Shown: one piece after another, positions 1 to 33,719 of the stretch
Position numbering within the stretch: position 1 is the stretch's first letter
How the letters are laid out: every line of letters begins with the position of its first letter
Virus record (IMG/VR): IMGVR_UViG_3300025131_000222
Coordinates: 1-33,719 of that record
Origin: a virus
DNA: 33,719 nt
Reading direction: 5' to 3' (one strand)
Notes under the pieces: generated by a model
Told to the model about the DNA's origin: nothing
Seen by the model: the letters and a program-made list of their open reading frames with translations, nothing else
The model's database searches: none
Position numbers and translations under genes: made by a program

Positions 1-1534
1 TTGTTGCAATACCAACATTCTTAGTAGTACTAACTCCTATAGAATTAGAAGCCCAAGTTCCACCAGCTCCAACACTTACAGTAGAAAACTTAAACTTATG
101 TCCAGATGATTGAGAAGTATCAACCTTTAAATACATTCCATCATAAGCACTAATATTAGTAGCAATACCAGCAATATCATCCAAATATTGTAAATCTACT
201 GCTCCACCACCACCAAAAGTTGCTAATTGTTGAGAAACTCTATTAACAAATAATTTATAATGTTGTTGTAAATCTGCTAAGGTAGCAAATTTCTGGTCTA
301 AGGGAGTAAGGGGATCTTTATAAGGTCCAACAGATTGTTCTTCATTGGGAGGTATATTAAGAAGACCTTCTTGAACACTCCTCAACTCTTCAACAATCTT
401 ATATAATTCAGAAATATTAAGACTTTTCTCTTCAATTCTTTTATCAATTACAGATAAATCTTTTTTCAAATCCTTAATAGGATTATCATAATATTTTACT
501 TCGGGAAGGTTATCAATTTCTTCTTTTAATCCTTCAAAATAAGTTGTAAGAAGTTTATTCTCATGATGATTTTTCTCTTTAAAAACATCTATTTCTTTCT
601 CAATATTTTGCTTGGTCTCATTAAGCTTACTTAATACATTTTTCTTTAATTTCCTATCATCATCCTTAAATTGATCGTGATGATCCCAAATTCTTATAGC
701 AGCTTCTTTTAATTCCTTATAAATCTTATCTTTAGTATCTACTAAATCTTCATTAAGTTTTTTAATATCTACCTTTGATTCAAATTCTTTAGTTTCAATA
801 GTTTCTGAAAGTTCATTAACTTCCCTGTCTATTCTATTTTTAATAGATTTTATATTATCTCCAACTTTTATAAAATCATCATCAATTACACTAAAAGTCT
901 TTCCAATCCAAGAGAAATCTGGAACTTCATTAACTTGATTAACCCATTTTGGGAAAGTTGGGATTTCATCCCTAATTACCTGAAGTTCTTCTTTTATAGT
1001 TTGAAGTTCTTCTTCATAATACTTTGGTTCAGGAAGATTAGTTATTTCCTGTTGAATAAAATCTATCTTATTCTCAATATTCTCTACTTGCTCATCATAA
1101 TATTTTATCTCTGGTATATCAGCAGCATTTTGATTTATTTCTGTTCGTACTGAATCAATCTGTTCATAAATTGCTTCTATTTCATGTTTAGGTATCTCTG
1201 CTCTTACTCGATTTATTTCCTCTTCAAGTGCTTCTAATTCTTTATCATAATATTTAATTTCAGGAATATCTGGAATAGATTCCCTAACATTATTAACCAG
1301 ACGAACTAATTCTGACCATTCAGGCGCTTTTACAACATCTGTTACTTCTAGGAAAGCATTTCCTTCTGCATCATCAATAGTTTGATTGTCCTCTTCTATT
1401 ACTTCAGGACTAGTAAACTCTTGAATTGATGGTAATTCTTCTTCTGTTAAAAAATCACTAATAGATGGCAAATCATCTGAACTGTCAGAATAATCTTCTA
1501 TTGAAGGTAAGTTTTCGTCATTAATATCTGACAT
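1..1534 (-). CDS. Partial coiled-coil, fibre-like structural protein (C-terminus beyond the window)
   Basis: The reading frame is open from an ATG at 1534 to the left edge (511 codons seen, no stop), so the C-terminus is missing. It follows gp16 by 48 bases. Residues 1-50 are acidic and hold three short motifs of the form LPSI-x-[ED]-[FY] at about 9, 22 and 34. Residues 70-390 are charged, heptad-like coiled coil (Glu/Lys/Ile/Leu rich) with four copies of [IL]PE-x-KYY[DE] around residues 90, 140, 167 and 343. A GGGG hinge at 441-444 leads into a LQYLDDI segment and a glycine/serine/threonine-rich beta region resembling marine T4-like fibre and virion proteins. I infer an elongated virion component, perhaps a fibre or whisker; the exact role is unknown. 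T4 has gene 17 directly after gene 16, so this gene is an addition at that site. Confidence 0.75.
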   Translation of the reverse strand, partial: MSDINDENLPSIEDYSDSSDDLPSISDFLTEEELPSIQEFTSPEVIEEDNQTIDDAEGNAFLEVTDVVKAPEWSELVRLVNNVRESIPDIPEIKYYDKELEALEEEINRVRAEIPKHEIEAIYEQIDSVRTEINQNAADIPEIKYYDEQVENIENKIDFIQQEITNLPEPKYYEEELQTIKEELQVIRDEIPTFPKWVNQVNEVPDFSWIGKTFSVIDDDFIKVGDNIKSIKNRIDREVNELSETIETKEFESKVDIKKLNEDLVDTKDKIYKELKEAAIRIWDHHDQFKDDDRKLKKNVLSKLNETKQNIEKEIDVFKEKNHHENKLLTTYFEGLKEEIDNLPEVKYYDNPIKDLKKDLSVIDKRIEEKSLNISELYKIVEELRSVQEGLLNIPPNEEQSVGPYKDPLTPLDQKFATLADLQQHYKLFVNRVSQQLATFGGGGAVDLQYLDDIAGIATNISAYDGMYLKVDTSQSSGHKFKFSTVSVGAGGTWASNSIGVSTTKNVGIAT

Positions 1535-1582
1535 TTCTATAGTATGAGTATCTAAGGTACTTTGGGATTTCTCTCCCCCCTA

Positions 1583-1969
1583 CTATTTAGATGTATTTTG
1601 ACCTTTCAACAATTTTTGTAAATCTGCTGTAGATCCTACAAATAAAGCATTATTAACTGTAGTTGGTCCCTTAGTTTCTTGTTCTTCATTAACATCTTTC
1701 AACTTCTTCTGAAGATCCATCAATTTATCAGTTGCATCAGAAACACTCTTAATCAACTGACCTGCTACTTCATATGCTCTAGGCATTTCACTCTCTTGAG
1801 CAAGTTCAAGAATACCATTAATTGCCTCTTGACCTTTTTCTATTATAGAATATAAATTACCCCTTGTATATTCATAATCCTTTTCGATATCGTCTTTAGT
1901 TAATCTATCAGGTTTTTGTATACCCACAGATTCTGTTTGTTCAACTATGACATCAGTTACATCATGCAT
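1583..1969 (-). CDS. gp16: Small terminase subunit gp16
   Basis: Predicted T4-type small terminase, which binds DNA and stimulates the gp17 packaging motor during headful packaging. It has 128 residues against 164 in T4. The central region (about 26-95) is a long helical hairpin with the family-typical DYEYTRGNLY near residue 31 and PRAYEV at 63-68. The C-terminus carries NNALFVGSTADLQKLLKG (106-123), a tail segment I recognise from marine T4-like gp16 proteins. The start ATG at 1969 lies 10 bases after the gp15 stop, with GGGA just upstream serving as a weak ribosome site. Its place after gp13-gp14-gp15 is exactly the T4 order. gp17 should lie beyond the left edge, past the coiled-coil gene. 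Confidence 0.92.
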   Translation of the reverse strand: MHDVTDVIVEQTESVGIQKPDRLTKDDIEKDYEYTRGNLYSIIEKGQEAINGILELAQESEMPRAYEVAGQLIKSVSDATDKLMDLQKKLKDVNEEQETKGPTTVNNALFVGSTADLQKLLKGQNTSK

Positions 1970-1979
1970 GGATCATTCC

Positions 1980-2987
1980 CTAAAATACACTTCCATCAAA
2001 TCCAAAGTCATCACCAACCTCAATAAGATCTGCATCCGCACTAGTGATCTCATATACTTTTGCTCCTAAAACATGCTCTTGAGCAGTAGTATTAAATTGA
2101 CCCCTCTTGACTGTTAAGTCATTTCCAGAAATCTTATCAATATAAATGTTCTCCTGACCAACGTAGATATTAGTATTAACTGTAAGTGCTTCAGCATTAT
2201 CTACTGTGATAACAGTTTCAGTCAAATCAACATTCTCAGACAAGAATGTCTTATCATCACCATCATAATCCTTAGTTGCCTTAGGAACAACACTATAAGT
2301 AACATCCCTATCATATGCACCAGTTGCTCTGTTACCAGCAATATATCCAATTTGAACCTTCCTAACAACGTCACTAGATACATCAGTAACAGGACCATAT
2401 AGGTAAGTTTTAGCAGTAAATCTTAAAGTATAAAGAAGTGCCCTTCTAGTATCGAAATTACCTTCATAATCATCTTCCATAGTAACTGAATCAAGATTAA
2501 CAGCTACATCTTTTTTATCATTTGCATTATCACCAGTCAGAAATTTAATAGGAATTTGATATGCCGGTTGAAAATAAGGAAGAATTTGTTCTATAATTTG
2601 TAATGCATCATCATTCAACTTTGTCATTACACTTAATTCAATATTCATATTATATGGAACTGGAAGATATGCTTTCTTTACTTGGGTTCCATCACTAGGA
2701 TTAGTTACATAGAATTGTTGTGTCTGAGTAGATTTTCTAGTAGGATCATATTGTAAACCATTGAATTCAAATGACATTCTTGGAAGAGTCATCTGAATGG
2801 GTTTATTTAAATCTGCTTGCTGCTCTAGTCTGGCAAGAAATTTTTGAGTTGGCCCATAAGCAAGAGGAACTTTGATAACACTTACTGTATTATCATTATT
2901 CGTATGCTTGATCTCCAATCCATTGAAAAGAGAACCAAAAGATATAATAACAGATCTAAAAATCTCGTTATAAAAATACTCAAACAT
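1980..2987 (-). CDS. gp15: Tail sheath stabiliser / tail completion protein gp15
   Basis: In T4, gp15 forms the terminator ring that caps the tail tube and sheath and joins the tail to the neck. The N-terminal 240 residues match this family: a FEYFYNEIFR start, the PLAYGPTQKFLARLEQ segment (41-56), the MTLPRMSFE strand (66-74) and the EDDYEGNF-RRALLYTL segment (171-188). The protein has 335 residues against 272 in T4. The excess is one module at about 248-314 (IYVGQENIYI, then TVKRGQFNTTAQEH), inserted before the conserved acidic tail EVGDDFGFDGSVF. The same module type occurs in the DUF4815 protein and the giant protein. A 44-base gap separates it from gp14 and holds no clear promoter. Confidence 0.92.
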   Translation of the reverse strand: MFEYFYNEIFRSVIISFGSLFNGLEIKHTNNDNTVSVIKVPLAYGPTQKFLARLEQQADLNKPIQMTLPRMSFEFNGLQYDPTRKSTQTQQFYVTNPSDGTQVKKAYLPVPYNMNIELSVMTKLNDDALQIIEQILPYFQPAYQIPIKFLTGDNANDKKDVAVNLDSVTMEDDYEGNFDTRRALLYTLRFTAKTYLYGPVTDVSSDVVRKVQIGYIAGNRATGAYDRDVTYSVVPKATKDYDGDDKTFLSENVDLTETVITVDNAEALTVNTNIYVGQENIYIDKISGNDLTVKRGQFNTTAQEHVLGAKVYEITSADADLIEVGDDFGFDGSVF

Positions 2988-3031
2988 CGTCCTATTCTAG
3001 GGGGATATAATACTATTTAACAACTTTTTAA

Positions 3032-4465
3032 CTAAGGCATTCCAAAAGGATTGGTCTGAGTGAAATCTATAATATCATCTGCTGCTGATTCTATTACATC
3101 ATTATCTGCAAATGGATCTACCAAATCATCAGTATTAACCTTCCTAATTGTATAAGTGGCTCCAGAAGATTGTCCTATAATTACTTCCCCACTACCAAAT
3201 GTTCCAGCAACAATCCCAATTTCAAGTTGATTATTATCAGCATCCCATTCCTTAACACGTGCCTCAGTTCCACTATCAATTCCTTTAACAACTTCATTAA
3301 AGAGGAATGTTCCTTTGCCCATAGTGGCACCTACACCAGCAGGATTTTGAACTGTTACTATACCAACATGAGGTTGAGCAGCACTATATCCAGTGCCAGG
3401 ATTGATAATATATGCTGTAGTTAGTATACCTGCTACATTAGCATGAGCGATACCATATGCATAATGAGCAGTAGGACCACTAAATGCTGTTCCAGGTTGA
3501 CCAAAGGTAATAGTTGGATTAGCAGTATATCCAGCACCAGGAGTACTTGCGATACTAATAGTTTGAATAGATCCAGTAGTTGTAGCAATTCCCACAGTTG
3601 CTGCTGCTCCAACACCACCTCCACCTTGAATAGTTACAGTAGGAGCTTCTGTATATCCAGAACCTGCATTAGTAAGTAAAATAGCAGCAACTTTGCCTCC
3701 AAACAATCCATCACAATTAACAAAATCATTAGTTATAGAAGCAACACCCACCGCGGTGGTTCCACCTGCAGGAGCAGAAGAGAATCCAATAATAGGTGGC
3801 ATAGTATAACTATTACCCATATTGGTTATAGTAACTCTATTAATAGCACCACTGCTTGCTATAGAAACTGATGCTGCTGCAGTAGTAGCTGTTCCTATTA
3901 AAGTAAGAGTTTGAATATAACCTAGTTGTTCTATCTCATCATCAATAGTATCAATACCAGTATCAATAGTTTCATCCTCATATCTATAGAGTTCACATCT
4001 CAATTGATAAACATAATTCTTTCTTAATTGATAAAAAGGTTGCTCATGCTCTACATACTTAATTTCAAATAACCTATCGCCTAAAGGAAAATATATAAGA
4101 TCTCCTTCTTTAGGTCTAGTTGATAACTCAACATTAGGTAAATTCTTAATTAAAGGTTGAATATAAGTTTCCCATCTATCTCTTGAAATAATCAAGGTAA
4201 GATCATCTTGCTCTTGTATTCCAAATTTAGAAAGAATAGTTCCTTGACCACCATATCCCTCATAATTATCAACATATGCTTCTAATGGATATGCATCATC
4301 AAATTTTGACTCAATAACTTCTTTTATAACAGTAGCTTTGGAAACATATTTACGAGGCATATAATAGCATTCCACGCCATACATCTTCAATTGTTCATCT
4401 ATAAGATTCTGAAGTAGTCCTTGTTCGCTTTTCGAACCATTAAGGAAGTATGGATTAAGTACCAT
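3032..4465 (-). CDS. gp14: Neck protein gp14 with a large repeat insertion
   Basis: gp14 forms part of the neck joining the filled head to the tail. Residues 1-185 carry the family signature: NPYFLNGSKSEQGL at 4-17, the YYMPRKYV region near 34-41, GDLIYFPLGDRLFEI at 121-135, and EQPFYQLRKNYVYQLRCELYRYEDE at 141-165. The conserved C-terminus DPFADNDVIE...DFTQTNPFGMP is intact. Between them (about 187-443) is an insertion with four glycine-tyrosine repeats (NSYTMPP 218, GSGYTEAP 268, GAGYTANP 310, GTGYSAAQ 357), followed by a different GEVIIGQSSGA module at 426-436. Total length is 477 residues; without the insertion it would be about 220, near T4's 256. The gap to gp13 is 4 bases. Confidence 0.92.
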   Translation of the reverse strand: MVLNPYFLNGSKSEQGLLQNLIDEQLKMYGVECYYMPRKYVSKATVIKEVIESKFDDAYPLEAYVDNYEGYGGQGTILSKFGIQEQDDLTLIISRDRWETYIQPLIKNLPNVELSTRPKEGDLIYFPLGDRLFEIKYVEHEQPFYQLRKNYVYQLRCELYRYEDETIDTGIDTIDDEIEQLGYIQTLTLIGTATTAAASVSIASSGAINRVTITNMGNSYTMPPIIGFSSAPAGGTTAVGVASITNDFVNCDGLFGGKVAAILLTNAGSGYTEAPTVTIQGGGGVGAAATVGIATTTGSIQTISIASTPGAGYTANPTITFGQPGTAFSGPTAHYAYGIAHANVAGILTTAYIINPGTGYSAAQPHVGIVTVQNPAGVGATMGKGTFLFNEVVKGIDSGTEARVKEWDADNNQLEIGIVAGTFGSGEVIIGQSSGATYTIRKVNTDDLVDPFADNDVIESAADDIIDFTQTNPFGMP

Positions 4466-4469
4466 AATC

Positions 4470-5336
4470 TTAACCTATCAAATCTAAAGGTGGAAGTTCA
4501 TAAGTACTGAGCATGCTTTGCTTAATTTCATCAATTTCTCTTTGACCATCATCATAAAGTTGTCTTCCATTAAATTCAATACCACCAGGAAGTTTTACAC
4601 CTTGGAATTTAATAAGATTTTGTCCCCATTGCTTCTTAAATAATGCAGTAGTATAAGGCTTTAAGAACGAATCATTCCACACTCTTGGAAAATCAGCAGG
4701 ATCTACAGTCCTCCAACAATCAATGATAATAAAATCACCAGCATTAATGTCACTCCAATCAACATCCATGTACAATCTATCTTGTCTCTGATTAAATCTA
4801 ATTTGCTTATGAGTATTTAAGAGGAAATTCATAGTTTCCAAATAACTCATTGTCATAGAATATGATAATAAGTCAGTCTGTCCCCAGTAATAAATATCAT
4901 TCAAAAATAATTGATATTTAAAACTAAACATGTTGCTAACGTTCATTGATTGAGCGTTATCATATTGAAAGATTTTATTAATTCCTATAACTGCATTGGG
5001 AATAGGTATATAATTACTATTTTCGTACCAATTAAAATCTGTACTCCCCTTAGTGGGCATACTTTGCGTAACAGTGGTAGTTGTTATCCCTGTTTCTGAT
5101 TTGCCAGATGGAGCTCCAGGAGGTCTTGCTTCTCCTCTCAAAATATCGTCATCTGTTATCTGATATTTCAAATAACACTGTTGAACCCCATCAAAATGTC
5201 TTTCATAAAAGAATTGCAGAGCATCATCAATCAAATCTTCGCACTGCTCTGAAGCAAGGTTAATGTCCAACACAGGAGCACCTAACTTCCTTAGCACGTA
5301 TTCTTTAAATTCGGTTCGTGTAGTAGGTTGCGCCAT
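4470..5336 (-). CDS. gp13: Neck protein gp13
   Basis: gp13 forms the ring, with gp14, that connects the head portal to the tail. The protein has 288 residues against 309 in T4. The N-terminus matches the family: TEFKEYVLRKLGAPVLDIN (8-26), then an acidic helix with DLIDDALQFFYERHFDG. The C-terminal third has the characteristic segment ALFKKQWGQNLIKF, then GVKLPGGIEFNGRQL (about 232-262). Unlike gp14 and gp15 it carries no repeat insertion; only a short Ser/Thr/Gly-rich loop near 75-100 looks variable. AAAGGA lies about 15 bases before the ATG. A NATAAATA motif at 5359-5366 could serve as a late promoter for gp13-gp16. Confidence 0.92.
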   Translation of the reverse strand: MAQPTTRTEFKEYVLRKLGAPVLDINLASEQCEDLIDDALQFFYERHFDGVQQCYLKYQITDDDILRGEARPPGAPSGKSETGITTTTVTQSMPTKGSTDFNWYENSNYIPIPNAVIGINKIFQYDNAQSMNVSNMFSFKYQLFLNDIYYWGQTDLLSYSMTMSYLETMNFLLNTHKQIRFNQRQDRLYMDVDWSDINAGDFIIIDCWRTVDPADFPRVWNDSFLKPYTTALFKKQWGQNLIKFQGVKLPGGIEFNGRQLYDDGQREIDEIKQSMLSTYELPPLDLIG

Positions 5337-5358
5337 TTAACACAAGTATCCTTTGATA

Positions 5359-5366
5359 TATTTATG
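5359..5366 (-). promoter_or_regulatory. Possible T4-type late promoter before gp13
   Basis: The minus strand reads CATAAATA here, matching the NATAAATA form of the T4-like late promoter. It overlaps the stop codon of the 213-aa gene and ends 22 bases before the gp13 start, a sensible place to begin a neck/packaging transcript. In DNA this AT-rich, an 8-base match is weak evidence alone. Confidence 0.35.
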
Positions 5367-6003
5367 GTGCAGAAGAAACTCCTGATAGAACTAATACGTT
5401 TCCAGAAGCAATCCTATAAGTAGATGCTGCTGTACCAGCTCTTGTAAATGTAACAGCAGTACCTGGTAAAATCTCAGCAGAATGTGTATGAGCAGTTCCT
5501 ATAGTAATAGTACTAGTGGTGACTGCAATACCTGTAACATAGATATCTGACAATGCAGACCCCACTGACATTGAATCACCAACTGCTACATCTGTTACTT
5601 TATTAACTATAAAATTAACACTTCCCACCCCTACAGTATGTCCCACAGCTACGCCAGTATTGAGGATAGTATCTGTAGCACCACCTGCTTTAACTAAAAT
5701 ATCATAATCATATCTACCACCTGCTAATCCATTAGTACCACTAGCATCTAATGAAATCTTAAATTCTCCTGCCGCTGCACTTGTAAATCCAACAGTAAAA
5801 GTAGCTGCTGCTATAGTTGTGGATCCTGTTCCAATGCTCTTCCTCATCTGAGAAGAACCACTATAATTAGTAAAATCAAAATTAGTTTTATCTGTATTCT
5901 TAACTTTAAAAGTTTCCTCAAAAGTTGCTCCAGTGTTAATAGTTACATTGGCACCGTAGGAAACCCCAGCGTTAGGATCAAAAATGATGTTTTTATTAGC
6001 CAT
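5362..6003 (-). CDS. BppU-like virion structural protein with an inserted module
   Basis: Residues 1-112 resemble the immunoglobulin-like N-terminal domain of phage baseplate upper proteins and related neck or fibre adaptors: a strand with GATFEETF (25-32), a DFTNYSGSSQMRKS segment (43-56), then GEFKISLDASGTNGLAGGRYDYDI (79-102). The last 20 residues (TYRIASGNVLVLSGVSSAP) look like the final strand of that same domain. About 80 residues between them (113-192) form a Val/Thr/Gly-rich insertion with GDSMSV and STITIGTAHTHS, like modules in neighbouring structural genes. I infer a virion protein, perhaps taking the place of T4 fibritin (wac), which precedes gene 13 in T4. The start overlaps the end of the 75-aa gene by 8 bases. 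Confidence 0.7.
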   Translation of the reverse strand: MANKNIIFDPNAGVSYGANVTINTGATFEETFKVKNTDKTNFDFTNYSGSSQMRKSIGTGSTTIAAATFTVGFTSAAAGEFKISLDASGTNGLAGGRYDYDILVKAGGATDTILNTGVAVGHTVGVGSVNFIVNKVTDVAVGDSMSVGSALSDIYVTGIAVTTSTITIGTAHTHSAEILPGTAVTFTRAGTAASTYRIASGNVLVLSGVSSAP

Positions 6004-6223
6004 TTGCCTCTAAAAAAGTTTTAAGCATAATTTTAATATCTTTTAAATCACCCTTCACATCATCCAAATCACCTTCAAGTGATTCTAATCTTTCTTGATC
6101 TGCAAAAAGTTTATTTCTATTGTGAATATACTTTTGATAATCAGAAGTGTTGGTATTCACGATAGCTCCCGTAGAAGTATCTTTATAAAAACCATCATGA
6201 TCCTTGACTTTAATTAATGCCAT
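5996..6223 (-). CDS. Small coiled-coil protein conserved in marine T4-like phages
   Basis: A 75-residue protein. Its N-terminal half, DHDGFYKDTSTGAIVNTN at 8-25, then DYQKYIHNRN, resembles a small conserved protein of marine T4-like phages. The second half (about 37-72) is a regular heptad coiled coil (LFADQERLESLEGDLDDVKG), suggesting an oligomeric linker or assembly factor. Its ATG overlaps the stop of the DUF4815 gene (TAATG), and its end overlaps the 213-aa gene by 8 bases, so the three are probably translationally coupled. No function is known to me. A virion or assembly role is inferred only from position. Confidence 0.65.
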   Translation of the reverse strand: MALIKVKDHDGFYKDTSTGAIVNTNTSDYQKYIHNRNKLFADQERLESLEGDLDDVKGDLKDIKIMLKTFLEANG

Positions 6224-9200
6224 TATGCTAATGCAAGGGCTCTAAGATTTCTCACTTTGGGAACATAAGCTTGATTGGTACTGGTTCCAATAATCTTAAT
6301 CCTAAATGAATTATATGAAGGCAATCTATCTATAGTAAATTGCATTTCTCTAAACATACCTTGCGATGGAACTGGTTGAAAAGAATCAGTCCTAGCAAAC
6401 GACTTATCTGACTTTCCATCACTGTTAGATTTATTAATAATCACTCCTTCTCTGTCTTGATTTAAATTACTAAATCCAGGGAAAGGAGTAAATATGACTT
6501 CATCGACTAATGTATTCTGATCCAAAGCATAGAATACTCTTAAATCATTAGAATTATTCACATAAGCATCTAAAATAACCTTTAATGAAGTGGAAGGATT
6601 CTCAAGTGCAATATTCTTACTAACATAGAAGAATCTACAAGGATCATCAGGTACACCTTTAACCTTATAATTGGTAGCAAAATTATCTATAGGAGAATTA
6701 ACCCTATTTGTGATAAATTTACACGATGCTTGATCCAAATCGATCATAGGAGACAATTTTGGATTTCCAGTACTCAAACTCATATTCACAGTAAGAGATT
6801 TATATCCAGGAAGGGATCCCAAATAAGTTTCTTCATTAATTCTAGAAGCAACAATTCTTGGAGAATCAAAATAATTAGGCTGATTAATAGTAATATCTTG
6901 GAATCCCTTATCTACAAAGGAAGATTCAATTCCATCAATACTAGTACCACTTACTGTTCTGATGGCTGCAGTCACATTAGTAGCAGTTGGTGCTATCACA
7001 TTAAAGCTCGGTATTACTTCCTCAAATGGGATGTTATATGTTGCTTTAGCATTAACCCCTCCACTAGATTTAGTGCTATTAAAATGAAGTGATGGCAAAC
7101 TGCCTGCTGCACCTGTTCTATTCTCACCATTACTAGCCATATCAATCTTCACATAATAGGTATCCAAAGTAATAGGATCATCTACAGTTACTTCATTGAG
7201 ATTATGATTTGTATTAATTCTCCTTAGAGAAATACCATCCATCTCATACTTATAAACTTGATCATCTGCTGCATGATTAGCAGCAATAGTTCCTTCTTGT
7301 GCTCTGGTAATTCCTGTTAGAGTAGCCCCAGAAACTCCTGTATATTTAATAATTTCTTCTCCAATCTTAACATAACCAGCATTGGTAGATCCAACTGCTA
7401 CATTTTCAAATGCAGCAAAATTAGTAGTAGCACCTATACCAATTGCAGATGTAGTAGTATTAAGAATAGCAGCACTTAAAGTTGATGGAGAAACATCAGA
7501 CCCTACACCTTTTAAAGTGACCACATTACCATCAGTATGCATGCCATGATTTCTATGGAAAATCTTCATATGAAGACCATCAGTTAAGGTTCTAATTGGT
7601 GATTGTGGAATAACAGCTCCACTCTTACCAACAGAATAATTCATGGTAGTGGTTACTCCAACACTATTTTGATGTTTTAAGTAATCAGAAGAACCTGTTG
7701 TAAATTCACCTTGAACTCCAACCAACCTCAATTCATTTGGTCCTGCAATAGAGGAAACTGAAAGTCTCATTCCAGATCCAGTTGTAGTTGCACCAATTGA
7801 AGTTACGGTTAACATATCACCAACAACATATCCTTTACCACCAACAGAGGTAACAGTAGCTGCCACTGCTATTCCATTCTTCACAGTTATATTTGCTGTA
7901 GCATCAATACCACTTCCAGTAAGGGTCTTAAGAGAAACACCTGGATAGAAACAATTACCAGCCAAAGGAGTATATCCAATACCAGTATTAGTTAATCCTA
8001 AAGTTCCAGTTGCTGATCCACCATATCCAACAAAAATTCCAGATGCAGTTGTATTCTGTTGCGTAACCTTACTACCTGCTATTAAACTAGTATCTTGCAA
8101 TACAGTATTAACACCCACTCTAATGTCATTACTATATGGAATTAATCCATCACTCTTAATCCTTTCCATTTCAACATCGAGTGGAGGATTAAAGAATTGA
8201 ACATTTCCATTTGAAACGAAATTAGCACGATACAGTTTAAACTTAAGATCTTCGTATTGACTTGGAGTCCAAGTAGAACCTGTTTGTGATTTAAAGAGAG
8301 ATCCTAAAAGAGTTTGTGTAGAAACCAATGTCTGTCCAGATTCTCCTTGATCTAAAGTTGTTACATCAACTTCACCTAATCTAGAAATCCAAACTCTATA
8401 TTCTGTTGCATTGGAAAGAATTGCCAAAGCATATTCTTTCTTTCCATTAAGATATACTGGATAATCAAACTTAATATTAGTAGGAATAGTAGCATCTTGA
8501 GAAGTGCTAATATTATTAGGATCTACCGTTACTTGAGATCCTGCTATGTATTTTGTAACCGGCATTCCCAATTCCACTTCACGCATTTGAATATAAACAG
8601 GTCCACTAATGTCAACGGACTGGAAGAATACATCCACACTACTTATAAAGACTCCTTCACTATCATCAACAGTGAAAGATTGAGCAAGAGGATCTAAGTA
8701 TTCTCCAGTAGTTTCTGTAACGCTAGGCAATGTTGTTGATGCAGAAGCACTATCGCTATCACCTATAGTTCTAGTTTGTAGAAGATCAGGATTAGTCTCA
8801 GAAGTATCTACACTAACTTCTGCATTTCTAAGCGAAAGTGTAACTTCTTCACTATGATCTATATCACCTTGAGAGTAGAAAGTTTCTTCTGCAGCAGTGC
8901 TAAACAAACCAGTTATGGTACTATTAGTTTCACTACTGCTAAGCCTTAATCTATTTCTACCAGTTTCAAATGTTGGATTTTGAGTATTAGTAGCATCAGG
9001 AATTCTAAGAGAACCAATTAAAGTTCCTATCTGATCTGTCATCATACCAAGACCAGTTATTGTTGCCTGTGCTCCACTTGTCTGCCCTATAAGGGTCATT
9101 CCTGCAGCAAGATAACCACCTTGAGATGCATTTTCTTCAGCAGCCAAAGTATTAGTGTCAATATTTAAAATAGTAGAACTTTCAGAATAGGATGCAGGAA

Positions 9201-12200
9201 GAATATTTGTCCTATCATAAGGATTATTGACAAAAACATCACTAGGATCATCAAATGGGCCATACTTGTGATTAGCTTGTGCAGCTATGCAATTAATCTT
9301 AGGAAGAGTACTATCGTTAAAATCTTGAGCGCTGAGAGCAACGGAACTCATTGCACCTATAATTGTTTCACCCACCTGGAAAGTACCAGTAACCATTGAT
9401 ATTTCAACAAGCTTACTGAAGCAATGATCAGTAACATCTATCCCATCTAAGAAAGCATATATTCTAGTATATGGTTTTAAACTTCTTCCACTAAATTCAA
9501 TATTACGGCTCCTCATGAAGTAAATGATTTCACGACTTACCATTCGTGATCCAAGAGATTCAGTGTCAATCTTCTCAACTACAGTATTCTGAACACCTTT
9601 TCTTTGCTGATCTAAATCAACTCCCACAGTACCATTAACAGTAATAGTGGTACTTGATGTTTCTTCTTGAACTTTGAAAGTCTCAGGGAAATTAGTATCA
9701 GCTCCCCATGCCTCAGCTCTCCAATCATCAGCAGCCAATACACCCAAATCACTAGCAGTGCCCTGACGCCAAGAAGGATTGGACTCTGTTGAGTTATTCA
9801 TATCAAGACTAAAGTCAACATCAACCCCCGTGGTTTCCCATGCACCCCAAATAACAGGACTTACACCCGATCTAGATCCAGGCTCACCTTCCAGCTCTAC
9901 TCTCATAGCACCAGCAAGACCATCAAGAGATCCCATCATAGTAACTTGTCTAGTATCTAATTGATTAGGATCAATCCACACATCAGCAGTGGGATTTAAA
10001 GATAAAGTACCTTGCCAAAATCTTACAAGGAAAGGAGTTACACTTTCACTCCTAGTAGCAAAGGGTTGAGTTAACCACTCGGCGTCATCATAATCCAAAC
10101 AAATAACACTACATGGATCACCATCATTCTTTATATTTTTTCTAATATTGGCTCCTAGAATATTTGCAAATCTAGGATCTGAACTTATTGCAGTAGTTCC
10201 AATACCAGCAACAGCATCTGATCCAAGTTGCATTAGGAAAGATGTTGTATAGTGAGAAGGACGAAGTTCTCCTCTATACCTATCAATACTATTTCTAATA
10301 CCAACACCCAAATCTTGTCCACTTAGATCATTAAATTTATCAGTAAAAAATCCATTTTTAAATCTATTCAATCCATTAGCATCTGGAACAAATTGACTAG
10401 CAACATTTTGTTCTAACCTACTTAAAGACGTATAATACTCAACATTTCTTAATCTTTGTTCCAATCTATTGATATCATTCATCTGATATCTTCTATATTC
10501 AATAAATTTTATCTTAGCCTGCTCAATACTAAAGAGATATCCAGGCAAAAATACATTAGCAATGTTTATTGCTCCTGCAATTCCCTCTGGAGGAGTAGGA
10601 TTATCAGCAGGAACTCCATATCTGACAGTAAATAATCCCTCTTTATCTAAATAAATCCTATCAATTCTTGGTAAATAATAATCATAATCTAAGATGATAG
10701 ATTCATCGCTAGCTATAACATTTTTAGAACTATGTTGTCCTCCATCAAAACTTCTTCCTAAAAATTCAAAAGGAGATCTTGATCCAGCACTTACACTAAA
10801 ATCACTAACTCTTGGACGACAATCAACAATATCACTACACCTAACCCCATTTACACTAGGTATCTCACTTCCATACTCAAAATCACTATATGAATTAACT
10901 GTTGTTATATCTCCAGTATCCGAAGAATTATAACTACCACTTAAATACCAAGCTTTAAGTTTCTGAGAAGGAATAGGTGCATCTGCTTTTCTTAAAAGAC
11001 GAGCATAATCGTAAATGCTGCTCTTTTGCCCAGATGAAAGAGTAAAGTTTTGAGTAATATTCTTACTTCCAATACTAACACTAGATACAACAGCACTTAT
11101 ACCAGAATCTAGGAATTTAACAACTTCATTATTTGCAAATACAGTCTGATTCATATAGATGAATTGAATAGAAGTATTAGAAAGTTTACTGATATATTTT
11201 CCCCTTGAACCACTAATAGATCCAACAACCTCTTCACCAATAATAAGATCACTACTTGTAGAGGTAGGACCATCCATAGAACCAACAGTCATGCTGGGAG
11301 GTACTGGATCATCAGTATCTTGTGATTCAAAAAGCCCATAAAGTACAGTTACATCTGGAACATTAAGAGAAATTGCGGCGTCTTGAACTCTAGTTCCATA
11401 CGGATAATTGCCAAAAGTCAATCCATCATTTAAAGTTGCAGCACCTCCAGAGACATCTGTTCCTGATGCTGAATTAGTTGAATACTCAATTAAAGTAGTA
11501 GCTCCAATATTTCTAACTTTTTGTTTCGATGTAATCTTACTCTGACGTAAAGTAGCAGTAACTTTAGCTATATTATTGAATCCTGATTCAAGACCTTTAA
11601 AAGTAAGTGTTGTATTTCCAGACCCAAAATCTAAATTACCTTGTGTAAGAGAAATAATAGATCCATCAGAACGAACCATAGTATATCTTTCTTCATCAAA
11701 AGAAAGGAACACTTCATCAGTCCCAGCAGTTATAGTGCTAGAATCTCCATTTACATCGATTTGTAAATCATTAAATTGCTTTCTAATATCTAAAGTATTA
11801 TCAACAAAATTTATAGATTCTATATTCTTTCTAGGAAAGATACTATAAAGTGATTCATTATTTGCAGCATTACCAGATGAAAGTTGTTCTTGCAATCTAG
11901 ATTCTAAAAGAGTAAAATTGGTTACTTCAGTTGCAGTAACATTTAAAGTACCTCCATTACCATGAGGCAAATCTCCAGTACAAATACCAATAACATTAGC
12001 TACTGAAGAAATACCAATAGAATTAGTAGCAACACTCTCTACTCTCGCAAAATGCTTATCTGTTTGCCCACCAACACTAAAACTAACAAGATCTCCTGTA
12101 GTAACAATACCTGGCCATGTGAACCCCGGAGAAGTTACTGTAACACCTCCAGAAATATTACCATTGGTTTTAATCCAAGAAATAGTAGGAGCAGCTGAAA

Positions 12201-13947
12201 TTGATGCAATACCAATAACTCTTGCTGTTGAAGTAACGAGATCCGCAGTAAAGGTATTAATTCCAGTACCAGATCCACTAGTAGTATTACCATAAACGGA
12301 TTCAACATCTGAAAGGGAATATTGAGTAACTCCTATTGCTGTTCTTGCATCTGTTCCAATTCCATTGAAAGTAATTCTTTCTCCAATAACAAAATTACCC
12401 TTTCCTCCATAAACAGTTATTCCAGTCCCTACTACTACTTCAGTTCTTAAATAACCAGTAGCACCACTAGATTGACCTTCTACGAAAGAAGGAACTGGAA
12501 TGGTATGCGCCTCATTAATTGAAATATCAGTATAAGTTTGAACGTCAAATAAAGATAAATCCCATCTGTTTAGATTAGGATTGGGTAAATCATAAGCACC
12601 TGATTCTAAAGCAAAATCATAAACTCTCGCAATTCCAATCTCTGTACCTGCAGCAGTAGTAGAATCAACTCCAACTCTCCTACTTCTTAAACCCAAAGTA
12701 GTACTAGTATTAAATCCAACATATGGTGATCCAGTTGTTCTATTAACTCTCCAAGTAGGACCAAAACCAAAATTAACAGCTTGATTTTCTGCTGTATTTG
12801 TAGTTCTGGGTTTGGGACAATCTAAGTAAGAATGAGTATTTTTATCAATTTCATATCCTCTAACATATGCTTTTCCTGGCGATATTTTATATACAGCCAA
12901 ATCCTTACTGGGCTTACTGCCACCAGAAGTAAGCTGATCTACATTAAAAAGACCCCTATTACCAAATCCATTATTGAGACTATCTTTCATGGTAGTCACA
13001 AATTCTCTTACATAATAATGTCCGGACTCATCAAAAGTTCTTCTTGCTAATTCATCCTTCAACTGTTGGTTAAATACACCACCTTTATCCAGTTCTCTTA
13101 AAATACCATTCCGTACTTCTGCTATTTGAACAAAATTCTGATCATCAAAATCATCTAAATCTCTTTTAGCAAGATCTGCAGAAATTTTTAATCTATCTGC
13201 ACCTGGCGCAGTAAAATTACTAAATCCTTGAGCATTATCATTTAAACTTCTATCACTTTCAGAAGAAACTAATTCTTCTTGAACATATAATCCTATCCTA
13301 TAACTGGGAGTATTGCTATATTGATCAAGAATCATTAATTGATCAAATACATCAACAAAATATCCTCTTAAGAAATAAACTCCATTGCTTATCCCAAATG
13401 CAGAGCCAAGAGCAGAAGAATTAGATGCTAGAGTTTGAGCAACTCCTTCTCCTGCAGATATAAAAGTATTGGAAAAACTTATAGTTTCACTAACACTAAG
13501 AATTTCATTATCAAAGAATTCTTTAGTTGATGATGAATCTGTACCGGACTCTACATAATCTACGTATAGTGTATAATTACCTCTTTCAGACTCTGAGTCT
13601 GTCAAATACTTTACTACTTTAGCAGTAACTCCAGATCTTCTACCTGTAAGTGTTTTATTAATTAATTGATCCAGGTAAGTAGATACGGGCAGTCCTGTAA
13701 ATTGAGGTTCAATTTGAACTGCAGAAAAACTACTCAAATAAGTTGTTTGCCCAGGAATAACCTTAGCTCCCTCCTTAAAAAAGTGATTACCTACGTTTTC
13801 GACTTGATCTTGCAGTATGGACTGAAGATTGTTTAACTCTCTTGCCTGAACTGGATAAGCAGGTTTGAATAGTACTTTATAGTAATTGCTCTGCGTATCA
13901 AAGTCATCAAAATAAGGAGCAACATTAAGATTGGTTTCCTGTGGCAT
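6223..13947 (-). CDS. DUF4815-containing giant structural protein (2574 aa)
   Basis: The N-terminus (NVAPYFDDFDTQSNYYKVLF at 8-27, then FKPAYPVQARELNNLQSILQ) is the DUF4815 signature of T4-like phage structural proteins. A second hallmark, DIVDCRPRVSDF, lies near residue 1040. The intervening part appears interrupted by beta modules, for example an SGA/IGE module at about 486-526. Around 1800-1930 there is a segment starting PLAQSFTVDD and containing VYIQMREVELG that looks like a jelly-roll or adhesin-type domain. A GxGY repeat lies at about 1984-2067 and an IGEEIIKY...RAQEGT module at about 2177-2234. The final 230 residues form a non-repetitive conserved-looking tail. By position it replaces T4 genes 9-12 (baseplate periphery and short fibres). 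I infer a baseplate/fibre component. It starts 6 bases after the gp8 stop with no obvious Shine-Dalgarno. Confidence 0.8.
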   Translation of the reverse strand: MPQETNLNVAPYFDDFDTQSNYYKVLFKPAYPVQARELNNLQSILQDQVENVGNHFFKEGAKVIPGQTTYLSSFSAVQIEPQFTGLPVSTYLDQLINKTLTGRRSGVTAKVVKYLTDSESERGNYTLYVDYVESGTDSSSTKEFFDNEILSVSETISFSNTFISAGEGVAQTLASNSSALGSAFGISNGVYFLRGYFVDVFDQLMILDQYSNTPSYRIGLYVQEELVSSESDRSLNDNAQGFSNFTAPGADRLKISADLAKRDLDDFDDQNFVQIAEVRNGILRELDKGGVFNQQLKDELARRTFDESGHYYVREFVTTMKDSLNNGFGNRGLFNVDQLTSGGSKPSKDLAVYKISPGKAYVRGYEIDKNTHSYLDCPKPRTTNTAENQAVNFGFGPTWRVNRTTGSPYVGFNTSTTLGLRSRRVGVDSTTAAGTEIGIARVYDFALESGAYDLPNPNLNRWDLSLFDVQTYTDISINEAHTIPVPSFVEGQSSGATGYLRTEVVVGTGITVYGGKGNFVIGERITFNGIGTDARTAIGVTQYSLSDVESVYGNTTSGSGTGINTFTADLVTSTARVIGIASISAAPTISWIKTNGNISGGVTVTSPGFTWPGIVTTGDLVSFSVGGQTDKHFARVESVATNSIGISSVANVIGICTGDLPHGNGGTLNVTATEVTNFTLLESRLQEQLSSGNAANNESLYSIFPRKNIESINFVDNTLDIRKQFNDLQIDVNGDSSTITAGTDEVFLSFDEERYTMVRSDGSIISLTQGNLDFGSGNTTLTFKGLESGFNNIAKVTATLRQSKITSKQKVRNIGATTLIEYSTNSASGTDVSGGAATLNDGLTFGNYPYGTRVQDAAISLNVPDVTVLYGLFESQDTDDPVPPSMTVGSMDGPTSTSSDLIIGEEVVGSISGSRGKYISKLSNTSIQFIYMNQTVFANNEVVKFLDSGISAVVSSVSIGSKNITQNFTLSSGQKSSIYDYARLLRKADAPIPSQKLKAWYLSGSYNSSDTGDITTVNSYSDFEYGSEIPSVNGVRCSDIVDCRPRVSDFSVSAGSRSPFEFLGRSFDGGQHSSKNVIASDESIILDYDYYLPRIDRIYLDKEGLFTVRYGVPADNPTPPEGIAGAINIANVFLPGYLFSIEQAKIKFIEYRRYQMNDINRLEQRLRNVEYYTSLSRLEQNVASQFVPDANGLNRFKNGFFTDKFNDLSGQDLGVGIRNSIDRYRGELRPSHYTTSFLMQLGSDAVAGIGTTAISSDPRFANILGANIRKNIKNDGDPCSVICLDYDDAEWLTQPFATRSESVTPFLVRFWQGTLSLNPTADVWIDPNQLDTRQVTMMGSLDGLAGAMRVELEGEPGSRSGVSPVIWGAWETTGVDVDFSLDMNNSTESNPSWRQGTASDLGVLAADDWRAEAWGADTNFPETFKVQEETSSTTITVNGTVGVDLDQQRKGVQNTVVEKIDTESLGSRMVSREIIYFMRSRNIEFSGRSLKPYTRIYAFLDGIDVTDHCFSKLVEISMVTGTFQVGETIIGAMSSVALSAQDFNDSTLPKINCIAAQANHKYGPFDDPSDVFVNNPYDRTNILPASYSESSTILNIDTNTLAAEENASQGGYLAAGMTLIGQTSGAQATITGLGMMTDQIGTLIGSLRIPDATNTQNPTFETGRNRLRLSSSETNSTITGLFSTAAEETFYSQGDIDHSEEVTLSLRNAEVSVDTSETNPDLLQTRTIGDSDSASASTTLPSVTETTGEYLDPLAQSFTVDDSEGVFISSVDVFFQSVDISGPVYIQMREVELGMPVTKYIAGSQVTVDPNNISTSQDATIPTNIKFDYPVYLNGKKEYALAILSNATEYRVWISRLGEVDVTTLDQGESGQTLVSTQTLLGSLFKSQTGSTWTPSQYEDLKFKLYRANFVSNGNVQFFNPPLDVEMERIKSDGLIPYSNDIRVGVNTVLQDTSLIAGSKVTQQNTTASGIFVGYGGSATGTLGLTNTGIGYTPLAGNCFYPGVSLKTLTGSGIDATANITVKNGIAVAATVTSVGGKGYVVGDMLTVTSIGATTTGSGMRLSVSSIAGPNELRLVGVQGEFTTGSSDYLKHQNSVGVTTTMNYSVGKSGAVIPQSPIRTLTDGLHMKIFHRNHGMHTDGNVVTLKGVGSDVSPSTLSAAILNTTTSAIGIGATTNFAAFENVAVGSTNAGYVKIGEEIIKYTGVSGATLTGITRAQEGTIAANHAADDQVYKYEMDGISLRRINTNHNLNEVTVDDPITLDTYYVKIDMASNGENRTGAAGSLPSLHFNSTKSSGGVNAKATYNIPFEEVIPSFNVIAPTATNVTAAIRTVSGTSIDGIESSFVDKGFQDITINQPNYFDSPRIVASRINEETYLGSLPGYKSLTVNMSLSTGNPKLSPMIDLDQASCKFITNRVNSPIDNFATNYKVKGVPDDPCRFFYVSKNIALENPSTSLKVILDAYVNNSNDLRVFYALDQNTLVDEVIFTPFPGFSNLNQDREGVIINKSNSDGKSDKSFARTDSFQPVPSQGMFREMQFTIDRLPSYNSFRIKIIGTSTNQAYVPKVRNLRALALA

Positions 13948-13953
13948 GATTTT

Positions 13954-15510
13954 TTAGAATTGCAAGATAATTTTGACGTCTTCTTTTTGGGACGAGGACC
14001 TTGTTACTGATGGTCTATTATCAATATGAATAATATTTCCAGAATATTTTTGAACTTCTGGTTGAGCAACACCTAGAGTAAAATCTTGTCCCAGATAATA
14101 ATCTCTATTATTTATTAACACTTTATTATCTGTAAAGGAAGTCTCAATAGCTAGTGTATTGCCTGTAGTTGGGACAATATTATAAGTTCCACCGGTGGAA
14201 ATACCTGCAGTAAATCTATTCATTGTAAATCCATAGGTTGGATTTGTTATGGCTGCTCCAACTGTAGTAAATCCAGCAGTAGCTCTATCTTGCCATAATT
14301 TCAAAATACCTGTTATTTGCTCATAAGCAACAACTCTTCCAACAGCAGTAGATCCAACCCCAACTGTTTGAGTAACAAAACTATCAGGAGTAAAAGTAGC
14401 TTCACTATAACCAACACCAGTTAGTTTTATTGCATAAGATAAACTACCTTTATCATCAGTAAAAATACCATCTGAATTAAATAATTTGGGATTTTCTATT
14501 AGACCAACTCTAGCAAATTGGTTTCCTGTAATGAAATCTGGATTTTCTGTATCATTTTCAAATCTTGCATAAGTTAAAACATTAAATGCACCCAATTCTC
14601 TATAGATGTCTGATCCATGACCTCCTGGAGGAGGAATAATAACATCACAGTCTGGAATAGTAGTCCCTGTGGGCAATCCACCTGCTTCTAAATCTACAGT
14701 TCCAAATGAATAGTCAGAACCACCATTAGAAATAGTTACAGAATCAATTTTAGAATCAGCATTAACAACTACAGTTGCCTTAGCTCCAGCGCCATCTCCA
14801 TTAATAGGAACATTTGAATAAGATCTAGCAGTTCCTAAACCAGCACCTCTACTTCTAATAGTTACAATTTTTATCTGGCCACTAGTTGCTGCATTTTGCC
14901 TAACAGCAGCATCTAGAGTATTAGTAGACCATTCACTCGGAACAGGGATATAATTAGTGGAATCAAATTTAATAGCTTGACTAGGTTTAATAGTATAAAG
15001 ATATTTCCAAATATAACCATCTCCACTAGTTCCTGCTGTTCTAGGTTCTAGATCAGTAAAAGTAGGTTCATCTAAAGATGGTCCTCCTCTATGATTATTC
15101 TCTGGTTTTGCATTATTATACAAACAAATATAAACTCTATAATCAGAGTTCATCACATAATAATTAGCAGCATAGATATCAGCAACACCAGATGGTTGGG
15201 ATTGATTGTCAATGGTGATATCATTCCTCCACATATCATAGGTTACTCCAGATGCCCATACATTTTTATTAACTACCTGACTTACATCGTTGGTGCCAAT
15301 TTTTTTAACAGCCAACATAGTATCCCAATCTTCATTAAAAGCATTGAAACTATCATTGGGTGTTGGGGAGTTAGAATCCCAATCAGATTGATTATCTGCA
15401 GAATTAGGTAATCCAATAAACGTATAATAAGAATTAGTGCTGGTTTGTACCCCAGCAATAAAATTCTTCGCGTTTAATATACGAAGTTGATCAGTAATTA
15501 TCGCTGCCAT
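13954..15510 (-). CDS. gp8: Baseplate wedge protein gp8
   Basis: gp8 is a dimeric wedge component linking gp7, gp10 and gp6 in T4. Matches to T4 gp8 include GDGYIWKYLYTI at 163-174 (T4 has GDGYVWEYLFEI) and the C-terminal strand DNRPSV...EDVKIILQF (about 497-518; T4 has ENRPPI...EINILFTF). The PPGGHGSDIYRELGAFNV segment at 294-311 is what I recall as typical of marine homologues. Length is 518 residues against 334 in T4. The surplus contains a GxGY-like unit (about 205-275, NGGSDYSFGTVDLE) and a segment near 365-420 ending in KLWQDRATAGFTTVG that resembles the SGA-type module. The ATG at 15510 is preceded by an A-rich leader carrying a possible late promoter. Confidence 0.87.
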   Translation of the reverse strand: MAAIITDQLRILNAKNFIAGVQTSTNSYYTFIGLPNSADNQSDWDSNSPTPNDSFNAFNEDWDTMLAVKKIGTNDVSQVVNKNVWASGVTYDMWRNDITIDNQSQPSGVADIYAANYYVMNSDYRVYICLYNNAKPENNHRGGPSLDEPTFTDLEPRTAGTSGDGYIWKYLYTIKPSQAIKFDSTNYIPVPSEWSTNTLDAAVRQNAATSGQIKIVTIRSRGAGLGTARSYSNVPINGDGAGAKATVVVNADSKIDSVTISNGGSDYSFGTVDLEAGGLPTGTTIPDCDVIIPPPGGHGSDIYRELGAFNVLTYARFENDTENPDFITGNQFARVGLIENPKLFNSDGIFTDDKGSLSYAIKLTGVGYSEATFTPDSFVTQTVGVGSTAVGRVVAYEQITGILKLWQDRATAGFTTVGAAITNPTYGFTMNRFTAGISTGGTYNIVPTTGNTLAIETSFTDNKVLINNRDYYLGQDFTLGVAQPEVQKYSGNIIHIDNRPSVTRSSSQKEDVKIILQF

Positions 15511-15528
15511 TTTTATAGGACTTTTTTC

Positions 15529-15537
15529 TTATTTATT
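15529..15537 (-). promoter_or_regulatory. Possible T4-type late promoter before gp8
   Basis: In the 33-base gap between the giant gene and gp8 the minus strand reads TAATAAATAAG, which contains AATAAATA (NATAAATA). It ends about 19 bases before the gp8 ATG. The placement is plausible for a late promoter, but the match is short and the gap is AT-rich. Confidence 0.35.
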
Positions 15538-15543
15538 ACACTT

Positions 15544-18500
15544 TTAGGTGTAAGCTGTGTATTTAAGATCATTAAACCTCTTCACCACACTAGAGGTAGA
15601 AATTCCACTCCCCGGTGTACCAATACCAGTCATGGTATGAGCATCAAAACTCTTTGGACCCACTCTCGCTTCAGAGTTAATCTTACCCCAACTAAATTGT
15701 CCTATGAAAGGAGAAGTAGTATAAGCAATTCCAATATTATAACTATCAATATTAACAAATACTCTTCTCACATCAGTTGAGAACCCAATAGTTGATCCAG
15801 CAGTCACATTAACCATAGTTCTTGTTTCTACACTCTTAACCCTGTATACAGCATCAAGTTGAGTAGTTCCAATTCCAACTGTAGTAGTACCATCCCCAGA
15901 TTCTGTTGCGAAAGTACTCCCAATAGATGCATTAGTGTCAAAAGCTACAAAGTAATCATCTGTACCCAATCCACTTACTGTCACAGCAGTAGAAACAATA
16001 TTAGTATCTCTTAAATAAGAACCTTGAGGAATAAAGAGGTCAAAATAGAATTGTTGCTGTGATCCAGAAGTTGTAGTTCCAACTCCAACGATTACACCAG
16101 AATCACCTTCATAAGAATCTACATTAATCTTTTCTCTCTCTATAATAGGAGGTTGAATAAGAACAGCAGGAGGATTGGTAGAAGTATAAGCGAACCCAGT
16201 ATCTGTTCCGCCATAAGAAATAATAACAGAAGTTACAGTTCCAGCACTACTTATATTTGCTGTTGCTAACCCTACTCCAGTACTACCACCACCCCCAACG
16301 GGATTGGAAATAGTAACAATAGGTGCAGCAGTATATCCAATACCACCACTACTAATGACAATAGAGGAAATTGTTCCACCAACAGAAACAAGTGCAGTAG
16401 CTGCAGCGCCAGTTAATGTATTTTGATCATTTATTTCAATAATATCTTGCCAGGTACTTCTTTGGTTATCATTTTCAATTTCATTCTTAGGATTAAAAGA
16501 AGGTATTAAATCATTAACATAGAATGCTGTAGTTCCTAAACCTACAGAATTAATAAGATAAGATACTGGACTAATTAAAGGTTCATAATGAATTCTATCT
16601 TTTCCAATTTTGGTATTGTCTGACATAATATCAACTGTCTGTTTGCACCATGTAACTGGTCTACCAACAGTAATATCTGTAGTAATTCCAACACCATTAT
16701 ATAAATTAGTTTCAACTGTATCAATAGTGTTGATTCCAGTAATGATTCTAGGATCTTGATCCAGAATTACGGTTTGGCCCTTTAATGGACTATATCCAAT
16801 ATCTAATGTGTCACCCTTCTTCACAGTATCTAATACATCCTTGAAAACAACATCAACATTTCCAGCGCCTTTATAGAAGAGAATCTTAGAACTATCTCCA
16901 ACTGCTACATTTCCATTTTCCAAATATGCACCCCTAGGAGATTCTGAGAAAGTAATTACACTTCCTCCCTCAAATTCATATCCAACTCCAGGTTCTTGAA
17001 GAACATCATTAATAAAGACTAGTAAAGTATCTTCTACATCAATAGCAGATCCTTTAGAAGCCTGAATAGAAACAGTTTCTCCATTAACTGAAAGTCTAAA
17101 TGCCTTTGTGGTTCCATCGAATTGAGAATCTAATTTATCCAACACTTGTAGTTGTCCAAGTGACCAACCATTAAAACTATCTGTAAAGATATTTTCAATA
17201 GTTAATGCAAATTCTGCAAATACATTAGTAGTAGTATCTGTAGGAATACCAGTGGTTCCTCCTACAGGAAGTGTTAAAATTTCCCCATTACCATAACCAT
17301 ATCCAAAATCTCTTATAGTGAAATCAACAACACTAGATCCTTGTCCTACTACAATATCAACTGTAGCACTCTTACCTACCCCAGATTGAGATTCTGCACT
17401 ATATTGAAGCATAATATTGTCATAACTTAAAGGTTCATCAATAACTATCTCAACTGGTTGAGAAACAGTTCCACCTCTAGCATAATGATGATCTCTGGTA
17501 GATATACCTGTATTAACTTCAAACTGAGTATCGCTAATAATTCTATTGATTGGAGTGCCATTAAAGGCAGGATCTACACCTGTAGCAATTCCTGTTCCAG
17601 CACTACTGGTTCCTTGTCTAGGAGCAATAATAGCAGGTTGAACTATTCCCCCAGTCTTATAGAAAGTTGGTACAGTTGAAGTTCCCACATTAACTTCAAA
17701 TTCTCTAGTAGTATTAACATTAATAACCTTCATTCCATTGAAGAAAGGATCTCCTCTTCTTGGATACTTGTGATCTGTAGCATATCCATCTCTAGAACAG
17801 TCAAATGTCAATGATTCTTCAGCAATCTTAACACTAGTTCCTGTCTTCAATGTATGAGCACCAATAGTCAAAGCCATTACACCAGTAGATGCATTATAAG
17901 TGGCAGTAGTAATGCTGTGATTAACAATAGTAGAAACTCCAACATTAAATCCAATTGTATCTGTAGTTACACTAGTAATTGCTGTAAATATGCCTGCAAT
18001 AGAATCACTTGTTCTGGGATAAGTATGCTCAGTTCTATAAGCATCCATAGCACAAGTAAGTGTCAAAGAATTAAGATCAATCTTAACACTATTGGAAGTT
18101 GTAAGACCATGACTTGGCATAGTCATAGTTACTATTCCAATTGATGGAGTATAAGCAACATGCTGAGGCGTAAATGTAGCACCCGAATCTGCTAATACCG
18201 AATGAGACTTAGCTCTTACAAACTTATGCCCATAATTACCACCGCTTTGAATAGCATTTGTTGCGGTCCCACCTTTCCAAGTATGAGTATATTGCTGACC
18301 AGCATTAGCAAATCCAACATTCAGAGTAATAGTGGTAGCAGTAGTAGATGCAATTGAAACAGCAGTATCATAGAATGGATCTTTTGCTCTAGGATAGAAA
18401 TGAGTACTCACTCCAGAATCAATAGCACAAGTGAATCCCAATCCAGTTAGAATAACAAAATCTTTAGTCTTGCTGGCATTTAATCCATGAACAGTTGAAG

Positions 18501-21500
18501 TAGTAACTGTCATCACACCACTAGTATTGGTGTAAGTTGCAATGCCCACAGATACTGAGGGGGCATATTCACAAGTAAAGGCAATACCAGACAATAGAAT
18601 CTGATCACCAGCATCCAATCCATGCTTCCAATTAGTAGTTACAGTAGTCATTCCTGTAACAGAACTATATGCCACACCAGATATAGATCTTGGAATATAG
18701 AATTTTGGATCACTAGTAATAGCAACTGCAGTAATATGACCTTCACTGATGGTGGCTGTTCCAATTGGAACTGCGGATGCAATACCGGTATTATAAGTCT
18801 GAACACCAACAACTACTGTACCTTGAACACCTGACCTATAACCAGATCCACTATTACCAATACTTACACTAGTAATAGTTCCTGCAGATCCAACGACAGC
18901 AGTTGCTGCTGCTCCCACTAAAGGTTGATAAGCGAATCCAGAAGTAGCTGCTACTGAAACAATCATCCCACCTCTTGGGAATTCAGCTCTACTGGGATCA
19001 TATCCATATTCTCTAATATCTCCACTAAAGGTGATAGTAGAAACACCAGGATCTGCTTCATTAATAGTATAATTATTAGGTAAATTATCTTGCTCTCCTT
19101 CTGGAAGTTGGAATACTCCATTAATCAAAATAACTGCATTATTTGTTGAGAATCCAGTGGTATTTGAACCATCAGCCTTTAGAATAAAGTCACTCTTAAT
19201 TCCTGTAAATTGATTAGAAATATCATCAAAGACATAATTGCTAGCATATGTTTCTTCATTAGTTCCTTCAGCAGCTCTTCTCATAAAAGTTCTACCTTGG
19301 AAAGTAGAATTAGTGGTAATTCCTACCCAATCCCTATCATCTGGTTGAGCAGTAGAAGTGCTTAAAGGAACTTGACCATGAGGAGGTTCTGAGAAATTGA
19401 GGGTATTATCAACAATCTGATAATTGCCAGCCATCTTAGTGATAAGTGCTCCAGAAGTATGGATAGCAATAGCACTTCCCATCTTACCTCTTTCAACTTC
19501 TATTCTGAAAGTTGCGCCCACACCGATACTTTCAATAAGCATATATTCCTCATCCATCTTAATGATGTCTTGAGAAGCAATAGAAGTAATTCCTGTAGTA
19601 AGGAACTTATCTTGGAAAACAATATTTTCTCCCAAAGTTGTAGTAACAGCAGTAGCTACCAGAGGAGATTGAATCATGTTATCAATGCATAATAATGCCT
19701 TTGTATTCTGTTTCTTGGAGGTAATAGTATGAGATTCACCAACACCAACAGATCTAAGTTCAAAAGTAGTAGGATTAGATGCTAAAGCATCTTCTGCACT
19801 ACCTGAAAATCTTAATTTCCCATCATCAACTTTAACCACATATAAATCACCAGGCAACTTATCAGTTGTTCCAATTCCAGCAACTACAGTTTCATCGATT
19901 CCAATGGACATAGTTGTGCCCGTTCCAGGCCAACCATATTGAACATTTTCCCCACTAACCCAATAATGGTCTGCAATTCTTATATAATTTTCTGTTGTAT
20001 CTGCAATTCCAGCATCACTTCCATCAAATATCCTCTTAAAGATTGCATTTCCATCATGATTAAGAGCAAACTGAGTTTGAAGATTTAATTTAGTTCCACT
20101 ATAAGATCCATAGTTGGAATGAATAACAATATTATCTGCAGGCATTGCTGAATCATTGCTATTATCATTATAAACCTGCATATCAGCACCAAATGCTCTC
20201 ACCTGAACAGCAGTAGAAGTATTAGGAGTATAAGTGATATTAAGCGCAGTACTTCCAGAAGCAGAAATTCCAATTTTACCTATACTTCCCCCAGTTCCCA
20301 CATTGCCATATTCTACAAGTACTGCTTCTTGATCAGTTCCTTGTTTAATGCATCCTATTTCTAATAATTCATAAAGATCATTAGTAGTATCCTTCACAGA
20401 AACAACATAATATCCGGCATCATAAGGAGTATCAAAAGTAGCAACTGTAGTTGCTGCTAAAATGGTTGTTGCTGCTATAGCAACATAATCTGAACTTAAT
20501 CTAGAAGCAGTAAGAGAATAAGTACCAATTCCAGTTGCTGTATCTGCAATAGCAACAATAGATGCATTACATGTTACTTGTGAATCATAAGATGAGATGA
20601 AATCTAATTTGAGATTTGATGCATCCAAATAAGCATTAAATGTTCCAAATCCAGTAAAGACTGTGCTATCTACATTATCAATATTTCCATATTCCTGTAA
20701 GAATACAACTGAATCATCATGAATCATATTGAATTCTTGTGCAGTATAATTATTACTGCTATCCTGAACCATTGCTAAGACTTTTGCAGCCCTATAAGTG
20801 TTAGATATAGAAACAAGGGTGCCTGTAACACCAGCAGCAACTGTTGATACTCCACTATTAATATTAACAACATCGCCCAATTGAGCAGTAGTAGTAACTC
20901 CACTATAATTGTTTAGAATACTGAAATTGAGAGTAGACATATCATAAGTTCTAGTCTCATAATTATTGGGATAGAAAGTTAAATCCCAACCAGTAGAGGT
21001 GTTGAGATAACTGTAATATCCCAGATCATCAACAGACTCAATAGTTGCGTATTGGGCAACATAACCTAATGCTTCATTTTGAACAACACCTACAACTGCA
21101 AATTGTCGTTCATCAGTATAACTTCTATCCTTCACATAAGTTATTATCTTACTATAAGTATAGTTTGAATTACCTGCTCCTACTTTTCCATACTTACTAG
21201 TTCCTTCATTACTATTAAAGGAGGAACTAAAATCATCTATAGTAAGAACTCTATTTCCAACAGATTCATAATAATCACTTATAATTCTATTTTCAAATCT
21301 AATATCAGTAGAGAAAAAAGATCCATTTATATAAACAGTACCTTCACTAACATAGTCAAAATTATATTCACAATTTAAAGAACCTTCACTAATAACATCA
21401 ACCACAACCTCAATATTACTGTCATCAGCTCCTGCAACTAGTTGAAATGGATTTTCTTGTTCGCTTATAACTTGTAAATCAGCAAATTTTTCAAACCCAG

Positions 21501-24500
21501 ATGTATGATTAAGAATACTTACAGGATCATCCCAAGTTTCGAAAGGAACTTTAGAACTAAGTGAATAAGAGAAGTTTTGATAATATTGATTATCAGGCAA
21601 CTTCTGCATACTATTATTCAAGAATCCAGTAATCTTTTGCCATCCATCGATTATAGTTGCACCAGCTCCAGTTTTAATAGTAGAATTGAAATTAATTTTA
21701 TTTCCAATTAGTCCTTGAGTATTGGAACTTAATCCTTTAACTGTCTCACCAACACTATATTCTTTGCTAACTGAAACTTTTAAAAACTCAGTTTTGTTAT
21801 TCCAAGACTCTACAACACCAATAGTTTCACCATTAGTTACATTTTCCCCAATTGCAAAATTATTTTTCTTCAAGACTGGATTAAAGATTGGGAATTGATT
21901 CTTAGATATTACTCTAGCATAAGAAGTCTGTGATAAGACTGCTCCAGGAACCTCTCCAGACCCTAGATGATCTTCTAGACTATATTCCACCCAAGCACCA
22001 CTTCCACCCAACTGAGAGTCAACTGCAGTGACGTCAAAAAGAACGTAATTATAACCAGCAGAGTCATAACCCTTTCCAAGTGTAGCCACCCCAACATTAA
22101 CATTTTCAACTAAAATAGGCTCACCTACTTTATAATGAAAATCTTCAGCATCACTAAATGAAGCATTAAGATACAGTCTTACTGTCTTAGTAGCATCAGT
22201 ATAAGAAAGTGAAGTAATTCCAACTCCATTAGAATTATTAATGGGTAAGATGGTAGGAGGGGTATTATAGATTCCTGTGGGGTTATATAAAATATTAACT
22301 TGATTATCACCTAATTCATATTCTATATCCGCCTCAGTAAGGACTTCTTTAGTATATCCATCAATAACAATCAAATCTGGTGCTACTAGATAATCTTTAC
22401 CTGCAGAAGTAACACCAATACTCTTAAAGGAAGATAATGGTTCTACCTTTAAAATTTCTGGAAGATTTGCAACTCCTCTTAAAGTTTGATCAGAAGGATA
22501 TGCCCATCCAATTCCATTAGCATCCCATTCAGTTGCCAAGATAGATCCTACATTCTTACTTTCTGCTTCTAAAAGAGCTCCTGCACCTAAAGTACTAGTG
22601 ATACTAGCAATTCCTGGTAAATTTTTATAAGAAAATCCAGTATTAGTAACTTTTACTTTCTTAATAGTCCCATTAGCTGTAAGAGAAGTAGTCTCATAGG
22701 TTGGAGAAGAATCAGTAGAACCATATCCTGATTTGAGAGGAGGTCTCTTAAGATTATAGGTAAATGTAGTAGTTCCAACTCCTACAACATTCTGTTGTCC
22801 ATCATAGAGAGTCTTTACTGCATTAATTTTAGTATAACCATAGGATTCCCTATCAATGATCATTTCACTTTTGATATTGGGAATAATATCGGGATTCTGT
22901 AAAGAGAATTTATACCATAGATTATCAGGAACATTATCTTTAAATTCTAAAGTCAAATTAGCAGTAGTGGTTATTCCCGGATTTCCACTCTTGGTAACTT
23001 CAAATGCTGATGTAGATTTAGAAGTCCAGAATTGACTACTATACCTACTATCACTATAAAGATTTAAATCAAAAGCAGAATATGTAACACTATTTTGAAT
23101 AAAAGCTAAAGTTGAATGTGATAAATCAAATTTTAAAGTTTGATTTTTACTAATTTCAATTAAAGGATTAATTCTACATATAATTCCAGCAGATTCTCCA
23201 GATATATTAATAGGAACTCCATTGGTTACATCGATTTCTAAATTAGCTAATTTAATTTTATCTGGAGAATCTACTATAACAAAATACATTCCCTCATGCT
23301 GAAGGTTAGTCATAGGAGAGTCTGACTTATAGATTACCTTATCCCCAGTATTAAATCCATGATCACTTAGAGTAATAGTATTTTGAGCAACATCTACATC
23401 TCCAGTAGAAAAACTTGTGGGGTCAAATACCATTCTTCTATTATAATCATCATATCTAACATCTATTGTTTTAGTATTTTTGGGATTTAAATCTATAAAG
23501 ACAGTATCTCCTTTAGACAATCCATGAGCAGTAGATACGGCAACAGTAACAGTGCTAATACTTACTTGAGCAGTTAAGACATCATCAAAAGAAGTCTTCA
23601 GACTATGATAATTGCCTGTTCCTACTGATGTGAAGTATAACAATCCAAGATCTGTACCAATACCAGCATATCCACCACCAGTAGATGCTAATCCAACAGG
23701 ATTAGTAGCCAATCCAATAGTATCCCTAGTAAGAGGAGCAACATAAAGAGTTGCATGATCTGTTAAAGGTGCATAATGAGGACCGGGAGTAGTAGTTGTA
23801 ATTCCATTCCAAGCAGAAATAGCAGTTGCAACATCTCCATTATTCAATTTATTAACATTATAAGTAACTTTATCATTGAGTTTTAATCTATGATCTGGGA
23901 GACGGAGAGATCGTGGCTCAAGGAATATAGAAGCAACTCCAACTCCTGGATTTCCAAAAACAATGGTGGTTCCAGCTCCAGTAGGAGTAACTGTTCCTAG
24001 TCCAACCGTTTCGGGAGGATAGAAATAGAATTCCTCATTTACATTGAAAGATTTAGTAGTTTTAGAAAGTCCTACATCAATCCTAAACTTCCTAGGAATT
24101 TCAAATAATGCTCTACTGCTAGTATAAGCAATTCCAGAAGTTTTTGTCCCCTCAACTTCTCTAAGAACTCTAATTCTTTCACTCTTTTTATCAATATTTA
24201 AAACCTTAACCTTTTCAGTTCCTATTCCTAGAATATCATTAGGTCTAATATGTGGATAATGTAAATTACCTCCAACATAGAAATAAGTAACTATACCAGT
24301 AGTGGATGTATCACCTATCCCCAAATTCAATATAAAATTATCAGATCTTACTCCAACCTCAAATTCCCCACTACTTACTGGATAATGAGTAGAAAGGCCT
24401 GTAATGTTTACTGCATCTTCATCACTGAGGGGGTGTGGGGTAGTACAAAAACCAATTAATTGATCAAAACTATTACTACCAAACTCCACATCAGTAATCT

Positions 24501-27500
24501 CTGACGTATTAGTAGTAACAGTTATAATTTTCTTTCCACCAATTTTCTCAACTTTTGCTCTTGCTCCACTTCCAGCAGTTCCACCATTATCAAAGAAAAT
24601 TTTATCTTTAACTTGATAATTATCTCCACCACTAATAATTTTTACTGATTCTACATTTCCAACAGTTGCTGCTTCAACATTAAGAGTTTGTTGTTTTAAA
24701 CTATTAGAATTAAAAATATAATCATATCCACTCTTAGATGCATCTAGATTATAAGGAGATGTATTCCTTAACCAAGTATGGCTTACTATATCATATTCTT
24801 GTTGATTAGAAGAATTTGTGAAATTAAAATCAATAGGTTCAGAATGATAACTTTGTCCAATTAAATAGGGGAAAACAGGAGGTCTAGATTTAGCAAATGG
24901 TAAAATTCCACTATTAACAGCATCAATAGTAGCAAAATATGCATAAACACCATTAGGATAATCAGGAGTTACACAAAATCTTCCATTATGGACGTCCAAA
25001 TGTCCTTCATCCTCGAAACTATAATCTTCTGTGAAAAATCCTTCCTTGTATAATCCTACATCAGGTCTATTGGTGGGATTAACTTGTAATTGATACCCAG
25101 ATTGCATTCTGGTAATAGAACCACCACTAGGAGTGGCATAACCATAAGGACCATAAATGGGATTTCCATCATATGCCCATCCAATAATGGGAGAATGATA
25201 TTTACTATCTTCTTCTTCTCCAGTAACAACATCTCTTCTTAAATCTGGATTTCCATATAAAATTTTTCCTTCAGTTATTCCGTATGTATTTTCTCTCAAA
25301 TAACGAGGAACATATATGTATCCATACTGCAAAGAAGTATTTGAAATATTATTACTTAAGAATGTATCATCCGCTGAAATATTATTAAAATCTCTTTCAA
25401 AAGCATTAATATTCCATCTTCTAATATCTACATCAGTAACGGCATTTTTACCTGCTGCTTCAACTTTAATAGAAGATTTACCCTCTTCATATCCTATACC
25501 ACTGTTAATTATCTTAATTTCTATAAGTTGCCCATTATTAATAATAGGAGTTAATCTAGCAAAAGATCCCACCCCACTAAGTACAAGATTTGGAGGTGAA
25601 TTATACTGACTACCGTTAGAAGTAATAACTATATCAACAATTTTACCATTACTAATAACCGGACTTACTAAAGCACCATTTCCACTATAGAAATCAATTT
25701 CTGGTTGTCTATCCAAATTAAAAATTTCAGAAGAACCATATCCAGTTCCATTATTAGTTAAATCAATAGAGTTAATTTGGCCTCTAAATCTTGGCTGAAT
25801 CTTAGCTCTAAAATCTTGGCCTGTTAAAGTAGCAATACCAATATTGCCATCAATAGTAACAGTAATAGGTTTATAATTAAAAGATCCTGTTCCAGTAGAA
25901 CCTAAAGAAACGTAGATTTTATTATTTAAATAATAATTTGTTGTACTACCACTTCCTACTAAACATAGTCTAAAATTATCATCATCTAACTTAGAAACAT
26001 AATAATCAGTAGTAGTAGAAAGTCCAGATAACGTATTAGACCCTCCTTCATAACTATATCTGATAGTTTCCCCAGTTTCATATCCGTGATTAGTGATCTT
26101 AATTAAATTACTAGCAGTATTAATTCCACTAACAACAATCTCTCTCTTCTTATTTTGATATCCAGAACCAGAATCAGTTACAACTATATTGGTTACTATA
26201 TTCTTTTTATTTGCAGATTGAATATTTTGTATGCCTGTTCCATAATTTGTAAATTCTATAGTATTAACGCCCACAACAGCGTCGCTATAACTACCATGAA
26301 GTTTAATCTTAGAATCATTAACAACTTGTACAAAATAAGCAGAATTAGTAACTAGACCTACAAGAGCGTCCCCCCCATTTGTCTTATAAATGATTTTTTC
26401 AGAAGGAGCAAACTTATGATAAGTGGAGAAACCTATAGATGCAGAAGTAGTACCAATACCAGATAATCCACCATCTGTAGAAACCGCTATATTACCACCT
26501 GCTCTTTCTGCATTAAAAGAAACTGTATGAACAATATCAGTTATAATAGCTTCTGCAGAAGCAGTCTGTATAGGATTTCCTCCGCTAATAGTAACTATAG
26601 GAGCATCAATATAATCAAATCCTTTATCTACTACTTTGATCTCTTCTAAACTACCTTCAACTGCAGATATTCCAGTAAGACCAGTTCCAACAACATCAGA
26701 AACATGGAAAAGAGGAGGATTAATTATATCATATCCACTTCCACCATCTATAATATCCACATTTTTTACATCACCATAAATTATTTGATCTCCAGATTTA
26801 TAATTAATGATTTCTACGCCATTAAGTAAAATTCCGGTATGTCCAGTATAAGTCTCATAAGAATCATCCTTTTTAAGAGGATCAATAACTTTTCTATAAA
26901 GACTTTGAGGAGATATTGATTTTTGATAATAAGGATAATAGATAAATTTATTATTAACTACGTCCCCAGAAGGAGTAATATACTTTTGTTCATATAGATC
27001 TGATCTGCTTCTAGAAAGCTTAATACTAGTAGCATCTACTCTATAAACATAGTAGACCCCTTGATCCATATTATCAAACTTACTGATGGAAGTAGAAGTA
27101 AGAGTTCTCTGATAAATGAGAGTAGTAGTTACAATATTTCCTGCCTCATAATAAACACCATTACCAGTATAGAATCCATGGTCATCAGTTCCATCAAAAG
27201 TGATGATTTCTCCATTAGCTCTTCCTGAGAAAGATTTTATTTTATCATAAACGTTTAAATCTACATCTTCACCCCAACTAGGAATAGAATTAGATGCTAC
27301 TAAAACTTCTCCATCAAATTTGGAGTATGTATTTTGAACATTAGCAATAGACTGATTAATTAAAGTATGATTTTCTTGATTACCCTTTAATAGTTTATTC
27401 TCTACTCTATAGTTGCCATTAAGATCAATACCGCTAGCCAAAACAGCTTCAAATCCTATTCCGGAGGTTTTCTTAATAACCCTTCCACCAGTAAGAGAAT

Positions 27501-28971
27501 CAAATGCGTCAGTTACAGTAATATCATATCCTGGTCTTAAAATGTTTTCATCATGAGTACTAAAAAGATACTTATTCTCAGTAGCATCAATTAGAGAAAC
27601 CTTATTAATATCCCACTCGGTTTTAACGTTAAAATTCCAATTATCAGATCTAATTACATCAGATTCTATTCCCAAAGATTGGAGTTTAATAGTATCATTT
27701 ACATTATACAAATATGTTGGTTCATCTAATTGAAGATCTTTAAGAGTAGTAGTAAATCTAACTTTAATTTGAGTAGATGTAGTAATGCCAACATAAGCAT
27801 ATGAATAGTCATCTAAATGTATATCTTCTTTTCTCTCAATTCTTTTAGTTAAAGTAACTCCAGCACCTGTTAGAACGTCGAAAAATTGATTAGAACTTTT
27901 ACTTCCATACTTTAATTTAAGTTGCTTTCCATCTTCATCAAGAGTATCTAATTCTCCAGAAGGAGGAAATCCAATAGTGGAATCAACATCTAAAACTGTA
28001 GTTCCAGATCCAACAGTAGTTAAAAGTTGAGTTTTTGGATTAGGTTTAAACTTTCCAAAAATAGTTCCACTACTTAAGTCAATATCTCTTTGATATCCAG
28101 CATCAATACTAATTTGATAATATTCTCCGTCTCCATAAAGCAAATTCTGAACATTAGTTACTGTTCCTCTAGATTGAGTGCTATCTTGGAAAAGAGTTAA
28201 ATTCTTAAGATCTTCAGGATCGCCACTTATTTTTTCAACAACATAATCTTGAGTAACCACATAATCAGTATCTGAAGGACGGAATAAAAATTCACTAGGT
28301 TTGAGAACTTTTACTTCATCTCCATACAATGCTCTGAAAAGTATTTTAAATCCTTCATCAGTTCCTTTGGCATCATAAAAACTACTAGCACCAAAAAGAA
28401 AATTTCTTTCATTGAGATCACCACTCAATTCCCTTTCAGAAAATCCAGGAACAACCTGACGCTTAAGTTTTCTGAAAAATTCCTTAAGGAATAGAATATT
28501 TAAATTCTGTATCTCACTCCCCTTCTCATGCTTCTCAGTAACAGTTTCTTTAAATACTAACTTATCTGGGGTATCACTCCCAATGTAGGTTGTAATGCCA
28601 CTGAACCCCCTTATACAGTTCTCAAAAGAGGTTGTAGTCTTATTACCATAGAATATGATCTCATTATCAATTTTTATAATACCATTCTTTTCTGGAAATC
28701 CTTGCGTAAAATTAGTAGAAGCGTCTGTACTTACAGTGGTATCTACAAATGAAACATCATCACCCAATAGAGTAGAATCTTTAAGATTATATAATTCATC
28801 AACTTTTACATATTGATCCATATTTTGCAATAGATCATATGTTCCACCATCTATCTCTTGAGACAAATAATATTGCTGTAAAAATTCCCCAAGAAGAGGA
28901 AAATCTTCCTGAACATACGTTGGGAGTTGGCCAGTAACTAGGTCTTGGAATTGGATTCTATCTATTGCCAT
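15544..28971 (-). CDS. Giant repeat-rich baseplate-region protein (4475 aa) in the gp7 position
   Basis: This gene takes 40% of the window. It lies between gp6 and gp8 where T4 has gene 7 (wedge initiator, 1032 aa), so it is probably the gp7 counterpart or its replacement; I see no direct motif match to T4 gp7. The N-terminal 260 residues (MAIDRIQFQDLVTGQLPTY...) are non-repetitive and resemble the conserved start of marine homologues. Seen further along: several H-G-x-x-x-G-D/E repeats ending in YYV, like the profile often called E1-FCCH in phage tails; a YHYH-type domain at about 1255-1390; GxGY units; three EYG repeats at about 2597-2935; two copies of a fiNgVxQ.P fibre-like domain (about 3249 and 3944); C-H-YPR repeats at about 3434-3760; and GxGYTxxP units near the C-terminus. 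No transmembrane segment or enzyme active site is evident. Confidence 0.85.
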   Translation of the reverse strand: MAIDRIQFQDLVTGQLPTYVQEDFPLLGEFLQQYYLSQEIDGGTYDLLQNMDQYVKVDELYNLKDSTLLGDDVSFVDTTVSTDASTNFTQGFPEKNGIIKIDNEIIFYGNKTTTSFENCIRGFSGITTYIGSDTPDKLVFKETVTEKHEKGSEIQNLNILFLKEFFRKLKRQVVPGFSERELSGDLNERNFLFGASSFYDAKGTDEGFKILFRALYGDEVKVLKPSEFLFRPSDTDYVVTQDYVVEKISGDPEDLKNLTLFQDSTQSRGTVTNVQNLLYGDGEYYQISIDAGYQRDIDLSSGTIFGKFKPNPKTQLLTTVGSGTTVLDVDSTIGFPPSGELDTLDEDGKQLKLKYGSKSSNQFFDVLTGAGVTLTKRIERKEDIHLDDYSYAYVGITTSTQIKVRFTTTLKDLQLDEPTYLYNVNDTIKLQSLGIESDVIRSDNWNFNVKTEWDINKVSLIDATENKYLFSTHDENILRPGYDITVTDAFDSLTGGRVIKKTSGIGFEAVLASGIDLNGNYRVENKLLKGNQENHTLINQSIANVQNTYSKFDGEVLVASNSIPSWGEDVDLNVYDKIKSFSGRANGEIITFDGTDDHGFYTGNGVYYEAGNIVTTTLIYQRTLTSTSISKFDNMDQGVYYVYRVDATSIKLSRSRSDLYEQKYITPSGDVVNNKFIYYPYYQKSISPQSLYRKVIDPLKKDDSYETYTGHTGILLNGVEIINYKSGDQIIYGDVKNVDIIDGGSGYDIINPPLFHVSDVVGTGLTGISAVEGSLEEIKVVDKGFDYIDAPIVTISGGNPIQTASAEAIITDIVHTVSFNAERAGGNIAVSTDGGLSGIGTTSASIGFSTYHKFAPSEKIIYKTNGGDALVGLVTNSAYFVQVVNDSKIKLHGSYSDAVVGVNTIEFTNYGTGIQNIQSANKKNIVTNIVVTDSGSGYQNKKREIVVSGINTASNLIKITNHGYETGETIRYSYEGGSNTLSGLSTTTDYYVSKLDDDNFRLCLVGSGSTTNYYLNNKIYVSLGSTGTGSFNYKPITVTIDGNIGIATLTGQDFRAKIQPRFRGQINSIDLTNNGTGYGSSEIFNLDRQPEIDFYSGNGALVSPVISNGKIVDIVITSNGSQYNSPPNLVLSGVGSFARLTPIINNGQLIEIKIINSGIGYEEGKSSIKVEAAGKNAVTDVDIRRWNINAFERDFNNISADDTFLSNNISNTSLQYGYIYVPRYLRENTYGITEGKILYGNPDLRRDVVTGEEEDSKYHSPIIGWAYDGNPIYGPYGYATPSGGSITRMQSGYQLQVNPTNRPDVGLYKEGFFTEDYSFEDEGHLDVHNGRFCVTPDYPNGVYAYFATIDAVNSGILPFAKSRPPVFPYLIGQSYHSEPIDFNFTNSSNQQEYDIVSHTWLRNTSPYNLDASKSGYDYIFNSNSLKQQTLNVEAATVGNVESVKIISGGDNYQVKDKIFFDNGGTAGSGARAKVEKIGGKKIITVTTNTSEITDVEFGSNSFDQLIGFCTTPHPLSDEDAVNITGLSTHYPVSSGEFEVGVRSDNFILNLGIGDTSTTGIVTYFYVGGNLHYPHIRPNDILGIGTEKVKVLNIDKKSERIRVLREVEGTKTSGIAYTSSRALFEIPRKFRIDVGLSKTTKSFNVNEEFYFYPPETVGLGTVTPTGAGTTIVFGNPGVGVASIFLEPRSLRLPDHRLKLNDKVTYNVNKLNNGDVATAISAWNGITTTTPGPHYAPLTDHATLYVAPLTRDTIGLATNPVGLASTGGGYAGIGTDLGLLYFTSVGTGNYHSLKTSFDDVLTAQVSISTVTVAVSTAHGLSKGDTVFIDLNPKNTKTIDVRYDDYNRRMVFDPTSFSTGDVDVAQNTITLSDHGFNTGDKVIYKSDSPMTNLQHEGMYFVIVDSPDKIKLANLEIDVTNGVPINISGESAGIICRINPLIEISKNQTLKFDLSHSTLAFIQNSVTYSAFDLNLYSDSRYSSQFWTSKSTSAFEVTKSGNPGITTTANLTLEFKDNVPDNLWYKFSLQNPDIIPNIKSEMIIDRESYGYTKINAVKTLYDGQQNVVGVGTTTFTYNLKRPPLKSGYGSTDSSPTYETTSLTANGTIKKVKVTNTGFSYKNLPGIASITSTLGAGALLEAESKNVGSILATEWDANGIGWAYPSDQTLRGVANLPEILKVEPLSSFKSIGVTSAGKDYLVAPDLIVIDGYTKEVLTEADIEYELGDNQVNILYNPTGIYNTPPTILPINNSNGVGITSLSYTDATKTVRLYLNASFSDAEDFHYKVGEPILVENVNVGVATLGKGYDSAGYNYVLFDVTAVDSQLGGSGAWVEYSLEDHLGSGEVPGAVLSQTSYARVISKNQFPIFNPVLKKNNFAIGENVTNGETIGVVESWNNKTEFLKVSVSKEYSVGETVKGLSSNTQGLIGNKINFNSTIKTGAGATIIDGWQKITGFLNNSMQKLPDNQYYQNFSYSLSSKVPFETWDDPVSILNHTSGFEKFADLQVISEQENPFQLVAGADDSNIEVVVDVISEGSLNCEYNFDYVSEGTVYINGSFFSTDIRFENRIISDYYESVGNRVLTIDDFSSSFNSNEGTSKYGKVGAGNSNYTYSKIITYVKDRSYTDERQFAVVGVVQNEALGYVAQYATIESVDDLGYYSYLNTSTGWDLTFYPNNYETRTYDMSTLNFSILNNYSGVTTTAQLGDVVNINSGVSTVAAGVTGTLVSISNTYRAAKVLAMVQDSSNNYTAQEFNMIHDDSVVFLQEYGNIDNVDSTVFTGFGTFNAYLDASNLKLDFISSYDSQVTCNASIVAIADTATGIGTYSLTASRLSSDYVAIAATTILAATTVATFDTPYDAGYYVVSVKDTTNDLYELLEIGCIKQGTDQEAVLVEYGNVGTGGSIGKIGISASGSTALNITYTPNTSTAVQVRAFGADMQVYNDNSNDSAMPADNIVIHSNYGSYSGTKLNLQTQFALNHDGNAIFKRIFDGSDAGIADTTENYIRIADHYWVSGENVQYGWPGTGTTMSIGIDETVVAGIGTTDKLPGDLYVVKVDDGKLRFSGSAEDALASNPTTFELRSVGVGESHTITSKKQNTKALLCIDNMIQSPLVATAVTTTLGENIVFQDKFLTTGITSIASQDIIKMDEEYMLIESIGVGATFRIEVERGKMGSAIAIHTSGALITKMAGNYQIVDNTLNFSEPPHGQVPLSTSTAQPDDRDWVGITTNSTFQGRTFMRRAAEGTNEETYASNYVFDDISNQFTGIKSDFILKADGSNTTGFSTNNAVILINGVFQLPEGEQDNLPNNYTINEADPGVSTITFSGDIREYGYDPSRAEFPRGGMIVSVAATSGFAYQPLVGAAATAVVGSAGTITSVSIGNSGSGYRSGVQGTVVVGVQTYNTGIASAVPIGTATISEGHITAVAITSDPKFYIPRSISGVAYSSVTGMTTVTTNWKHGLDAGDQILLSGIAFTCEYAPSVSVGIATYTNTSGVMTVTTSTVHGLNASKTKDFVILTGLGFTCAIDSGVSTHFYPRAKDPFYDTAVSIASTTATTITLNVGFANAGQQYTHTWKGGTATNAIQSGGNYGHKFVRAKSHSVLADSGATFTPQHVAYTPSIGIVTMTMPSHGLTTSNSVKIDLNSLTLTCAMDAYRTEHTYPRTSDSIAGIFTAITSVTTDTIGFNVGVSTIVNHSITTATYNASTGVMALTIGAHTLKTGTSVKIAEESLTFDCSRDGYATDHKYPRRGDPFFNGMKVINVNTTREFEVNVGTSTVPTFYKTGGIVQPAIIAPRQGTSSAGTGIATGVDPAFNGTPINRIISDTQFEVNTGISTRDHHYARGGTVSQPVEIVIDEPLSYDNIMLQYSAESQSGVGKSATVDIVVGQGSSVVDFTIRDFGYGYGNGEILTLPVGGTTGIPTDTTTNVFAEFALTIENIFTDSFNGWSLGQLQVLDKLDSQFDGTTKAFRLSVNGETVSIQASKGSAIDVEDTLLVFINDVLQEPGVGYEFEGGSVITFSESPRGAYLENGNVAVGDSSKILFYKGAGNVDVVFKDVLDTVKKGDTLDIGYSPLKGQTVILDQDPRIITGINTIDTVETNLYNGVGITTDITVGRPVTWCKQTVDIMSDNTKIGKDRIHYEPLISPVSYLINSVGLGTTAFYVNDLIPSFNPKNEIENDNQRSTWQDIIEINDQNTLTGAAATALVSVGGTISSIVISSGGIGYTAAPIVTISNPVGGGGSTGVGLATANISSAGTVTSVIISYGGTDTGFAYTSTNPPAVLIQPPIIEREKINVDSYEGDSGVIVGVGTTTSGSQQQFYFDLFIPQGSYLRDTNIVSTAVTVSGLGTDDYFVAFDTNASIGSTFATESGDGTTTVGIGTTQLDAVYRVKSVETRTMVNVTAGSTIGFSTDVRRVFVNIDSYNIGIAYTTSPFIGQFSWGKINSEARVGPKSFDAHTMTGIGTPGSGISTSSVVKRFNDLKYTAYT
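17690..18670 (-). repeat. Tandem Cys/His-YPR repeats inside the giant protein
   Basis: Roughly four units, spaced about 55-120 residues apart, lie within residues 3434-3760 of the 4475-aa protein. Each complete unit runs HGL/HTL-x-x-G-x-x-V-x-I, a strand ending F-x-C (AFTCEY, GFTCAID, TLTCAMD, TFDCSRD), then H-x-YPR-x-x-D (THFYPRAKDP, EHTYPRTSD, DHKYPRRGDP), then a strand with I-x-x-NVG. The first unit lacks the HxYPR part. The recurring Cys and His are the most conserved positions. Confidence 0.75.
20165..21180 (-). repeat. Three EYG-type repeats inside the giant protein
   Basis: Three consecutive units of about 110-130 residues (residues about 2597-2935). Each has an aromatic start (YTYSKIITYVKD, NTYRAAKVLAMVQD, DAGYYVVSVKDT), a middle strand, an acidic EYG or AQYATIES-like element (FLQEYGNID, LVEYGNVG), and a closing strand such as LKLDFIS or LNITYTPN. 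The second and third copies are most alike; the first has diverged. Confidence 0.6.
24840..25200 (-). other. YHYH-type domain inside the giant protein
   Basis: Residues about 1255-1390 of the giant contain GWAYDGNPIYGPYGYA, then HLDVHNGRFCVTPDYPNG and FPYLIGQSYHSEP. This order of motifs fits the YHYH domain family (PF14240), which occurs in bacterial secreted proteins and in phage structural proteins. The signature that names the family is altered here to VYAYFAT: both histidines are replaced. The function of the domain in virions is not known to me. Confidence 0.7.
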
Positions 28972-28990
28972 TTACTTTAAGATTATATTT

Positions 28991-30946
28991 TTATGAAGAG
29001 TAAATAGGGTTTCCACGAATTAAATTATTTACATAACTAGATTTAACAAGATAATTACTACCAGAATTATCATTTCCAGAAGAAATTCTGTCATCCACCA
29101 TAGAAACTACCACGTTATTCATATCTAGTTGTAAATAAAGGTCCTGTAATCCAATCACATCATTGGAATAAGGAGTGGCAGAAATTTCAAGTAAAGATGA
29201 TTTACGATTCATTTCAGTTTGTATAAATTTAACAGGATTAAGTTTAACTTCTCCTTTAATGTAATCAATTGTACCAACTGATTTTTTAACCACTACAACC
29301 TCTGTGGGGGAATTTAATTTAAAGAAAAGCAGTGATCCTGTTTTTAAATCTGAATTTGGAATATCTCCCAAATAAAGAGTACTACTTAATCCACTCACTT
29401 TAAACCCAGAAGACCTAATATTATATCCAATAACTTCATTATCCATCACTGGAGGTTTCCCGGGGTTTCTAATATAGAATCTATTACCAAAGCAAATTTC
29501 ATATTCACCAAATTGACCTAAGGCAGCTTCCAGATCTCTTCTCATAGCCACTGTTGTGATATTAGAAGTTACTGCTTCACTACTGTCATCAATGACTTTT
29601 TGGAATTTACTATACTTAAATCTCCCACCAAATTTATTTAACTGAGAAGAATTTGAGTAAGTTAGAATATTTGATAATACTGTTGATTTTACATTCTCAG
29701 GACCTGAAGATAGATTGGTATTATAATAAACATTAGAATTAGATTCTAACCACAAATACTTCAAATCAACAATTTCGGGGATAATTCCAGCAACAGAGTA
29801 CCTTCTTAAGTCATTTGCAATGCTTCTTTTAATGGAACTAGACAAATGAGTGCCATTATGTGGTTTAACGCTGATAAAAACTCTTCCATATGCTGGTGGA
29901 TTTAAAGTTTCACCACCATAAGCAGAAACAGATTCTGTTTCTGGGTAAATTTGGGGTATAATTGCTTCATAATCTGAAGCAGTTACTGCTCTATTCTTAG
30001 CAGAATAGATTTGAGTAGAATATTTTTTAACCGATTCTACACTTTCAATGGAAGATCCTCCATAAGAGGCAATTTCTGTATTAATAACTGAAATTCCAGT
30101 GGTAACAGCTGCCCCATTTTGGTCTAATAACTGACCAGCAAAGGAAAATTGTGAAATATTATTACCTAATTCACCACTATTAACCACATAAGTTGTTTCG
30201 ATATAAGATAAAGCGGATTCACTCAACTCCATTCCAAAAATTCCATCTCCGAAGAGTAATTCATACCTCTCATCTTCTACTTCTTGAAGAAAATATATGG
30301 GAGTTTGAGAATCTATCTTATATAAACTGTTAAATTGTCTAAAAACTCTTGAAACAGTGGAACTTTCGTCTCTTTTTACTATAACTTTAAGTAAACTGGT
30401 GTCAATTCCAGTGTTAGTGAGGATAAATCGCTGATTAGGAGTCCTAGAACTGACTGCAAATGACTGTTTAACAAAAGTTCCTTCATAAATTGGAACATTT
30501 TGGAAAGATGCAATGCCTCCAGGACTTACAGTTGCCTTAGTTTCCTCTAAAACGGAAAAAACATAAGATTGATTTCCAAAAAGAAGACTAGATGTTGCAA
30601 TAATTCCTGGTTGTAGAGTTATTGTTGATATATTCTTCGTAGCAACATTAACTTCAAAAGAAATTGTTGCTGTTGCTGCTTTTCTTGACCTAGGTACATA
30701 CCCTATATTCCTTGCCAGAGAGACTACATTCTCTCTTAGGGTAGCACTGTCAATAAACACCTCATTACTCACCATATTAGCATTATATGAGGAGATATAT
30801 GTATTATATGCTAATGTGTCTATAATTGTAGATAGGTTTGATCCCTCAAAATCATAATCAGTAAAATTGCTGTTCGCTTTCAAATAGTCTCGTATAGAGA
30901 CCTTAATTTGATCAAAATCGATATTGCTAAAATTTACTAAAGGCAT
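28991..30946 (-). CDS. gp6: Baseplate wedge protein gp6
   Basis: gp6 forms the continuous inner ring of the T4-type baseplate and holds gp25 and gp53. It has 651 residues against 660 in T4. Close matches to T4 gp6 include DYDFEGSNLSTIIDTLAYNTY (31-51), the LRENVVSLARNIGYVPRSRKAATATI segment (about 70-95), a FGDGIFG element, AVTASDYEAIIPQIYPETESV near 320 and AYGRVFISVKPHNGTHL near 347. No repeat module has been inserted, and length is normal, in contrast with neighbouring wedge and neck genes. The start codon abuts the gp25 stop (TAAATG), indicating translational coupling. The giant gene follows 19 bases downstream. Confidence 0.93.
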   Translation of the reverse strand: MPLVNFSNIDFDQIKVSIRDYLKANSNFTDYDFEGSNLSTIIDTLAYNTYISSYNANMVSNEVFIDSATLRENVVSLARNIGYVPRSRKAATATISFEVNVATKNISTITLQPGIIATSSLLFGNQSYVFSVLEETKATVSPGGIASFQNVPIYEGTFVKQSFAVSSRTPNQRFILTNTGIDTSLLKVIVKRDESSTVSRVFRQFNSLYKIDSQTPIYFLQEVEDERYELLFGDGIFGMELSESALSYIETTYVVNSGELGNNISQFSFAGQLLDQNGAAVTTGISVINTEIASYGGSSIESVESVKKYSTQIYSAKNRAVTASDYEAIIPQIYPETESVSAYGGETLNPPAYGRVFISVKPHNGTHLSSSIKRSIANDLRRYSVAGIIPEIVDLKYLWLESNSNVYYNTNLSSGPENVKSTVLSNILTYSNSSQLNKFGGRFKYSKFQKVIDDSSEAVTSNITTVAMRRDLEAALGQFGEYEICFGNRFYIRNPGKPPVMDNEVIGYNIRSSGFKVSGLSSTLYLGDIPNSDLKTGSLLFFKLNSPTEVVVVKKSVGTIDYIKGEVKLNPVKFIQTEMNRKSSLLEISATPYSNDVIGLQDLYLQLDMNNVVVSMVDDRISSGNDNSGSNYLVKSSYVNNLIRGNPIYSS

Positions 30947-31348
30947 TTACCTAGTGGGTTCTAATGCGAATGTGAGCTCTTGTAACTGAACATCAATACC
31001 AACAATGTAGTATTGAATTATAACATCAAATTGATTTTTATCAGATTGAGCATTTACTATAACTTCATTTAACCTAACTCTAGGTTCAAAGTTTTCTATA
31101 GTGTTTACAATTTCAGATTTGATGGTAACAGCAGTCAATTTATCCAGTTTTTCAAAAAGTAAATTCGTCACTTGTGATCCTAAAACAGGATTAAAAGGAC
31201 GATCACCTGGAACTGTCATAATAAGATTACGAAGGGATCTTGCAATAGCATAAGAATTATTTAAAGATATTAGATCTCTATTCAGAGGATTAATCTGAAA
31301 AGTAGCGCTAATATCCTTAAATGATTGACTTACCCTTTGTACAGGCAC
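30947..31348 (-). CDS. gp25: Baseplate wedge protein gp25 (GTG start)
   Basis: gp25 is the small wedge protein that nucleates sheath assembly with gp6 and gp53. It has 133 residues, T4 gp25 132. Family motifs are present: RSLRNLIMTVPGDRPFNPVLG (38-58), LLFEKLDKLTA at 63-73, and NFEPRVRLNEVIV near 90-102. The initiator is GTG: the codons reading GTG-CCT-GTA-CAA follow an AAGAAA leader, an in-frame TAG lies seven codons upstream, and no in-frame ATG lies between. The 34-base leader also contains CTAAATAAG, which may be a degenerate late promoter. Confidence 0.92.
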   Translation of the reverse strand: MPVQRVSQSFKDISATFQINPLNRDLISLNNSYAIARSLRNLIMTVPGDRPFNPVLGSQVTNLLFEKLDKLTAVTIKSEIVNTIENFEPRVRLNEVIVNAQSDKNQFDVIIQYYIVGIDVQLQELTFALEPTR

Positions 31349-31370
31349 TTTCTTACTACAAGATTTCTAT

Positions 31371-31379
31371 CTTATTTAG
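31371..31379 (-). promoter_or_regulatory. Possible degenerate late promoter before gp25
   Basis: The minus strand reads CTAAATAAG 22 bases before the gp25 start, one base off NATAAATA (ACTAAATA). A near-identical ACTAAATAA word lies inside the sigma70 promoter spacer at about 33293-33300. The element may be chance in AT-rich DNA. Confidence 0.25.
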
Positions 31380-31382
31380 TCA

Positions 31383-31541
31383 CTAAAATTCATTTAATGT
31401 AATAGGATCATTTTTAGGATCCTGCTCACCTTCTTCATCTATAAAATAGAGGTCGTTGTGTTCCGAAACTTTACTTTGTTTAGGTGTAGCACTATCATTA
31501 GAAATTTCTCTTAGAAATTCACTCTTAGTTATTCTGTCCAT
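31383..31541 (-). CDS. Small acidic hypothetical protein (52 aa)
   Basis: ATG at 31541, TAG at 31383-31385. The product begins MDRITKSEFLREISND and ends with an acidic stretch (FIDEEGEQDPKNDPITLNEF). The start is only 2 bases after the stop of the 93-aa gene, and gp25 follows 34 bases on, so it sits inside an otherwise fully coding operon. No signal peptide, membrane segment or known motif is visible. The spacing and the absence of any other gene in this stretch favour it being real. Confidence 0.55.
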   Translation of the reverse strand: MDRITKSEFLREISNDSATPKQSKVSEHNDLYFIDEEGEQDPKNDPITLNEF

Positions 31542-31543
31542 TT

Positions 31544-31825
31544 TTATTCGTCGTAAACTCTACATTCGAATGCATCAGGATGATTCTCACAATACACCTC
31601 TAATTTTGAATCTTGGTGTCGTGTATGATAATCATTGATTTTACCACTATTGGGATCAATTTCATCATTTTTATGGTACTCATCATAATAAGCATGAGAA
31701 GTTTTTAAATCTTCCTTAGAATACTCAAGTACCCCACCATTAATATGTTCCTTATTATCTTTAGGGTCAAGATAAACTTCATGATCCAAATCGTGTTCAG
31801 TTGCGTTAGTCATCGCTTTTAACAT
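31544..31825 (-). CDS. Acidic hypothetical protein (93 aa)
   Basis: A polar, acidic, His- and Tyr-rich protein with DHEVYLDPKDNKEHINGG and HAYYDEYHKNDEIDP segments and two cysteines near the C-terminus (CENHPDAFEC). Two in-frame starts exist, 31825 and 31813. The second, giving MTNATEHDLDHEV, looks more natural as an N-terminus, but neither has a clear Shine-Dalgarno. It is the first gene after the terminator at 31886-31909 and leads into the 52-aa gene and gp25. I do not recognise a function. Confidence 0.65.
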   Translation of the reverse strand: MLKAMTNATEHDLDHEVYLDPKDNKEHINGGVLEYSKEDLKTSHAYYDEYHKNDEIDPNSGKINDYHTRHQDSKLEVYCENHPDAFECRVYDE

Positions 31826-31858
31826 CCAACGTTACTATTTACTATAGAGCGACGCAAG

Positions 31859-31883
31859 GGTTTCCGCTATTTTTTAGGAAACC
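31859..31883. repeat. Perfect 7-bp inverted repeat in the operon junction
   Basis: GGTTTCC (31859-31865) and GGAAACC (31877-31883) flank an 11-base AT-rich loop. It lies 3 bases from the T-run of the terminator and 34 bases before the next possible start codon. It could be an operator, an mRNA-stabilising 5' hairpin or part of a compound terminator. Confidence 0.45.
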
Positions 31884-31885
31884 AT

Positions 31886-31909
31886 AAAAAAAAACCCCAC
31901 AGAGGGGGT
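31886..31909 (-). terminator. Rho-independent terminator
   Basis: On the minus strand ACCCC and GGGGT arms pair around a 6-base loop (CTCTGT) and are followed by nine T residues. It overlaps the stop codon of the 57-aa gene and closes the upstream operon of small genes and the glycosyltransferase. Confidence 0.75.
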
Positions 31910-32082
31910 CAGGAATTTTCTGTATTAAATGCAACCCCTTCACAATCAGGTTTAGAACAATAATAACGACCTTCACCTTTATTAGGCGTTAAGTACTCAC
32001 AATCAACAGTCCATTCATCCATTGCTTCCCGAACTATCTTTTTTATTTCTCTACGAAACCATGCTGGTAATCTAATAGCCAT
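31909..32082 (-). CDS. Small protein with a Cys cluster (57 aa)
   Basis: ATG at 32082, TGA at 31909-31911. The N-terminal half is a basic amphipathic helix (AIRLPAWFRREIKKIVREAM). The second half has cysteines at 28, 42 and 47 (YYCSKPDCEG), suggesting a small metal-binding or zinc-ribbon-like knuckle, although a fourth ligand is not obvious. The ATG overlaps the TAA of the preceding 49-aa gene by one base (TAATG). The terminator begins at its stop codon. The function is unknown. Confidence 0.6.
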   Translation of the reverse strand: MAIRLPAWFRREIKKIVREAMDEWTVDCEYLTPNKGEGRYYCSKPDCEGVAFNTENS

Positions 32083-32231
32083 TATTTACCTTGACCTCTA
32101 TATACTTTCTTAGCATTATTTCTACTAGTCGCAGTATATTTTGTATGTTTCCCATGACCCTGACGGGTCTTCTTAGGGATGGAATCAATATAATCTGAAC
32201 CACCTAGTAGTCCTTTTCTAATTCTTACCAT
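32082..32231 (-). CDS. Small basic conserved protein (49 aa)
   Basis: ATG at 32231, TAA at 32082-32084. The product (MVRIRKGLLGGSDYIDSIPK, then TRQGHGKHTKYTATSRN and KKVYRGQGK) is strongly basic and Gly-rich, and resembles a short conserved protein I recall from cyanophage genomes. A nucleic-acid-binding or virion-internal role is possible from the charge alone. It overlaps the end of the 69-aa gene by 14 bases and the start of the 57-aa gene by one. Confidence 0.65.
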   Translation of the reverse strand: MVRIRKGLLGGSDYIDSIPKKTRQGHGKHTKYTATSRNNAKKVYRGQGK

Positions 32232-32427
32232 TAATGTCACCTCTCATATAGGTAGTTACTAATTTTCTTTTAACTGATTCTGGGGTAGCACTAACTCTAA
32301 AATCTACCCCATCTCTTTCGGAAAGATGCGTAAGCGTCATAGCAGTAAGATCCCATAATGAATCGTTATCTCTTACTGCTAAGCAATACTCAAAAAACTT
32401 ATTCTCTAAACTTCTAAGAAGTTTCAT
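32218..32427 (-). CDS. Hypothetical protein (69 aa)
   Basis: Starts one base after the glycosyltransferase stop, preceded by GA-rich sequence in the end of that gene. The product is largely helical (KLLRSLENKFFEYCLAVRD at 2-20, LWDLTAMTLTHLSERDG at 24-40) with a basic C-terminus. No domain is recognised. The tight spacing implies cotranscription with the glycosyltransferase, but no functional link is shown. Confidence 0.6.
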   Translation of the reverse strand: MKLLRSLENKFFEYCLAVRDNDSLWDLTAMTLTHLSERDGVDFRVSATPESVKRKLVTTYMRGDINGKN

Positions 32428-32428
32428 C

Positions 32429-33253
32429 TCAAATTACCCTTTGCTTTTCATGTCCTACTCTAATCCTAGGATCGCACCAAATTTTAAATTCAGCATCGAT
32501 AGCATCGAGACAGAAACTAACGTCTTCGCCGCACATATCTTGTACTGCGCCAGATTCAAATACTTGCATCTTAGGCGCAAACCAAGGATACTTCATTTCT
32601 GGATGTTCAAATACGCCCTTCTTAATCATTACCCAACCAAAACCAGTATAATCGACAGTGAAAGGTTTATTCCGCTTAGAGATACCATCGACCATTTCAT
32701 GGTTCATTACGCCGCCATTGTTTCTGAAATCGTCTTCATCTAACCAATGTGCAACGGACGTAGTTCGTCCATCTTCAGTAGAATACCAACCAGCAGTAAT
32801 TGCACGATCCATTAATACCTCGTCATTCGTAGTTCCATCCTCATTAACTGATTCTTCAGGAACTGCCAAATCGCATAGTTGCCAAAACTTCTCAGAGGTA
32901 AACACAATATCACTATCAATCCATAGTTGATAATCGTACTTAAGTTTACCATCCCATGGAATCTGATCTGGTCCACGTAATACGTTAGCACCTAGACACT
33001 TACAACGTGCAAAGTTAACCATAGAGGAGTAATCCTGACTAATCTGGATACTCATCTGGTTCTGTACCATATCAAAACACAGTTGTACGAAGTTCTTTAG
33101 AAAGACATATGATACGCCTCGTCCAGGTAGACAGAATACAATAGTCTTACCTCGCATTCGTGCTTTAATAGCATCAATATCCCATTGTGGTTTATCTGGT
33201 TGAGATTTGTGCGACGTAGGGTTCTTTGCTTTTACCGTAAATCCTTTAGCCAT
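32429..33253 (-). CDS. Putative GT-A-fold glycosyltransferase (274 aa)
   Basis: Features consistent with a GT-A fold: a first strand IVFCLPGRGVS (38-48); a nucleotide-sugar/metal-binding DxD motif in LWIDSDIVF (DSD at 113-115); an acceptor-side segment YTGFGWVMIKKGVFEHPEMK (202-221); an acidic GEDVSFCLDA (242-251), the usual place of the catalytic base; and a late histidine in RVGHEK (His268) that often helps bind the metal. The first 30 residues are basic and probably disordered. No signal peptide or membrane segment is seen. The substrate is unknown; phage DNA, virion proteins or host envelope glycans are all possible. It is driven by a strong sigma70-like promoter and has GGAGAG about 12 bases before the ATG. 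Confidence 0.65.
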   Translation of the reverse strand: MAKGFTVKAKNPTSHKSQPDKPQWDIDAIKARMRGKTIVFCLPGRGVSYVFLKNFVQLCFDMVQNQMSIQISQDYSSMVNFARCKCLGANVLRGPDQIPWDGKLKYDYQLWIDSDIVFTSEKFWQLCDLAVPEESVNEDGTTNDEVLMDRAITAGWYSTEDGRTTSVAHWLDEDDFRNNGGVMNHEMVDGISKRNKPFTVDYTGFGWVMIKKGVFEHPEMKYPWFAPKMQVFESGAVQDMCGEDVSFCLDAIDAEFKIWCDPRIRVGHEKQRVI

Positions 33254-33279
33254 GAAATAATACTCTCCATTTCATCATT

Positions 33280-33308
33280 ATTTTAACAGTTTATTTAGTA
33301 ATTGTCAA
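33280..33308 (-). promoter_or_regulatory. Near-consensus sigma70 promoter for the glycosyltransferase operon
   Basis: On the minus strand a perfect -35 TTGACA (33303-33308) is followed by a 17-base spacer and a -10 TAAAAT (33280-33285), with TGT directly before it as an extended -10. The -35 overlaps the end of the 74-aa gene. The predicted transcript would start near 33273, about 20 bases before the glycosyltransferase ATG. Such host-type promoters drive early genes in T4-like phages. Confidence 0.7.
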
Positions 33309-33529
33309 TATGAATTCTCTTCTTTATCGGTGGGGGTTTCTTCTACTTCAACGTATTGTAAATCGTCAGTTTGATAATCAGTTTTAAGTATACCAACCAT
33401 TATATTCAACATTTCCCATTTCTCCTCGAAATCTTCCACATTTAAATTATGATATAGACATCGCTCCTTTGCATAGATGTGATAAACCTTCTCGTGCGTA
33501 GCAATTTTTTCTGAGGATTTTTTTATCAT
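33305..33529 (-). CDS. Conserved hypothetical protein (74 aa)
   Basis: A small acidic protein whose core, KERCLYHNLNVEDFEEKWEML (21-41), resembles a short conserved protein found in many marine T4-like phages. The core is probably helical; the last 20 residues are disordered and acidic. The ATG overlaps the TGA of the upstream membrane-protein gene (ATGA). Function unknown. Confidence 0.7.
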   Translation of the reverse strand: MIKKSSEKIATHEKVYHIYAKERCLYHNLNVEDFEEKWEMLNIMVGILKTDYQTDDLQYVEVEETPTDKEENSY

Positions 33530-33719
33530 GCGTCCTTAATTCTTGATGTATATATCCAAAGCAAAATCCCTCCCAATATTAATCCTAATATCAACCAATG
33601 GATATAAGGCAAAATATTAAAAAGGATAAGACATAAGGTCCCGACCATAATAAAGAATGGAAATCTAACGATGTTCCAAAGAAGTTCAAAAGGTTTAAAC
33701 ACTAGCGTTATACCTGGGG
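33526..33719 (-). CDS. Partial small membrane protein (N-terminus beyond the window)
   Basis: The last 63 codons of an open frame that enters from the right edge and ends with a TGA overlapping the next gene's ATG by four bases (ATGA). The product has two hydrophobic segments, about FPFFIMVGTLCLILFNILPY and WLILGLILGGILLWIY, separated by IH, then a short basic tail TSRIKDA. This predicts a two-helix hairpin in the inner membrane. No family is recognised. A role in lysis or host membrane change is possible but unsupported. Confidence 0.6.
   Translation of the reverse strand, partial: PGITLVFKPFELLWNIVRFPFFIMVGTLCLILFNILPYIHWLILGLILGGILLWIYTSRIKDA

Follow-up and report, generated by a model that had tools for sequence, protein, structure and literature searches.

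A four-unit repeat module in the neck protein gp14 of a marine T4-like phage, nested in a second domain of the protein

Introduction

Neck proteins of the T4 type are recognized by a conserved core, and a gp14 that is far longer than its T4 counterpart raises the question of what the additional residues are, where on the virion they would sit, and what they might do there. Such a protein is encoded on a stretch of viral DNA of 33,719 nucleotides (IMG/VR record IMGVR_UViG_3300025131_000222, positions 1 to 33,719), denoted here as the window. The original prediction for this gene concerned positions 3130-3910 on the minus strand, corresponding to residues 186-446 of gp14. It proposed an insert of four GxGY repeats and an SGA unit between two conserved halves of the protein, which could form a collar or whisker-like projection in a phage lacking an evident fibritin gene. 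A literature search largely confined to papers outside subscription yielded no paper on a repeat insert in marine gp14, and neither a solved structure nor an assay of a marine gp14 was found.

The gp14 gene, its locus and its core

Judged by its sequence matches, the open reading frame at 3032..4465 on the minus strand (477 aa plus stop) is the gene of a T4-type neck/head-closure protein gp14. It matches phrog_460 (head closure Hc2) with an E-value of 8.2e-131 (437.2 bits), PF11649 with 2.8e-35 (122.5 bits at a cut-off of 25), and solved T4 gp14 chains with 8e-31, the latter over residues 2-169 only. Its neighborhood shows the gene order gp13-gp14-gp15-terS of the T4-type neck, with ORFs named by their PHROG/Pfam matches. 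The nearest named gp14 relative is that of Prochlorococcus phage P-TIM68, with 62.8% identity over the full length, and the window is therefore regarded as belonging to a marine T4-like phage of the P-TIM68 kind.

The N-terminal core (residues 1-177; 3935..4465, minus strand) is predicted to form a T4-like stopper barrel, whose model aligns with T4 gp14 (9lu7_M) over 135 residues at a VIA-align Z of 12.7; the best row outside T4 is the neck of phage Chi (Z 11.5). At the other end, residues 447-477 (3035..3127, minus strand) comprise a predicted helix (451-465) and an NPFG tail, the latter being conserved in marine gp14s. Of the two conserved halves originally described, only the N-terminal one (2-169) has a match in T4 gp14. 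Nor is the length more than doubled, as had been assumed: 477 aa compare with 256 in RB10/T4 (1.9-fold) and with 291-308 in four relatives devoid of repeats. The adjacent gp15 (1980-2987, minus strand) has about 90 residues beyond its PF16724 match (247-335), with residues 249-317 resembling the tail-protein family phrog_1101; the gp15s of S-PM2 and P-SSM2 are, by annotation, shorter than that of the window.

Repeat units and their nesting in the SGA domain

Residues 204-382 consist of four related units of about 40 residues each, with the approximate consensus xxGxVxxIxxTNxGxGYTxxPTVTISxPxGG. Unit 1 (residues 204-244; 3734..3856, minus strand as all following) carries GNSY at 217 and scores 38.1 bits when window sequences are kept out of the profile and 49.1 bits with the full profile; unit 2 (256-293; 3587..3700) carries GSGY at 268 and scores 44.8 and 49.2 bits, respectively. 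Unit 3 (about 296-335; 3461..3580) carries GAGY at 310 and reaches 14.8 bits for residues 296-325. Unit 4 (about 344-382; 3320..3436), with GTGY at 357, is placed by alignment A2 and scores only 1.8 bits; its detection by the profile in relatives such as P-TIM68 supports the alignment-based assignment. The full profile was trained on 31 units, five of them from the window and others from gp14s that were also counted with it, so that training sequences match by construction.

Four related units are hence present as predicted, three with a strict GxGY (268, 310, and 357) and the fourth with GNSY (217), and the anticipated spacing of 42-50 residues applies to the second and third intervals (42 and 47) and is exceeded by the first (51). 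Within residues 185-445, strict GxGY occurs three times versus a mean of 0.20 in shuffled sequences (P 0.00085), and the relaxed motif G.[GNS]Y four times versus 0.35 (P 0.00015). The leading glycine of each unit, including the weakly scoring ones, is invariant in 80/80 gp14s of alignment A2, down to 43% identity, while the distances between these glycines vary across the same 80 proteins (41-66, 38-47, and 39-72 residues). Across 10 diverse proteins, similarity is highest between units 1 and 3 (41.0), and unit 2 is nearer to unit 3 (37.0) than to unit 4 (35.1); an origin by duplication of a pair, with 1 resembling 3 and 2 resembling 4, is therefore weakly supported and was set aside.

The surroundings of the repeats were traced with a profile of the SGA domain (72 positions), which was built from 36 repeat-free gp14s only, its training sequences again matching by construction. 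In the gp14s of S-PM2, S-WAM1, P-SSM4, and S-CAM1, profile and alignment find this domain in one piece. In the window, the profile matches solely C-terminal of the repeats, starting at position ~12 (residues 383-440 cover positions 12-69, with 36.7 bits), and the remaining beta-barrel is assigned to residues 383-446 (3128..3319, minus strand); residues 183-203 (3857..3919, minus strand), ahead of the repeats, are taken as its first strand segment on the basis of alignment A1. As far as sequence comparison goes, the repeats are thus nested inside the SGA domain in these phages, and the SGA stretch (383-446), initially counted as part of the insert, is better described as the second domain of gp14 itself, unbroken in repeat-free gp14s. 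With the same profile, it was not found in the gp14s of T4-type RB10 and Methylophilales phage Melnitz. A different arrangement is seen in gp14s of the S-RIM8 type, where SGA positions 1 to ~25 precede the repeats and the remainder follows. Since the domain is split at ~11 in one case and at ~25 in the other, the same kind of module occupies two different loops of one domain.

Predicted structure of the insert

The AlphaFold2 model of the whole gp14 has a mean pLDDT of 76.4 and a pTM of 0.51, is least reliable within the N-terminal half, and shows low confidence in parts of the core, whereas residues 181-449 modeled alone reach 90.5 and 0.76 and are all-beta, with about three strands per repeat unit according to DSSP on the predicted model. 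These values agree with the original prediction of an ordered, modular beta region apart from the gp14 core, which may be either a beta-solenoid coiling continuously with one unit per turn or a chain of small beta domains; the structure prediction proposed as a check assigned the repeats neither to disordered sequence nor to the core.

Foldseek returned no solved structure for the insert model at E <= 0.001, and a Pfam search with the insert alone gave no match up to E 5. The top VIA-align row for the insert model is a baseplate-cup protein of Klebsiella phage KP1 (9f4a, residues 766-847; Z 8.6, 75 aligned). As the matched range extends over model residues 1..269 with just 75 residues aligned, a reading based on the range ends only, this match probably concerns the SGA barrel rather than the repeats. 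Matches to domain 3 of eIF2-gamma, EF-Tu, and the F1-ATPase barrel (Z about 5-6) were taken as a common small-barrel arrangement, and the single match of the repeat profile to PDB sequences (E 0.68) as chance. In BFVD, the gp14 model, in a part that the hits do not specify, is matched by predicted proteins from uncultured phages that are named as P22 gp10-like and DNA-stabilizing; the module may also occur in other head-closure proteins.

Probable position on the neck and proposed role

The best explanation, to which we assign a probability of roughly 0.6, is a gp14 built of three parts that bears an exposed repeat module serving the reinforcement of the neck or docking. Sequence comparison and models show these parts to be a T4-type stopper core, an SGA barrel in the C-terminal arm, which is lacking in T4-type RB10, and four GxGY units in a loop of this barrel. 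In the T4 virion, residues 178-256 of gp14 contact gp15 (PMC12270204). Because the repeats follow the core and the corresponding T4 segment binds gp15, the insert would most likely be located on the outer neck, at the joint of gp14 and gp15; this outward position is drawn by analogy with T4, whose C-terminal arm has no sequence match here. With six copies of gp14 per virion, as in T4, 24 units would be arranged around the head-tail joint, near gp15. They would most likely act through contacts at the exposed surface, either by reinforcing the neck or by docking fibers or host polymers. The neck can probably be built without the insert, since related phages do without repeats, and the insert is probably a modular surface decoration of the neck and not a true whisker. 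A precedent of this kind is phage 812, where the stopper has an external beta-sandwich domain and neck decoration proteins are proposed to reinforce the neck and to attach whiskers (PMC12886913).

A more specific role would follow if the module were a displaced fiber-docking domain akin to domain I of the T4 sheath protein gp18, which, in the absence of fibritin, holds retracted fibers against the neck. According to PMC3004832, domain I is an inserted, outward-facing barrel that binds the retracted long tail fibers, and the exchange G106S inhibits retraction; a resemblance to it would favor fibers as the partner for this reason. Residues 28-114 of the insert model align with the sheath protein of a Klebsiella phage over its residues 98-187 (9ev2; Z 5.0, 72 aligned, 22% identity), and residues 29-170 with residues 99-253 of T4 gp18 (3foa; Z 6.3, 75 aligned, 21%), a range that exceeds domain I (98-188); VIA-align itself warns that Z < 8 can reflect a common arrangement. 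In RB10, numbered without the Met, G106 is the first G of a GSNY motif, and S175 and A178 agree with this numbering. Compared by hhalign, the insert matches an alignment of domain I with P 0.0047, whereas three further segments of gp18 give 0.075, 0.32, and 0.66, but the reported probability is only 7%, and single gp18 sequences give weaker values (P 0.3 and 0.22 for RB10; P 0.033 for S-PM2). Repeat profiles score none of eight gp18s above 4 bits, the best value of the window-free profile being 2.1 bits. Moreover, S-PM2 has no repeats and is also without Fibritin_C, and the repeats therefore do not go hand in hand with the loss of fibritin. The link between domain I and the repeats is thus suggestive only, and we regard the displaced docking domain as unlikely. 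Less probable still is an extended version, in which marine T4-like phages devoid of fibritin and of its dock would have moved a fiber-holding module like domain I onto the gp14 ring, more than once and into two loops, so that the neck ring retracts the fibers. If the module did hold fibers, this would show how marine T4-like phages without fibritin control them.

Distribution, relatives in the baseplate, and rates of change

The insert was followed in 403 complete gp14s, window included, which represent the best 80 matches of each of five queries plus 19 regions of named or single-cell phages and are not a census; 12 of 415 had been dropped as incomplete, and start codons were chosen by script (that of ACG-2014d yields a protein longer than annotated). 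In this sample, 164 of the 403 gp14s have no repeats, 143 are of the window type, 86 are of the S-RIM8 type with two units at another loop, and two lack the SGA domain; eight more with four units each are ambiguous and probably of the window type. Among 18 marine records from the phage collection, four are repeat-free, seven of the window type, six of the S-RIM8 type, and one is without the SGA domain. By profile, the window-type proteins (n = 143) have four units in 131 cases, three in 10, and two and eight in one each, the gp14 of S-CAM9 having eight; the gp14 studied here is scored among those with three because its unit 4 has degenerated too far to be picked up by the profile. The S-RIM8 type has two units in 86/86.

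On a tree of the core only, inferred by quick search from 80 of 149 nonredundant rows with "other" rows treated as window type, and with T4, Melnitz, S-WAM1, S-CAM1, and ACG-2014f on long branches, the labels of repeat type require at least seven changes. The S-RIM8 type is scattered among repeat-free phages, with at least four changes forced by starred branches, while the window type is compatible with one origin. Related units occur elsewhere in the same phage, namely in a baseplate wedge protein of 4475 aa (15544-28971, minus strand), in which phrog_460 matches residues 4074-4259 (E 1.5e-20). There, the window-free repeat profile detects units at 772-808 (21.9 bits) and 4198-4236 (23.7 bits); a further one at 1145-1183 drops to 1.3 bits once the five window units are left out of the profile. 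In the reading favored here, the GxGY units are a general virion surface module, shared by gp14 with one baseplate protein.

Two sites of insertion, gains or losses that recurred, profile counts ranging from two to eight units, and kin in the baseplate form a pattern that near-neutral accretion would leave behind, i.e. the spread of a mobile beta domain among virion genes that is tolerated where it is harmless. Mean identity to the window in alignment A2 is 70% for the core, 45% for the repeats, 49% for the SGA domain, and 62% for the C-terminal tail. In comparisons of the window with two close relatives, dN/dS amounts to 0.09 and 0.08 in the core (2-177) and to 0.32 and 0.35 in the repeats, whose dN is 3.0 and 3.8 times that of the core. 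As estimated from these sequences, the repeats are changing faster than the core and yet are under purifying selection in both comparisons, and the window-type gp14s keep all four leading glycines in the 80/80 proteins mentioned above. Purifying selection and the retained glycines speak against accretion, which we hold to be improbable. The faster change of the repeats itself fits relaxed constraint as well as it fits surface contact. The history shows that a conserved connector protein can accept a fast-evolving module of the surface type more than once and at two sites, and natural relatives without repeats are ready controls.

Fibritin, gp13, and the whisker question

The remaining proposal is that the repeats form a projecting collar or whisker fiber in place of fibritin. 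In T4, fibritin is a trimeric fiber of 530 Å (PMC3004832) that binds domain III of gp13, residues 193-238 (PMC12270204). The premise that no fibritin is evident was borne out. Fibritin_C is unmatched in the window, a fragment of 33.7 kb, and in 7/7 whole records of relatives (six titled complete genome, S-SKS1 titled "genomic sequence"), RB10 being positive as the control (E 7.1e-36). The gp13 of the window (4470..5336, minus strand) has, according to the alignments, no segment equal to T4 gp13 193-238, and domain III is absent from 159/159 nonredundant full-length gp13s, window included, each filling 7/46 columns; RB10, outside the 159, fills 46/46. This is in accordance with a 2010 review, which counts wac as one of the genes that cyanomyoviruses lack (PMC2984593). 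The reason we offer for the lack of a visible whisker gene is that Fibritin_C and the gp13 docking domain were both missing wherever they were looked for in these phages. The long insert of its own in the S-CAM9 gp13 (L086:371-1492) is absent from eight other aligned gp13s.

The same review notes, as unpublished, a cyanomyovirus from St. Kilda that bears whiskers, and S-SKS1, whose name perhaps points to this place, has a four-unit gp14. This connection is a guess from the name, the S-SKS1 record says North Atlantic, and none of the papers listed in a search contained both names. S-SKS1 (L091 / L459) combines its four-unit gp14 with the absence of Fibritin_C and a gp13 without domain III. A whisker made of the repeats is nevertheless very unlikely and is not supported as proposed, as the insert is predicted to be a compact beta block of ~180 residues, far smaller than fibritin, with no segmented coiled coil of the fibritin type predicted in the all-beta model. 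Nor does the lack of fibritin call for a replacement by the repeats, which are missing in S-PM2 together with Fibritin_C and gp13 domain III, and in S-WAM1 together with domain III. Beside terS, an ORF open at the end of the window (2-1534, minus strand) matches the tail fiber protein family phrog_28263 and looks fiber-like and, by eye, coiled-coil-like; it is a fiber or whisker candidate of its own.

Comparison with known systems

With T4 gp14 (PF11649; PDB 9lu4-9lu7, 9mkb), the protein of the window shares the stopper core, its predicted fold at the Z of 12.7 given above, and the gene order 13-14-15-16, whereas T4 has neither SGA barrel nor repeats, as judged by profiles and the RB10 sequence, and uses its C-terminal residues 178-256 as an arm binding gp15. 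The short gp14s of Kyanoviridae (S-PM2, S-WAM1, P-SSM4, and S-CAM1) share the core, the SGA barrel, and the NPFG tail, but are free of repeats at 291-308 aa. In those of the S-RIM8 type, the barrel is likewise interrupted by units of this kind, though by two instead of four and in a later loop. Outside gp14, domain I of T4 gp18 is likewise an inserted, outward-facing beta domain with a weak structural and motif resemblance, but it shows no significant sequence match to the repeats. The beta-sandwich of the phage 812 stopper, as described in PMC12886913, resembles the proposed arrangement in being a beta domain on the outside of such a protein, although in another phage family.
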